DNA of 54,990 nt from Gemmatimonadota bacterium (GTDB lineage: Bacteria > Gemmatimonadota > Gemmatimonadetes > Gemmatimonadales > Gemmatimonadaceae): contig JAJPIS010000078.1 in the NCBI GenBank assembly GCA_021324635.1, positions 1 to 54,990 on the forward strand. The letters run 5' to 3'. Position numbers and translations under genes: made by a program. Shown here piece by piece: positions 1 through 54,990 of this stretch (positions are counted from its first letter, which is position 1; the number at the start of each line of letters is the position of its first letter). A model generated the notes under the pieces. That model ran no database searches and was not told the DNA's origin. It saw only the letters and a program-made list of their open reading frames with translations.

Positions 1-33
1 CGACGAACTCGAAGTCGGCTCTGCCGGCCCCGG

Positions 34-1077
34 TCACACGATGACCATGGCGTCGCCGTAGGAGTAGAACCGGTATCCCGCGTCGACCGCCGCGCGGTAG
101 GCGCGCATCGTCACCTCGTACCCGGCCAAGGCGGCGACCAGCATGAGCAGGGTCGAGCGCGGCAGGTGGAAGTTGGTGATGAGATGATCGACTGCCCGCC
201 ACTCGTACGGCGGGCGGATGAAGAGCCGGGTCTCGGCGGACCCGGCCCGCACCGTGCCATCCTCCCCCGCCGCACTCTCGAGTGTGCGGGCCGTGGTCGT
301 CCCGACGGCCCAGATGCGGCCGCCTCGGCGCCGGACGGCGGCGACACGGTCGGCGGCAGCCGCCGAAACGCTGTACCACTCCTCATGCATCACGTGTCGG
401 GCGGGATCGTCGACTTCGACCGGCTTGAAGGTACCGGCGCCGACGTGGAGCACCACGTCCACGCGTTCGACGCCGCGCGCGGTCAGTGCCGCGAGCAGCT
501 CCGGAGTGAAGTGCAGCCCCGCCGTCGGCGCGGCGACCGACCCGCGCTCGCGCGCGTAGACGGTCTGGTACCGCTCGCCGTCGGCCGTCGTATCCCCGCG
601 CGTCATGTAGGGCGGCAGCGGCACGTGCCCATGTCGCTCGATCGCCTCCTCCACGGACAGCGCCGTGCGGAGCCGCACGATACGGGTGCGCCGATCGGTC
701 ACCTGCTCGATCTCAACCGATAGCTCGGGACCGACGGTCACCACGCGGCCCGCCCCGAGCTTCCCTCCCGGCCGCACCAACGCCTCGAACCGCCCGTCGC
801 CGAGCGGACGGAGCAGGAGGATCTCGGCCGGCGCACCGGAGCCGACGCGCGTCCCCAGGAGCCGCGCCCGGATCACCCGGGTCGTGTTGACGACGAGCGC
901 GTCGCCCGGCGGGATCAGCCCGACGAGATCGCGGAAGACATGGTGAGCGATGGTCCCACGCGCCCGGTCGATGACGAGCAGCCGACTCGCGTCCCGCGCG
1001 GCCGCCGGGACCTGCGCGATCCGGTCCGGCGGGAGGGCGTAGTCGTAGTCCGCAGTGCGCGAGCCGGGCGAGGGCAT
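34..1077 (-). CDS. queA: S-adenosylmethionine:tRNA ribosyltransferase-isomerase (QueA)
   Basis: Transfers and isomerises the ribosyl group of SAM onto 7-aminomethyl-7-deazaguanine at the tRNA wobble position, giving epoxyqueuosine; cytoplasmic. The product is 347 aa, the normal family length, and begins with the typical YDYALPPDRIAQVPA segment. The conserved PTAGLHFT, HVGAGTF and NFHLPRSTLLMLV motifs and a Y-R-F-Y-S-Y-GD ending are all present. I place the start at the ATG at 1077, because a longer reading frame would run into ruvB and adds only low-complexity residues. It lies 49 bp after ruvB on the same strand, and ruvCAB-queA is a common bacterial order. No other queuosine gene is in the window. 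Confidence 0.96.
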   Translation of the reverse strand: MPSPGSRTADYDYALPPDRIAQVPAAARDASRLLVIDRARGTIAHHVFRDLVGLIPPGDALVVNTTRVIRARLLGTRVGSGAPAEILLLRPLGDGRFEALVRPGGKLGAGRVVTVGPELSVEIEQVTDRRTRIVRLRTALSVEEAIERHGHVPLPPYMTRGDTTADGERYQTVYARERGSVAAPTAGLHFTPELLAALTARGVERVDVVLHVGAGTFKPVEVDDPARHVMHEEWYSVSAAAADRVAAVRRRGGRIWAVGTTTARTLESAAGEDGTVRAGSAETRLFIRPPYEWRAVDHLITNFHLPRSTLLMLVAALAGYEVTMRAYRAAVDAGYRFYSYGDAMVIV

Positions 1078-1126
1078 GCGATCGCGTCCGCCGGCGTCGG
1101 TACCGGCGTCGGACCCGGGGCGGGGA

Positions 1127-2212
1127 CTAGGCGTCGGGGAAGAGTCCCGGTTGCAGCCCATGCGACCCGCCACCACCCGCCGGCGGCTCGAAGCCGAAGT
1201 GGCGGTACGCCGTCAGGGTCGCGACCCGGCCGCGCGGCGTCCGGTGCAGGAATCCGTTCTGGACCAGAAACGGCTCGTACACTTCCTCGATCGTGCCCGG
1301 ATCCTCGGCCACCGCCGTGGCGATCGTGCCGATCCCGACCGGGCCGCCCTCGAACTTCTCGATGATCGTCCGGAGGATCCGCGCGTCCATGTCGTCGAGT
1401 CCCAGTTGGTCGACATCCAGCATCTGGAGCGCCTGCTGCGCGACCGCCTCGGTGATCGCCCCGTCGGCCCGGACCTGCGCGAAGTCGCGCACCCGCCGCA
1501 GCAGTCGATTGGCGACGCGCGGCGTCCCTCGCGAGCGACGCGCGATCTCGCTCGTTCCGCCGGGATCGATGCCCACCTTGAGCACGTCAGCCGTGCGACG
1601 CACGATCGTCTCGAGGTCCTCGGCCGGATAGTAGTTGAGACGCTGCTCGATCCCGAACCGGGCCCGCAACGGAGCCGTGAGCATGCCGAGCCGCGTCGTG
1701 GCCCCGACGAGGGTGAAGCGCTCGACGGGCATCGTGATCGTCTGCGCCTTGGGCCCGTCGGAGAGCCGGATCTCGATCTTGAAGTCCTCCATCGCCGGAT
1801 AGAGGAACTCCTCGATCACCGGCCGAAGCCGGTGGATCTCATCGATGAAGAGCACGTCCCCCTGCCGCAGGTTGGTCAGCGTGCCGACGAGATCGCCGGG
1901 CTTCTCGAGCGACGGGCCCGACTTGGTGTGGATGTTGGCACCCACCTCCCGCGCGATCAGCTCGGCCAGCGTCGTCTTGCCAAGCCCCGGTGGGCCGAAG
2001 AAGAGCACATGATCGAGCGGCTCGCGGCGGGCCAGCGCCGCGTCGATGTAGATGCGGAGGGTCTCCTTGACTTTGGGCTGGCCAATGAACTCGGCCAGCC
2101 GCTGCGGGCGGAGCGAAAGCTCGACCGGCCCTTCCTCCGGGAGCTCGTCCGGCGTCGTGATCTCGCGGCGCGACACCTCAGCCGCCGAGCCTCTCGCCAA
2201 CGTCGAGGACAT
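1127..2212 (-). CDS. ruvB: Holliday junction branch-migration helicase RuvB
   Basis: AAA+ motor that with RuvA drives branch migration of Holliday junctions during recombinational repair. The 361-aa product has Walker A (GPPGLGKTT), Walker B (DEIHRL), sensor 1 ([18 protein letters not shown]) and the C-terminal winged-helix region ending near [12 protein letters not shown]. The ATG at 2212 is chosen because a TATATT box ends exactly 7 nt upstream, so the transcript would be leaderless; a TTG three codons earlier would overlap that box. The gene thus has its own promoter just behind the ruvA stop in addition to read-through from yebC-ruvC-ruvA. Confidence 0.97.
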
Positions 2213-2219
2213 GGGCTCC

Positions 2220-2225
2220 AATATA
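2220..2225 (-). promoter_or_regulatory. -10 box (TATATT) of ruvB, leaderless arrangement
   Basis: TATATT on the minus strand ends 7 nt before the ruvB ATG. No Shine-Dalgarno sequence fits between the expected transcription start and the start codon. No clear -35 hexamer is visible upstream. Confidence 0.6.
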
Positions 2226-2245
2226 CACCGAAGAGAGACCGAATA

Positions 2246-2860
2246 TCACCGCCCGGCGATCCGCGTGAGCGCGGCCCGGACGAGATCGGGCACCGAGTGC
2301 CCGGTCGCGCCGGCATCCAGGGCGGCACGCACGGCGCGCTCGGCGTCGGGCCGCCCATACCCGAGGCGCACGAGCCCGAGCACGGCATCCTCGACCCCCG
2401 GCGGCGCCCCCTGGAGCCCACCGGCGGCGCCGCCGGCCCCCGCCCCTCCGACGAGCGCGTCGACCTTGTCGGCCAGGTCGAGCACGAGCTGCTCTGCTTT
2501 TTTCCGTCCGACGCGCGGCACGCGCTGGAGCGTGACGATGTCGCGTTCCCGAAGCGCTCGGACGAGCCGCTCGGCCGAGAGGGCCGACAGCAGGCTCAGG
2601 GCGAGCGTCGGCCCGACGCCCTTGGCGCCCAGCACGGCCCGGAAGACCTGGCGGTCGTAGGGGGTCGAGAAGCCGAACAGCTGCCAGCCATCGTCCCGGA
2701 CGACGAGGTGCGTGTGCACGGTGACGTGCTCGCCCGGCCCGGGCAGTGCTTCGTACGCCGAGAGCGGGATGGCCAGCTCGTAGGCGACACCGCCCGGCGT
2801 CAGCACCTCGGTCCGGTCCAGCTCCTTCGCGATGACCGTGCCCCTGACCTGTGAGATCAT
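2246..2860 (-). CDS. ruvA: Holliday junction branch-migration protein RuvA
   Basis: Tetrameric junction-binding partner of RuvB. The 204-aa protein starts MISQVRGTVIAKE, the N-terminal OB-fold that packs on the junction. It carries the two helix-hairpin-helix elements (GVGPTLALSLLS and VPRVGRKKAEQLVLDL), then a glycine/alanine-rich flexible linker and the C-terminal three-helix domain that contacts RuvB (EDAVLGLVRLGYGRPDAERAV). It sits 18 bp after ruvC and 33 bp before ruvB. Length and domain order are normal. Confidence 0.96.
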   Translation of the reverse strand: MISQVRGTVIAKELDRTEVLTPGGVAYELAIPLSAYEALPGPGEHVTVHTHLVVRDDGWQLFGFSTPYDRQVFRAVLGAKGVGPTLALSLLSALSAERLVRALRERDIVTLQRVPRVGRKKAEQLVLDLADKVDALVGGAGAGGAAGGLQGAPPGVEDAVLGLVRLGYGRPDAERAVRAALDAGATGHSVPDLVRAALTRIAGR

Positions 2861-2878
2861 GCGCGGCCGGCGCCCGGC

Positions 2879-3427
2879 TCAGACACGCGCCGCGCGTGGT
2901 CCCGGCTCGGCGCGCGCGGGCGCGGCCGCCGCGACCAGCGCCCGACGGGTCGCCGGCGCCGTGAGGCAGTACGTGAGCGCCGCCGCGACGCCGTCGGCGG
3001 CGTCCGACGGATGCGGCACCGACTGGAGCCGGAGCAGTCGCATCAACATGAACTGCACCTGGGCTTTGGTCGCGCCTCCGCTGCCCACGACCGCCTTCTT
3101 GATCTCGGCCGGCGGGTACTCGTGGATGTGCACGCCCGCCCGCGCGCCGGCGAGCAGCACGACCCCACGCGCGTGCCCGAGCACGACCGTCGTGCGCACG
3201 TTGCGGGCGTAGAACACATCCTCGACCGCGAGCACCTCGGGTCGGTGGCGCTCGATCAGCTCCGTCACGCCCTCGAAGATCTCGAGCAGCCGGCCGGCGA
3301 GCGTGTCACGCGGCCGGGTGCGGATCACGCCGCACTCGACGAGCACGGCCTGGCGCGGTCCCTCGACCCGGCGGACCACGCCGTAGCCGGTCGCCGCCGT
3401 CCCGGGGTCGATGCCGAGAACGGTCAC
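2879..3427 (-). CDS. ruvC: Holliday junction resolvase RuvC
   Basis: Endonuclease that resolves Holliday junctions produced by RuvAB. The 182-aa product has the RNase-H-like catalytic residues: Asp7 in LGIDPGTAATGYG, Glu in LAVEDVFYARN, and the C-terminal acidic pair in HPSDAADGVAAALTY. The start is a GTG at 3427 that overlaps the yebC stop as GTGA, which implies translational coupling. The frame stays open upstream, but only as a shadow of yebC. A short arginine/alanine-rich tail follows the last catalytic residue. Confidence 0.96.
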   Translation of the reverse strand: MTVLGIDPGTAATGYGVVRRVEGPRQAVLVECGVIRTRPRDTLAGRLLEIFEGVTELIERHRPEVLAVEDVFYARNVRTTVVLGHARGVVLLAGARAGVHIHEYPPAEIKKAVVGSGGATKAQVQFMLMRLLRLQSVPHPSDAADGVAAALTYCLTAPATRRALVAAAAPARAEPGPRAARV

Positions 3428-4164
3428 GCACGCGCCATATCGGCGACGTCCATGTCGAAGTTCGCGTCCACCTTCTGCACGTCGTCGAGCTCCTCCAGCT
3501 CCTCGAGGAGCTTGACGAGCGATTCGGCGGTCTTGCCCTCGACGCGAACCGTCGTCCTGGGGATCCAGGCGACTTCGGCCTCCGCCACCGTCACGCCTTT
3601 GCCCTCGAGTGCCGCCCGGACGGCGTGGACCGTCGCCGGGTCGGTGGTCACCACGTACTGGTCGTCCTCGCGGCGGACATCCTCGGCGCCGGACTCCAGG
3701 CTCGCCTCGAGCACTCGATCCTCGTCCTGCGTCGCGTCGACATAGATCTGGCCGCGCCGATCGAACATCCACGCCACCGAGTTCGTCGCGCCGAGGTTCC
3801 CGCCGCCGCGAGAGAGCTTGTGCCGGATCTCGGCGACCGTGCGGGTCGCGTTGTCGGTCACCGCCTGAATCATGAGGGCGACGCCGCCCGGGCCGAACCC
3901 CTCGTACATGACCTCGACGTACTGCACGCCTTCCAGCTCGCCGGTCCCCTTCTTGATCGCCCGCTCGATGTTGTCCTTCGGCATCGAGGCCGCCCGGGCG
4001 TTCTCGATCGCCGTCCGCAGGCGGGGATTGCCGCCCGGATCGCCGCCGCCCTGCTTCGCGGCGACCGTGATCTCACGAATCAGCTTCGTGAACTGTGCTC
4101 CGCGCTTGGCGTCGGCGGCCGCCTTGTAGTGCTTGATCTGCTTCCATTTGCTGTGGCCGGCCAT
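3424..4164 (-). CDS. yebC: YebC/PmpR family protein (TACO1-like)
   Basis: Member of the YebC/PmpR/TACO1 family, annotated in different bacteria as a DNA-binding regulator or as a ribosome-associated factor that helps translation of proline-rich stretches. The 246-aa sequence opens with MAGHSKWKQIKHYKAAADAKRG, the family hallmark, and has YEGFGPGGVALMIQAVTDN in the middle domain. It is first in the yebC-ruvC-ruvA-ruvB-queA series, a frequent bacterial arrangement, and overlaps ruvC by 4 bp. Its ATG lies about 35 nt after a TATATT box, and I see no good ribosome binding site. Confidence 0.95.
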   Translation of the reverse strand: MAGHSKWKQIKHYKAAADAKRGAQFTKLIREITVAAKQGGGDPGGNPRLRTAIENARAASMPKDNIERAIKKGTGELEGVQYVEVMYEGFGPGGVALMIQAVTDNATRTVAEIRHKLSRGGGNLGATNSVAWMFDRRGQIYVDATQDEDRVLEASLESGAEDVRREDDQYVVTTDPATVHAVRAALEGKGVTVAEAEVAWIPRTTVRVEGKTAESLVKLLEELEELDDVQKVDANFDMDVADMARA

Positions 4165-4199
4165 GCGTGGCGCTCGCGAGCTGAGGGTCGGAGACCCAA

Positions 4200-4205
4200 A
4201 ATATA
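4200..4205 (-). promoter_or_regulatory. -10 box (TATATT) upstream of yebC
   Basis: TATATT on the minus strand sits 35 nt before the yebC ATG, giving a short leader. It immediately follows the hairpin at 4222-4240, so this promoter restarts transcription for the yebC-ruv-queA series. Confidence 0.5.
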
Positions 4206-4221
4206 CTCGAAACCTCGCGCC

Positions 4222-4240
4222 CGCCCGCGTCGCGCGGGCG
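4222..4240 (-). terminator. Hairpin terminator-like element after the DnaB-like gene
   Basis: A perfect 8-bp GC stem with a 3-nt loop lies 12 bp past the stop of the DnaB-like gene. There is no T-run, so termination efficiency is uncertain. It falls in the -35 region of the yebC promoter. Confidence 0.4.
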
Positions 4241-4252
4241 CCCCTCGTGGTG

Positions 4253-5098
4253 CTAGCGCTCGAGGAGATCCTCGAACCGCATCCAGTGCTTGTAGAAGTA
4301 CAGGTCGACGTACCCGGTCGGGCCGCTGCGGTTCTTGAGCGCGAGTAGCTCGGTCGCGCCCTCGACGCTCAGGCCCCCCTGATACATCTCCTCGCGGTAC
4401 AGGGCGAGCACCACGTCCGCGTGCTGCTTGGGGGCGTGGAGGGCGCCGAAATCGTCGAGTGTCGGCCGCCGGTCCGGGCGACTGCGGTCGAGGTTCGGCA
4501 GATGGGCGAGGAGCAGCAGCGCCAGCTCCGACTGGAGGGCCGCGGCCTTGAGCGCGCGGACGGCCGCCGCCAGCTCCTCGTCCTGGGCCAGCCGCCCGGC
4601 GCCGAGTGACTGGAGGCCGTCGATGACCACCAGCCGCGCGCCGCCGCGGGCCGCGATCGACTCGCCGAGCTGCTCGACAGTCGCCGGAAGACGTTCAACC
4701 ATGGGCGAGACGTCGCGCAGTCGGAGCGCGGCGGCGCCCGCGCTCGCGCGCGTGCCCTCGTCCAGTGTGCCGCGCCGCAGGTCGTCGATCCGGGCCCGGC
4801 CCTCGAGGGCGAGCATCCGCTCCAGCACCCGCTCGACCGACATCTCCCCCGTGTAGTACGCGGCGGGTACGCCGCTCAGCATGGCCCGCATCGCGACGGC
4901 GAGGGCCAGGGCCGACTTGCCGCTGCCGACGTCGCCGCCCAGGACCGCCAGATCGCCCGTGCGGAAGCCACCGCCCAGCAGTTGGTCGATGCTCGGGAAG
5001 CCGGTCGAGATCGTGTCGTTGGTCGGCGCGCCGTCGGAGCGCGCATCGATCCGCCGGAGGAGCTGCGAGAGCGGGGAGATGTCGGTGGACCGCGGCAC
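4253..5098 (-). CDS. DnaB-type helicase C-terminal (RecA-fold) ATPase domain protein
   Basis: A 281-aa stand-alone protein that matches only the C-terminal motor of replicative helicase DnaB. Walker A is GGDVGSGKSALAL, Walker B LVVIDGLQSLG, and near the end come DVVLALYREEMY and LLALKNRSGPTGYVDLYFY, like the DnaB segment carrying the arginine finger, then RFEDL. The DnaB N-terminal primase-interacting domain is absent; only about 30 residues precede the fold. A full-length dnaB presumably exists elsewhere. RadA or KaiC-like alternatives are less likely because no zinc finger or Lon-like domain is seen. The start is a GTG. It follows the 128-aa gene by 30 bp, so the two are probably cotranscribed. 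Role unknown. Confidence 0.75.
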   Translation of the reverse strand: MPRSTDISPLSQLLRRIDARSDGAPTNDTISTGFPSIDQLLGGGFRTGDLAVLGGDVGSGKSALALAVAMRAMLSGVPAAYYTGEMSVERVLERMLALEGRARIDDLRRGTLDEGTRASAGAAALRLRDVSPMVERLPATVEQLGESIAARGGARLVVIDGLQSLGAGRLAQDEELAAAVRALKAAALQSELALLLLAHLPNLDRSRPDRRPTLDDFGALHAPKQHADVVLALYREEMYQGGLSVEGATELLALKNRSGPTGYVDLYFYKHWMRFEDLLER

Positions 5099-5128
5099 GC
5101 CCGAGAGACGACCGAGGGGGAAGGGCCG

Positions 5129-5515
5129 TCAGCGAGGGATGAGGGCCTCGACCTCGGACCGCGCCGGTCCGTCGAGGGTGCGCCCGACGACGTCGAGCAC
5201 GCCGCGGAGCGCCGACCGCAAGGTCGCAGGGTCGTCCTGGGCCGCCGCATCGATCACCCGCGCGAAGGCGGCCCGCGCCGGCGCGGGCAGTGTGCAGGCC
5301 GCCAGCCAGGCCCGGGCGCCGGCCGCACGCCGGGCGCGGACCTCGGCGCCGAGCGCCACCGGCGAGGCGGCGCCGGCGACCAGGTGCGCGCACACGAAGG
5401 CTGCGAGCGCGACCTCACGGTCGCCCCCCAACGGCCGCCGCCCCGCCAGCGTAGCGAGCGCGGGGAAGCGGAACACCGGCGCCTCGAGGGCGTACGGCAG
5501 ACGGCTGCCAAGCAC
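5129..5515 (-). CDS. Small alanine-rich hypothetical protein
   Basis: A 128-aa, strongly alanine/arginine-rich protein with no motif I recognise, no signal peptide and predicted all-helical character. The start is a GTG at 5515 with a TAGCTT box ending 7 nt upstream, the leaderless pattern seen elsewhere in the window, which supports it as a real gene. It precedes the DnaB-like ATPase gene by 30 bp on the same strand and is divergent from the PorX-like gene. Function cannot be inferred beyond a possible link with that ATPase. Confidence 0.6.
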   Translation of the reverse strand: MLGSRLPYALEAPVFRFPALATLAGRRPLGGDREVALAAFVCAHLVAGAASPVALGAEVRARRAAGARAWLAACTLPAPARAAFARVIDAAAQDDPATLRSALRGVLDVVGRTLDGPARSEVEALIPR

Positions 5516-5522
5516 CTACACG

Positions 5523-5528
5523 AAGCTA
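5523..5528 (-). promoter_or_regulatory. -10 box (TAGCTT), leaderless, for the 128-aa gene
   Basis: TAGCTT on the minus strand ends 7 nt before the GTG at 5515. It lies back to back with the candidate promoter of the plus-strand PorX-like gene. Confidence 0.45.
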
Positions 5529-5539
5529 GAGTGCAACAA

Positions 5540-5545
5540 TACATT
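5540..5545 (+). promoter_or_regulatory. Candidate -10 box (TACATT) of the PorX-like gene
   Basis: TACATT ends 9 nt before the ATG at 5555. The divergent intergenic space is only 39 bp, so both promoters must overlap. Confidence 0.4.
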
Positions 5546-5554
5546 CCGCACGAG

Positions 5555-7303
5555 ATGGCCCCGCTCGGCGCTTCGCCCCTCGTTCCCGCCACGTCCGCCA
5601 TCTCCGCCAGCCCCGGCATCTCCGCGATTTCCGCCGCCTCGCCCACTCCCGCCCCCCGGCCTACGCCCCCCCCGCAGCCCTCGGCTCCCACGCCAGGTCC
5701 GGCCCCGTCCGCCGCTCAGGGACCGCCCCGGAAGCCGGCACCCGCCCGCAAGGCGGTGCTCTGGGTGGACGACGAGGTGGAGCTGCTCGAGCCGCATCGC
5801 ATCTTCCTGCGCGAGAGCGGCTACGACGTGGAGATGGCGACCAACGCCGACGACGCCATCGAGCTCATCCGACAGCGGCCGTTCGACGTCGTGTTGCTGG
5901 ACGAGCAGATGCCGGGCAAGCGCGGTCTCGACGCCTATCGCGATCTGCGGGCGTTGGACCCCAACGTCCCGGTGGTGATGGTCACCAAGAGCGAGGAAGA
6001 CGCGACGCTGACCGAGGCGATCGGCGCCAACGTCCGCGACTACCTCACCAAGCCGATCAATCCCCGTCAGGTGCTGGCGGCCGTGCGGCGGATCCTCGAC
6101 GGGCCCCGCATCCGCCAGCAGGCGCTGGCCCGCCGGTTCGTCGAGCGCTTCCGCGCGATCGAGCTCGAGCGTGCCCGGCCGCTGGACTGGCGCGGCTGGG
6201 TCGAGCGCTTCGGGGAGCTCATGAAGTGGGACGTCGAGCTGGCGGCCGCGGGCGAGACCGGACTCTACGAGTCCCTCCGCGGGCTCTACGCCGACATGCA
6301 TCGCGAGTTCGCCGCCTTCATGGCCGCGGCCTATCCGAGCTGGCTTCAGCATCTCGAGGGCAATCGACCCCCGCTCTCGGTCGACGTCATCGGCGAGTTC
6401 CTGCTCCCCGTGCTCCAGCGCGACCGGGCGGCGATCTTCGTCGTCGTCGACTGCCTGCGGCTCGACCAGTGGATGGCGTTGGAGCCGCTGCTGGCCCCGC
6501 TGTTCGACGTCGAGGTGACCCACCACTTCGCCGTCCTGCCGACCGCCACGCCGTACTCGCGGAACGCCCTCTTCAGCGGCCTCTTCCCCGGCGAGATCGC
6601 CGCCCGGTTCCCGGACTGGTGGGGTCCCGGGGCACGCGAAGATGAGACCCTCAACGCGCACGAGCGGGAGTTGCTCGAGGCGCACCTGACGGAGCTCGAG
6701 CACCCGGTCCCCGTCCGGTACTTCAAGATCTCGACCGCCGCCGATTCCGATGAGCTGGAGCGGCGGCTCCATGCCGCGATCGCCCCCGATGGGGTGACGG
6801 CCTTCGTCTTCAACTTCGTCGACCTGCTCACCCACGGCCGGAGCGAGTCGGCGATCCTGTACGAGGTGGCGCGCGACGAGATCGCGCTCCGGCAGTTGAC
6901 CGTGCAGTGGTTTCAGCGGTCCGCGTTGCTCGGTGTCCTCAAGGAAGCCGCCCGCCGGCGGGTCACCGTGCTGCTCACGAGCGACCACGGCTCGATTCAC
7001 TGCCAGACACCGGCGACCGTGTACGCCAAGCGCGACGCGACCGCGAATCTGCGCTACAAGTTCGGCGAGGACGTGCGCGCCGAGCGGCCCGATCACGCGC
7101 TGCTCTTCCCCAGCGCCGACCAGTTGCGCCTCCCCCACCGGGGTCTGGGCTCGCACACGCTGCTCGCCACGGGCGACTCGTTCTTCGTGTATCCGACCAA
7201 GCTCCGCGAGTACCAGAGCCGATACCGCGGGTCGTTCCTGCACGGCGGGGTGACACCGGAAGAGGTGATCCTCCCGGTGGCGCTGCTCACGCCGCGCCGG
7301 TAG
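5555..7303 (+). CDS. PorX-like response regulator with PglZ (alkaline-phosphatase-fold) domain
   Basis: Two-domain signalling protein of 582 aa. Residues 1-65 are a Pro/Ala/Ser-rich tail. Residues 66-185 form a receiver domain with acidic pair VDDE, phosphoacceptor Asp116 (DVVLLDEQMPG), Thr in MVTKSEE and Lys in YLTKPINP. After a helical linker, residues about 290-580 form a PglZ domain with metal and catalytic residues Asp299 (VVDCLR), Thr332 (TATPYSRNALFSG), NFVDLLTH and Asp477-His478 (TSDHGS). This is the architecture of PorX, which in Bacteroidota regulates type IX secretion and has nucleotide phosphodiesterase activity. No sensor kinase and no type IX gene are nearby; the next genes are a lipid exporter and glycosyltransferases. 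A GTG at 5531 is an alternative start. Confidence 0.88.
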   Translation: MAPLGASPLVPATSAISASPGISAISAASPTPAPRPTPPPQPSAPTPGPAPSAAQGPPRKPAPARKAVLWVDDEVELLEPHRIFLRESGYDVEMATNADDAIELIRQRPFDVVLLDEQMPGKRGLDAYRDLRALDPNVPVVMVTKSEEDATLTEAIGANVRDYLTKPINPRQVLAAVRRILDGPRIRQQALARRFVERFRAIELERARPLDWRGWVERFGELMKWDVELAAAGETGLYESLRGLYADMHREFAAFMAAAYPSWLQHLEGNRPPLSVDVIGEFLLPVLQRDRAAIFVVVDCLRLDQWMALEPLLAPLFDVEVTHHFAVLPTATPYSRNALFSGLFPGEIAARFPDWWGPGAREDETLNAHERELLEAHLTELEHPVPVRYFKISTAADSDELERRLHAAIAPDGVTAFVFNFVDLLTHGRSESAILYEVARDEIALRQLTVQWFQRSALLGVLKEAARRRVTVLLTSDHGSIHCQTPATVYAKRDATANLRYKFGEDVRAERPDHALLFPSADQLRLPHRGLGSHTLLATGDSFFVYPTKLREYQSRYRGSFLHGGVTPEEVILPVALLTPRR

Positions 7304-7326
7304 CGCGGCCCGTTCCCGCATTCCGC

Positions 7327-9288
7327 ATGAATGCCTCGGCTGCCCGGGTCCCCGCGCCGCCGTCCGAGGCCGGGCCGACCCCGCCGGCGCGGTCCGGGGC
7401 GCGCCGCACGCCGGCCGGGATCGCCTACCGCCGGCTCCTCGGGTTCCTGCGGCCGCACCGGTGGCGGATGGGCGGCGCGATCGCGTCCAGCGTCGTCGCC
7501 GCGGCGCTCGATGCGTTCTCGATCGCGCTCCTGATTCCGTTCCTCAATGCGCTCTTCGACAAGCCGCCGTTCGCGGTCAACGGGACGGCGCTCACCCGGT
7601 TCGTCGCCTTCACGATCGGCTTCCTGCTCGATCCGCGCGACAAGATGGGGTCGCTCGAGACGGTCATCCTGATCGTCCTGGCGACCGTGTCCGTCAAGAA
7701 TCTCCTCGTCTGGTACGGGGGCCAGCTGGGGGCGCAGCTCCAGGAGTACGTGACGCGCGACATGCGGAACGTCGTCTACGCGCATCTCCAGCGTCTCCCG
7801 CTGCCGTACTTCACGCGGACCAAGGGCGGCCAGATCACGGCCCGGATCCTGGTCGACACCGACCAGACGAAATTGCTCGTCACGCAGCTGGTGACGTCCG
7901 GGATCCAGAACGGCTCGCAGATCGTCGTGTACATCGCGTCGATGTTCGCGGTCTCGTGGCGGCTGTCGCTCATCATGCTCACCGTCGCCCCGGCGATCAC
8001 CGGGACGCTCCAGCCCATCCTCCGCCGCCTCCGCAAGAACCACCGCCGGCTCCGCGACGACTACGGCGAGATCCTGAGCGTGCTCCAGGAGATCGTCTCC
8101 GGGATGCGGCTCGTGAAGTCCTTCCGGGCCGAGCCTTACGAGGAGCGGCGGTTCGTCGAAGCGAGCACGCAGTACTCGCGGCGACTCGTGCGGGTGACGA
8201 AGCTGGCCCTGCTGTCGCAGCCGATCACCGAGTTCCTGGGGACCCTGGTCATCGTCGGTCTCCTCTGGTACGGCGCGCGGGGCGTGCTCGTCGATCGGAC
8301 GCTGACCGGCGGCGAGCTGCTGGTCTTCCTCACGATCGCCATGAAGCTCCTCCAGCCGCTCAAGCAGGTGACGCAGCTCCCGACCACGGCCCAGGCCTCG
8401 CTCGCCGCCGCCGAGCGGATCTTCGAGATCCTGGACGAGCCCACCGAGACCGAGGCCGATCGGGGGACGCGCGACGTCGGCGCCGATTTCGACGCCGTCA
8501 GCTTCCAGCGCGTGACGTTCGCCTACGCGCCGGCGAGCGAGCCGGTGCTGTCCGACATCACGTTCACGGCGCGCAAGGGCGAGGTGGTGGCGCTCGTCGG
8601 GGCCAGCGGGGCGGGGAAGAGCACCCTCGTCGACCTCATCCCCCGGTTCATCGAGCCCACGAGCGGCCGCATTCTCCTCGGCGGAGCCGACACGCGCGAG
8701 ATCCGGCTCGCCGCCCTGCGCGCGCTGACCGGGATCGTGAGCCAGGACACGGTGCTCTTCAACGACAGCGTCCGCCGCAACATCGCCTACGGCGCCGAGG
8801 GGCGTTACACCGACGCGGAGGTCGAGGCCGCGGCCCGCGCCGCCAACGCCCACGCCTTCATCGCCGAGCTGCCGGACGGCTACGACACCATCCTGGGGGA
8901 GCGGGGGACGCGACTCTCCGGCGGGCAGCGGCAGCGCATCGCGATCGCCCGCGCCCTGTTGACCGACCCGCCGATCCTCATCCTCGATGAGGCGACGTCG
9001 GCGCTCGATACCGAGAGCGAGCGGCTCGTCCAGGAGGCGATCGACCGGCTGCTCGCCGGGCGCACGGTGTTCGTCATCGCGCACCGGCTCTCCACCGTGG
9101 CGCATGCCGACCAGATCCTGGTGCTCGATCGCGGGCGCATCGTGGAGCGCGGCACTCACACCGAGCTGCTGGCGCTCCGGGGGCTCTATCACCGGCTCCA
9201 CGCGCTCCAGTTCGGGGACGCGCCGATCGGTCCCGACGACGAGCCCCTGCTCGCGCGCCCGGCTCCGGTCGGTGGCGCGCTGGGCTAG
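7327..9288 (+). CDS. MsbA-like ABC exporter (fused permease and ATPase)
   Basis: A 653-aa half-transporter expected to flip lipid A or another lipid across the inner membrane as a homodimer. After a basic Pro/Ala-rich start of about 35 residues come six membrane segments. The nucleotide-binding domain has Walker [11 protein letters not shown]-loop VSQDTVLF, signature LSGGQRQR, Walker [13 protein letters not shown] and the switch His in IAHRLSTV. It follows the PorX-like gene by 23 bp and precedes two glycosyltransferases and a LpxL-type acyltransferase, a context that favours a lipid A or lipooligosaccharide substrate over drug export. A second, diverged exporter lies at 37967-39922. Confidence 0.85.
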
Positions 9289-9291
9289 CCG

Positions 9292-10389
9292 GTGCGCGTC
9301 CTGTTCTACTACTCCGCCCCGCAGTGGACGGGGAGCGCCCGGGCGTTCGCCGCCGCCGCCCGCGGGCTCGGAGACCGCGGCTATCAGGTGACGTTCGTCT
9401 GCCCCGGCAGCAGCGCCGTCGAGGTGCGCGCGGCCGCCGAGGGCTGCGATGTCATTCCGCTCGCACCCGGCGGCTCGCTACCCGTGCGGAGCTGGCGGCT
9501 CCAGCGGATCCTCACGGAGCGCTTCGTCGAGACGGTCTTCGTCCATACCGAGGCGGAGCAGCTCGCGGTCGCGATGGCGATGCGGCTCGCCGGCCGCGGG
9601 GGGGTCGTGCGGCGCGTGCCGGCCGGCGGGCGGTTCCATGCCGGACGGGGGACGCGCATGGCGTTGCGGTTGGCGAGCGGCGGGCTGATGTTCGCCTCGC
9701 GGCTCGATGAGGACGCGGTGTCGCCCCTCGCACGCGCGCGGCGGCCGGTCGTCGCGGAGCTGGGCGTCGCCCCCTCGCGCTACGACGAGCTGCGTCCCGT
9801 CCCGGCCGCGGCGCTCGGCGCGGCCTCGCCGGCAGCCCGCCTGATCGTCTGCGTGTATGACGGCGCTGAGCGCGTCCGAGCGGCGGGCGTGCTCCGCACC
9901 ATGGCCCTGCTCGCCCCGCGCCACCCCGAGCTCCACCTGGTGTTGCTCGGCCACGGGGCCGGTCACGAGGATCTGCGAATGCACGCCGCCGCGCTCGGCA
10001 TCGCCCGCCGCATCACGCACGTCGACGAGCGGGACGACGACCTGGCCGTGCTCCGCGCCGCGGACGTCGGGTGGGTGGCGGCGACGCTCGACACGGCGGC
10101 CTATGCGGCGCTCGACTTCATGGCGATGCGGATTCCCGTGCTCACCGACCGTGGCACGGTCGCCGAGCGCTATCTGGCGGCCGGGATCACGGGCGCGGTG
10201 CTGACGCCCGGGGACACCGCCGCGGCGGCCGCGACCGTCGCCGAACTGCTCGCCAACGATGCGCAGCGGACGGCGATGGGGAGCGCCGGCCGGGCGCGCG
10301 TCGCGCGCCAGTACGACGAGCGCGCGATGCTCGACGCCGTGCAACAGGCGGCGGACAGCGCGCGGGATCGAACGCTGTGGACCGGGTGA
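9292..10389 (+). CDS. Glycosyltransferase (GT-B fold, family 4-like)
   Basis: A 365-aa GT-B enzyme likely adding a sugar to an envelope glycolipid. It begins with a GTG 3 bp after the exporter stop (VRVLFYYSAPQWTGSARAF). The N-terminal half has Rossmann features (YQVTFVCPG). The C-terminal half resembles GT4: a strand near HLVLLGHGAGHEDLRMHAAALGI, then VGWVAATLDTAAYAALDFMAMRIPVLTDRGTVAERY, where the donor-binding E-x7-E motif is not clearly conserved. The sugar and acceptor cannot be read from sequence. It is one of two tandem glycosyltransferases between the exporter and the acyltransferase. Confidence 0.75.
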   Translation: MRVLFYYSAPQWTGSARAFAAAARGLGDRGYQVTFVCPGSSAVEVRAAAEGCDVIPLAPGGSLPVRSWRLQRILTERFVETVFVHTEAEQLAVAMAMRLAGRGGVVRRVPAGGRFHAGRGTRMALRLASGGLMFASRLDEDAVSPLARARRPVVAELGVAPSRYDELRPVPAAALGAASPAARLIVCVYDGAERVRAAGVLRTMALLAPRHPELHLVLLGHGAGHEDLRMHAAALGIARRITHVDERDDDLAVLRAADVGWVAATLDTAAYAALDFMAMRIPVLTDRGTVAERYLAAGITGAVLTPGDTAAAAATVAELLANDAQRTAMGSAGRARVARQYDERAMLDAVQQAADSARDRTLWTG

Positions 10390-10399
10390 CCGGGACGGC

Positions 10400-11722
10400 G
10401 TGCGCGCGCTCCGGCATCTCTTCATCACGCAGGACTATCCGCCGCTCGGCGGCGGCATGTCCCGCCGCCACGTCGAGCTGTGCCGGCGGCTCGCCGCGAC
10501 GCCCGGCGACCACGTGATGGTCTCCACGGTCGCTCCGGACGGCGCCCGACAGCGCGAGGCGGGTACCTTCGACACCGGCGAGCCGTACGACATCGTGCGG
10601 CAACCGTTCACCTTCCGCGGCGCCAAGACGATCGGCAACCAGGCGCGGTGGGCCCGGTGGCTGGCGCCCCGGACGGCGGTCGGGCGTCCCGACCACGTCG
10701 ACGTGATTCATTGCGGCAACATCCGGCCCGCCGGGTACCCGTCGTGGTGGGCGCATCGGGTGACCGGTGTCCCGTACCTCGTCTACGTCTACGGCGGCGA
10801 CCTCCTCCGCGAGCACCGGAAGATCGATCGGAGTCCACTCAAGCGCTGGACCGCGCGCCGGATCTTCGAGGACAGCGCCGGAGTCGTCGCCATCTCCGAC
10901 TGGAGCGGCGACGTCGCCCGCGATGTCATGGCGCAGGCGGGCGTGCGCCGCCCGCCGACGCTGCTGGTCAACCCGCTGGGCACCGATCCCGCCTTCTTCC
11001 ACCCGGGCCGCGACACGGGCGCGCTCCGCGCCCGGCTCGGGCTCGGCGATGCGCCACTCCTGCTGACCGTGGCTCGTCTCACGCCGCACAAGGGGATCGA
11101 TGTCGGGCTGGCGGCGCTCGCCGCGCTGCGCGAGGGCTGGCCGAGCCTGCGGTATCTCGTGATCGGGACGGGCGAGGATCTCCACCGTCTCGAGGCGCTC
11201 GCTGACGGGCTTGGCGTGCGGGATCGGGTGGTGTTCGCCGGGGCCCTGGCGGACGAGGCGATCGCCGAGGCCTATGCGACGGCGACCGTCTACGTCGGCC
11301 TCTCCCGGGTCGACGCCGGCATCAACGCCGAGGGATTCGGGATCGCCTTCGTCGAGGCCGGAGCGAGCGGCACGCCGAGCGTCGCCGGCGACTCCGGCGG
11401 CGTGCGGTCGGCCGTGCGCGACGGTGAGACGGGAGTCGTGGTCGACCCCGTGGACCCCGCCGCGGCGGCCGCGGCCATCCGGACGCTCCTCGACGACCCG
11501 GCCCGATGTGCTGCGCTCGGACGGGCGGCTCGCGATGCGGTCGAGCGGTACTACAACTGGGGCCGGGTGGCGCGGGAGGTGCGCGACTTCGCGGCGGACG
11601 CGGTGCGGGCGGCGGCCCGGCGCGCGGGCGGCCGGTCCGGGGCCGGGCGAGGTGCCGGGCGAGGCGCCGGGCGAGGTGCCGGACCGCGCGGCGCGGCGGG
11701 CGACGTCGGCGGAGTCGGGTGA
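10400..11722 (+). CDS. Glycosyltransferase family 4 protein
   Basis: A 440-aa retaining GT-B glycosyltransferase. Family features are the N-terminal ITQDYPPLGGGMSRRHVELC segment, YGGDLLREHR, ISDWSGDVARDV, TVARLTPHKGIDVGLAAL and the donor-site motif EGFGIAFVEAGASGTPSVAGDSGG. The GTG at 10400 is chosen because it begins the first beta strand and lies 10 bp after the preceding gene; the frame stays open upstream inside that gene. The last 30 residues are a Gly-Ala-Gly-Arg low-complexity tail made by 12-bp tandem repeats (about 11640-11690). The stop overlaps the next ATG by one base (TGATG). Confidence 0.85.
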   Translation: MRALRHLFITQDYPPLGGGMSRRHVELCRRLAATPGDHVMVSTVAPDGARQREAGTFDTGEPYDIVRQPFTFRGAKTIGNQARWARWLAPRTAVGRPDHVDVIHCGNIRPAGYPSWWAHRVTGVPYLVYVYGGDLLREHRKIDRSPLKRWTARRIFEDSAGVVAISDWSGDVARDVMAQAGVRRPPTLLVNPLGTDPAFFHPGRDTGALRARLGLGDAPLLLTVARLTPHKGIDVGLAALAALREGWPSLRYLVIGTGEDLHRLEALADGLGVRDRVVFAGALADEAIAEAYATATVYVGLSRVDAGINAEGFGIAFVEAGASGTPSVAGDSGGVRSAVRDGETGVVVDPVDPAAAAAAIRTLLDDPARCAALGRAARDAVERYYNWGRVAREVRDFAADAVRAAARRAGGRSGAGRGAGRGAGRGAGPRGAAGDVGGVG

Positions 11723-12672
11723 TGGCATCGGTCGGCGACGTCGTCGAGTACGCGGCGCTCCGGGTCGGGCTCGGCGCGCTCGGGCTCGTCCCCTGGCGCG
11801 CCGCCGGTTCGATCGCCGGTCGGGTGGCGCGCCTCGGATACCGGCCGCTCCGCATCCGACGTCACGTCGTCGAGTCGCAGATCGCGACCGCGTTCCCGGA
11901 GTGGGGTGCGCGCGAAGTGCGGCGCGTGGCGCGCGGCGCGTACGAGCATCTGGGGCGGACAGCGGTCGAAGCGGCGCTGCTGTCCACGCTCTCCCGCGAG
12001 CGGGTGCTCGACATGTTCGACGGCGAGGGCGACTGGGCGCGCATGGCGGACGCGCTCGCCGCGGGCCGCGGGGTCATCGTCGTCACCGGACATATCGGGA
12101 ACTGGGAGCTGGCGGGTGCCTACATCGCCGCGCGCGGGGTCGGGATCGAGGGCGTCGTCCGGCGGATGACGAATCCGTTCGTCGATCGCTATCTGACGGC
12201 GACGCGCGAGCGGGCGGGGCTCGGCGTCATCCCGGACGACCCGGTGCGGCGCATCCCGCGGGCGCTCCGGAGCGGCCACGTGGTCGCCCTGGTCGCCGAT
12301 CAGGGCGTCAAGGGGATGGCGTCGACGTATGTGCCGTTCTTTGGGCGGCTCGCCAAGACGCCGCGCGGGCCCGGAGTCTTCGCGCTTCGCCTCGGCGTGC
12401 CGCTCGTCGTCGGCACGGCGATCCGTCTGCCGAGCGGGAAGTACCGGGCGCTCGTCGAGCCGATCCTGGTGGAGGACACCGGCGACCGCGAGCGGGACGT
12501 CGACGCGGTGGTGCGTCGATACACATCGGTGCTCGAGCGCTGGGTCCGCGCCTATCCCGAGCAATACCTCTGGCACCATCGCCGCTGGAAGCGGCGCCCC
12601 GAGGAAGAGGCCGAGCTGGAGCGCCTGACCCAATCGTCGTCGACGTCCCCGCCGTCGCCGCCCCCCCCGTAG
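11722..12672 (+). CDS. LpxL/HtrB-type lysophospholipid/lipid A acyltransferase
   Basis: A 316-aa membrane-associated acyltransferase of the HtrB/MsbB family, expected to acylate lipid A or a related glycolipid from acyl-ACP. The catalytic H-x4-E motif is visible in VVTGHIGNWELAG, followed by FVDRYLTATRERAGLGVI, VALVADQGVKGMASTYVPFFG and the C-terminal PEQYLWHHRRWKRRP that closes most family members. An N-terminal hydrophobic segment (LGLGALGLVPWRAAGSIAG) anchors it. The last 12 residues are Ser/Pro-rich, and the TAG stop lies inside the GTAGGGGC start of the downstream repeat array, so the repeat may have replaced the native end. Confidence 0.85.
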   Translation: MASVGDVVEYAALRVGLGALGLVPWRAAGSIAGRVARLGYRPLRIRRHVVESQIATAFPEWGAREVRRVARGAYEHLGRTAVEAALLSTLSRERVLDMFDGEGDWARMADALAAGRGVIVVTGHIGNWELAGAYIAARGVGIEGVVRRMTNPFVDRYLTATRERAGLGVIPDDPVRRIPRALRSGHVVALVADQGVKGMASTYVPFFGRLAKTPRGPGVFALRLGVPLVVGTAIRLPSGKYRALVEPILVEDTGDRERDVDAVVRRYTSVLERWVRAYPEQYLWHHRRWKRRPEEEAELERLTQSSSTSPPSPPPP

Positions 12673-13178
12673 GGGCGGCATTCATGCCGCCCGCGATTCG
12701 CATCCCACAGGGAGGCGTGACCCGGCATTCATGCCGCCCGCGATTCGCATCCCGCACGGATGCCCGGCCCGGCATTCATGCCGCCCGCGATTCGCATCCC
12801 GCACGGATGCCCGGCCCGGCATTCATGCCGCCCGCGACGCGCATCCCGCACGGACGCCCGGCCCGGCATTCATGCGCCCGCGACCCGCATCGGCACGGAC
12901 CCGGGCGGGCGTGGGATGGGGCGCCGCGTGTGGCATTCCGCGCCCACGCCGGATGGTACGAACGCCGAACGGCGAACGGCGTGAATGCCGGGTCAGGCAT
13001 CGGTGCGAAATGACGGTAGCGGGCGGCATGAATGCCGCCCCCACGGGGGGGCACCGGCCGGCATCCGCCCGGGATGCCGGCCGGCGTGGCATGCCGCCCG
13101 CCATCGGCATTCGCGACGCCGCACGACCACCGTCGGGCGGCCGTGGGCGCCGGGTCGGCGCCGCGCCAGCGCCTTCCG
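12673..13178. repeat. Intergenic region with 47-bp palindromic repeats in direct and inverted arrays
   Basis: This 506-bp gap between the convergent acyltransferase and tyrS genes holds no gene I can support. Five direct units of exactly 47 bp start at 12677, 12724, 12771, 12818 and 12865; units 2 and 3 are identical, units 1 and 4 diverged, unit 5 degenerate. Each unit begins with GGCATTCATGCC inside a near-perfect palindrome GGGCGGCATTCATGCCGCCC. On the opposite strand the same unit recurs at 13036-12990, directly followed by a diverged copy from 12989, again with 47-bp spacing. Degenerate palindromes follow near 13060-13110. The array is not CRISPR, since there are no spacers. Reading frames through it are artefacts because 47 is not a multiple of three. 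Confidence 0.85.
13146..13162. terminator. Possible bidirectional hairpin after tyrS
   Basis: GGCGCC, a 5-nt loop and GGCGCC form a short GC stem 17 bp beyond the tyrS stop. It has no T-run and the call is weak. Confidence 0.25.
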
Positions 13179-14585
13179 TCAGAGGAACTGGACGAACGTC
13201 CGGTGGCGGGCGCCCTTGCGGAGGATGAGGGCGTTGCCCGGCAACAGGTCTCGCTCCCCGACCCGCGTGTTCTCCGGCGTGACCCGCTCATCGTTGGCGT
13301 AGAGGCCACCCTGCTGAATGAGCCGCCTGGCCTCGCTCCTGGAGCTCACGATGCGGGCCTCGACGGCGAGGTCGACCAGGTCGGCGGAGAAGACCGGCGG
13401 CCCGGCGCCGACGCCGACCGGCGCCACGAAGCGATCGCGGCGGACCTCGACATTCGGCATCTCCCGCTTGAGGAGGAGGAGCTCGTCGGCGCTGAGCGCG
13501 CGCGCGCTGCCGCCGAACAGCACCGCCGAGACCCGCTGCGCCGATCGCGCGAGCGCCTCGCCGTGGACCCGCGACGTGATGTCGAACGCCAGCGTCTCCT
13601 GGGCCTCACGCCGCTCCGGGGCGGCGGCCATCGCCGTCTCCAGGGCCGCGATCTCCTCGCGAGGCCGGAGCGTGAAGTACCGCAGGTAACGCACGACGTC
13701 GCGGTCGTCGGCGTTGATCCAGAACTGATAGAACTGGTACGGCGACGTCCGCTGCGGGTCGAGCCAGACGGCCCCCGCCTCGGTCTTGCCGAACTTCGTC
13801 CCGCTCGCCGTCGTCACGAGCGGCAGCACGAGCCCGTGCGCCGAGGCGCCGGTCGTCCGCCGGATCAACTCGATGCCGGCGGTGATGTTGCCCCACTGGT
13901 CGCTGCCCCCGAGCTGGAGCGTCGCGCCGTCGCGGCGGTGCAGCTCGAGGAAATCGGTCGCCTGGAGGAGCATGTACGCGAACTCGGTGAAGGAGATCCC
14001 ACCCTCGAGGCGGGACTGGACCGAGTCCTTCGCCAGCATGTAGTTGATGCTGAAGTGCTTGCCGATGTCGCGGAGCAGTGCGACCGCCGAGAGCGGCGTG
14101 AGCCAGTCGGCATTGTCCCGGACGAGCGCGCCCCGCGGCCCGCCGAACTCCAGGAAGCCCTCGAGCTGCTGCCGGATCGCGCGGCCGTTGGCGGCGATCT
14201 GCTCGGGGGCGAGCAACTGCCGCTCCGCCGCCTTGCCGCTGGGATCTCCGATGAGGCCCGTGCCGCCGCCGATGAGGATGATCGGCCGGTGCCCCGTGCG
14301 CTGGAGGTGCAGCAGGCCCATCACGGGGATGAGGTTCCCGACGTGCAGGCTGTCGGCGGTCGGATCGAAGCCGCAGTACCCCGTGACCGGTCCCGCCGCC
14401 AACGCGTCGGCAAGACGATCGGTGTGATCGTACAGCAGCCCACGCCACTCGAGCTCCGCGAGCAAGGACGCCGGCCGAGCGGGACCGGACGCGGGACCGG
14501 ACGCGGGACCGGACGCGGGACGGGGCGCGGGTGGCAGCGGGGACGGCGCGGGCTCGGGCGCGCCGGTGCGGACGGTCTCGCTCAC
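13179..14585 (-). CDS. tyrS: Tyrosyl-tRNA synthetase
   Basis: Class I aminoacyl-tRNA synthetase charging tRNA-Tyr, 468 aa against about 420 usually. The HIGH-type motif appears as LHVGNL after YCGFDPTADS, the KMSKS-type loop as KFGKTEAG, and the C-terminal S4 RNA-binding domain begins near LVDLAVEARIVSSRSEARRLI. The extra length is an N-terminal Pro/Ala/Gly tail that includes three perfect 12-bp repeats (14482-14520) encoding Gly-Pro-Ala-Ser units. The start is the GTG at 14585 because a TATCTT box ends 7 nt upstream; a TTG at 14609 is the longer alternative but lies upstream of that box. Confidence 0.94.
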   Translation of the reverse strand: MSETVRTGAPEPAPSPLPPAPRPASGPASGPASGPARPASLLAELEWRGLLYDHTDRLADALAAGPVTGYCGFDPTADSLHVGNLIPVMGLLHLQRTGHRPIILIGGGTGLIGDPSGKAAERQLLAPEQIAANGRAIRQQLEGFLEFGGPRGALVRDNADWLTPLSAVALLRDIGKHFSINYMLAKDSVQSRLEGGISFTEFAYMLLQATDFLELHRRDGATLQLGGSDQWGNITAGIELIRRTTGASAHGLVLPLVTTASGTKFGKTEAGAVWLDPQRTSPYQFYQFWINADDRDVVRYLRYFTLRPREEIAALETAMAAAPERREAQETLAFDITSRVHGEALARSAQRVSAVLFGGSARALSADELLLLKREMPNVEVRRDRFVAPVGVGAGPPVFSADLVDLAVEARIVSSRSEARRLIQQGGLYANDERVTPENTRVGERDLLPGNALILRKGARHRTFVQFL

Positions 14586-14592
14586 GCGAGGC

Positions 14593-14598
14593 AAGATA
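14593..14598 (-). promoter_or_regulatory. -10 box (TATCTT), leaderless, for tyrS
   Basis: TATCTT on the minus strand ends 7 nt before the GTG at 14585 and decides that start. Confidence 0.5.
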
Positions 14599-14704
14599 CG
14601 CGGGCGCAATTGCTTGCGCAGGTCCGACCCCAGCCTAGCTTTCGGAACGGTGCGTCACGAGCCGCCGCTCGGTGGACGGCACCGAAGGAGCAGCAGCGGA
14701 TCTC

Positions 14705-15004
14705 ATGGCCGACGAGACATATGGGGAAGCCCGGCGCCGCAACCTCGAACAGATGCTTCGGACGTTGGCGGAGCGCATCCGCCAGCTGGACGCGGCGGGG
14801 GTGCTGCTCACCCGCGCCAACGAGTTGATGGAGCTGATCGGCGACGTACGGACGGAGCTCTTCCACTACGAGGTGCGGGCGACCTACGATACCCCCGAGG
14901 TCGCGGAAAATCGGCGCATCGTGGCCGATGCCCAGAACGAGGATCGGCAGTGGGAGCGAACGGAGTGGAAGCCTGACGATGAGGACGGACCCAAGAAATG
15001 GTAA
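14705..15004 (+). CDS. Small conserved-looking hypothetical protein
   Basis: A 99-aa highly charged protein (MADETYGEARRRNLEQMLR) with a heptad-like helical stretch over residues 10-60 and an acidic/basic tail ending GPKKW. It has no signal peptide, membrane segment or recognised motif. AAGGAG lies about 15 nt before this ATG and supports translation; a GTG at 14672 is an upstream alternative. A TAGCTT sequence near 14637 could be its -10 box. Its TGG-TAA end overlaps the ATG of the DsbA-like gene, so it heads a three-gene set with dsbA-like and vkor. Function unknown. Confidence 0.6.
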   Translation: MADETYGEARRRNLEQMLRTLAERIRQLDAAGVLLTRANELMELIGDVRTELFHYEVRATYDTPEVAENRRIVADAQNEDRQWERTEWKPDDEDGPKKW

Positions 15005-15867
15005 GTCGAATGCCAGGTGACGAGGGACGGAAGCGGGGCGGCAGCGGCAAGGGCGCCTCGGGCGCCTCGGGCGCCTCGGGCGCCTCGGGCGGCGCGCCAC
15101 GCGGCCAGCAGCGGACGCCCCCGGCCAGCCGGTCCGCGCCACGCGCGCGACGCGGCGCCGCGGGCGGGCCACCCAATCAACGCGTGTTCGTCGCCGTCGT
15201 CGTGCTGCTGGTGGTCGTCGGCGCCGGCGTGCTCGGCTACCTCGCGAATCGCCCCAAGCCGGTCGCCGCCCGCACCCTCGACGCCGCCGTCCCCGCGTCG
15301 GCCGCCACCGGGCACACGCTCGGCCGATCCGACGCGCCCGTCCACATCATGGAGTTCGCGGACTTCGAGTGCCCGGCCTGTGCCAACTACACCGTCGTGA
15401 CCGAGCCCGATGTCCGGCGCCGGATCATCGACTCGGGCTACGCACAGGTCACCTACTACGACTTCCCGCTCCCGCAGCACAAGAACACGCTCGTCGCCTC
15501 CGAGGCGGCCGCCTGCGCCGGCGACCAGGGGAAGTTCTGGGAGATGCACGACCGGCTCTTCCAGGGGCAGACAGAGTGGAACGGCGAGACGACGAGCGAC
15601 CCCGAGAAGGTGATGCGCGGCTACGCCCAGACCCTCGGCCTCGATGTCCCCAGGTGGCAGCAGTGCGTCGAGCAGGGAGCGCACCAGCGCGACATCGCGG
15701 CCAACAAGGCCGAGGGCGAGCAGCTCCACGTGAACGAGACACCGACGTTCGTGATCGGGAATCGCGTCCTGCCCGGCGCGATCACCTTCGACGAGCTGCA
15801 CGCGTATGTGGACAGCGCGCGCGGACGTGGGCCCGGAGCCCCCGCGCACACCTCCGCCGCCCGCTGA
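14998..15867 (+). CDS. DsbA/DsbG-family membrane-anchored thiol-disulfide oxidoreductase
   Basis: A 289-aa periplasmic thioredoxin-fold protein that introduces or isomerises disulfides in exported proteins. Residues 1-61 are cytoplasmic, basic and Gly/Ser-rich, including four Gly-Ala-Ser units from 9-bp repeats (15055-15090). Residues 62-83 form a signal anchor (VFVAVVVLLVVVGAGVLGYL). The thioredoxin domain follows with C125-P-A-C128 (FADFECPACANY) and the cis-proline in NETPTFVIG. The VKOR gene 47 bp downstream is the expected reoxidising partner. The first ATG overlaps the previous stop; an ATG four codons later is possible. Confidence 0.9.
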   Translation: MVSRMPGDEGRKRGGSGKGASGASGASGASGGAPRGQQRTPPASRSAPRARRGAAGGPPNQRVFVAVVVLLVVVGAGVLGYLANRPKPVAARTLDAAVPASAATGHTLGRSDAPVHIMEFADFECPACANYTVVTEPDVRRRIIDSGYAQVTYYDFPLPQHKNTLVASEAAACAGDQGKFWEMHDRLFQGQTEWNGETTSDPEKVMRGYAQTLGLDVPRWQQCVEQGAHQRDIAANKAEGEQLHVNETPTFVIGNRVLPGAITFDELHAYVDSARGRGPGAPAHTSAAR

Positions 15868-15913
15868 CCCGGGGACCTGGCGGGCGGTGACGGAGCCGGG
15901 CGGGATCTGACCG

Positions 15914-16375
15914 ATGACCAGGCGCATGGTGCTCGCCCTGCTCGCGCTCGTCGGCGCGTTCCTGTCGGCCTACCTCACGCTCTACAAGCTCGGCTACGTC
16001 GGCCAGCTCGCCTGCGCCATCGGGTCGTGCGAGCAGGTGCAGTCGAGCCGATGGTCGATGTGGCTCGGGATCCCGGTCGCGACCTGGGGCGTGGCGTTTT
16101 ACCTGGCGGTCCTCATCACCGCGGTCGCCGGCACGCAGCCCCGCTTCGCCGACGCGCTCGGCGTGTCGCGCCTGCTCGTCGCGCTCACCGGATGGGGGCT
16201 GCTCTTCTCGGCCTATCTGACGGCGATGGAGCTGTTCGTCATCCACGCCATCTGCCTCTACTGCGTGACGTCGGCGCTGATCGTCACAGCCATGTTCGTC
16301 GTCGCCGCCCTGGACTGGCGGGCGCGGGGGGCGATCGCCCGGGGTGCTCCGGCGCGGAGCGCTACGCCCGCCTGA
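15914..16375 (+). CDS. Vitamin K epoxide reductase (VKOR) family membrane protein
   Basis: A 153-aa inner-membrane protein with four hydrophobic segments that passes electrons from a DsbA-like protein to quinone, replacing DsbB. Loop cysteines C34 and C39 (CAIGSC), the conserved Ser pair after EQVQ, and the membrane-embedded active site C114-L-Y-C117 are all present, so the full four-cysteine relay is intact. It is unfused and follows the DsbA-like gene, which fits a dedicated DsbA-VKOR pair. Its last 14 bp overlap the end of the convergent gene at 16362. Confidence 0.92.
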   Translation: MTRRMVLALLALVGAFLSAYLTLYKLGYVGQLACAIGSCEQVQSSRWSMWLGIPVATWGVAFYLAVLITAVAGTQPRFADALGVSRLLVALTGWGLLFSAYLTAMELFVIHAICLYCVTSALIVTAMFVVAALDWRARGAIARGAPARSATPA

Positions 16376-16739
16376 TCGTCCGCTGCCGGCTCTCGGCGTC
16401 GTTGAGGCGGAGGCGCGGCCGCGACTCCTCGTCGCCGCCCACCTCCTCGTCGCGCGCACGACGGCGCGCCGCCACGAGATCCTGCCCGAGCGCGACCAGC
16501 GCGCGCGTGGCCACCGAGCTCGCGAGCGGCTCCGGGATCCCCATGGTGCGGATGTAGCTGTCGATCGCCCGATCGAACGACAGCTCTTCGGCCAACGTGT
16601 CGACGAACGTCAGCGCGTTCTCGACGTGCGTCCGGATGATCGCCTCTTCGGCCCGGGCCTGGGCGAGACGCAGCCGTCGCTCGCTCCCGGCGCTCAGCTT
16701 CCGCGGGAAGATCGACTCGGGGAACAGCTTTCCTAACAC
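16362..16739 (-). CDS. Hypothetical protein
   Basis: A 125-aa soluble, helical, charged protein (VLGKLFPESIFPRKLSAGSERR...) with no domain I recognise. The GTG at 16739 is chosen because a TATATT box ends 6 nt upstream. A longer frame starting at 16805 would place that box inside the gene. The C-terminal third is Arg/Glu-rich and ends DAESRQRTIRRA. It is monocistronic, convergent with the VKOR gene (14-bp overlap), and lies downstream of acsA. Function unknown. Confidence 0.6.
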   Translation of the reverse strand: MLGKLFPESIFPRKLSAGSERRLRLAQARAEEAIIRTHVENALTFVDTLAEELSFDRAIDSYIRTMGIPEPLASSVATRALVALGQDLVAARRRARDEEVGGDEESRPRLRLNDAESRQRTIRRA

Positions 16740-16745
16740 GTGCCT

Positions 16746-16751
16746 AATATA
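16746..16751 (-). promoter_or_regulatory. -10 box (TATATT), leaderless, for the 125-aa gene
   Basis: TATATT on the minus strand ends 6 nt before the GTG at 16739. It is the only AT-rich patch in the surrounding region. Confidence 0.55.
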
Positions 16752-16850
16752 ACGGCTGAGCTCGGGCGCGGGAACAGCCGACCCGCGCACCGGCGGCGAA
16801 GCCACGGAGCGGCAGCGACTTGGCGCGCCGATCGATGCGCCCGGCCGCGG

Positions 16851-18806
<1,956 letters not shown>

Positions 18807-18813
18807 GCCCGAC

Positions 18814-18819
18814 AATCTG
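18814..18819 (-). promoter_or_regulatory. -10 box (CAGATT), leaderless, for acsA
   Basis: CAGATT on the minus strand ends 7 nt before the acsA GTG at 18806. It is a weaker match to TANNNT but has the same spacing as the other leaderless starts. Confidence 0.4.
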
Positions 18820-18925
18820 ACGCGGTGTCCCGCGCCCGGCCAGGGCGCGACCGTGCGGCGGCGGGTTTCCGGTGGCCGGGTGGCGGTCGGTCGTGTGCCG
18901 CGACCGCATTGGGCCCGGACGGTCT

Positions 18926-18931
18926 TAGATT
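18926..18931 (+). promoter_or_regulatory. -10 box (TAGATT), leaderless, for ccmA
   Basis: TAGATT ends 7 nt before the GTG at 18939. This sets the start of ccmA, whose frame is open far upstream through the acsA shadow. Confidence 0.5.
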
Positions 18932-18938
18932 CCGCCCC

Positions 18939-19667
18939 GTGGCGCATGCGCTTGCAGGGACGGCCGTGGTCGAGGCCCGCGGCCTCACGCGCCGCTTCGG
19001 CAATCGGTGGGCGCTCGCCGGGATCGACCTCTCGCTCGAGGCCGGGGACTGCCTCGCCGTCTTCGGTCCGAACGGCGCGGGGAAGACGACGCTCCTGCGC
19101 GTCCTCGCGGGCCTGCTCGATCCGACCGGTGGCTCGGCGCGCGTCGGCGGCATCGCGCTCCCGGGGGGCGCGGCCACCCGCGCCCAGGTCGGACTGATCT
19201 CGCACCACACCATGCTCTATCCGGCGCTCACCGTTCGGGAGAACGTCGAGTTCTCCGCGCGGCTCCACGGGCTCGCTGCGCCCCATGCGGCGGCCGCCGA
19301 GGCGCTGGCCCGTCTCCGCGTGCTGGACCGCGCCGACGCGCTCGTCCGCACGCTGAGTCGCGGGTTGCAGCAGCGCGTGTCGATCGCCCGCGCGTTCGTC
19401 CACGCTCCCCGCATCGTGCTCCTCGACGAGCCGTACACCGGCCTCGACGCAACCGGTGCGGCGGCACTGACCACCGCTCTCGCCGAGCTCAGAGGAGCGG
19501 GCGCCGCGCTCATCCTGGTCACCCACCACCTCGAGGAAGGGCTGGCGATCGCCACGCGGCTCGCGGTCATGCGCGATGGTCGATTCGTGCGCGCCGAGCA
19601 GCGTGAGGGCGTCGACCCGGCCGCGTACGCCGCCGAGTACCGCGAGCTGACGGCGGTCGCGGGATGA
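18939..19667 (+). CDS. ccmA: Heme exporter ATP-binding protein CcmA
   Basis: ATPase of the CcmABCD complex used in system I cytochrome c maturation, releasing holo-CcmE. The 242-aa ABC domain has Walker [10 protein letters not shown], signature LSRGLQQRV (a degenerate signature of CcmA type), Walker [13 protein letters not shown] and the H-loop VTHHLEEGL. The GTG start is fixed by the TAGATT box 7 nt upstream. Its stop overlaps the ccmB ATG by 4 bp. It heads the ccmABCD-cobA/hemD-hemC series. Confidence 0.88.
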
Positions 19668-20365
19668 CCCCGGTGCGCGAGATGCCCGGCACGGCCGGCG
19701 CCGCGTGGACGATCGCGCGCAAGGATCTCATGGTCGAGCTCCGGACTCGGGTCGCCTTCCTCGCGGCCGCCGTCTTCGCCGTCCTCGCCGCCGCGATCTT
19801 CTTCTACGCCTGGGATCCGACCGCGGTCTCTGCGCTCGACTTGGCGCCCGGTGTCCTCTGGGTCATCTTTACGTTCTCCGGGCTCCTGGCACTCAACCGG
19901 TCCTTCGGCGCCGAGCTGACCGACCGGGCGATCGACGCGCTGCTCGTGGCACCGATCAGCCGGGAAGCCGTCTTCCTCGGCAAGGCGCTCGCCAATCTGA
20001 TCTTCGTGCTCGGCGTGCTCGTGGTGACGGTCCCGGCGGTCGTGCTGTTCTACAACGTGTCGATGAGCTGGAGCGCGGTCGCCGCGCTCGCGGGTGTGGT
20101 GGTGCTGGCCGCTGTCGGGCTCGTGTCGGTCGGCACGCTGTTCAGCGCCATGGCGGTGAATACGCGCCTCGCCGAGCTCCTGCTGCCGACGATCGCGCTG
20201 CCGTTCCTCGTCCCGGTGGTCACCTCGGCCGCCCAGGCGACGGTCCTGGTGATGGGCGGCCGGCCGGGGTCCGGGGTGTGGGAGTGGATCAAGTTGCTGA
20301 CCGCGTTCGATCTCGTGTTCGTGGCGGCCTGCACCCTCGCCTATCCGTTCACGATCGAGAGGTGA
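19664..20365 (+). CDS. ccmB: Heme exporter permease CcmB
   Basis: A 233-aa inner-membrane protein with six hydrophobic segments, the membrane partner of CcmA. Family features are [13 protein letters not shown] at the N-terminus, [39 protein letters not shown] and [17 protein letters not shown] overlap with ccmA indicates translational coupling. Length and topology are normal. Confidence 0.9.
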
Positions 20366-20372
20366 TGACCTG

Positions 20373-21176
20373 ATGGGTGCGACGTCGAACGTCGGAGTCG
20401 CGGGACACGGAGCGGGCGGAGCGGGCGGGGGGGCGGGCGCGCCGGCCCGCGACGAGTCCGCTCCGCCCGGCCGCGACCGCGCCCCGACGTCCGCGCCGCG
20501 GCCCTTCGGGGCGCTCTTCTGGACCGCGGTCGCCGCGGTCGGCGTCACGTACGTTCGCGCGCTCGCCTTCACGCCGGTCGAAGCGCTCCAGGGGCCCGCG
20601 CAGAAGATCTTCTACCTCCATGCGCCGGCCGCCTTCACGGCGCTCTATCTCGCGTTCGCGCTGATGGCGATCTCGAGTGTCCTCTACCTCTGGCTCCGCG
20701 ACCCGAAGCTCGACCGCGTCGCCGCCTGCTCGGCCGAGGTGGGGCTCGCATTCACCACCGTGGTCCTCATCACGGGGCCGCTCTGGGCCAAGCCGGTCTG
20801 GGGGACCTGGTGGTCGGGTGACGCACGGCTCACGGCCACGCTGTTCCTCTGGCTCATCATCCTCGGGTACCTGGTGATGCGTCAGGCCGTCGAGGACCGC
20901 GAGCTTCGCGCCCGCTATTCGGCCGTGCTGGCGATCCTCGCCGGGCTCCTGGTCCCGTTCATTCACCTCACGGTCTACCTCTTCCGGACGCTCCACCCGC
21001 AGCCGATCGTGCTCAAGCCCAGCGCGCCGTCGATGCCGGCCGAGATGGCGGTCACCTTCGCGCTGGCCTTCGTCGCCTTTGCCCTGCTCTTCGTCGCCCT
21101 CTTGCGGGCCCGGTACCGGCTGGCGCTGGCCGCCGAGGCACGTGAGGAGGCGGATGGGAGCGGAGGACCGAACTGA
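20373..21176 (+). CDS. ccmC: Cytochrome c biogenesis protein CcmC
   Basis: A 267-aa heme-handling membrane protein with six segments and the tryptophan-rich periplasmic motif WGTWWSGDARLT that binds heme for transfer to CcmE. Flanking His residues occur in FYLHAPAAF and PFIHLTVYLFRTLHP. The first 45 residues are a Gly/Ala-rich extension not typical of the family. AGGTGATG lies about 8 nt before the ATG as a good ribosome binding site. Its stop overlaps the next ATG by one base (TGATG). Of the rest of system I, ccmE, ccmF and ccmH are not in the window. Confidence 0.92.
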   Translation: MGATSNVGVAGHGAGGAGGGAGAPARDESAPPGRDRAPTSAPRPFGALFWTAVAAVGVTYVRALAFTPVEALQGPAQKIFYLHAPAAFTALYLAFALMAISSVLYLWLRDPKLDRVAACSAEVGLAFTTVVLITGPLWAKPVWGTWWSGDARLTATLFLWLIILGYLVMRQAVEDRELRARYSAVLAILAGLLVPFIHLTVYLFRTLHPQPIVLKPSAPSMPAEMAVTFALAFVAFALLFVALLRARYRLALAAEAREEADGSGGPN

Positions 21177-21313
21177 TGCCGCCGCGCGATGCGGGCTACG
21201 CCTATGCGGCCTACGTGGCGGCCGCCCTGATCTACGCGGGCTACGCGCTCAGCATCTGGTGGCGGTGGCGCCGGGTGGCGCGTCGGTCCACGCGCGGCCC
21301 CGGTGCGCCCTGA
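21176..21313 (+). CDS. ccmD: Small single-TM protein, CcmD-like
   Basis: A 45-aa protein with one membrane segment (AYVAAALIYAGYALSIWWRW) followed by an arginine-rich tail (RRVARRSTR). Size, topology (short periplasmic N-terminus, basic cytoplasmic C-terminus) and position directly after ccmC match CcmD, which stabilises the CcmABC-CcmE complex. CcmD sequences are poorly conserved, so the call rests mainly on context. The ATG overlaps the ccmC stop by one base. Confidence 0.75.
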   Translation: MPPRDAGYAYAAYVAAALIYAGYALSIWWRWRRVARRSTRGPGAP

Positions 21314-21359
21314 CGGGCGCCAGGGGTCGACGCCGCGGGCCGACGCCGGTGGCCTGACG

Positions 21360-22997
21360 GTGAGCACGATCCGCGCGGGCACGGTGTATCTCGTCGGCGC
21401 GGGCCCCGGCGACCCGGGACTCCTCACGGTGCGGGCTCGGTCGCTGCTCGGGACGTGCGACGCCATCGTGTACGACGCCCTGGTGAGCGACGACCTACTG
21501 CCGTCCGCGGCCGCAGACCGAGGCCCATCCCCCGAGATGCACTTCGTGGGGAAGCGCGGCGGCGACGACGCATCGGCCCGACAGGAGGACATCAGTGCGT
21601 TGCTCGTCGACCTCGCGCGGGCGGGGAAGTCCGTCGTCCGACTCAAGGGCGGCGACCCGTTCGTCTTCGGCCGCGGCGGCGAGGAGGCCCAGGCGCTCGC
21701 GGCCGCCGGGATCCCGTTCGAGGTCGTCCCCGGGGTGACCGCGGGTATCGCAGGGCCGGCGTACGCCGGCATTCCGGTGACCCATCGTGGACTGGCGACG
21801 GCGGTCACCTTCGTGACCGGCAGCGAGGACCCGGGCAAGCCCGACGCGCAGACGGATTGGGCGGCGCTCGCGCGCGCGGGTGGCACGATCGTGCTCTACA
21901 TGGGCGTGCGCCGGCTGCCGGCGATCGCCACCGCGCTCATGGCCGGTGGGCTGGCCGCCGACACGCCCGCCGCTGCCGTCCAGTGGGCGACCTACCCGGC
22001 GCAGCGCACGATCACGGCGACGGTGGCGACACTCGCCGACGCGATCGCGACCGCCGGCCTGACGGCGCCGGTGGTCACCATCATCGGCCGCGTGGCCGGA
22101 CTCCGCGACGCGATCCGGTGGTTCGATCTGCCAGGTGCCCGTCCGCTGCTCGGGCGCCGCATCCTGGTGACGCGCGCGTCCGAGCAGGCGAGCGCGCTCG
22201 CCGAGGCGCTCCGCGCCCGCGGCGCATCGGTCGTCATGATGCCTGCGCTGCGGATCGAGCCGCTCGATCCCGCACCGCTCGCCGCCGCACTGGCGCGGCT
22301 CCGCGACTACGCCCACCTGATCCTCACCAGCCAGAACGCCGTCCGGCTGCTCTGGGACGCCCTCCGCGCCGCCGGGCTGGACGCCCGTGCGCTCCAGGGC
22401 GTGACGGTGAGCGCGGTCGGACCAGCGACCGCCGACGCGCTGCTCGCCGTCGGCATCGCGGCCGATGTGCGACCGGACCGGTCCGTCGCCGAGGGACTGC
22501 TCGACGCGCTCCGGACGCACTTCGACCTGCGGGGCGCTCGCGTGCTCTATCCCGCCGCCGAGGGCGCGCGCGATGTCCTGCCGGACGGCCTCCGCCGCCT
22601 CGGCGCGACGGTCGACGTCCTGCCGATCTATCGCTCCGTTGCTACGGACCGCGAGGGGGAGGGCGCGGCCGCGGCGGCCCTGCGGGCGAGGATCCGCGCC
22701 GGAGCGCTGGAGCTCGCGACCTTCGCGTCGGCGTCCGCCGTCCGCGGGTACGTGGCGATGGTCGGCCCGGCGCTCGCGGCGGCCGTGCCGGCGGTCTCGA
22801 TCGGACCGATCACGAGCGACGCGGCCCGGCGCGCGGGCCTCACCGTGATCGCCGAGGCGAGCGAGGCGACCATTCCTGGAGTCGTCGATGCGGTGACCGC
22901 TGCCTGTCGATCCGACGCGTCCGCTCCGCCCTCCGCGCCCACGACGCCACCCGCGGCGACGAGCGGCGTGGGCGCTGCGGGGAGCACGTCCCGCTGA
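21360..22997 (+). CDS. cobA-hemD: Fused uroporphyrinogen-III C-methyltransferase / uroporphyrinogen-III synthase (CobA-HemD)
   Basis: A 545-aa two-domain tetrapyrrole enzyme. Residues 1-250 are a SAM-dependent methyltransferase (SUMT) with GTVYLVGAGPGDPGLLTVRA and VVRLKGGDPFVFGRGGEEA, making precorrin-2 for siroheme or cobalamin. Residues about 260-530 are HemD (RILVTRASEQASALAEALRARGA, LTSQNAVRLLWDAL, ARVLYPAAEGARDVLPDGLR), which cyclises hydroxymethylbilane. The C-terminal tail is Ala/Pro/Thr-rich. The start is a GTG at 21360; a GTG at 21303 would overlap ccmD. It lies between ccmD and hemC, tying heme supply to heme export. Confidence 0.92.
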   Translation: MSTIRAGTVYLVGAGPGDPGLLTVRARSLLGTCDAIVYDALVSDDLLPSAAADRGPSPEMHFVGKRGGDDASARQEDISALLVDLARAGKSVVRLKGGDPFVFGRGGEEAQALAAAGIPFEVVPGVTAGIAGPAYAGIPVTHRGLATAVTFVTGSEDPGKPDAQTDWAALARAGGTIVLYMGVRRLPAIATALMAGGLAADTPAAAVQWATYPAQRTITATVATLADAIATAGLTAPVVTIIGRVAGLRDAIRWFDLPGARPLLGRRILVTRASEQASALAEALRARGASVVMMPALRIEPLDPAPLAAALARLRDYAHLILTSQNAVRLLWDALRAAGLDARALQGVTVSAVGPATADALLAVGIAADVRPDRSVAEGLLDALRTHFDLRGARVLYPAAEGARDVLPDGLRRLGATVDVLPIYRSVATDREGEGAAAAALRARIRAGALELATFASASAVRGYVAMVGPALAAAVPAVSIGPITSDAARRAGLTVIAEASEATIPGVVDAVTAACRSDASAPPSAPTTPPAATSGVGAAGSTSR

Positions 22998-23047
22998 CCC
23001 GCACGCGGACGCGGCGTGGCACGCCGGCCGAGCGCGATACGTCGGTC

Positions 23048-24013
23048 GTGCGCATCGGCACTCGCGGGTCGGCCCTCGCGCTCCGCCAGGCGCGTCTCGT
23101 GCAGGCCGCGCTCGCCCAGCATGGCATCACCGGGGAGCTCGTCACCTTCACCACGACCGGTGACAAGCGCCTCGACGAGCCCTTGAGCGCGATCGGCGGG
23201 AAGGGACTCTTCACCGCCGAGCTGGAACGGGCACTGGCCCGCGGCACGATCGATTGCGCCGTTCACTCGCTCAAGGACCTGCCCACCGACCGGGCACCGG
23301 CGCTCGCCGTGGTGGCCGTGCTTCCGCGTGAGGATCCGCGGGACGTGCTCGTGCTGAGCAGCGCCGCCCGGGCGGTCGGCCTGGCCGATCTGCCCCGCGG
23401 CTCGCGCGTCGGCACCTCGAGCCTGCGGCGGCGGGCGCAACTGCTCGCCGCCCATCCGGATCTCGAGGTCGTCGAGCTCCGCGGCAACGTCCCGACGCGC
23501 ATCCGCAAGGTGGACGAGGGGCAGGTGCACGCCGCGATCCTGGCCGCGGCCGGCCTGCTGCGCCTCGAGGCGACGCAACACATCGCCGCCTATCTCGACG
23601 TGCCGGCCTGGCTGCCGGCGGCGGGCCAGGGCGCGATCGCGGTGCAGGTGCGCAGGGGCGAGGAGGGCGCGACAGGACGGCTGGCCCTCCTCAACGACGA
23701 GCCCACGATGCGCGCCGTGTCGGCCGAACGCGCATTCCTCGCCGCGCTCGACGGCGGGTGCCAGGTGCCGATCGGCGCCGTCGTCATCTCGACCGACGGG
23801 CGGCCGGGCATCGCCGACGGTCCGGGCGCGACCCTGCACGGCGTGATCGCCGAAGTCTCGGGGCGGCGCGTGCTCCGCGGCGCCCGGCCGTTGGGTCCGG
23901 ATGCCGTGGCGTGCGGGCAGGCGCTCGCGGCCGAGCTCCGCGTGCGCGGGGCCGACGCGATGCTCGCCGCGATGCGCGACATGGCACGCGTCCTCCCGCC
24001 GCAACCGGAATAG
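23048..24013 (+). CDS. hemC: Hydroxymethylbilane synthase (porphobilinogen deaminase)
   Basis: Polymerises four porphobilinogens into hydroxymethylbilane. The 321-aa product starts VRIGTRGSALALRQA, contains the substrate-binding segments GGKGLFTAELERAL and VHSLKDLPTD, SRVGTSSLRRRAQL, and the cofactor-attachment cysteine in LDGGCQVPIGA. A GTG start is used; no ATG lies nearby. The TAG stop is also the first three bases of the hemB promoter box TAGATT. It directly follows the cobA-hemD fusion. Confidence 0.96.
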   Translation: MRIGTRGSALALRQARLVQAALAQHGITGELVTFTTTGDKRLDEPLSAIGGKGLFTAELERALARGTIDCAVHSLKDLPTDRAPALAVVAVLPREDPRDVLVLSSAARAVGLADLPRGSRVGTSSLRRRAQLLAAHPDLEVVELRGNVPTRIRKVDEGQVHAAILAAAGLLRLEATQHIAAYLDVPAWLPAAGQGAIAVQVRRGEEGATGRLALLNDEPTMRAVSAERAFLAALDGGCQVPIGAVVISTDGRPGIADGPGATLHGVIAEVSGRRVLRGARPLGPDAVACGQALAAELRVRGADAMLAAMRDMARVLPPQPE

Positions 24014-24016
24014 ATT
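24011..24016 (+). promoter_or_regulatory. -10 box (TAGATT) of hemB overlapping the hemC stop codon
   Basis: TAGATT begins with the hemC TAG stop and ends 6 nt before the hemB GTG at 24023, giving hemB its own leaderless promoter inside the operon. Confidence 0.5.
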
Positions 24017-24022
24017 TCAGGG

Positions 24023-25024
24023 GTGCCGACCTTCCCGACGCTTCGGCCCCGCCGGCTGCGGCGCAGCGCCCCGCTTCGCCGCCTCGTCCGCGAGACGCAC
24101 CTCGATCCAGGGCAGCTCGTCCTGCCCGTCTTCGTCCGGAGCGGCGACGCCGAATCGCGCCAGCCGGTCGCATCGATGCCGGGCGTGGCCCAGACGTCGG
24201 TGGATGAGATGCTGCGCGACGCCGCGGCGGCCGTCGAGGCGGGGGTCGGCGGCATCCTGCTCTTCGGGATCCCGACCGCCAAGGACGCCGTCGGGTCCGA
24301 GGCGTGGGACGAGGTCGGCGCGGTGCAGCAGAGCGCGCGCGCCCTCAAGCGAGAGTTCCCGGAGCTGGTCGTCATCACCGACGTCTGCATGTGCGAGTAC
24401 ACGGATCACGGCCACTGTGGCGTGCTCACGCCATCGGGCGCGGTCGACAACGACGGCACGCTGGCCCTGCTCGCCCGCGTCGCCGTCTCGCACGCGGCGG
24501 CCGGGGCGGACATCGTGGCGCCGAGCGACATGATGGATGGACGGGTACGGGCGGTGCGCGAGGCGCTCGACGGCGCCGGGTACACGGATACGCCGATCCT
24601 GAGCTACGCGGCGAAGTACGCCTCGGCCTACTACGGTCCGTTCCGCGACGCCGCCGAGTCGACACCGCGGTCCGGCGATCGCCGGGGCTACCAGATGGAC
24701 CCGGCCAACGGCGACGAGGCACTGCGCGAAGTCACGCTCGACATCGAGGAAGGCGCCGACGCCGTCATGGTCAAGCCGGCCGGGCCCTATCTCGACATCG
24801 TGCACCGGGTCAAGGCGACGACCGGTTACCCGGTCGCCGCCTATCAGGTGAGTGGGGAGTACGCGATGATCTGCGCCGCCGCCGAACGGGGATGGCTCGA
24901 CCGCGATCGTGTCATGATGGAGTCGTTGACCGGGATCCGCCGCGCCGGGGCCGACGTGATCGTGACCTATTTCGCGACCGCCGCGGCGCGGCTGCTGGAC
25001 GGTGGCTGGGGCGGCGGCGACTGA
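24023..25024 (+). CDS. hemB: Delta-aminolevulinic acid dehydratase (porphobilinogen synthase)
   Basis: Condenses two 5-aminolevulinates into porphobilinogen. The 333-aa product has the zinc-site cysteines C122, C124 and C132 ([13 protein letters not shown]), so it is a zinc-dependent type, and the Schiff-base lysines K198 ([16 protein letters not shown]) and K251 ([12 protein letters not shown]). The N-terminal arm [20 protein letters not shown] is typical. The GTG start is supported by the TAGATT box 6 nt upstream. It is followed 22 bp later by an aldo/keto reductase. Confidence 0.97.
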
Positions 25025-25046
25025 CTGGAGCTCGAGGGCTCGGCTG

Positions 25047-26126
25047 ATGCGATACCGGACGTTTCCCGGCACCGACGTGACAGTGAGCGAAGTGGGCTTC
25101 GGCACGTGGACGCTCGCGACCGGGTGGTGGGGCGAGAAAACCGATGACGAAGCCGTGGCGATGCTGCGCCGGGCGCACGCCGAGTGCGGCATCACGTTCT
25201 TCGACGCGGCGGATGCGTACGGGAACGGCCGGGCCGAGCGGCAGCTCGCGGCCGCGTTCCGCGGGCGGCGGCACGAGGTCGTGTACGCGACCAAGGTCGG
25301 CTACGACATCTACGACGAGGCCGCGGCCCGGGCGCGCCGGGGGCAGTCGGAGCTTCCGATGCGCACCGACCCGGCGTCGATCCGCTTCGCGGTCGACCGG
25401 TGCCTCGAGCGGCTGGAGACGGACTACATCGACCTCCTCCAGATCCACAACGCGAAGATGGAGCATGTGCGGGACGCGGCGCTCTGGGACACGCTCCGCG
25501 ATCTCCAGCGCGAGGGTAAGATCCGGGTCTGGGGCGCCGCCTTCGGCCCGGCGATCGGCTGGCTCTACGAGGCAGTCGAGCTGTGCGAGCGCGAGCCCGA
25601 CGTCGGCGCGATCCAGATGATCTGGAGCATTCTGGAGCAGCACCCGGGAACGGCGATGATCGAGGCGGCGCGCCGGCACGCGCCGCGCTGCGGCTTCACG
25701 ATCCGCGTCACGCACGCCTCGGGGATGCTCGAGGGGAAGTACACCGAGGACACGGTGTTCCCTCCCAACGACCACCGGCGACACCGTCCCCGCTCCTGGC
25801 TCATCAATGGCCTCCAGAAGATCCGGACGCTCGACTTCCTGACGACCCGGATGACGCTGGGCCAGGCGGCGCTCAAGTGGCTGCTCGCCGAGCCGCGCGT
25901 CATCACGACACTGCCCAACATCTACGACGCCGATCAGCTCCGCGAGTTCGCCGACGCGAGCGACTGCCCGGACCTCACGCCCGAGCAGATGGCGACCGTC
26001 GCCGCGCTCGCCGCCACGAACTTCGGCGTCGACGAGCCAGCGATGGCCTACAAGGGCACCATGACGCCGCCCGCCGCGGGCGCCGCGGGCGCCGCGGCCG
26101 ACGGAGGCGGAGAGGTCAGGGCTTGA
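25047..26126 (+). CDS. Aldo/keto reductase
   Basis: A 359-aa NADPH-dependent oxidoreductase with a TIM-barrel fold. The catalytic tetrad is visible: Asp and Tyr in FFDAADAYGNGRAE, Lys in VYATKVGYD, His in DLLQIHNAK. The C-terminal half keeps TLGQAALKWLLAEPRVITTLPNIYDADQL, the usual cofactor-binding end. A Gly/Ala repeat tail closes the protein. It may be read together with hemB (22-bp gap), but no link to heme synthesis is known and the substrate cannot be inferred. Its last 11 bp overlap the end of the convergent aquaporin gene. Confidence 0.88.
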   Translation: MRYRTFPGTDVTVSEVGFGTWTLATGWWGEKTDDEAVAMLRRAHAECGITFFDAADAYGNGRAERQLAAAFRGRRHEVVYATKVGYDIYDEAAARARRGQSELPMRTDPASIRFAVDRCLERLETDYIDLLQIHNAKMEHVRDAALWDTLRDLQREGKIRVWGAAFGPAIGWLYEAVELCEREPDVGAIQMIWSILEQHPGTAMIEAARRHAPRCGFTIRVTHASGMLEGKYTEDTVFPPNDHRRHRPRSWLINGLQKIRTLDFLTTRMTLGQAALKWLLAEPRVITTLPNIYDADQLREFADASDCPDLTPEQMATVAALAATNFGVDEPAMAYKGTMTPPAAGAAGAAADGGGEVRA

Positions 26127-26817
26127 GCTCGCCGTGCTCCGGTGGCTCCGGCGGGTGCCGGATCAGCAGAAACTCGTAGACCATGGCGGCGAGAATGCCG
26201 CCGATGATCGGGGCGACCCAGTAGACGAACTGGCCGACGAAGTTCTGCGTCGCGACCGCCGGACCGAACGAGCGGGCCGGATTCATTGACGCGCCGGTCA
26301 GCGGACCGATCGCGAGGATGTCGGCGGCGACCGTGAGACCGATCGCGAACCCGCCGACCTGCGGGGCGCGCGGGTCGACCGCCGTGCCGAAGATCACGAA
26401 CACGAGGAAGAACGTCGCGATCGCCTCGAGGAAGAACGCCTGTCCCCAGGAGACGCTGGCCGAGATCTCCTGGATCGTGCCATGCGCGGCCGTGAAGAGG
26501 TCGGCCGGGACGAGCGCCTTGAGCGCATAGGCCGCGGCGATCGCCCCCAACAACTGCGCCACGATGTACACGCCGGCCATCATCGGCTCGATCCGCCGCA
26601 CGGCGAGGAACCCGATCGTCACCGCCGGGTTGAGGTGCCCCGAGATGCGCATCGTCGCCGTGACCATGAGCGCCAGGATCAGCCCATGGGCGACGGCAAT
26701 GGCGAGCAGCCCCGCGCCGCCGGCATCGTGCGCCGAGATGATCGCGCCGCCACCCACGAACACGAGCGCGAACGTGCCAATGAATTCCGTGGTGAAATGC
26801 CGCTCGGGGTCCCGCAT
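26116..26817 (-). CDS. MIP-family aquaporin / glycerol channel
   Basis: A 233-aa inner-membrane channel with six hydrophobic segments and both half-helix NPA signatures: GHLNPAVTI and GASMNPARSFGPA. The residue after the second NPA is Arg, the selectivity-filter arginine. A Thr-Val pair rather than bulky aromatics nearby, and Asp missing after the second NPA-R, suggest a water or small neutral solute channel, not a glycerol facilitator, but this is uncertain. GGAG lies 9 nt before the ATG. It stands alone on its strand. Confidence 0.9.
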   Translation of the reverse strand: MRDPERHFTTEFIGTFALVFVGGGAIISAHDAGGAGLLAIAVAHGLILALMVTATMRISGHLNPAVTIGFLAVRRIEPMMAGVYIVAQLLGAIAAAYALKALVPADLFTAAHGTIQEISASVSWGQAFFLEAIATFFLVFVIFGTAVDPRAPQVGGFAIGLTVAADILAIGPLTGASMNPARSFGPAVATQNFVGQFVYWVAPIIGGILAAMVYEFLLIRHPPEPPEHGELKP

Positions 26818-26845
26818 CGGTGTCGGCTCCGGACAGGGTCGGCGA

Positions 26846-26851
26846 ATTCTA
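26846..26851 (-). promoter_or_regulatory. -10 box (TAGAAT) of the aquaporin gene
   Basis: TAGAAT on the minus strand sits 28 nt before the ATG. The leader contains a GGAG ribosome binding site, so this gene is leadered, unlike many neighbours. Confidence 0.45.
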
Positions 26852-26941
26852 GCCGGCCCCGAGCGACCTCGTCAGGGGGCACCCTGCCATCCCGGTGCGA
26901 TCCGGCCGATGCCCGAGGCTGAGCGCCACGGCGCTACCCCC

Positions 26942-26968
26942 CCGCGGGACGCACGGAGCGTCCCGCGG
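26942..26968 (-). terminator. Strong hairpin directly after the ketosynthase stop codon
   Basis: A perfect 11-bp GC stem with a 5-nt loop begins on the base after the stop codon of the ketosynthase gene. It is followed by a G-run rather than a T-run. It most likely ends the seven-gene operon. Confidence 0.6.
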
Positions 26969-28213
26969 CTAGTCGGGCCGCTTCATCAGGAGTGACGCGT
27001 TGATCCCGCCGAAGCCGAACGAGTTCGACAGCACGACGTCCACGTGTTGGTGGCGGCCCGTTCCGGGGATGTAGTCCAGGTCGCACGCCGCGTCCGGCGC
27101 CGCGAGGTTGATCGTCGGCGGGAGCCAATCCCGCTCGACGCTCATCGCGCAGATCGCCGCCTCGATCGCGCCGGAGGCCCCCAGCGCGTGGCCGTAGTAC
27201 CCCTTGGTGCCGCTCACCGGGACCGTGTAGGCGCGCTCGCCCAGCACCTGCTTGATCGCGATCGTCTCCGTGGGGTCGTTGAGCGGCGTCGAGCTGCCGT
27301 GCGCGTTCACGTACCCGATCTCGTGCGGACCCACGTGCGCGTCGCGGAGCGCGTCGCGCATGGCCCGCGCCGCCTGCGACCCGTCGGGGCGCGGCGCGGT
27401 CATGTGATGGGCGTCGTTCGTCAGGCCATAGCCGAGCACCTCGGCGTAGATCCGGGCCCCGCGGCTCCGGGCACGCTCGTACTCCTCGAGCACGAGGACC
27501 GCTGCGCCCTCCCCCATGACGAACCCATCGCGGTCCTTGTCGAACGGCCGGGACGCATGTGCCGGATCCTCGTTCCGCGTCGACATCGCGCGAATGATGG
27601 AGAACGCCCCGAAGCAGAGCGGCGCGAGCGGCGCCTCCGCGCCGCCACACACCATGACGTCGGCGTAGCCGGCGCGGACCTGCCGGAACCCGTCGCCGAT
27701 CGCGATCGTCCCCGAGGCGCAGCTCATCGCGTTGGTCGAGTTGGGCCCGGTCACTCCGAGCTCGATCGCGATGTTGCAGCTCGCCGCCCCGGCGAAGACG
27801 GTGAGCGCGAGGGTCGCGTCGACGGCGCTCGCCCCGTGTGTCAGGAACCGCGCGTACTGATCCTCGCCATAGGCGCAGCCGCCGAGCGCGCTGCCCATCA
27901 TGGCGCCGATGCGGTCGCGATCCTCCTGCGCCAGATCGAGCGCCGCATCGGCGACGGCCATCCGGGCCGCGACGACCGAGAAGTGGCCGAATCGATCGAG
28001 CCGCTTCGCGCGCTTCGCCTCGAGATGATCCGTGGGGACGAACTCGCGCACCTCGGCCGCGGTGCGGCTCCGGAAGGGCGACGCGTCGAACCGCGTGACG
28101 GTGTCGACGGCCGAGCGCTCGCGCCGCAAGCCGCACCACAACCCCTCACCCGTCAAGCCGATCGGCGTGATCGCCCCGATACCCGTGATCGCCACGCGCC
28201 GCCGCCCGGTCAT
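26969..28213 (-). CDS. FabF-like beta-ketoacyl-ACP synthase (orphan ketosynthase)
   Basis: A 414-aa thiolase-fold enzyme performing decarboxylative Claisen condensation. The triad is Cys165 (NAMSCASGTIAIGDG), His305 (VNAHGSSTPLNDPTE) and His342, with Lys337, in GTKGYYGHALGASGA. YGLTNDAHHMTAPRPDG and the NSFGFGGINASLL ending mark the KAS II family. The usual TACATG around the cysteine is SCASG here. No acyl carrier protein, malonyl transferase or reductase lies beside it; it is the last gene of an operon with a cyclase-like protein, a methyltransferase and redox enzymes, so a role in a special lipid or polyketide pathway is more likely than housekeeping fatty acid elongation. The 79-bp gap before it holds a G-rich ribosome binding site. 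Confidence 0.88.
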   Translation of the reverse strand: MTGRRRVAITGIGAITPIGLTGEGLWCGLRRERSAVDTVTRFDASPFRSRTAAEVREFVPTDHLEAKRAKRLDRFGHFSVVAARMAVADAALDLAQEDRDRIGAMMGSALGGCAYGEDQYARFLTHGASAVDATLALTVFAGAASCNIAIELGVTGPNSTNAMSCASGTIAIGDGFRQVRAGYADVMVCGGAEAPLAPLCFGAFSIIRAMSTRNEDPAHASRPFDKDRDGFVMGEGAAVLVLEEYERARSRGARIYAEVLGYGLTNDAHHMTAPRPDGSQAARAMRDALRDAHVGPHEIGYVNAHGSSTPLNDPTETIAIKQVLGERAYTVPVSGTKGYYGHALGASGAIEAAICAMSVERDWLPPTINLAAPDAACDLDYIPGTGRHQHVDVVLSNSFGFGGINASLLMKRPD

Positions 28214-28292
28214 GCCTGCCCCCCGATGCTCGTGTGGCGCCCGGTCCGGCCGATGGCGAGCCGAGCGCAGAGTTGCCGATGGCGGTCCGGCA

Positions 28293-28937
28293 TCATCGTC
28301 CAGCCTCAGCCGCCGCCGCGAGCCCCGCCAAGGTCCGCGACGCGATCCCGTGCACGAACACAGGCCCGATGACGCCGACCGCCGCGACCGACCCGACGAT
28401 CGGCCATCCAGGTCCATCCCACAGATGGAGGATACGCACCCGCGTCGCGCCGTGCGCACGCTCCGGGGCGAATGGCGGGCCCAACGGGGCGAACGTCCAC
28501 TCCACTTCCATCCCCCGCGTGATACCGCCGATGTGTCGAAAGCGGATCGCCGGCGGGTCGGGCGGCCGCGTGATGCGCATCTCGGACATCCACCAGGTCG
28601 GCCAGTTGGCCACCGCGAAGGGCCGATCGGCGGCCATCTCCACGATCCCGCCTCCGTCGGCGCGCCGGTCGAGGAACCGGACGGCGCGGTAGTGACGGAG
28701 CAGCGCCGGCCAACGCTCGACGTCGCAGGCGAGCGCGAAGATCGACTCGACGGATACCCGGACCACGCGCTCATCGAGCGTGCGCATGCGCCGCCGCGCC
28801 GGCATCGGCCCGAGCTCCAACGGCGCGCCGGGCGCCGTGCGCCCCCGCACCGAGTCGAGCGTCCGCGTCGCGCCATCGGCGTGACCGCCGTCGCGCAGGG
28901 CGGGATCGGCCGCGCGCGGCGCGTCCGGCGCCGTCAT
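28293..28937 (-). CDS. SRPBCC-superfamily (polyketide cyclase-like) protein
   Basis: A 214-aa protein whose residues about 55-205 fit the START/SRPBCC hydrophobic-pocket fold: VSVESIFALACDVERWPALLRHYRAVRFL at the start, two central strands (IRFRHIGGITRGMEVEWTFAPLG and TRVRILHLWDGPGWPIVG), and a long C-terminal helix with ASRTLAGLAAAAEAG. Homologous folds serve as aromatase/cyclases, coenzyme Q-binding proteins or lipid carriers. The first 50 residues are a low-complexity Ala/Arg extension. The ATG overlaps the methyltransferase stop by 4 bp. Context with a ketosynthase and methyltransferase suggests binding of a hydrophobic pathway intermediate. Confidence 0.7.
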   Translation of the reverse strand: MTAPDAPRAADPALRDGGHADGATRTLDSVRGRTAPGAPLELGPMPARRRMRTLDERVVRVSVESIFALACDVERWPALLRHYRAVRFLDRRADGGGIVEMAADRPFAVANWPTWWMSEMRITRPPDPPAIRFRHIGGITRGMEVEWTFAPLGPPFAPERAHGATRVRILHLWDGPGWPIVGSVAAVGVIGPVFVHGIASRTLAGLAAAAEAGR

Positions 28938-29797
28938 GTCCCCGCCCGGGCGCCCGAGCGGCGCTCCGGCGCGGCATCGGCGGTCGCGGCAGGGGCATGG
29001 CTGGCCCCCTCGGCCATCGGCCGCCAGGACGCCGTGATGCGGGCGCCGATGCGGTAGCGCACGAGCGGCACGGCGCCGACCGTCGCCTGCACGAGCTCGC
29101 GCAGCTCGTCCACCCGGAACCCCCGCATGACCGACACCACGCCGTCGTGCCGGCTCACGGGATGGAAGGCGAGCAGAAAGGAGGCGAGCCAGATGCCGGT
29201 CGCGGCGATCCGGCTTCGACGGAGATCGCTCACGATCACGCGGGTCCGGGCCACCCGGTTGAGCTCCACGATGATCTGCTGCGCGTCACCATCGAAGAAG
29301 TGATGCAGCACCTGAGAGCAGGTGACGATGTCGACGCTCCGGTCGGCGAACGGCAGGGCGCGCGCGTCCCCACAGACGGCGAGCGGCGCATGCGCCCGGC
29401 TGTCCGCCGCGAGCGCGGGCGTGCTCTCGAGCCCCACGATGTCGAGCGCGATCCCGTGCCGGGCCGCCGCCACGCGCGCCCGGGCGGGGATGTCTCCGAC
29501 GCCCGTGCCGACGTCGAGCAGGGTGGCCCGCGACGGGAGCAGACGCCAGACCGGCGCCAGCTCCGCGAGCACGGCGCGCGTGCCGCCGAACAGCCTGTTC
29601 GCGACCGCCACATCGCGCAGGGAGCGGCACGCGAGCCCCGGGTCGGCGTCGGGCGCGTCGAGAATCTCCGCGCGCCGTCCACGCTCGGGCGTGCGGACCG
29701 CCCGCACGATCCGCCCAGGCCCCGCCGTGCCGAGCGTGCCCTCGGGCTCCGCTCGTCCCGAAGGCCCGAGGTCCGCTCCGGTGTCGGCGCCGCTCAC
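28934..29797 (-). CDS. SAM-dependent class I methyltransferase
   Basis: A 287-aa methyltransferase. Motif I is LLDVGTGVGDIPARA, followed by the acidic loop VGLESTPALAADSRA, motif II-like CGDARALPFADRSVDIVTCSQVLHHF, and the C-terminal VIVSDLRRSRIAATGIWLASFLLAFHPVSRHDG, a hydrophobic patch typical of enzymes acting on lipids or quinones. The start is a GTG one base after the flavin reductase stop; the frame is open upstream only as a shadow. Such methyltransferases often sit beside geranylgeranyl-reductase-like flavoproteins in lipid or polyketide loci. The substrate is unknown. Confidence 0.8.
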   Translation of the reverse strand: MSGADTGADLGPSGRAEPEGTLGTAGPGRIVRAVRTPERGRRAEILDAPDADPGLACRSLRDVAVANRLFGGTRAVLAELAPVWRLLPSRATLLDVGTGVGDIPARARVAAARHGIALDIVGLESTPALAADSRAHAPLAVCGDARALPFADRSVDIVTCSQVLHHFFDGDAQQIIVELNRVARTRVIVSDLRRSRIAATGIWLASFLLAFHPVSRHDGVVSVMRGFRVDELRELVQATVGAVPLVRYRIGARITASWRPMAEGASHAPAATADAAPERRSGARAGT

Positions 29798-29798
29798 G

Positions 29799-30275
29799 TC
29801 ATCGCTCGAGCTGGGCGTAGCCCCCCCGGTAGTACAGGAGCGGCGTCCCCGAGCGCGCGTGCGCGAACTCGACCTCGCCGACGAAGATCGTGTGGTCCCC
29901 CCCCTCGAGCGCGCACGCGGTGCGGCACTCGATGTAGGCCAGCACGTCGTCCAGGACCGCCACGCCGGTCTGCCCGCGCGTGAACCCGATCCCCTCGAAC
30001 CGGTCCCCATCGAGCACCGAGAAGCGACGGGCCAGCGGCTCCTGGTCCGCGGCGAGGATGTTGACGACGAAGTGCCGGGCGGACGATAGCACGGGATGCA
30101 TCGACGCCTCATGGTCGATGCAGATCAGCACCTGCGGCGGGACCAGGCTCAGCGAGCTGAACGCGCTCACGGTGAGCCCGAAGTCGCGGCCGTCGGTTGA
30201 GATCCCGGTCACGACGGTCACGCCCGATGCAAACCGTCCCAGCACGCTGCGAAAGGTGTCCGGATCGACGGTCAT
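29799..30275 (-). CDS. Flavin reductase-like FMN-binding protein
   Basis: A 158-aa protein of the NAD(P)H:flavin oxidoreductase (HpaC/ActVB-type) family: SVLGRFASGVTVVTG at the N-terminus, GLTVSAFSSLSLVPPQVLICID, HFVVNILAADQEPLARRFS and the closing GGDHTIFVGEVEFA and PLLYYRGGYAQL. These enzymes supply free reduced flavin to a partner oxygenase or reductase. It overlaps the upstream flavoprotein gene by 4 bp, so the flavoprotein is the natural partner. It is complete and of normal length. Confidence 0.88.
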   Translation of the reverse strand: MTVDPDTFRSVLGRFASGVTVVTGISTDGRDFGLTVSAFSSLSLVPPQVLICIDHEASMHPVLSSARHFVVNILAADQEPLARRFSVLDGDRFEGIGFTRGQTGVAVLDDVLAYIECRTACALEGGDHTIFVGEVEFAHARSGTPLLYYRGGYAQLER

Positions 30276-31621
30276 GTCGTGCCCGCCGACGCCGGCACGC
30301 GCGCACGGCCCGGGCGCACCGGCAGCAGGAGGCGAAGCAGATAGGCCGGCCGCAGCACTCGCTCGGCCGGAACGATGTCGCCCGCCACTCCCACGAAGAG
30401 GTCGGCCATGTCCCGCCGCGCGGCGAGCACGCGCGTCACCCGGTCGAGCAGCCATGGCATCGAGACCGCGACGGCCACCAGCCGCTCGACGGCCCACTTG
30501 CCCCGGAACTCGTGGCGCCGGCACCGGTCGTACGCCGCAAGCGCGCGGTCGGCCGCGCCGGGCCGGAGATTGCGGACGGCATCGTGGACGTACGGCGCCA
30601 GCATCTCGCCGCCCCGGAGGGCCGCATAGATGCCCTCGCCGGTGAACGGGTCGTAGAAGTCGGCCGCATCCCCCACCAGCGCCGCGCCAGGAGCCCAGGC
30701 CCGGCGCGCCCGCTGGGCGAACGGGCCGGTCGCCCGCACGGGACCGCTGCGCACCGCGCGCGCGAACCGCGCCGCCAGGTGCGGATGCGCCGCGATCCAC
30801 GCGTCGAGAAATCCCGCCCGCCCGCGTCCGGCCACACCCCCGAGCCCGATCGCTCGACGCGCGGGCACCACCAGCGCCACGTTCGTCTCGCCATGTCCGA
30901 CATCCGCCAGTCCGAGGTAGCCCGATCGATCGACGTGCATCTCTCCGGCGAGACCCATGCCGGCCACGCCGCGGTAGCGCGTGACGAGCGCCAGCCGGCG
31001 CGGCCATCGCGCCGACCGCGCCACCCCCAACCGCCGCGCCACGACCGACCGGAGGCCGTCGGCGCCCACGACCACCGCCGCCCGGATGGTCCACGACGGG
31101 CCCCCGACCGCCCTGCCGGCCGGCGCGCCCTCCGCGCCGTCCACGCCCTCCTCGGCCACGGTCCGCGCGTTCACGCCGATCACACGGCCGGCGCCGTCGC
31201 GCGGCAGGTGCGTGACCTGGAGACCCTCGACCACCCGGGCCCCGGCCGCCTCCGCGGCCCGGAGCAGGACGGTGTCGAAGGTCGGCCGGGGGAGCGCCAG
31301 CCCGCGATCGCGAAAGCCGCGAAAGCCGTGGTCGGCCGCGAAGTCTCCCCGGAACCATGCCCCGCTCGGCGCCCGCACGACCATCCCGGCGAGCTGGGCG
31401 GCCCCCGCCGCCTCGACCCGCTCGAGCACCCCCATCTCCGCCAGGATACGGGACGCCTGCGGGCTCACATACTCGGCGCAGGGCTTCTCTCGCGGAAACC
31501 GCGCACGGTCGAGCAGCACGACCGCGAGCCCGGCCCGCGCCAGCATCCACGCCGTCGCCGATCCGGCCGGGCCGCCACCGACGATCACGACATCGGCCGT
31601 GCGCGGCGCCACGCCCGCCAT
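30272..31621 (-). CDS. Geranylgeranyl-reductase-family FAD-dependent oxidoreductase
   Basis: A 449-aa flavoprotein. The FAD dinucleotide-binding motif VVIVGGGPAGSATAWMLARAG lies at residues 11-31. The family segment PREKPCAEYVSPQASRILAEMG follows, and the second FAD contact is ALVGDAADFYDPFTGEGIYAALRGG, as in geranylgeranyl reductases (ChlP/BchP-type and archaeal lipid reductases) and related halogenase- or monooxygenase-like enzymes. A hydrophobic C-terminal helix region (LLRLLLPVRPG) may touch the membrane. The ATG overlaps the radical SAM stop by one base. The likely role is reduction or oxidation of a polyprenyl or polyketide chain; no other chlorophyll gene is present. Confidence 0.82.
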   Translation of the reverse strand: MAGVAPRTADVVIVGGGPAGSATAWMLARAGLAVVLLDRARFPREKPCAEYVSPQASRILAEMGVLERVEAAGAAQLAGMVVRAPSGAWFRGDFAADHGFRGFRDRGLALPRPTFDTVLLRAAEAAGARVVEGLQVTHLPRDGAGRVIGVNARTVAEEGVDGAEGAPAGRAVGGPSWTIRAAVVVGADGLRSVVARRLGVARSARWPRRLALVTRYRGVAGMGLAGEMHVDRSGYLGLADVGHGETNVALVVPARRAIGLGGVAGRGRAGFLDAWIAAHPHLAARFARAVRSGPVRATGPFAQRARRAWAPGAALVGDAADFYDPFTGEGIYAALRGGEMLAPYVHDAVRNLRPGAADRALAAYDRCRRHEFRGKWAVERLVAVAVSMPWLLDRVTRVLAARRDMADLFVGVAGDIVPAERVLRPAYLLRLLLPVRPGRARVPASAGTT

Positions 31622-33066
31622 CAGCCGACAGCCCGGGCGACGCGCTGGAACACGCCCATGTAGCGCCAGTGAGGGCGCGGCAGGCGGAGCGCCGACGCGA
31701 GACGGGTCAGCACCGGGAGCAGGCGCGACCGCGAATCGGCCGAGAACATGAAGCGTGGATGCTGACGCGCGAATCCCCGTAGCCGCTCGACGGTCGCCGC
31801 GAGCTCGAGGGACGGCGACAGGTAGAACGTCGGCGTGAGCAGCGGATCCCCGTAGGCGACGACGCCCTCCTCGAGCGCGATGCGGTGGAGCGTGGTGCCC
31901 GGGTAGATCCGGAGCCCGACGGTCAGGTAGACCGCATCGCCGGCTCCGAGCCGACCGCGCGCGAACGCGAGGGTCTCCTCCATCGTCTCCGGCGTCTCGC
32001 CCGGTCCACCGACGAGGAAGATCCAGAGCACGCGCATGCCGGCGCGGGCGACGCGCTGGGCGACGTCCCGGACCCGAGCCGCGTCGAATCCCTTCTCCAA
32101 CCGCTCGAGCACCGGGTCGCTCGCGCTCTCGGCCGTGATCCCCAGCGTCGCGAACCCGGCGCGGCGCATCACGGCGAGCAGCTCGTCGGGCGCCGCGGCC
32201 GGGGTAAAGTTCATCGTCTCCAGATGATACCGCCGGCCGTCGCGCACGATCGCCTCGCAGACGTCGATCGCATGTCCCGGGGGTGAGTTGAAGGTGGAGT
32301 CGACGAAATCGACCCGCGTGACCCCCGCGCCGCGGCGCAGCTCGGCCAGCTCCTCCACGACCGCGCCCGGGTCGCGCAAGCGGTAGCCCCATCCCTCGAC
32401 GTTCCGGTACGTGCAGTACACGCACTTGTACACGCACCCGCGCTTCGTCTGGACGGGCACGGTCGCCCCGTGCCGCTCGTACCGCCGCACCTCGAGCCAG
32501 CGGTGGAGCTGCGGCCGGGGCAGCGAGTCCAGGTCGGCGTCCTCGCCGGGTGGCGTGAACACGGTCCGTGCACCGACTCGGCGAACGAGCCCGGGCACGG
32601 ATGCGATCGGCTGCCCGGCCGCGAGCGCGCCGATGACCGAGACGGTGGCCCGCTCACCGTCGCCGGCGACGGCGTAGTCCACGCCCAGCGCGGTGAAGAG
32701 CGCCTCCGGTGCGACGCCGAAGGCTGCGCCGCCGGCGAGGACCGGTGCGCCGGGCGCGCCGCGCCGGAGCGCGTGCAGGATCGCCGCGGCCTCCGGGGTG
32801 TAATGCCGGAGCGCGATCGTGTCGCTGTTGTCGATGTTGCGGACCGAGACTCCGATGACGTCGGGCCGAAGGCGGGCCGCGGTCTCCTGCGCCGCCTGCA
32901 CGGGGTCGGCGACGAAGCACAGGTCGAGCACGTGCACGTCGTGGCCGGCGGCGTCGAGGGCCGATGCGACACAGGCCACGCCGTTCGGCAGCACGGGTTG
33001 GGGGGCGCGCTCCCGATTGGTGCTGACGAGGAGGACGCGGGACGATGGCGAGCCACGACCGGTCAT
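31621..33066 (-). CDS. B12-binding-domain radical SAM enzyme
   Basis: A 481-aa class B radical SAM protein. Residues 8-160 form the Rossmann-like cobalamin-binding domain (RVLLVSTNRERAPQPVLPNGVACVAS); no canonical D-x-H-x-x-G is seen, as in many relatives. The [4Fe-4S] ligands are C211, C215 and C218 (GCVYKCVYCTY). The TIM-barrel part has DFVDSTFNSPPGHAIDVCEAI, ITAESASDPVLERLEKGF and IFLVGGPGETPETMEETL. Relatives carry out methylations and ring formations on lipids, hopanoids, tetrapyrroles and antibiotics. The ATG follows the DUF92 stop by one base, with the flavoprotein gene immediately after. The substrate is unknown. Confidence 0.85.
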   Translation of the reverse strand: MTGRGSPSSRVLLVSTNRERAPQPVLPNGVACVASALDAAGHDVHVLDLCFVADPVQAAQETAARLRPDVIGVSVRNIDNSDTIALRHYTPEAAAILHALRRGAPGAPVLAGGAAFGVAPEALFTALGVDYAVAGDGERATVSVIGALAAGQPIASVPGLVRRVGARTVFTPPGEDADLDSLPRPQLHRWLEVRRYERHGATVPVQTKRGCVYKCVYCTYRNVEGWGYRLRDPGAVVEELAELRRGAGVTRVDFVDSTFNSPPGHAIDVCEAIVRDGRRYHLETMNFTPAAAPDELLAVMRRAGFATLGITAESASDPVLERLEKGFDAARVRDVAQRVARAGMRVLWIFLVGGPGETPETMEETLAFARGRLGAGDAVYLTVGLRIYPGTTLHRIALEEGVVAYGDPLLTPTFYLSPSLELAATVERLRGFARQHPRFMFSADSRSRLLPVLTRLASALRLPRPHWRYMGVFQRVARAVG

Positions 33067-33067
33067 C

Positions 33068-34024
33068 TCAGGCGAGGCTCCGCGCCACGGCCCAGGTGAC
33101 GAGCGCACCCGCGACGGTGCTGATGGCGTTGACGCCATCGTTGTCGAGCCAGGCCAGTCCACCCGTCCGTGCCGTCCGCGCCCCACACACGTGCACCGTT
33201 CGCTCCGTCGTCTCGTTGCATCCCGCACACCACCGGCGACACTGAAGGCTCGCGCCGGCGAGCGAGTCGATGGTCGCCCCGGCGACACCGCCGACGACCC
33301 CGCTCACCGCCAGCACCGGCGTCGCGCCGAGGGCCCAGGCGGCAAGCGCGACCGCACCGGCCCCGGCCACCGCCGCACCGCTCCCGAGCGCCGTCACCCC
33401 ACCCGACGTGCCCGGCGGCACACGACGCCCCGTCAGGATCGAGCGCGGCTCGGCATCTCCGAGCGTCCCGACCTCGGTCGCCCACGTATCCGCAGCCGCG
33501 GCCGCCAGGGCGCCCATCCCGCAGATGTACCACGCGACCCCCGCGGTTCCATCCACCCCACCCCCACCCCCACCCTCATCCCGGCTGCCGCCGCCCTGGC
33601 CGGTCGTCCCGCCGGCATCCACGCGCGATGCCCCGCTGCCCGCGGCCGTCCTGTCCCCGTGCCCGATCGTGCCGAGCGCGCTCGGCCAGAGGATCGACCC
33701 CAGCGCGCAGGCGGCGACGAGCCCACCGTTGGCGATCACCTGGACGGCGTCACGTGGCCCACCCTTCGTCACGACTCCTGCGGTCCGCGTTTCCTTCCGC
33801 GCCTGCCCGAGTCGCGACCAGAGCGTGCCCGTCAGGAAGAAGACCAACAGCAACACGGCCCAGTCCCAGCCGGCGGCGACGCACAGTGTGCCGACGACGA
33901 CGGCCGTCACCGCGCCGCCCGTCGACAGGGCACGGGTGCCGCGAGCGGCCAGCGCGATCCCGATCGCCGCCACCGCTCCGAGGAGCGTGCGCTCGAGAAG
34001 GGGATGACCGCGGGGGACGAGCAC
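33068..34024 (-). CDS. DUF92-family membrane protein (phytyl-/polyprenyl-phosphate kinase-like)
   Basis: A 318-aa membrane protein of the DUF92/TMEM19 family, which includes the plant and cyanobacterial phytyl-phosphate kinase VTE6. Family marks are TKGGPRDAVQVIANGG, ADTWATEVGTLGDAEPRSILTG, VPPGTSGGVTALG and GATIDSLAGASLQ. Between the second and third marks lies a glycine/aspartate-rich insert of about 45 residues (roughly 33535-33670), part of it coded by a G-rich tract. A Cys-x2-Cys-type pair (CRRWCAGCNETTE) sits in a late loop. The GTG at 34024 is selected by a TATACT box ending 6 nt upstream. It is first in the seven-gene operon. Confidence 0.82.
   Translation of the reverse strand: MLVPRGHPLLERTLLGAVAAIGIALAARGTRALSTGGAVTAVVVGTLCVAAGWDWAVLLLVFFLTGTLWSRLGQARKETRTAGVVTKGGPRDAVQVIANGGLVAACALGSILWPSALGTIGHGDRTAAGSGASRVDAGGTTGQGGGSRDEGGGGGGVDGTAGVAWYICGMGALAAAAADTWATEVGTLGDAEPRSILTGRRVPPGTSGGVTALGSGAAVAGAGAVALAAWALGATPVLAVSGVVGGVAGATIDSLAGASLQCRRWCAGCNETTERTVHVCGARTARTGGLAWLDNDGVNAISTVAGALVTWAVARSLA
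33556..33575 (-). other. Predicted G-quadruplex tract in the coding strand of the DUF92 gene
   Basis: On the minus (coding) strand four G-runs of 3, 5, 5 and 4 are separated by single T residues. This is the pattern of a very stable parallel quadruplex in DNA or mRNA. The bases encode consecutive glycines, so the tract is also a codon-level repeat. Confidence 0.6.
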
Positions 34025-34030
34025 GCGCGA

Positions 34031-34036
34031 AGTATA
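34031..34036 (-). promoter_or_regulatory. -10 box (TATACT), leaderless, for the DUF92 operon
   Basis: TATACT on the minus strand ends 6 nt before the GTG at 34024. It is the only clear promoter found for the seven-gene operon. Confidence 0.55.
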
Positions 34037-34098
34037 CGCCCGCGCCGTCACGTCGTCTTCCACCCGGTGCGCCCGCGCACCCTCCGGCCTGATTCGAT

Positions 34099-34104
34099 TA
34101 CATT
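34099..34104 (+). promoter_or_regulatory. Candidate -10 box (TACATT) for the V4R-like gene
   Basis: TACATT lies 44 nt before the ATG at 34149, in an AT-richer patch. It faces away from the DUF92 operon promoter 60 bp away. Confidence 0.35.
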
Positions 34105-34148
34105 TGGTGCTTGTTTCAACCCCCGTGCATCGCTATGACCGCGCCCGC

Positions 34149-34772
34149 ATGACCGCGCCTGCCACGGTCGACGCGCTCCTGCCGCTCAGCCTCCTCGAAG
34201 CCGTTCGCAGCGTAGACGCCCCTCACGACGATCAGGACGCCGAGTACGTGCCCGAGCTGCGCAACAAGCGCCTCGGGCTGAGTGAGACCGTCTACGCCCA
34301 GATCCGACGCTACACGGCGGCGGTGAAGAAGAGCCATCGCGCGCCGCAGGAGGAAGCGGTCGCCCTCGCCCGCCTCATCGGCCGACGCGCCGACGCCCAG
34401 GAGGTGTTTGCCTCGGCGGGGCGCATTCTCGCCCAGCAGTCGCTGGAGACCACGTCGCCGGTGACCCGGCGGGTGATCCTCGTCCTGCCGTCGCTGCTCG
34501 CGCGGCCGCTCGCGCTCCGTGAGGCGCGCCGGATCGCGTCTCGCTACCTCAACGGGCGCATCCGCCGCGTGGGTAGCTCCCTCCTGCTCGAGATCCCGGA
34601 CTCGGTGACCGTCGACAGCGCACCGCACGAGAGCGGCTGCGCCTACTACGAGTCCGTGCTGCGGGAGCTGGTGCGGCTGTTGATCGGCGGGTCCGGCGCC
34701 GTGGAGCACGTCCGGTGCGCCGCCCGCGGCGAGAGCGTGTGCGAGTGGCGCGTCGACTGGCGTCGGAGCTGA
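34149..34772 (+). CDS. V4R-like (4-vinyl-reductase-type small-molecule-binding) domain protein
   Basis: A 207-aa cytoplasmic protein. The N-terminal part (LLPLSLLEAVRSVDAPHDDQDAEYVPELRNKRLGLSETVYAQI) is helical. The C-terminal part ends with ESGCAYYESVLRELVRLL and VEHVRCAARGESVCEWRVDW, resembling V4R or heme-NO-binding-associated domains, where spaced cysteines before a final strand bind metal or ligand. I cannot name a ligand. The frame is open upstream to a TTG at 34104, but the ATG at 34149 is the only ATG in frame. It is followed 2 bp later by the M24 peptidase gene, so they form one unit. Confidence 0.6.
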   Translation: MTAPATVDALLPLSLLEAVRSVDAPHDDQDAEYVPELRNKRLGLSETVYAQIRRYTAAVKKSHRAPQEEAVALARLIGRRADAQEVFASAGRILAQQSLETTSPVTRRVILVLPSLLARPLALREARRIASRYLNGRIRRVGSSLLLEIPDSVTVDSAPHESGCAYYESVLRELVRLLIGGSGAVEHVRCAARGESVCEWRVDWRRS

Positions 34773-34774
34773 CG

Positions 34775-35956
34775 ATGCTGTCGCCCGAGGGGCTTCCCGC
34801 GATTCAGGCCGCACTCGACGCGGCCGACCTCGATGGCTGGCTCCTCTACGACTTCAGGGGTGCCAATCCGATCGCCGCCGGCATTCTTCAGCTCGACGGG
34901 CTCGTGACCCGCCGCGTGTTCGCGTATCTCCCGCGGCACGGGACACCCACGGCCGTGACCCACGCCATCGAGCAGGGCCCGTGGTCGAAGTGGCCGAGCG
35001 CCTGGCCGCGGGTCGTCTACAGCAGTTGGCGTGAGCTCGAGGCCGCGGTGAGCGGCCTCGTCCGCGGCCGGCGGGTCGCCATGGAGTACTCGCCGGGCGA
35101 TGCCGTCCCGTACGTGGATCGCGTCCCGGCCGGTGTGCTGGAGATGGTGCGCGCGGCCGGCGCCGAGGTGCGCTCGTCGGGCGAGCTGGTGAGTCGATTC
35201 TACGCCGTGTGGACCGCCGGCCAGCTCGCCGCGCACCGGCGCGCGGCGACCCGGATCGCCGAGATCGGCCAGGAGGCGCAGCGCCGGGCCGGCGCGGCGG
35301 CGCGGCGCGGCGAGCCGGTGACCGAGTGGGAACTCCAGCAGTGGATCCTCGATCAGTTTCGCCGCGCGGGGCTGGAGACGCTCGATCCCCCGATCGTCGC
35401 CATCGGCCCGCACGCCGCCAACCCGCACTACGCGCCCGGCGAGGCGTCGTCGGCACAGATCCGGTCGGGGGATGTCCTGCTCGTCGACCTCTGGGCCCGC
35501 GAACCGGGCGAGCCGTTCGCCGATCAGACCTGGATGGCCGTCGTGGGGACGGCGGCCGACGAGCGGACGAGCGCCGTCTGGAGCGCCGTGCGGGATGCCC
35601 GCGACGCGGCGATCGCGCTCCTGCGCGAGCGCGCGGCGGCCGGCCGCCCGGTGCGCGGCGCCGAGGTCGACGACGCGGCGCGGGGCGTGATCGAGTCGAG
35701 GGGCTTCGGCCGCTACTTCGTGCACCGCACGGGGCACTCCATCGATCCCCGCGACCTGCACGGCTCCGGCCCGCACATCGACAACCTCGAGTCCCGGGAG
35801 GAGCGCGTGCTCACGCCGGGTGTGGCGTTCTCGATCGAGCCCGGCATCTACATCCCCGACGTGCTCGGCGCGCGCAGCGAGGTGAACGTGATCATGGCCG
35901 ACGGCGAGGCGATCGTCACCCCTGACGACTACCAGCGCGAGCTGCCCGTCGTCTGA
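34775..35956 (+). CDS. M24-family metallopeptidase (Xaa-Pro aminopeptidase-like)
   Basis: A 393-aa pita-bread-fold peptidase. All five dinuclear metal ligands are visible: Asp in LLVDLWARE, Asp in FADQTWMAVVG, His in HRTGHSIDPRDLHG, Glu in SIEPGIYIPDV and Glu in ARSEVNVIM. The N-terminal creatinase-like domain spans residues 1-150 (LDGWLLYDFRGANPIA). It is therefore probably an active cytoplasmic proline-specific aminopeptidase or dipeptidase. The ATG lies 2 bp after the V4R-like stop. It converges with the GH18-like gene over a 23-bp gap that holds a hairpin. Confidence 0.88.
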   Translation: MLSPEGLPAIQAALDAADLDGWLLYDFRGANPIAAGILQLDGLVTRRVFAYLPRHGTPTAVTHAIEQGPWSKWPSAWPRVVYSSWRELEAAVSGLVRGRRVAMEYSPGDAVPYVDRVPAGVLEMVRAAGAEVRSSGELVSRFYAVWTAGQLAAHRRAATRIAEIGQEAQRRAGAAARRGEPVTEWELQQWILDQFRRAGLETLDPPIVAIGPHAANPHYAPGEASSAQIRSGDVLLVDLWAREPGEPFADQTWMAVVGTAADERTSAVWSAVRDARDAAIALLRERAAAGRPVRGAEVDDAARGVIESRGFGRYFVHRTGHSIDPRDLHGSGPHIDNLESREERVLTPGVAFSIEPGIYIPDVLGARSEVNVIMADGEAIVTPDDYQRELPVV

Positions 35957-35962
35957 TCGGGT

Positions 35963-35978
35963 GGCGGCCGGCGCCGCC
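35963..35978. terminator. Bidirectional hairpin between convergent M24 and GH18-like genes
   Basis: GGCGGC, a 4-nt loop and GCCGCC form a 6-bp stem centred in the 23-bp gap. There are no T-runs. Confidence 0.4.
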
Positions 35979-35979
35979 C

Positions 35980-37038
35980 CTACCGGGATCCCGCGCCGCC
36001 GCGATCCCAGATCCGCGGATCCTCCAACCCGAGCCGCCAGATCGCCACGCGCCGGACGCCGGCGGCATCGACCGTCCGCTCGAGCGTGCGGAGCTGCTCC
36101 GCGTCGCCCACCCAGCCCTGGGCCGAGTCCGGCCGGACGAAGTGCAGCATGCCCGACGCCGCATCGCGTGTCAGCCGAACGCCACCGTCGGCGGCCAGGC
36201 GCTCGGCATCGGCGAAGCTGAGCACCGCGGCCGGCGCCGGCGCCTTCCACAGATAGCCGTACGACGGGAGCGCGGCCACCAATCGGCTCGCCCCGGACCG
36301 CGCGGTGCGGATCGCCAGCGCCGCCCGCACCCACGCCGGGGACGCGATCGGCCCGGGCGCGCCGGTCGCCCAGTGCTCGTCGTAGAGCATGAGGAGGAGC
36401 AGATCGGCGGCCCGGAGCCGGCGCTCGGCAAACACGATCGTGTCCGTCGGGACGACCGCGATCGTGACCGGCCGCACCCCGTGGCGGTGCGACGAGTCGG
36501 CGATCGCGGTGACGACGGTGGCGAGCGCGGTCGTATCGAGCGGCGTGAGCCCCTCGAAGTCGAGCACGAGCCCCGCGTACCCACTGTCGGAGGCCAGGCG
36601 CGCCAGCGCGCCCGCCGTCCGGCCGCGCAGCGCCCCGTCGGCCGCCAGCCGTGCGATCAGCTCCGGATGGAACCGGTCCCGCGCGTACGTCGTGACGAGA
36701 GCGAAGCGTCGTGGGCGACCGGGGACGTGCATCGTGTCGGGATAGACCGCCGTGGGCAGCGCGGTCACCGTATCGAGGCGTAGCCATCCGGAGACGATGA
36801 CGTCCAGGGCGCCTCCATGCTGCGCGACCGTGGCGGCGCTCCGCGGATCCCATGGTGCGGTGAATCCCCACAGCTCCCGGGCGGACGGACGCGCGCGGAG
36901 CGGCGGTCGGCGCGGCACGCTCGCGATCACCGCGAGCCCCATCCCGGTGGCCAGGAGCGCCGGAACGCACGCCCGCGCGACGCGCGCACGAGCGATGCGC
37001 CCGAGCATATATTTCGCGCCGCCATGGGCCACCGACAT
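35980..37038 (-). CDS. GH18-like glycosidase domain protein, exported
   Basis: A 352-aa protein with an N-terminal export signal or anchor (ARACVPALLATGMGLAVIASV, ending near residue 43) and a TIM-barrel similar to glycoside hydrolase 18 enzymes of the YaaH type. The catalytic strand is YAGLVLDFEGL, keeping the D-x-E core of the DxxDxDxE motif. LLLLMLYDEHW matches the substrate-binding strand, and RVAIWRLGLEDPRIW is the usual last strand. Peptidoglycan or chitin-like glycans are plausible substrates. The ATG at 37038 is favoured by a TATACT box ending 8 nt upstream; an ATG at 37008 is the shorter alternative. Confidence 0.72.
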   Translation of the reverse strand: MSVAHGGAKYMLGRIARARVARACVPALLATGMGLAVIASVPRRPPLRARPSARELWGFTAPWDPRSAATVAQHGGALDVIVSGWLRLDTVTALPTAVYPDTMHVPGRPRRFALVTTYARDRFHPELIARLAADGALRGRTAGALARLASDSGYAGLVLDFEGLTPLDTTALATVVTAIADSSHRHGVRPVTIAVVPTDTIVFAERRLRAADLLLLMLYDEHWATGAPGPIASPAWVRAALAIRTARSGASRLVAALPSYGYLWKAPAPAAVLSFADAERLAADGGVRLTRDAASGMLHFVRPDSAQGWVGDAEQLRTLERTVDAAGVRRVAIWRLGLEDPRIWDRGGAGSR

Positions 37039-37046
37039 GTCGTTCA

Positions 37047-37052
37047 AGTATA
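37047..37052 (-). promoter_or_regulatory. -10 box (TATACT), leaderless, for the GH18-like gene
   Basis: TATACT on the minus strand ends 8 nt before the ATG at 37038. Confidence 0.5.
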
Positions 37053-37122
37053 GGCGACGCGACCGGCGCGGCGCACGAGCGTTACTCCGAGCACCAGCCC
37101 CTCGTCCCCGGGCGTGGCTCGC

Positions 37123-37995
37123 ATGACATGGCGGTCGCCGCGCGGCCGCACGACGCCGGTCGCAGTCCTCATCGCCGCGCTCGCCAGCTCACTCGCCTGC
37201 TCCCGCGCCGATTCCCAGCGCGCCGATTCCGCGCCCCCGCCGGCCGGCATCCGCGCTCGGGGCGCCGGGGCCGCGCGTGCGGCGCTCGTCCCGACCCTCG
37301 AGGGCCTGGGAACCGGCGAGACCTACCGGACGATCCGACTCGAGGCAACCGGCCGGATCACCGGGACCGTCGAATTCGATGGGCCGGCGCCGATCGACTC
37401 GGTCGTGCATCCGAGCGTCGACGCCGACGTCTGCGGCCAATCGCTCGTCGACATCAGCGTCGAGCACCGCGGGCCGCGGCTGGCGAACGCGGTCGTCTGG
37501 CTGGACGGCGTGACGGCGGGGAAGAGCCGCCCGCTCGTGCGCCGGTACGAGATCACCACCGAGGGCTGCCGGCTCATCCCTCGCGTGCAGGCAGCGCTCG
37601 CCGGCGGTACGCTCGATGTGCGGAACGCCGATGCGGCGCTCCACCGCACCGACTTCCTTCGGGCGTCGACCGACGTGCGCCTCGCCTCCGTGCCCGAGAC
37701 CGAGGCGGGGGCCGTCGTCCCCACGCGCGCCGTCCTCGCGGCTCCGGGGCTCGTCGAGGTCCGCTGCGCCCAGCATCCGTGGTCACGTGGCTGGATCTTC
37801 GTCTTCGGCCAGCCCTACTTCACGACCACTGACGTCAACGGCGGCTTCGCGATCGACTCCGTCCCGCCTGGCCGCTACCGGCTCACCGTCTGGCACGAGC
37901 GCTTCGGCGCGCGCAGCGACAGCGTGACCGTGTCCGCGGGCGGTGAGGCGCGCGTGGCGATCCGTCTCACACCGGCTCGGACGCCAGCCCTCTGA
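37123..37995 (+). CDS. Lipoprotein with carboxypeptidase-regulatory/cupredoxin-like domains
   Basis: A 290-aa exported protein with a basic start, a hydrophobic stretch and the lipobox LASSLAC (Cys26), so probably a lipoprotein. After a Pro/Ala linker comes a domain with ITGTVEFDGPAPID, SVDADVCGQSLVDIS and LANAVVWLDGV, as in proteins annotated carboxypeptidase-regulatory-like or methylamine-utilisation-like. It ends with VRCAQHPWSRGWIFVFGQPYFTTTDVNGGFAIDSVPPGRYRLTVWHE, which has His and Cys residues suggestive of a cupredoxin-like site. Function unknown. A GTG three codons upstream is possible. Its last 29 bp overlap the convergent ABC exporter gene. Confidence 0.7.
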   Translation: MTWRSPRGRTTPVAVLIAALASSLACSRADSQRADSAPPPAGIRARGAGAARAALVPTLEGLGTGETYRTIRLEATGRITGTVEFDGPAPIDSVVHPSVDADVCGQSLVDISVEHRGPRLANAVVWLDGVTAGKSRPLVRRYEITTEGCRLIPRVQAALAGGTLDVRNADAALHRTDFLRASTDVRLASVPETEAGAVVPTRAVLAAPGLVEVRCAQHPWSRGWIFVFGQPYFTTTDVNGGFAIDSVPPGRYRLTVWHERFGARSDSVTVSAGGEARVAIRLTPARTPAL

Positions 37996-39922
37996 ACTGT
38001 CCCCGGTAGAGCCGGGCGTACGTCCCCTCGCTCGCGAGGAGCGCCGCGTGCGTGCCCTCCTCGACGATGTGCCCGCGGTCGAGCACCAGCAGGCGGTCCG
38101 CGCGGAGCACGGTGCTCAACCGGTGGGCGATGATGAGCGTCGACCGCCCGCGGAGCAGCTCTTCCATCGCCTGCTCGACGAGCCGCTCGCTCTCGTTGTC
38201 GAGACTCGACGTCGCTTCATCGAGGACGACCACGGCCGGGTCCTTGAGGAAGACGCGGGCGATCGCGAGGCGCTGGCGCTGTCCCCCGGACAGCTTCACC
38301 CCGCGCTCGCCGACGCGGGTGCCGAACCCGTCGGGCAGCCGCTCGATGAACTCGAGGGCGTGCGCGGCCCGCGCCGCGGCCATGATCTCGTCGTCGGTGG
38401 CGTCGGCGCGGGGGTAGGCGATGTTGTCGCGCACCGTGCCGCTGAACAGCGCCGGCTCCTGCGGCACGATCCCGATCGACCCGCGGAGGTCGGCGAACGA
38501 CAGGTGCCGCACGTCATGGCCGTCGAGGGTGATCCGCCCGCTCGTCACGTCCCAGAAGCGTGGGAGGAGCGAGGCGATGGTCGTCTTGCCGGCGCCCGAC
38601 GGACCGACGAGCGCGACGACCTCGCCCGGCGCGATGGTGAGCGACACATCGCGGAGCACGTCGGGTAGCTCCGGCGCATACCGGAAGGTCACCCGCTCGA
38701 AGGCGACGGCGCCCCGGACCGGGCGGGCAAGCAGCTCCGGCGAGTCCGGCTCGGCGACCGTCGGCGATGTGCCCAGCAGCTCGAAGACACGCGAGGCCGC
38801 CCCGACCGCCTCCTGATAGCTGCCGAAGAGCGATGCGAGCGAGCCGATCGCGAGTGCCACGTACATGGCATAGAGCAGGAACTGCACGAAGCCGCCCGGC
38901 GTCAGCTCCTTCTGGAGCACGAGCTGCCCGCCCTGCCAGAGGATGACAACCACCCCGGCGAACGCGATGAAGCCGACCACGCCGAAGAAGAGGGCGCGGA
39001 GGAAGGCCCGGTGCACCGCGGCCGCCACCACCTCCCGCAGTTGATCCCGGAACCGCCGGGTCTCGCCCGCTTCCCGCACGAATCCCTGCACGGTGCGGAT
39101 CTGCGAGAACGCTTCGTCCGCCATCCCCATCGCCTCGGCGACCCGGTCCTGCACTCCCGTGCTCGCCCGCCGGAGCGACCGGCCGAACAGAAACGCCGCC
39201 GCGACGACGATCGGCGCGACCTCGAGCGTCGTGACCGCGAGCTGGCGGTGCGAGTACATCAGGAGCGCGACGCCGCCGATCACGAAGATGACCTGGCGCA
39301 CGAACTCCGACACGTACGTGTTGCCGACCGACTGGAGGATCGCCAGATCCGCCGACAACCGGCTCGTCAGCTCACCCGTCCGGCGCTCGGTGAAGAAGGC
39401 CGGGGACAGGCGAACGAGGTGCGCGAAGAGCTGCTCGCGGAGCTTCGCGATCACCCGCTCGGTGGTCGACGTGTTGATATAGACCTGGGCGAAGTTGAGC
39501 ACCCCCTGCACGGCGAACAGCGTCAGCATCCCCAACGCCAACTGGTTGAGGCGATGCCGGTCCTGCCGCTGGAATGCCGCGTCGAGCAGGTACTTCGCGA
39601 CGCCCGGGAAGATGAGCCCGACCGCGGCCGCCGCCAGCAGGAACACCGTCGCGAAGGCGAGGCGCCACCGGTACGGGCGGAGGAGCGGCAGCAGGTGGCC
39701 GAGGGGTCTGGGCGACGGGAGCCGCCGTGACCGGGCGCCCTGTGCCGGCACCGATGTGTCCGCGACCCGCGCGTCGCCGTTCGACGCTCCGACGCTCGCG
39801 CCCGCATGTGCGCCGCGATCGCCGTCCCCATCCGCGCCCTGTCCGACGCCCCCATCGCCAGCGGGTGCCGGCCGGCGCGTCCGCTCCGGCGGGCCGAGCG
39901 GTGCAGTGGGCGACGGGGTCAT
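37967..39922 (-). CDS. ABC exporter, fused permease and ATPase
   Basis: A 651-aa half-transporter with an N-terminal Pro/Gly/Ala-rich cytoplasmic tail of about 70 residues, six membrane segments and an ATPase domain: Walker A GPSGAGKTT, Q-loop VPQEPALFSG, signature LSGGQRQR, Walker B VVVLDEATSSLD and switch His in IAHRLSTV. The membrane part (LSPAFFTERRTGELTSRLSADLAILQ) matches lipid or multidrug exporters of MsbA/LmrA type. It differs clearly from the exporter at 7327-9288, so the two are not recent duplicates. It overlaps the convergent lipoprotein gene by 29 bp. GGAG sits next to the ATG, which is very close for a ribosome binding site. Confidence 0.86.
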   Translation of the reverse strand: MTPSPTAPLGPPERTRRPAPAGDGGVGQGADGDGDRGAHAGASVGASNGDARVADTSVPAQGARSRRLPSPRPLGHLLPLLRPYRWRLAFATVFLLAAAAVGLIFPGVAKYLLDAAFQRQDRHRLNQLALGMLTLFAVQGVLNFAQVYINTSTTERVIAKLREQLFAHLVRLSPAFFTERRTGELTSRLSADLAILQSVGNTYVSEFVRQVIFVIGGVALLMYSHRQLAVTTLEVAPIVVAAAFLFGRSLRRASTGVQDRVAEAMGMADEAFSQIRTVQGFVREAGETRRFRDQLREVVAAAVHRAFLRALFFGVVGFIAFAGVVVILWQGGQLVLQKELTPGGFVQFLLYAMYVALAIGSLASLFGSYQEAVGAASRVFELLGTSPTVAEPDSPELLARPVRGAVAFERVTFRYAPELPDVLRDVSLTIAPGEVVALVGPSGAGKTTIASLLPRFWDVTSGRITLDGHDVRHLSFADLRGSIGIVPQEPALFSGTVRDNIAYPRADATDDEIMAAARAAHALEFIERLPDGFGTRVGERGVKLSGGQRQRLAIARVFLKDPAVVVLDEATSSLDNESERLVEQAMEELLRGRSTLIIAHRLSTVLRADRLLVLDRGHIVEEGTHAALLASEGTYARLYRGQFRGLASEPV

Positions 39923-39948
39923 CTCCGCCCCGGTCGCCGAAGGCGGGG

Positions 39949-40964
<1,016 letters not shown>

Positions 40965-40968
<4 letters not shown>

Positions 40969-41924
40969 GCGACCGCCTCGGTCGGGACGGCGATGGACGG
41001 CCGCGAGCGGGCGGCTGCCCCGACGGCGCCGCGATAGGCGAGCGCCGCGAGCGCGAAGACGACGACCCACAGGAATGTTCCCACCGCCTGGTGCAGCGAC
41101 TGGAGGATGGGGGGCAGCCCGAGCTCGACCAGGGCCGCGGCCACACCGACCTGGAGCAGCACGACCCCGACGGCGAGCACGGCTGCACGCACGACCGCGG
41201 GCGGCTCCCGGCGGCGGACGACGCCGATGGCGACGCCCAGCAGGTGGAGGGTCAGGAGCATGGCGAGCACGCGGTGTACGATCTGCACGTCGAGCGCCGC
41301 GCCGCCGGTCAGGATGCCGTTCCGGCACCACGGGAACCCGCGGCACGACGGGGCAGCCCCCGGCACGTTCGCGGTGAGGGCACCGAGGACGACCGTCACG
41401 AACGCGAGCCCCGCGGCCGCGGCGGCCGCGCGCGCGACGCGCAGTGACGCCGCGCCCGTCCGCACCGTCTCCGCTCCGAGGGCCCCGGCCCGCTGCGCGG
41501 CGACGACCAGCACCGCCAGGGTCGCCATCGCGATCGTGTAGTGGACGGCAATGAGGTAGGGATTGGAGAGCGACAGCATCACGACCAGCATCCCGACGAC
41601 GGCTGCCGTGACCACGAGCGCGAGCGCGAGGATGGCGGGGCGGAGGACGCCGCCGGCACCGCCGACCCCCGGCTCGCGCCGGCGAGCCATGGCGAGCAGG
41701 ACCAGGGCGCACATCGTCGCCAGGAGGGTGGCCGCGAGATACCGGTGGGTGACTTCCACGGCCACCGTGTAGTTGCGCACCACGGGAACGAACGCGCCAT
41801 TGCAGTCCGGCCAGTGCTCCCCACACCCCATGCCCGAGCCCGAGATGCGGACGATCGCCCCGAAGACACTGTGCACGTACGCGAGCCCGAGCCCGAGCAG
41901 CGCCACGCGTCGCAGCGCGGTCAT
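40965..41924 (-). CDS. ctaA: Heme A synthase (COX15/CtaA family)
   Basis: Oxidises the methyl group at C8 of heme O to the formyl group of heme A. The 319-aa membrane protein has eight segments and the family heme ligands and loops: GAIVRISGSGMGCGEHWPDCNGAFVP, VEVTHRYLAA, VHYTIAMATL, the paired cysteines in APSCRGFPWCRNG, VQIVHRVLAMLLTLH and LQSLHQAVGTFLW. Both the CtaA-type Cys pair and all four His are present. It overlaps the COX2-like gene and ctaB by 4 bp each, so heme A supply is coupled to a small oxidase-like membrane protein. Confidence 0.93.
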
Positions 41925-42214
41925 GCGGGTCCCGTGAGCGACGCGGCCGTGTGCATCACGTGCCAGGTCCAGAGGAAGACGAGCACGAGCACGAGCCCGG
42001 GCGCACAGGCCCACACGAGCTCGCGCCCGATGGGCCCCTCCCGACCGCCCATTGGGGTCGCCTCGCGGTCGGTCGCCTCGCCAGCATCGGTCGGCGGCGT
42101 CCCCCGTCCGGGCGCGGTGCCGCCGGTGACCACCGCGCGCACGATCGCGGCCTGGGCGACGGCGCAGGCGGCGACCGCGAGCCAGAACGCCGTGAGAGCG
42201 GTCAACGAGGGCAT
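41921..42214 (-). CDS. Small two-TM protein resembling the membrane hairpin of cytochrome oxidase subunit II
   Basis: A 97-aa protein with two membrane segments: residues 4-27 (LTALTAFWLAVAACAVAQAAIVRAV) and about 66-88 (ELVWACAPGLVLVLVFLWTWHVM). The second closely resembles the subunit II helix that follows an E-x-x-W motif. The linker is charged and glycine-rich. The CuA-binding cupredoxin domain that should follow is missing; the protein stops eight residues later. It is first in the ctaA-ctaB operon and overlaps ctaA by 4 bp. It may be a stub or an assembly factor. A weak TACATC box lies 9 nt upstream of the ATG. Confidence 0.65.
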   Translation of the reverse strand: MPSLTALTAFWLAVAACAVAQAAIVRAVVTGGTAPGRGTPPTDAGEATDREATPMGGREGPIGRELVWACAPGLVLVLVFLWTWHVMHTAASLTGPA

Positions 42215-42307
42215 CCGGCGAAAGATGTACGGGGCCGACGCGGCGTGCCATGCCGCCGGCACTGCCGAGCGATGCGGCGAGAGGTGGTGCGGCGGACGAC
42301 ACCGCAG

Positions 42308-42313
42308 TACCAT
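42308..42313 (+). promoter_or_regulatory. Candidate -10 box (TACCAT), leaderless, for the permease fusion
   Basis: TACCAT ends 6 nt before the ATG at 42320. It is a weak match that fits the spacing of the other leaderless genes. Confidence 0.35.
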
Positions 42314-42319
42314 AGCACG

Positions 42320-44929
42320 ATGAGCGTGCCGGCTTCGCCGCCCTCGCCGCCCTCGTCGTCGGTTCCCACGCCGCTCCGGCCATCGGGCGTCGCGACGGCG
42401 TCGGCCCGCTCGCGAGATCCGCGGGACGGCCCCGCTGTCGGGCCGGGCCCATCGGACGCCGGGTCCCGCGGCCTCGCGCGCCGGCTCGGCCTCTGGAGCG
42501 CCGCCGCCGTGCTCGTGGGCTCGACGATCGGGTCCGGGATCTTCCGCTCGCCCGCCGGGATCGCCGGCCGCCTTCCCGGCCCGCTCCCCATGCTCTCGGT
42601 CTGGGTGATGGGAGGGGTGTTCGCCCTCTGCGGGGCGCTCACGCTGGCGGAGGTGGCCGGCGCGCTCCCCGAGACGGGCGGGCTCTACGTCTTCATCCGC
42701 GAAGGATGGGGTCGCCTCCCGGCGTTCCTCTTCGGCTGGGCCGAACTGTCCGTGATCCGTGCGGCGGCGCTCGGGGCCGTGTCGACGACGTGCGCCGAGT
42801 ACGCCTTCCGGCTCGTCGGCCGCGACCCGGCGGCGCCGCCCAACGTCGCGCCGGTGCACTACGCGGCGGCGCTGGCGATCGCCCTCACGGCCTTCTTCAA
42901 TTACCGCGGGCTCCGCTGGGGCTCGCTGGTGCAGAACACCACCGCCGTCGCCAAGTACGGCGGGCTCCTGTTCATCGTCATCGTCGCGCTCGCCTTCGGC
43001 TTCGGGTCCGGGCGAGCGGCCGGCCACTTCGCGCCGGTCGCGCCGCCCGGCAGCTTCGCGATCGCCCCGTTTGGACTCGCGCTCGTGAGTGCCCTCTGGG
43101 CCTTCGATGGCTGGGCGGACCTGAGCTTCGTCGCGGGCGAGGTCGCCGATCCGCGTGTCAACCTACCGAAGGCGCTCATCGGCGGCACGCTGGCGGTGAT
43201 CGTGATCTACCTGCTCGCCAACGTCGCCTATCTGGCCGTCCTTCCGGTCGACCAGATCGCGCACTCCAAGCTCGTCGCGGCCGACGTGGCGCAGGTGGCA
43301 CTCGGCACGGGCGGTGCCATCTTCGTCGCCGCCACGGTCGTGCTGTCGGCCTTCGGGACGCTCAACGGCTCGCTCCTCACCAGCCCGCGCATCTTCTTCG
43401 CCATGGCCGCCGATGGCCTCCTCGTGCGCCGGGTCGCGGCGGTCCATCCGCGCTACGGGACGCCGTACGTCGCGATCCTCCTCTCGGCGGCGCTCGGCAT
43501 CATCTTCGTCCTGACGCGCACCTTCGAGCAGCTCGCCGACACCTTCGTGACGGCGATCGTTCCGTTCTACGCGCTCGGCGTCGCGTCGGTCTTCATGCTG
43601 CGGCGGCAGCGCGGCTACGATCCGCCGTTCCGCGTGCCCGGGTACCCCTACGTCCCGGCGCTGTTCGTGCTCGCCACGGTCTACCTCCTCGTCAACTCGC
43701 TGCTCGATCCGAGCAGTCGTTGGCCGACGGCCGCCGTGCTGGCCGTGGTCCTGGCAGGCATCCCGTTGTATCGCGTGGCGGCTCGCCGTGCCGGCCCGGC
43801 CGGCGGAGGACGGACGATCGTGGGCGTGGCGCTCGCCGTCGCCCTGAGCGCCGGTGGTGTCCACCGCCTGTCCGCCCAGGCGCCCACGGCCGCACAGCCC
43901 GCGCCGCCCCAACAGCCCGCGCAGGCGACGCAGGCGACGCCGACCACGCCGCCGGCCGCGGATTCCGCCCGCGGCGTGCGGGCGGCCGGCTCCCGCGCGC
44001 GGAGCCGAGCGCACGCGGGGCACGCGACCACGGCCAGGGCCACTACCTCACATGCGGCGCACGGCGCGCACCCGATGAGCCGCCACCGGCTGCGCGCCGC
44101 GTACCCCGACTCGGTGCTCGAGACGATGTGGCCGGTCAAGGGCCCGGCGCCGCTCCCCGGCGCGCTGCTCCCGGGCAATCGCATCGTCGCGTACTACGGG
44201 AATCCGCTCTCCAAGCGGATGGGGATCCTCGGCCAGATCCCACCCGACTCGATGCTCAACCGCCTCGCCGCGGAGGTCCGGGCCTATGCGGCGGCCGACA
44301 CGGCCAGGCACGTCGTGCCGGCGCTCGACCTGATCGTGAGCGTCGCGCAGGCCGCCCCCGGCACCGACGGCAAGTATCGGCTCCGCATGCCCGACACGCT
44401 CATCAAGCGCGTCGCGGGCTGGGCCGACCGCGCGCACGCGCTGCTCTTCCTCGACGTGCAGACCGGGCGGAGCACGGTGGCCGCCGAGCTCAAGCCGCTG
44501 CTCCCGTACCTCCAGCGGCCGTCGGTGCACCTCGCGCTCGACCCCGAGTTCTCGATGCTGCCCGGGAAGGTTCCGGGTCGCGTGATCGGCACCATGGATG
44601 CCGCGGCCGTGAACGACGCCGTCGCGACGCTCGCCGGCCTCGTCGAGAGCTATCATCTGCCGCCCAAGGTGCTCGTGGTCCATCGCTTCACGCGGCCCAT
44701 GCTCCGGCAAGCGAGCGCGATCCGCCTCGACCCGCGGGTGCAGGTGGTGATCGACATGGACGGCTTCGGGCCCGAGTGGATGAAGCGCGATTCCTATCGC
44801 GCCTACGTCGCCTCGGAACCGGTGCAGTACACCGGGTTCAAGCTGTTCTACAAGAACGACAAGCCCGTGATGTCCCCGCGCCAGGTCGTCGGGCTCATCC
44901 CGTCCCCGCTCTTCATCATGTTCCAGTAG
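42320..44929 (+). CDS. APC-family amino-acid permease fused to a C-terminal exported domain
   Basis: An 869-aa protein in two parts. Residues 50-495 are a 12-segment amino acid/polyamine permease: GSTIGSGIFRSPAGIAG at the first helix, TLAEVAGALPETGGLYVFIREGWG, FFNYRGLRWGS, LWAFDGWADLSFVAGEV and FGTLNGSLLTSPRIFFAMAADG. Residues 499-516 form a further hydrophobic segment resembling a signal peptide, then a Pro/Ala/Gln linker and a 280-residue domain (MWPVKGPAPLPGALLPGNRIVAYYGN to the end) that I do not recognise. Since a 12-segment permease ends in the cytoplasm, the extra segment would put this domain in the periplasm. There is no stop codon between the parts. An internal GTG near 43820 could start a separate exported protein. 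Confidence 0.8.
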   Translation: MSVPASPPSPPSSSVPTPLRPSGVATASARSRDPRDGPAVGPGPSDAGSRGLARRLGLWSAAAVLVGSTIGSGIFRSPAGIAGRLPGPLPMLSVWVMGGVFALCGALTLAEVAGALPETGGLYVFIREGWGRLPAFLFGWAELSVIRAAALGAVSTTCAEYAFRLVGRDPAAPPNVAPVHYAAALAIALTAFFNYRGLRWGSLVQNTTAVAKYGGLLFIVIVALAFGFGSGRAAGHFAPVAPPGSFAIAPFGLALVSALWAFDGWADLSFVAGEVADPRVNLPKALIGGTLAVIVIYLLANVAYLAVLPVDQIAHSKLVAADVAQVALGTGGAIFVAATVVLSAFGTLNGSLLTSPRIFFAMAADGLLVRRVAAVHPRYGTPYVAILLSAALGIIFVLTRTFEQLADTFVTAIVPFYALGVASVFMLRRQRGYDPPFRVPGYPYVPALFVLATVYLLVNSLLDPSSRWPTAAVLAVVLAGIPLYRVAARRAGPAGGGRTIVGVALAVALSAGGVHRLSAQAPTAAQPAPPQQPAQATQATPTTPPAADSARGVRAAGSRARSRAHAGHATTARATTSHAAHGAHPMSRHRLRAAYPDSVLETMWPVKGPAPLPGALLPGNRIVAYYGNPLSKRMGILGQIPPDSMLNRLAAEVRAYAAADTARHVVPALDLIVSVAQAAPGTDGKYRLRMPDTLIKRVAGWADRAHALLFLDVQTGRSTVAAELKPLLPYLQRPSVHLALDPEFSMLPGKVPGRVIGTMDAAAVNDAVATLAGLVESYHLPPKVLVVHRFTRPMLRQASAIRLDPRVQVVIDMDGFGPEWMKRDSYRAYVASEPVQYTGFKLFYKNDKPVMSPRQVVGLIPSPLFIMFQ

Positions 44930-44951
44930 CGACGGCCACCGCGGCCGTCGC
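44929..44951 (+). terminator. Hairpin terminator after the permease fusion gene
   Basis: A perfect 9-bp stem with a 5-nt loop starts on the last base of the TAG stop codon. It is followed by only a few T residues. Confidence 0.55.
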
Positions 44952-44974
44952 GGTTCCTGACGAGGTCACGTCCT

Positions 44975-45003
44975 TTGACCGCGTTCGCGGCGCCGATTAG
45001 GCT
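44975..45003 (+). promoter_or_regulatory. Sigma70-type promoter candidate for the small lipoprotein gene
   Basis: TTGACC and TAGGCT are separated by 17 bp. This is the best two-box promoter in the window. A GGAG ribosome binding site lies 6 nt before the ATG at 45033, so this gene is leadered. Confidence 0.5.
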
Positions 45004-45032
45004 TCCGCAAGGACAACGGACAGGAGCGGGCG

Positions 45033-45476
45033 ATGCACGGACGGATGCGTCGATGTGCGGGGATCGCGCGACTGCTCGGCGTCGGAGCCGCGGCCGGAGC
45101 CGCCGCCGGGTTGGCGGTCGCGTGCGGTAGCTCGACCGCACCGCAGAACAGCACCGGCCGGTATGTCGGCACGTACGCGTCCGACACGGTGATCGTCACG
45201 CAGGCCGGCGCGGCCCAGCCGATCGTCCTCGACTCGGCCCTCGGCGACACCGGGACCCTCACGCTCAAGCCGGACTCGTTCTACGCGACGTACCGCGGCC
45301 TGCTGCCGGTGCGCGACAGCGGCACGTTCACGATCGACGGGTCGGGGAAGTGGACGCTCGCCGGATCCTTCTTCAGCGGCTCGGGGACCGGCAAGCTGGT
45401 CGGGAACCGGCTCCAGCTCGACCTGACCGGAGGCCAGGCGGTGGGGGCGATTCACGCCGCCCTGACCAGGGAGTAG
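45033..45476 (+). CDS. Small lipoprotein of unknown function
   Basis: A 147-aa exported protein with an arginine-rich start, the hydrophobic run LLGVGAAAGAAAGLAVACGSS, and a lipobox ending in Cys32. The mature part is a small beta-rich domain with repeated strands (GRYVGTYASDTVIVTQ, GTLTLKPDSFYATYRG, GTFTIDGSGKWTLAG, TGKLVGNRLQLDLTG) like a beta-barrel or lipocalin-type lipoprotein. GGAG is 6 nt before the ATG. It ends 5 bp before the apparent start of the TonB-dependent receptor gene, so they are likely cotranscribed. No specific function is recognisable. Confidence 0.75.
   Translation: MHGRMRRCAGIARLLGVGAAAGAAAGLAVACGSSTAPQNSTGRYVGTYASDTVIVTQAGAAQPIVLDSALGDTGTLTLKPDSFYATYRGLLPVRDSGTFTIDGSGKWTLAGSFFSGSGTGKLVGNRLQLDLTGGQAVGAIHAALTRE
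45468..45473 (+). promoter_or_regulatory. Ribosome binding site (AGGGAG) of the TonB-dependent receptor
   Basis: AGGGAG lies inside the 3' end of the small lipoprotein gene, 8 nt before the ACG codon at 45482. That codon begins a perfect signal-peptide reading frame that has no ATG or GTG of its own. Confidence 0.5.
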
Positions 45477-45481
45477 CGGCG

Positions 45482-47689
45482 ACGCGCGAGCGCGCCCGGA
45501 CCTGCGGCCGGCTCGCCCGGACCGCTGCGTTGCTCATCGGCTCGTTCGCGTCCCTGGCGCGCGGGCAGGCGGACGGTGCGTCCGGGACGGTCGCCGGACG
45601 GGTAGTCGACAGCGCGACCGCGGCACCGGTCGCGGGTGCGACCGTGCTCGTGGAGTCCACGCTGCTGCGCGCCATCACCGACGACCGCGGCGCGTTCCGC
45701 ATCCGGGGCCTCGCGCCCGGCCGCTATGCCGTTCGGGTCGCGGCCATCGGCTTCGAGAGCCGCATCGCGCACGATGTGGTCGTGACGGCCGGCGGGATGA
45801 CACGTGCCGACGTCGCGCTCCGCCACGCGGTCGTGCAACTGTCCGAGGTCGCCGTGACGGCGAGCGGCGCCGCCGAGCGGCCCGGGGACGCGCCCGCGAG
45901 CGAGGCCGTGATGTCGCGCAGCGAGATCGTCTCGCGCAATGTGCTGACGGTCGATCAGGCACTGACGTACGTGCCGGGCGTGATCTTCAACAACGGCTCG
46001 CTCGACATCCGCGGCTCGACCGGCGTCGCGGGCGGGATCGGCAGCCGCGTCATGGTGATGCTCGACGGCCATCCGGTCCTGTCGGGTGACGGCGAAGCGG
46101 TGGACTTCAGCACGCTCCCGCTCCTCGACGTCGAGCGCCTCGAGGTCGTCAAGGGCGGCTACTCCGCTCTCTATGGCAGCAACGCGCTCGGCGGCGTGGT
46201 CAATGTGATCACGCGCCCCATCGGGGACCAGCCGTCGACGGCGGTCGACCTTCACTACGGCCACTACTACGTGCCCGGCCGGTATCGGTTCACCGATCAC
46301 GGGCTGGGATACGACGGGTTGGAGCTCGAGCGCTCGCAGCGCCTGAGCCCCACGATCGCCGCCCGGCTCTCGCTCGATCGCGAGTTCAACAGCGGCTACG
46401 AGCAGGACAACGGCTCCGACCGCTGGCTCGGATACACCAGGGTCGACGCCGACCCCGAGGGGCGGCACCCGGGCTCGTTCTACGCGATCTACAAGTGGGA
46501 GAAGGACGGCAACTTCCTCGGCTGGCTCGACGCCCACCATCCGTACCAGGTCCCGCCGAGTCAGCTGAACGACCGCTCGGTCGCGGCGCGCGTGAGCCTC
46601 GGCGGCACCCTCTCGCCGGTGGCCGGCGCAAGCCGGCGGGTCGAGCTCAATCCGTACCTGGACTACAATCTCGACCGCGACACGTTTCCGAGCGACACCG
46701 TCAATCCGTCGAAGTACCACCGCTCGACGCGCGTCGGGACACGCGGTCAGTGGTCGATCCTCCCGGGCGGGTCCCACCACTCGCTCGTGCTGGGCGCGGA
46801 TGTCGCCGGGACGTTCGTGGAGAGTGACGAGCTCTCCAACCATCAGCTCGGGGACGCCGGCGTCTACGTGCAGGACCAGGCGCCGCTCGGGCGACGGGCC
46901 GCGGTCGTCGGTGGGCTGCGCTACGACTGGCACGATGTCGCCGGCGCGAGCGCCCAGGGGAGCGTGAGTCCCAAGCTCGGCGTCGTGGTCCATCCGACGA
47001 GCGACCTCAGCACGCGGATCTCGATCGGGCACGGGTATCGGGCGCCGAGCGTGATCGAGGAATTCACGCGCGCGTACGAGGACGGCTACAATCTCGTCCC
47101 CAACCCGTCGCTCCGCGGCGAGACCTCGTGGTCGGCGGAGGTCGGCGCCACCGACCATCTGACATCCTGGTTCTGGCTCGATGGCGCGATGTATCAGACG
47201 GAGTACTGGGGGCTGATCGGCCCCACCCTCGCAGGACCCCCGCTCCCCGGCTCTACCCTCCCGCCCGTGCAGTTTCGGAACGTGACCCGGGCGCGCATCC
47301 GCGGGCTCGACCTGGCGGCCCGGGCGACGGTCGTCCCCCGACTCGTGTCGACGGCGGTCAACTACACGCTGCTCGACCCCGAGGATCTGACCGCGCGCGC
47401 CTGGCTGCCGTATCGCTCGCGCCACAACCTCACCGGCTCCCTCGACCTGCTCGGGGGCCTCTGCGGCGTCGACCTGCACTTCCGTAGTCGGGTCGAGCAG
47501 GTCCTCGTCTACGCCGCCGATCCGCGCGCCGACATCACCTTGTTCGACCTCCGCCTGGGCTACCGCGTGCTGGGGACGCTGCTCCAGGCCAAGGTCGTGA
47601 ACGTCTTTCAGCAGCAGTACGTCGACGTGCAGGAGCGCATCCCCGGACAGCCCCGGACGATCTTCCTCTCCGCCCTCCGGTATTTCTGA
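45482..47689 (+). CDS. TonB-dependent outer-membrane receptor
   Basis: A 735-aa ligand-gated outer-membrane porin. The signal peptide is RERARTCGRLARTAALLIGSFASLARGQA. A carboxypeptidase-regulatory-like domain follows (SGTVAGRVVDSATAAPVAGATVLV to about residue 120), then the plug (VDQALTYVPGVIFN through LEVVKGGYSALYGSNALGGVVNVIT), then a 22-strand-type barrel ending in the C-terminal aromatic FLSALRYF. No ATG or GTG opens the signal peptide: the frame reads ACG at 45482 with AGGGAG 8 nt upstream. Alternatives are GTG 45350 (overlapping the lipoprotein by 127 bp) or TTG 45530 (cutting the signal). The ligand is unknown; TonB and ExbBD are not in the window. Confidence 0.82.
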   Translation, partial: TRERARTCGRLARTAALLIGSFASLARGQADGASGTVAGRVVDSATAAPVAGATVLVESTLLRAITDDRGAFRIRGLAPGRYAVRVAAIGFESRIAHDVVVTAGGMTRADVALRHAVVQLSEVAVTASGAAERPGDAPASEAVMSRSEIVSRNVLTVDQALTYVPGVIFNNGSLDIRGSTGVAGGIGSRVMVMLDGHPVLSGDGEAVDFSTLPLLDVERLEVVKGGYSALYGSNALGGVVNVITRPIGDQPSTAVDLHYGHYYVPGRYRFTDHGLGYDGLELERSQRLSPTIAARLSLDREFNSGYEQDNGSDRWLGYTRVDADPEGRHPGSFYAIYKWEKDGNFLGWLDAHHPYQVPPSQLNDRSVAARVSLGGTLSPVAGASRRVELNPYLDYNLDRDTFPSDTVNPSKYHRSTRVGTRGQWSILPGGSHHSLVLGADVAGTFVESDELSNHQLGDAGVYVQDQAPLGRRAAVVGGLRYDWHDVAGASAQGSVSPKLGVVVHPTSDLSTRISIGHGYRAPSVIEEFTRAYEDGYNLVPNPSLRGETSWSAEVGATDHLTSWFWLDGAMYQTEYWGLIGPTLAGPPLPGSTLPPVQFRNVTRARIRGLDLAARATVVPRLVSTAVNYTLLDPEDLTARAWLPYRSRHNLTGSLDLLGGLCGVDLHFRSRVEQVLVYAADPRADITLFDLRLGYRVLGTLLQAKVVNVFQQQYVDVQERIPGQPRTIFLSALRYF

Positions 47690-47720
47690 TCTGCCGAGGG
47701 GCGTCAGCCGATGCGCATCA

Positions 47721-48602
47721 TCAGAAGATGTGCACGTTGATGTACCGCTTCGGGTTGCGGCGCAGGTCGGCGGTGAGCGAATCGAGCCGCGCCAGCACGG
47801 CTTGCAGGTTGTTGTAGACGGCGGGGTCGTTGACGAATTTCCCGACCGTCCCGCCCCCGCTGTCGACCTTGACGAGCACCGCGTCCAGTTGGCTCGTGGC
47901 CCGCTCGAGGTTGTTCGTGAGATCCGACATGTTGGCGGTCGTCGTCTTGAGGTTCTTGACGGCGGAGTCGACCGTTGCCGAGTCGATCGCGCTGACGGTG
48001 CGACTGAGCGAGCGCATCGTCCGGTCGAGGTACCGCGACTGGGCGGCGGCGATGCCCGACAGTTGGACGACGAGCGCGTTCGCGCTCTCCAGCGTCTTGC
48101 GGAGGTCGGCGATCCCGCCCCCCTGCACCATCTCGACCTGCACGACCCGCGCGACGTCGCCCAGCCGCGTGCTGGCCGAATCGGCGCGCGCGAGCAGTTG
48201 GGCCATCGTCGGGGCGGGCTTCCCGGCGGGCACGGTGTCCCGCGGCGGGATGTACGAGGTCGTGGGGCGCGAGGGGCGGAGCGCCACGTCGACGTCGCCG
48301 AAGAAGCCGTTCGGCTCGATCGAGGCGGTCGTCCCCTCGGGGATGCGGAACTGCTTCCGGATCCGCATCTCGACCACGAGGGTGCCGTCGGTGCGAAGGT
48401 CGACGGCGCTCACGAAACCGACATCGACGCCGGTGAGGAAGACCGTCTGCCCCTGCTTGATGCCGGAGCCCCACGGCAGGCGGACGTACATGGGGTAGCC
48501 GCCCTGGAGCCCGCCCCGGACGAGCCAGAGCGTGCCCACGACGAGCACGACGAACGCGGCCGTGATGACGGCCCCGACGAGAATGTTGTCCCGAGGTCTC
48601 AT
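47721..48602 (-). CDS. mlaD: MlaD/Mce-family lipid-transport substrate-binding protein
   Basis: A 293-aa protein anchored by one N-terminal helix (LVGAVITAAFVVLVVGTLWLV), followed by a single MCE domain (residues 35-120: MYVRLPWGSGIKQGQTVFLTGVDVGFVSAV, ASIEPNGFFGDVDVAL) and a long helical C-terminal part with LAQLLARADSAST and ANMSDLTNNLERATSQL, typical of coiled pores in Mce proteins. It binds phospholipids in the periplasm between inner-membrane MlaE and outer-membrane partners. The ATG overlaps the mlaE stop by 4 bp. No ATPase (MlaF), MlaC or MlaB gene is adjacent. Confidence 0.88.
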   Translation of the reverse strand: MRPRDNILVGAVITAAFVVLVVGTLWLVRGGLQGGYPMYVRLPWGSGIKQGQTVFLTGVDVGFVSAVDLRTDGTLVVEMRIRKQFRIPEGTTASIEPNGFFGDVDVALRPSRPTTSYIPPRDTVPAGKPAPTMAQLLARADSASTRLGDVARVVQVEMVQGGGIADLRKTLESANALVVQLSGIAAAQSRYLDRTMRSLSRTVSAIDSATVDSAVKNLKTTTANMSDLTNNLERATSQLDAVLVKVDSGGGTVGKFVNDPAVYNNLQAVLARLDSLTADLRRNPKRYINVHIF

Positions 48603-49417
48603 GCTTGGAGATAGGGGGCCAGGACGGCGGCCGTGAGCGCGTCGAGCACGAGGATCCAGATGGACGCGATGACCACCGCCCGGGCGGTCGATCGGCCGAC
48701 GCCTTCCGCGCCGGCACCCGTCACGTAGCCCTCGTAGGAGCAGAGGAACGAGATCGCGCCACCGAACATGAGGGCCTTGAGCAGGCTGTAGAACACCTGG
48801 AACTGGCTGAAGCCCAGCCGCAGCCCAGCGCGGAAGTCGAATGTATGCACATCCGTCACGATCACGGAGGTGAGGAACGAGAAGCCGATGCCGATCACGT
48901 CGGCGTACACGGTGAGCACGGGCAGCATGATCAGCCCGGCGATGATGCGGGGGACGACCAGGTAGGCCACCGGATCGAAGGCGAGGGTCTCGAGCGCGTC
49001 GATCTGCTCGGTCACCCGCATCGTCCCGATCTCGGCGGTCATCTGCGCGCCAACGCGGCCGGCGAGCACGAGGCCGGTGAGGAGCGGCCCGAGCTCGAGG
49101 ATCACCATCTGCCGGGCGATCAGCCCGATCACCGACAGCTGGATGCCGGGGAAGAGCTGGTAGCGCGTCTGGAGCGCGATCACGCTGCCAATGAAGGCGG
49201 CGACGAGCGAGGCGAGCGGGAGCGAGTCGACGCCGATCGCCCGCATCTGCTTGACGACTTCCGGGAGATACGTCCCGGGCTCACCGAGCGCGCGGAGGAT
49301 CTCGCGGAGGAAGTACCCCCGCGCCCCCACCCCGTTGAAGAACTCGAGGATCGGGCGGGCGATCACGTCCCAGGCGCGGCGGAAGGCCCCGCCCTCGGGC
49401 AGGGCCGTCGCCGTCAC
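48599..49417 (-). CDS. mlaE: MlaE-family phospholipid-transport permease
   Basis: A 272-aa inner-membrane permease of the MlaE/YrbE family with family segments GEPGTYLPEVVKQMRAIGVDSLPLASLVAAFIGSVIALQTRYQL, ELGPLLTGLVLAGRVGAQMTAEIGTMRVTEQIDALETLAFDPVAYLVVPRI and GYVTGAGAEGVGRSTARAVV. The GTG start overlaps the lptG stop as GTGA, so it is coupled to LPS transport genes. The usual MlaF ATPase is not between mlaE and mlaD; it must be elsewhere or shared. Confidence 0.9.
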   Translation of the reverse strand: MTATALPEGGAFRRAWDVIARPILEFFNGVGARGYFLREILRALGEPGTYLPEVVKQMRAIGVDSLPLASLVAAFIGSVIALQTRYQLFPGIQLSVIGLIARQMVILELGPLLTGLVLAGRVGAQMTAEIGTMRVTEQIDALETLAFDPVAYLVVPRIIAGLIMLPVLTVYADVIGIGFSFLTSVIVTDVHTFDFRAGLRLGFSQFQVFYSLLKALMFGGAISFLCSYEGYVTGAGAEGVGRSTARAVVIASIWILVLDALTAAVLAPYLQA

Positions 49418-50616
49418 GTCCGCACCCGTGTCAGCAGATATCCGCCGGCGACGGTGAACAGGACGTTCGGGATCCACGCGGCGAGATACGGCGGGATGAG
49501 CCCCTTGGCGCCGATCGCCTTCGTGAGCTGGATGAGCATCAGGAAGAGAACGGTCGTGGCGAGGCTGATGGCAATGCCGTACGCCGCGCCGCCGCGTTGC
49601 GTGCTGGTCGCGAGCGGTGCGCCGAAGAGGGCGATGATGATGCAGGTGACCGGCACCGCGATCTTCTGCGCCAGCTCGACTTTGAGCTCATCGGCGTTCC
49701 CGCCGGATCGCTCCAGCGCCACGATGAAGCGCCGCAGCTCCTCGAACCGCATGTCCTCCGGGTTCTTGGGCGCGGCCATCAGCTCGACCGGCGCCTCGCG
49801 CAGGTGGTTGTCCCGCGCCGAGTCGAACTGGAGCGCGAAGTCGTTGATACTGTCGGGCACGATGTGCAACACGCCCTTGGCGAGCGTCCAGCCGTGGCGT
49901 GCGTGCCAGGCCCCGGTCTGAGCCGCCAGGATGTAGGTCGGGTATGCGGGTCCGACGCCCCGGCGCTCGACTTCCACGGCGTTCATCGTCCCTCGGCCCG
50001 CGTCGAGGGCCGCGACCTTGTAGACCCGTCCCTCCTCGGCGGCGTACGCGAAGTTGTATCGCTCGTTGCCGCCCCGGAACTGCTGCTCCTCGAGCAACGA
50101 GTCGTGCTTGGCGTTGGTGACCGGGGCCAGCTCGCCGATCCCGAGCCCCAGCACGGCCGCCAGGCAGGCGGCGAAGAACACGGGCGCGGTCATGCGATAG
50201 AAGCTGATCCCCGACGCCTTGGCGGCCGTGATCTCGGAGTGCCGGGTGAAGGCGCCGATCGAGAAGACCGTGGCGAAGAGGACGGCCGCCGGCAGCACGA
50301 GGAACATCGACCCCGGCACCCAGTACAGGTAGCTGAGGGCGATCCGACCGGGCGGGATGTTGCGCTGGAGGTAGACCTGAAGGTGGTCGGTCAGGTCGAT
50401 CACGATGACGAGCACCGGGAACCCGATCGCCGTCGTCGCGAAGATCTTCACCCACTCCCAGAAGACGTACCGGTCGAGCGGCCCGATCGTGAACCGTGTC
50501 CGGCTCTCCTCGACGCCCCGGCGCCGCCGGTCGGACGGGGTCGCCGCCCGGCCGCTGCGCCCGGTGCCCGGCGTCGATGCCTCGCGCGGCGGCCGGATGG
50601 TGACGACGCTCGCCAT
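49414..50616 (-). CDS. lptG: LptF/LptG-family LPS-export permease (LptG)
   Basis: A 400-aa permease of the LptB2FG complex that extracts lipopolysaccharide from the inner membrane. Membrane segments at both ends flank a periplasmic beta-jellyroll: RYVFWEWVKIFATTAIGFPVLVIVID, FSIGAFTRHSEITAAKASGISFYRM (the coupling segment that contacts LptB) and EELRRFIVALERSGG, IAVPVTCIIIALFGAPLATSTQRGG. The ATG overlaps the lptF stop by one base (TGATG). The name LptG rests on order after lptF. An N-terminal tail of about 40 polar residues precedes the first helix. Confidence 0.85.
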   Translation of the reverse strand: MASVVTIRPPREASTPGTGRSGRAATPSDRRRRGVEESRTRFTIGPLDRYVFWEWVKIFATTAIGFPVLVIVIDLTDHLQVYLQRNIPPGRIALSYLYWVPGSMFLVLPAAVLFATVFSIGAFTRHSEITAAKASGISFYRMTAPVFFAACLAAVLGLGIGELAPVTNAKHDSLLEEQQFRGGNERYNFAYAAEEGRVYKVAALDAGRGTMNAVEVERRGVGPAYPTYILAAQTGAWHARHGWTLAKGVLHIVPDSINDFALQFDSARDNHLREAPVELMAAPKNPEDMRFEELRRFIVALERSGGNADELKVELAQKIAVPVTCIIIALFGAPLATSTQRGGAAYGIAISLATTVLFLMLIQLTKAIGAKGLIPPYLAAWIPNVLFTVAGGYLLTRVRT

Positions 50617-52373
50617 CAGCCGATCGGCTCGGGATGAACGGTCGCCCGCCCCGGCCCCGCCGAGCTCTGAGCGACGCCGGCGCGGCGCCGGCCGTGCGGC
50701 CGCAGCCGGCCGACCCACCCCCGGATGGCATCCCGGATCTCGCCGAGATCACCCCCCCGCGCCGTGCTCCCGGCGCGCCCGACCCGTGCGAGCAGCACGA
50801 GCCCGACGGCGGCGAACAGGACGTTCGAGCACCACATGGCCCAGAACGGCGAGACGGTGCCGTTCTGCGCCAGCGGCTCGCCGGCGATCAACCCCACGTA
50901 GTACAGCCCGAAGACGGCAAAGCTCACCCCGATCACGAGTCCGACGCCCCCCCGCGGAAATCGCAGGGCAATCGGCGCGCCGAGCAGCACGAACACGGCG
51001 CACGCCACCGCGAGGGCGAACTTCTTGTGGATCTCGACGTCGTATGTATAGTCCGTCCGCTTGTTGTCGATCATCCTGGCCTGGGCGGCGTCCACGCTCG
51101 CGCTCAGGGTATTGAGGGTCACGGCGGCCGCGGCCGGTTGCACCAGGGTCGACGATGGCAGCGACCGCACCGCGACATCGGCCTCGGCGGCACGCGCCGC
51201 CGCCTGTGCGGCGAGGCTCGCCCCGACCGGGAGCGACGGCTGCGGGACCCCACCGCTCGAGGGCGGCGCCGCGCCGGCGCTCGGCGCCTGCCCGGCCGCC
51301 GCGGGCGCCGGGGAGGGCGGGCTCGGTGGGTGCTGCTGGAGGACAAAGGGCGCCGGTGCGTCCGATTGGGCCGGGGCGTTGATCTGCGGATCGATGCGAC
51401 TCAGCGCGTCACAGTACACGCGGCCCAACCCCGGCGGGGGCACGAAGGGATGCCCCGGCGACCCGGGTGGCGGCGGCTGGCGCGCCGAGCGGCCGGTCGC
51501 GGCGACCCGCACCGCATTCACCAGGTCGTAGCGGATCTCCTGCCGCGTCTCGGCGTCCACCCGCTGCGCGTCCGCCAGCACGTGCTGCATCTCGCAGACC
51601 GACATCTCGCGCTCGCTCTTGTACGTATCGTTCGTCGAGCGCGTGAGCGTGTTGCCGACGCCGCGCACGCGGACGCGGTTCTCGATGTAGTAGATCCGCT
51701 GCAGCTCGGCCGGATTCGCCTTCTGGACCTCCTGGATCGATCCGTTGTATAGCAGCAGTTGGAGGTCGCCGGCCGGCGTGAGCGCCATCGTGCCGCTGTC
51801 GGCGAAGATCGTGCGCCGCCGCGTGGGGTCGCCGAGGTCGTAGATCACGACCTCGCGCATCCGGTCGGACGCCTCATCGAGGTGGCCGGCGCGGAGGTAG
51901 AGCTTCCCCGGCGACACCTCGTTGATGACCTGAGGTCGGAGTGCGAACGTGGGCTTCTTGCGCGCGATGTCTTCCATGAGCGTCCGCAGCCGATGATTGG
52001 CGCGCGGGAGCGCCTGGTCGTTGAAGGCGACCATGAACACGGAGAGCCCGGTGGCCGCGATCAGCACCGGGACGAGCAGCCGCGCGAGGCCGATCCCGCT
52101 CGCCTTGAGGGCCGTGATCTCGTTCTCGGCCGCCAGCCGGCTGAAGGCGTAGAGCACCGACACCAGGACGGCCATCGGGAGCGTCATGGCGAACGTGAAC
52201 GGGATGGAGAGCCCCACGAACTCGCCGATCACGCTCCAGGGCAGTCCCTTACCCACCAGTTGGCCAATGTTCTTGGCGATGTAATTGAGCAGGAGGAGCG
52301 AGGTGAGCGCCGTCAGGGCGAACACCAGCGGTCCCAGGTGCTCTCGCAGCGCGTATTTGCTGAGTATCTTCAC
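50616..52373 (-). CDS. lptF: LptF/LptG-family LPS-export permease (LptF) with a long periplasmic insert
   Basis: A 585-aa permease against about 360-400 usually. The core is typical: VKILSKYALREHLGPLVFALTALTSLLLLNYI at the start, FSRLAAENEITALKASGIGLARLLVPVLI as coupling segment, and KKFALAVACAVFVLLGAPIALRFPRGGVGLVIG at the end. Residues about 295-405 are an inserted Pro/Ala/Ser-rich stretch (QPPPPGSPGHPFVPPPG...) located between jellyroll and last helices, so outside the membrane. The GTG at 52373 is chosen because relatives begin Met-Lys-Ile-Leu. It heads the lptF-lptG-mlaE-mlaD operon and is divergent from the M28 peptidase gene. Confidence 0.88.
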   Translation of the reverse strand: MKILSKYALREHLGPLVFALTALTSLLLLNYIAKNIGQLVGKGLPWSVIGEFVGLSIPFTFAMTLPMAVLVSVLYAFSRLAAENEITALKASGIGLARLLVPVLIAATGLSVFMVAFNDQALPRANHRLRTLMEDIARKKPTFALRPQVINEVSPGKLYLRAGHLDEASDRMREVVIYDLGDPTRRRTIFADSGTMALTPAGDLQLLLYNGSIQEVQKANPAELQRIYYIENRVRVRGVGNTLTRSTNDTYKSEREMSVCEMQHVLADAQRVDAETRQEIRYDLVNAVRVAATGRSARQPPPPGSPGHPFVPPPGLGRVYCDALSRIDPQINAPAQSDAPAPFVLQQHPPSPPSPAPAAAGQAPSAGAAPPSSGGVPQPSLPVGASLAAQAAARAAEADVAVRSLPSSTLVQPAAAAVTLNTLSASVDAAQARMIDNKRTDYTYDVEIHKKFALAVACAVFVLLGAPIALRFPRGGVGLVIGVSFAVFGLYYVGLIAGEPLAQNGTVSPFWAMWCSNVLFAAVGLVLLARVGRAGSTARGGDLGEIRDAIRGWVGRLRPHGRRRAGVAQSSAGPGRATVHPEPIG

Positions 52374-52507
52374 TGTCTGAAATTCCGCCCGGTCCGGGAC
52401 CAAATTCAAGGCCGAGTGGCGATCGTGCTCGCGGCGGACGGGGAGTGATCCCGCACCTCGTGCCGCGCGGCTCGTCCCCCGTGCCGCCGTCCGTTGCCCA
52501 TCGCCCC

Positions 52508-53422
52508 GTGAAGCTGTCCGTTCTCGTGCCCGCTCTCGCTGCCTGTGCGCTCCTCTCCGCCGTGGGCTGTCACGACAGCGGCCGCCCGCGGACGGCCTTC
52601 GATGGCCAGGCGGCCCTCGGCTACGTGAAGACGCAACTCGACTTTGGCACCCGCGTCCCCGGCACGCCCGGCGCGCAGCGCTGCGGCGACTGGATCGTCG
52701 CCCAGATGCGGCAGCGGGCCGACACGGTCATCGTGCAGAGTTGGAACCACACGACGGTCACCGGGACCGTCCTGCCGCTCCGCAATGTGCTCGCCCGATA
52801 CCGCCCCACCGCCACCGACCGGGTCCTGTACGTCACCCACTGGGACACGCGCCCGGTCTCCGATGAAGCGCGCGATCCGGCCCAGCGCCGGCTGCCGATG
52901 CCGGGCGCCAACGACGGGGCGTCGGGCGTGGCGCTCTTCATCGCCCTGGGCGATGTGCTCCGGAAGACGCCGCCGACGGTGGGCGTCGACCTCCTCTTCG
53001 TCGACGGCGAGGATTACGGGGACTTCCCGAAGAACGAGGACGTGCTGATCGGGTCGACCTATTTCGCGTCGCATCTCCCCTCGCCAGGATACCATCCACT
53101 GTACGGCGTGCTCTGGGACATGATCGGTGACCGGGACCTGGAGATCTACGAGGAGGGGAACTCGCTCCAGCACGCCCCGGAAGTCGTGCACCGGGTCTGG
53201 ACCGAGGCGGCCGACCTGGGCTACGGCCGGTCCTTCATCCCACAGTACGGGTACACCCTCACGGACGATCATGTGCCCCTGCTCAAGGCGGGGCTCCGCG
53301 TCATCGACGTGATCGACTACGACTACCCGCCCCACCACACGCCCCAGGACACCTTCGACAAGGTATCCGCCCAGTCGCTCCAGATCGTCGGCGACGTGGC
53401 CACGGCGCTCCTCACGGGGTAG
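52508..53422 (+). CDS. M28-family metallopeptidase lipoprotein (glutaminyl cyclase-like)
   Basis: A 304-aa exported zinc hydrolase. The GTG at 52508 opens a signal peptide with lipobox LLSAVGC (Cys20), so it is probably a lipoprotein; a longer frame from a GTG at 52445 would bury the signal. Metal-site segments of the M28/glutaminyl-cyclase fold are VTHWDTRPVS, PGANDGASGVALF, FVDGEDYGDF, DMIGDRDLEI and the His in HHTPQDTFD. The sequence resembles bacterial glutaminyl-peptide cyclotransferases of the single-zinc M28 type; activity against peptides or N-terminal glutamine cannot be decided. It stands alone, followed by a 257-bp gap. Confidence 0.85.
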   Translation: MKLSVLVPALAACALLSAVGCHDSGRPRTAFDGQAALGYVKTQLDFGTRVPGTPGAQRCGDWIVAQMRQRADTVIVQSWNHTTVTGTVLPLRNVLARYRPTATDRVLYVTHWDTRPVSDEARDPAQRRLPMPGANDGASGVALFIALGDVLRKTPPTVGVDLLFVDGEDYGDFPKNEDVLIGSTYFASHLPSPGYHPLYGVLWDMIGDRDLEIYEEGNSLQHAPEVVHRVWTEAADLGYGRSFIPQYGYTLTDDHVPLLKAGLRVIDVIDYDYPPHHTPQDTFDKVSAQSLQIVGDVATALLTG

Positions 53423-53449
53423 CGACCGCGCCGGATCTCACGACCGACC

Positions 53450-53474
53450 GATCCCGTCGATCGCGGCCGGGATC
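53450..53474 (+). terminator. Possible hairpin after the M28 peptidase gene
   Basis: GATCCCG and CGGGATC are separated by 11 nt, 27 bp after the stop. An alternative pairing (CCGGATC at 53431 with GATCCGG at 53471) overlaps it. No T-run. The rest of the 257-bp gap to the pilB-like gene shows nothing else. Confidence 0.3.
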
Positions 53475-53679
53475 CGGCTGACCCCGATTCCCGAACGAGG
53501 GCCGAATCTCACCGGGCCCGGCGGTGACGATTCGCCGCGTGGCGGCGTCCTCCACACGTGCCGCGCGCCCCCCGCCGCCCCGCCGCTCGCCCGTCCCCCG
53601 CCTCGGACTCCCTGGCTCCCCTCCCTGGTCGGCCGGCCGCGCGGGCGGACCGCGCGTCGACCGTCGTTCTGACCCGCGC

Positions 53680-54990
53680 GTGTCTGCGCCCCTAGCTGCC
53701 GCCGTCCCCTTCGATCGGATCGGGGAGGTCCTCCTCCGCGAGGGGCTGATCAGCCGGGAGCAGCTCGCGACCGCGCAGCGCGAGCAGAAGCAGGGCGGGG
53801 GAAGCGTCAACTACCAGCTCGTCAAGCTCGGCTACATCTCCGAGCTCGAGCTGACGAAGATGCTCGCGCGGCAGTACCGCATGCCGGCCGTCGACCTCTC
53901 GAAGTTCGAGGTCGACCCGCGGATCGCCAAGCTGATCCCGATCGAGCTCGCGACCAAGAACCTCGTGCTCCCGCTCAAGCGCGACGGCCGCACCCTGACG
54001 GTGGCGGTCGCCGATCCGACCAATCTCGGGCTGATCGAGGACCTCAAGTTCATCACCCGCTACGACATCTTCCCGGTCATTGCCGGCGAGTTCACGCTGC
54101 GCAACACGATCGAGAAGTTCTACGACTCGTCGGACACGGCGATGCAATCGCTGCTCGACGAGATCACGGAGGCGGAGGGCGACCTCGAGGTCCTCGAGGC
54201 CGACGAGGACGAGCCGAGCGCGGCCGCGCTGGCGGCCGCCGTCGACGACGCCCCGGTCGTGAAGCTGATCAACGCCATCCTGACGGACGCGGTCAAGCGT
54301 GGGGCGTCCGACATCCACTTCGAGTCGTTCGAGCACGACCTGCGCGTCCGCTACCGAATCGACGGCGCGCTCCAGGAGGTGATGAAGCCGCCGATGAAGA
54401 TGAAGGCGGCCCTCATCTCGCGCTTCAAGATCATGTCCCAGCTCAACATCGCCGAGCGGCGCGTGCCCCAGGACGGGCGCATCAAGCTGAAGATGGGCAA
54501 GAAGGTGATCGACTACCGCGTGTCGACGCTGCCCACGCTCTTCGGTGAGAAGGTCGTCCTCCGGATTCTCGACAAGGGCAACCTGACGCTCGACCTCGAG
54601 AAGTTCGGCATCGAGCCGCGGGCCGAGCGCGAGCTGATGGAGGCGATCCAGAACCCGTACGGCATGGTGCTGGTCACCGGCCCGACGGGGTCGGGGAAGA
54701 CGACGACGCTCTACTCCGCGCTCTCCAAGGTCAACAACATCGACGTCAACATCATGACGGCCGAGGATCCCGTCGAGTACAACCTCTACGGGATCAATCA
54801 GGTGCTGGTGCGCAACGAGATCGGGATGACGTTCGCGGCGGCGCTCAAGGCGTTCCTGCGGCAGGACCCGAACATCATCATGGTGGGCGAGATCCGCGAC
54901 CTGGAGACGGGCGGCATCGCGATCAAGGCGGCGCTCACCGGCCACCTGGTGCTCTCGACGCTGCACACCAACGACGCGCCGTCGACCATC
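53680..54990 (+). CDS. pilB: PilB/GspE-type secretion ATPase, N-terminal 437 codons (cut by the window edge)
   Basis: Hexameric ATPase for type IV pilus assembly or type II secretion. The N-terminal part (DRIGEVLLREGLISREQLATAQREQ, residues 12-150) is the MshEN/GSPII_E_N-type domain. The ATPase core has VVKLINAILTDAVKRGASDIHFESF, RVRYRIDGALQEV, RRVPQDGRIKLKMG, Walker A GPTGSGKTTTLYSAL near residue 333, TAEDPVEY and Walker B MVGEIRDLETGGIA, and the frame ends inside the His-box LSTLHTNDA at the last base. About 130 residues with the zinc-binding region are missing. The GTG at 53680 is chosen; the frame is open upstream to a GTG at 53524, but that stretch is low complexity. Naming PilB over GspE is a guess. 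Confidence 0.9.
   Translation, partial: MSAPLAAAVPFDRIGEVLLREGLISREQLATAQREQKQGGGSVNYQLVKLGYISELELTKMLARQYRMPAVDLSKFEVDPRIAKLIPIELATKNLVLPLKRDGRTLTVAVADPTNLGLIEDLKFITRYDIFPVIAGEFTLRNTIEKFYDSSDTAMQSLLDEITEAEGDLEVLEADEDEPSAAALAAAVDDAPVVKLINAILTDAVKRGASDIHFESFEHDLRVRYRIDGALQEVMKPPMKMKAALISRFKIMSQLNIAERRVPQDGRIKLKMGKKVIDYRVSTLPTLFGEKVVLRILDKGNLTLDLEKFGIEPRAERELMEAIQNPYGMVLVTGPTGSGKTTTLYSALSKVNNIDVNIMTAEDPVEYNLYGINQVLVRNEIGMTFAAALKAFLRQDPNIIMVGEIRDLETGGIAIKAALTGHLVLSTLHTNDAPSTI

What the first reader, a model, noticed from the sequence alone, without database searches (positions are those of the whole stretch)
5555..7303. PorX-like response regulator/PglZ enzyme in front of a lipid-export and glycosylation block
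All receiver and phosphatase-fold residues are intact, so both phosphorylation and a phosphohydrolase or phosphodiesterase activity are plausible. PorX is known from type IX secretion in Bacteroidota, yet no por or gld gene is here. The downstream MsbA-like exporter, glycosyltransferases and acyltransferase suggest a different output, such as control of glycolipid or surface-sugar supply. The N-terminal 65-residue Pro-rich tail is unusual.
Basis: partly seen in the sequence, partly recalled or inferred. Interest (0 to 1): 0.55.

Follow-up and report, generated by a model that had tools for sequence, protein, structure and literature searches.

The report
Secretion-system regulator kept without its translocon
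This gene encodes an intact enzyme-bearing signalling protein, PorX, known as the switch of a Bacteroidota secretion machine; this bacterium and many of its relatives appear to have lost that machine's outer-membrane channel yet keep the protein, usually next to a lipid-export gene, so PorX probably has a second job that has not been worked out.

Summary
In detail: 5555-7303(+) encodes a 582-residue receiver/three-helix/PglZ protein with every phosphorylation, zinc-binding and catalytic residue of PorX. It passes NCBI's PorX model (518 bits, cut-off 300), and its predicted fold matches the PorX-pGpG crystal structure (TM 0.96). It is inherited vertically and near-universal in Gemmatimonadota (260 of 295 genomes).

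SprA, the type IX translocon, is in 206 of 295 Gemmatimonadota genomes but absent from this genome and its two sampled congeners, as are PorV and the CTD signal. 58 of 89 SprA-less genomes keep PorX. PorX here is under strong purifying selection (dN/dS about 0.07), and its active site is intact in 12 of 12 SprA-less genomes checked. Conversely, 9 of 9 tested Fibrobacterota with a broken PorX active site still have SprA.

PorX sits directly before an MsbA-like exporter in 61 of 70 phylum loci, also where the upstream gene order differs. Most likely it is a two-component phosphodiesterase with an envelope role separable from type IX secretion. The lipid/LPS output is inference. The "unusual" N-tail is a species-level expansion.

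The parts
5555..7303 (+). porX-family response regulator / PglZ (alkaline-phosphatase-fold) phosphodiesterase, 582 aa
   Evidence: NF052313 518 bits, cut-off 300; PDB PorX, E 1e-106; 7pvk TM 0.96
5555..5749 (+). 65-residue Pro/Ala-rich N-terminal tail, predicted disordered; about 48 residues longer than in the two closest relatives
5756..6088 (+). receiver (REC) domain, phospho-acceptor D116
6101..6349 (+). three-helix linker bundle region (residues 183-265)
   Evidence: secondary structure; domain plan from PMC11320123 section 20
6428..7294 (+). PglZ / alkaline-phosphatase-superfamily domain (residues 292-580) with D299, T332, D423, H427, D477, H478, H563 and ligand residues R336, K391, N420
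7327..9288 (+). MsbA-like ABC exporter, 653 aa, 23 bp after porX
   Evidence: (TIGR02203 542 bits, cut-off 602)
9292..10389 (+). GT4-type glycosyltransferase
10439..11722 (+). second GT4-type glycosyltransferase (start codon not settled)
11722..12672 (+). lipid A biosynthesis (LpxL-type) acyltransferase
   Evidence: the ORF was scanned from 11506

Best explanation
The protein is a true PorX-family response regulator whose output domain is a zinc-dependent phosphodiesterase. A histidine kinase encoded elsewhere would phosphorylate D116, the protein would dimerise as in PorX crystals, and the PglZ domain would hydrolyse a nucleotide-type phosphodiester (pGpG is the ligand seen in a homologue). 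In this genus it works without a type IX translocon: SprA, PorV and CTD cargo signals are not detected, yet the protein is under strong purifying selection with a complete active site. The most likely job is control of envelope (lipid A/LPS-type) assembly or export, because it lies just upstream of an MsbA-like exporter across the class and beside an LPS heptosyltransferase in Glassbacteria. Shown by computation: family, fold, intact sites, vertical descent, retention without SprA, conserved pairing. Inferred: phosphorylation, enzyme activity, substrate, kinase, and the envelope output. Rough confidence by layer: PorX family 0.98; works without a type IX translocon in this lineage 0.8; envelope/LPS output 0.4.
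For: Family: NF052313 518 bits over a cut-off of 300; full-length PDB PorX matches; the model matches 17 PorX chains first, TM 0.93-0.96 on the target length, the next hit being BREX PglZ at 0.31. Descent: the PorX tree follows taxonomy. No translocon: SprA absent in G000, G059, G138 and G001, G002; a Gemmatimonadota-built SprA profile finds 6 of 6 controls (364-2792 bits) and 0 of 74 SprA-negative genomes. PorV family absent in 3 of 3 of the genus; CTD signal absent in the same. Retention: SprA+PorX+ 202, SprA+PorX- 4, SprA-PorX+ 58, SprA-PorX- 31 of 295. At least 6 SprA changes are forced on the PorX tree. Selection: dN/dS 0.066 and 0.070 against two close relatives. Active site: seven of seven residues in 13 of 13 SprA-less loci, 12 distinct genomes. 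Neighbourhood: exporter right after porX in 61 of 70 loci; 5 of the other 9 are contig ends. It holds in families f4-f9, where the yebC-ruv flank is not found.
Against: PorX is not blind to type IX secretion: its loss is concentrated in SprA-less genomes (31 of 35 PorX-negatives; Fisher P 2e-14, not corrected for descent), so part of its role does track SprA. The exporter stays in place where porX is gone, so it does not need PorX. Two class-level loci with room (L111, L122), plus L047, have no exporter next door. Other type IX parts (PorK, PorN, PorL, PorU, PorY, SigP) were not searched, and the GldM search was uninformative. There are no expression or biochemical data.
Confidence: 0.6

Rival explanations
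1. An ordinary type IX regulator: the genome has a diverged or unassembled type IX system that the searches missed.
For: 202 of 206 SprA-bearing Gemmatimonadota have PorX; the genome is a 127-contig draft, 96.8% complete; in class Gemmatimonadetes even SprA-bearing genomes mostly lack the standard CTD (9 of 27 tested have any match), so the local system is divergent and harder to see.
Against: Five records of the genus or very close to it (G000, G059, G138, G001, G002; G001 and G002 may be the same genomes as G138 and G059) all lack SprA. The phylum-specific profile scores 364-2792 bits in six controls and nothing here. PorV is missing as well.
Confidence: 0.15
2. A left-over: PorX lost its purpose with the translocon and has not yet been deleted.
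For: 31 SprA-less genomes lack it, with flanks intact in five inspected family-f1 genomes; so loss does follow.
Against: dN/dS 0.066-0.070 and 90% identity within the SprA-less group, higher than the adjacent exporter at 76-77%; all active-site residues kept; retention in about 25 genera of the sample (genus labels read). In f7 genus g63 all 16 sampled genomes keep it.
Confidence: 0.08
3. A type IX-independent nucleotide-signalling enzyme with a general role (for example oligonucleotide turnover), its place before the exporter being only inherited gene order.
For: The homologue binds pGpG (7pvk, rank 1), and phosphodiesterase activity is reported for PorXFJ (PMC11320123 section 22). The exporter persists without porX. 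In Bacteroidota, Zixibacteria and Fibrobacterota the neighbours are tsaE and serS, not lipid genes.
Against: The pairing survives where the upstream flank is different; lipid/sugar genes follow porX also in Glassbacteria (heptosyltransferase) and in L122 (GT2).
Confidence: 0.3
4. A BREX/Pgl defence component.
For: PglZ domain; NF033449 BREX_PglZ_3 at 81 bits.
Against: The BREX model cut-off is 250 bits; the PorX model passes; no BrxC, PglX or BrxB among the genes annotated beside it.
Confidence: 0.01

Closest known systems
PorX of Porphyromonas gingivalis and Flavobacterium johnsoniae (PDB 7pv7/7pva/7pvk, 8p6f, 8ted)
   Same: Full-length REC - helical bundle - PglZ architecture, about 33% identity in the structural alignment, all phosphorylation, zinc and catalytic residues and the auxiliary-site residues R275, K329, N357, same fold.
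   Different: No SprA, PorV or CTD signal found in the genome; lies directly before an MsbA-like exporter instead of beside tsaE; long disordered N-tail.
PglZ of BREX systems
   Same: Same phosphatase-fold domain (9zn5, TM 0.44 on the query).
   Different: The window protein scores far below the BREX cut-offs and has a receiver domain and no BREX genes beside it.
MsbA lipid A flippase (neighbour)
   Same: ABC exporter matching TIGR02203 almost full length, 542 bits, with an LpxL-type acyltransferase gene further along.
   Different: Below the equivalog cut-off of 602 bits, so called MsbA-like only.

Membership tests
PorX protein family (NCBIfam NF052313) | score over curated cut-off across the whole model | tested here: met
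   518.2 bits, cut-off 300, residues 67-581 on model 2-513 of 513
PorX protein family (NCBIfam NF052313) | receiver domain with phospho-acceptor aspartate, acidic pair, Thr and Lys | tested here: met
   D72, D73, D116, T144, K166
PorX protein family (NCBIfam NF052313) | PglZ/APS domain with seven zinc/catalytic residues | tested here: met
   7 of 7
PorX protein family (NCBIfam NF052313) | fold of solved PorX | tested here: met
   7pvk TM 0.96 on target, rmsd 1.9 over 518 columns
PorX protein family (NCBIfam NF052313) | zinc-dependent phosphodiesterase activity; dimerisation | not testable with these tools
   needs protein; reported for PorXFJ in PMC11320123
PorX as regulator of a type IX secretion system | genome carries the SprA/Sov translocon | tested here: not met
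   absent in G000 and congeners
PorX as regulator of a type IX secretion system | genome carries PorV and CTD-bearing cargo | tested here: not met
   PorV_fam none; TIGR04183 none (weak test, as SprA-bearing class members mostly lack it too)
PorX as regulator of a type IX secretion system | PorL/PorM (GldL/GldM) motor to bind | tested here: inconclusive
   GldM_1st 0 of 44, but also silent in the two Bacteroidota genomes with strong SprA; PorL not searched
PorX as regulator of a type IX secretion system | PorY kinase and SigP sigma factor partners | not tested
   no specific search was run in the genome
MsbA (TIGR02203), the neighbour | score over equivalog cut-off | tested here: not met
   542.1 bits, cut-off 602
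BREX PglZ (NF033449, NF033446) | score over cut-off | tested here: not met
   81.3 (cut-off 250) and 53 (cut-off 200) bits

The most novel reading that the evidence does not exclude
PorX is two devices in one. Its receiver domain is what type IX secretion needs, and its PglZ phosphodiesterase serves a separate, perhaps older, envelope-control pathway. Nature has dissociated them both ways: SprA-bearing Fibrobacterota keep the receiver and break the enzyme, while SprA-less Gemmatimonadota keep the whole enzyme beside a lipid exporter. In the latter PorX would be a phosphorylation-gated nucleotide (or phospholipid-type) hydrolase that sets lipid A/LPS export.
Probability: 0.3. Interest if true: 0.75.

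Novelty: new variant of a known kind. Interest (0 to 1): 0.6.

Why it matters
What PorX's enzyme does is an open question: PorX is described as strictly conserved in type IX-using bacteria, and its own structural authors raised the possibility of functions not directly related to type IX secretion (PMC11320123, abstract and a discussion passage). Here are genomes where nature has removed the translocon and kept the enzyme under strong selection, and others where it broke the enzyme and kept the translocon. That makes the two roles separable by experiment, and gives a neighbour (an MsbA-like exporter) to test first.

Tried and rejected
BREX/defence origin: rejected on model scores. Horizontal import: rejected, the PorX tree follows taxonomy. 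GldM_1st as a motor marker: 0 of 44, silent also in Bacteroidota G024 and G025, so not used as evidence of absence. Pfam SprA_N on the own genome alone rang in no control; replaced by TIGR04189 with working positives and then by a phylum-specific profile. TIGR04183 does not separate SprA-bearing from SprA-less class Gemmatimonadetes well, so CTD absence is weak evidence alone. The first selection script read porX out of frame (porX rows void; its msbA rows stand); repeated in frame. The first adjacency count (57 of 98 loci) lost pairs to over-extended ORF starts; redone by alignment position. Rows left out of the count: L042, L043, L045-L052, L055-L070, L072, L074 (28 of the 78 loci L002-L079) and L080 (a receiver-only match). 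Of these L045, L047 and L048 bear Gemmatimonadota titles: L048 pairs, L045 and L047 do not; the rest are titled Glassbacteria, Zixibacteria, Fibrobacterota and their classes, Bacteroidota, or plain bacterium. Three pairs of loci look like the same contig by length (L048/L116, L053/L109, L045/L127), so counts of loci exceed counts of genomes. In one search L005 was labelled SprA+ on two fragment matches below the cut-off. SprA status for the phylum sample takes every genome not listed among the matches as negative (only 20 of 89 negatives are printed). The four SprA+PorX- genomes (G274, G084, G149, G325) were not inspected. The lag-in-deletion idea and the hidden-system idea are kept as rivals.

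Full report
OBSERVATION. The window lies in a 4.09 Mb, 127-contig genome, 96.8% complete. The ORF at 5555-7303(+) is real: 582 residues, receiver domain 68-178, PglZ domain 293-486. NCBIfam's PorX equivalog model matches end to end at 518 bits over a cut-off of 300. Solved PorX proteins align from residue 67 to the C-terminus at E about 1e-106. An AlphaFold2 model (mean pLDDT 85.8) matches 17 PorX chains first, led by PorX in complex with pGpG (TM 0.96 on the target). Every receiver residue and all seven zinc/catalytic residues listed for PorXFJ (PMC11320123, sections 20 and 22 read) are present, as are the auxiliary-site residues R275, K329 and N357 (here R336, K391, N420).

THE TAIL. The ATG at 5555 is in the same place as the start codons of the two closest relatives L002 and L003, with similar bases upstream; they have 21 residues before the WVDD motif, here 69. 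The tail is low-complexity and modelled as disorder. It is a species-level expansion, not a family feature.

DISTRIBUTION. One scan of genome contigs gave 79 loci: Gemmatimonadota, Glassbacteria, Zixibacteria, Fibrobacterota, Bacteroidota, and one distant receiver-only match. In 295 Gemmatimonadota genomes asked for at 90% completeness or more, 260 exceed the PorX cut-off; the other 35 show only receiver-level matches. A tree of 54 PorX follows taxonomy. PorX here is therefore inherited, not imported.

TYPE IX TRANSLOCON. Gemmatimonadota do encode true SprA: three sampled proteins score 512-682 bits on TIGR04189 (cut-off 200; 3 of 3), and one matches solved SprA 6h3i at E 7.5e-24. That type IX systems may exist in this phylum is in print as a possibility (PMC11285876, passage), and SprA is called FCB-specific in PMC12611786 (passage). 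Of 36 PorX-bearing genomes across the FCB group, 31 have SprA at E up to 0.001 (28 over the cut-off); the five without are this genome, its two nearest relatives, G011 and G020. In the 295-genome sample SprA is in 206. Cross-table: SprA+PorX+ 202, SprA+PorX- 4, SprA-PorX+ 58, SprA-PorX- 31 (Fisher P 2e-14, not corrected for descent). This genome and both congeners in the sample are SprA-PorX+. A profile built from five Gemmatimonadota SprA found 6 of 6 controls at 364-2792 bits and none of 74 SprA-negative genomes (of the 89 negatives of the sample, all 58 with PorX and 12 of the 31 without were given, plus G001, G002, G011 and G020). PorV is likewise missing in 3 of 3 of the genus (the family is in 250 of 295 at E up to 0.001, 168 over the cut-off), and so is the CTD signal.

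WHAT THE PATTERN SAYS. Two things hold together. PorX loss goes with SprA loss (31 of 35 losses), so PorX has something to do with SprA. Yet 58 of 89 SprA-less genomes keep PorX, in about 25 genera against 14 that lost it (genus labels read by me). Within genera that have both SprA-bearing and SprA-less members, the SprA-less members keep PorX in g7, g12, g60, g61 and g78, and lack it in g8 and g71. Nine SprA changes are needed on the 54-protein tree, at least six forced by well-supported branches. In the SprA-less group of this window porX has dN/dS 0.066 and 0.070 against two close relatives and is more conserved (90%) than the adjacent exporter (76-77%). The protein is doing something there.

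ACTIVE SITE. Of 95 PorX aligned, 81 keep all seven residues; all 14 that do not are Fibrobacterota, with 2 to 5 of seven left and all five receiver residues kept in each (blocks printed). All nine of these whose genomes were tested have SprA over the cut-off (G027-G035). By contrast 13 of 13 SprA-less loci (12 distinct genomes) have all seven. Catalysis and the translocon have come apart in both directions.

NEIGHBOURHOOD. porX (stop 7303) is followed after 23 bp by an MsbA-like exporter (7327-9288), two GT4 glycosyltransferases and an LpxL-type acyltransferase. Across 70 Gemmatimonadota loci the exporter follows directly, same strand, in 61 (60 within about 100 bp by alignment, L119 at 427); of the nine others five are contig ends, two are class members with room (L111, L122) and two are Glassbacteria (L045, L047 and L048 were left out, of which only L048 pairs). 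In families f1-f3 the upstream yebC-ruvCAB flank is shared too, but in f4-f9 it is not found while the pair remains, so the pair is not just frozen order. In Glassbacteria porX is followed by LPS heptosyltransferase II, in L122 by a GT2. Elsewhere in the FCB group the neighbour is tsaE-like (one cluster of 20 loci, two members confirmed by Pfam), with a histidine kinase directly upstream in 14 (one cluster, one member confirmed). In 17 inspected porX-less genomes the exporter is still there. In five of family f1 the dnaB-like ATPase gene (and orf128 where found) stands directly upstream of it, porX alone missing. So the exporter does not depend on PorX, and those five absences are deletions rather than assembly gaps.

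MECHANISM. Most likely: a kinase phosphorylates D116; the dimer forms; the zinc phosphodiesterase acts on a nucleotide-type phosphodiester and thereby tunes envelope assembly. The enzyme step rests on homologues (PMC11320123 section 22; 7pvk); the kinase, the substrate and the envelope output are inferred. In P. gingivalis type IX cargo is anchored to A-LPS (PMC8545088, abstract start in a search listing), which offers a bridge: a regulator that once matched lipid supply to secretion could keep the lipid half. This is speculation.

LITERATURE. PorX is described as strictly conserved in type IX-using bacteria (PMC11320123 abstract) and as co-occurring with the apparatus (PMC10951265, passage). 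A discussion passage of PMC11320123 raises functions not directly related to type IX secretion. I found no paper on PorX in Gemmatimonadota, on PorX without SprA, or on porX beside msbA in searches; the library holds open-licence papers only, and the NAR 2022 PorX paper was not held.

LIMITS. Draft genomes; SprA negatives not printed are inferred from the tally; no species tree; PorL, PorK, PorN, PorU, PorY and SigP not searched; GldM uninformative; no wet data.

Noticed in passing
L058-L070 and L072, PorX loci of Fibrobacterota: Fourteen Fibrobacterota PorX have broken PglZ active sites (2 to 5 of 7 residues left) with intact receiver domains; nine of nine tested genomes carry SprA. A natural enzyme-dead PorX series.
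   Followed up: partly
L058:2169-3479 and equivalents in 14 Zixibacteria/Fibrobacterota loci: A histidine kinase gene lies directly upstream of porX (serS - kinase - porX - tsaE), a candidate cognate kinase linked to porX, whereas in P. gingivalis PorY and PorX carry distant locus numbers (PGN_2001, PGN_1019; abstract).
   Followed up: partly
G044, G052, G054, G050 and others: Class Gemmatimonadetes genomes with clear SprA mostly lack the standard type IX CTD (9 of 27 tested have 1-5 matches), unlike Glassbacteria (24-33). What SprA exports there is unexplained.
   Followed up: no
window 4253-5098 (-): Stand-alone DnaB C-terminal (RecA-like) ATPase of 281 aa, conserved divergently upstream of porX in many relatives; function unclear.
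   Followed up: no
window 5129-5515 (-): Small conserved ORF of 128 aa between the ATPase and porX, 33-60% identical in many relatives, only a sub-threshold TilS-like match.
   Followed up: no
window 5535-5554: The 20 bases upstream of the porX ATG are similar in two close relatives (a TACATT-like hexamer close to the start), as might fit a leaderless transcript.
   Followed up: no
G039, G161, G106, G090, G301 (loci L148-L152): Five porX-less genomes with the dnaB-like ATPase directly before the exporter and both in place: clean absence of porX alone.
   Followed up: yes
window 37967-41826 (-): A second ABC exporter (37967-39922) next to a long UbiA-type prenyltransferase ORF.
   Followed up: no
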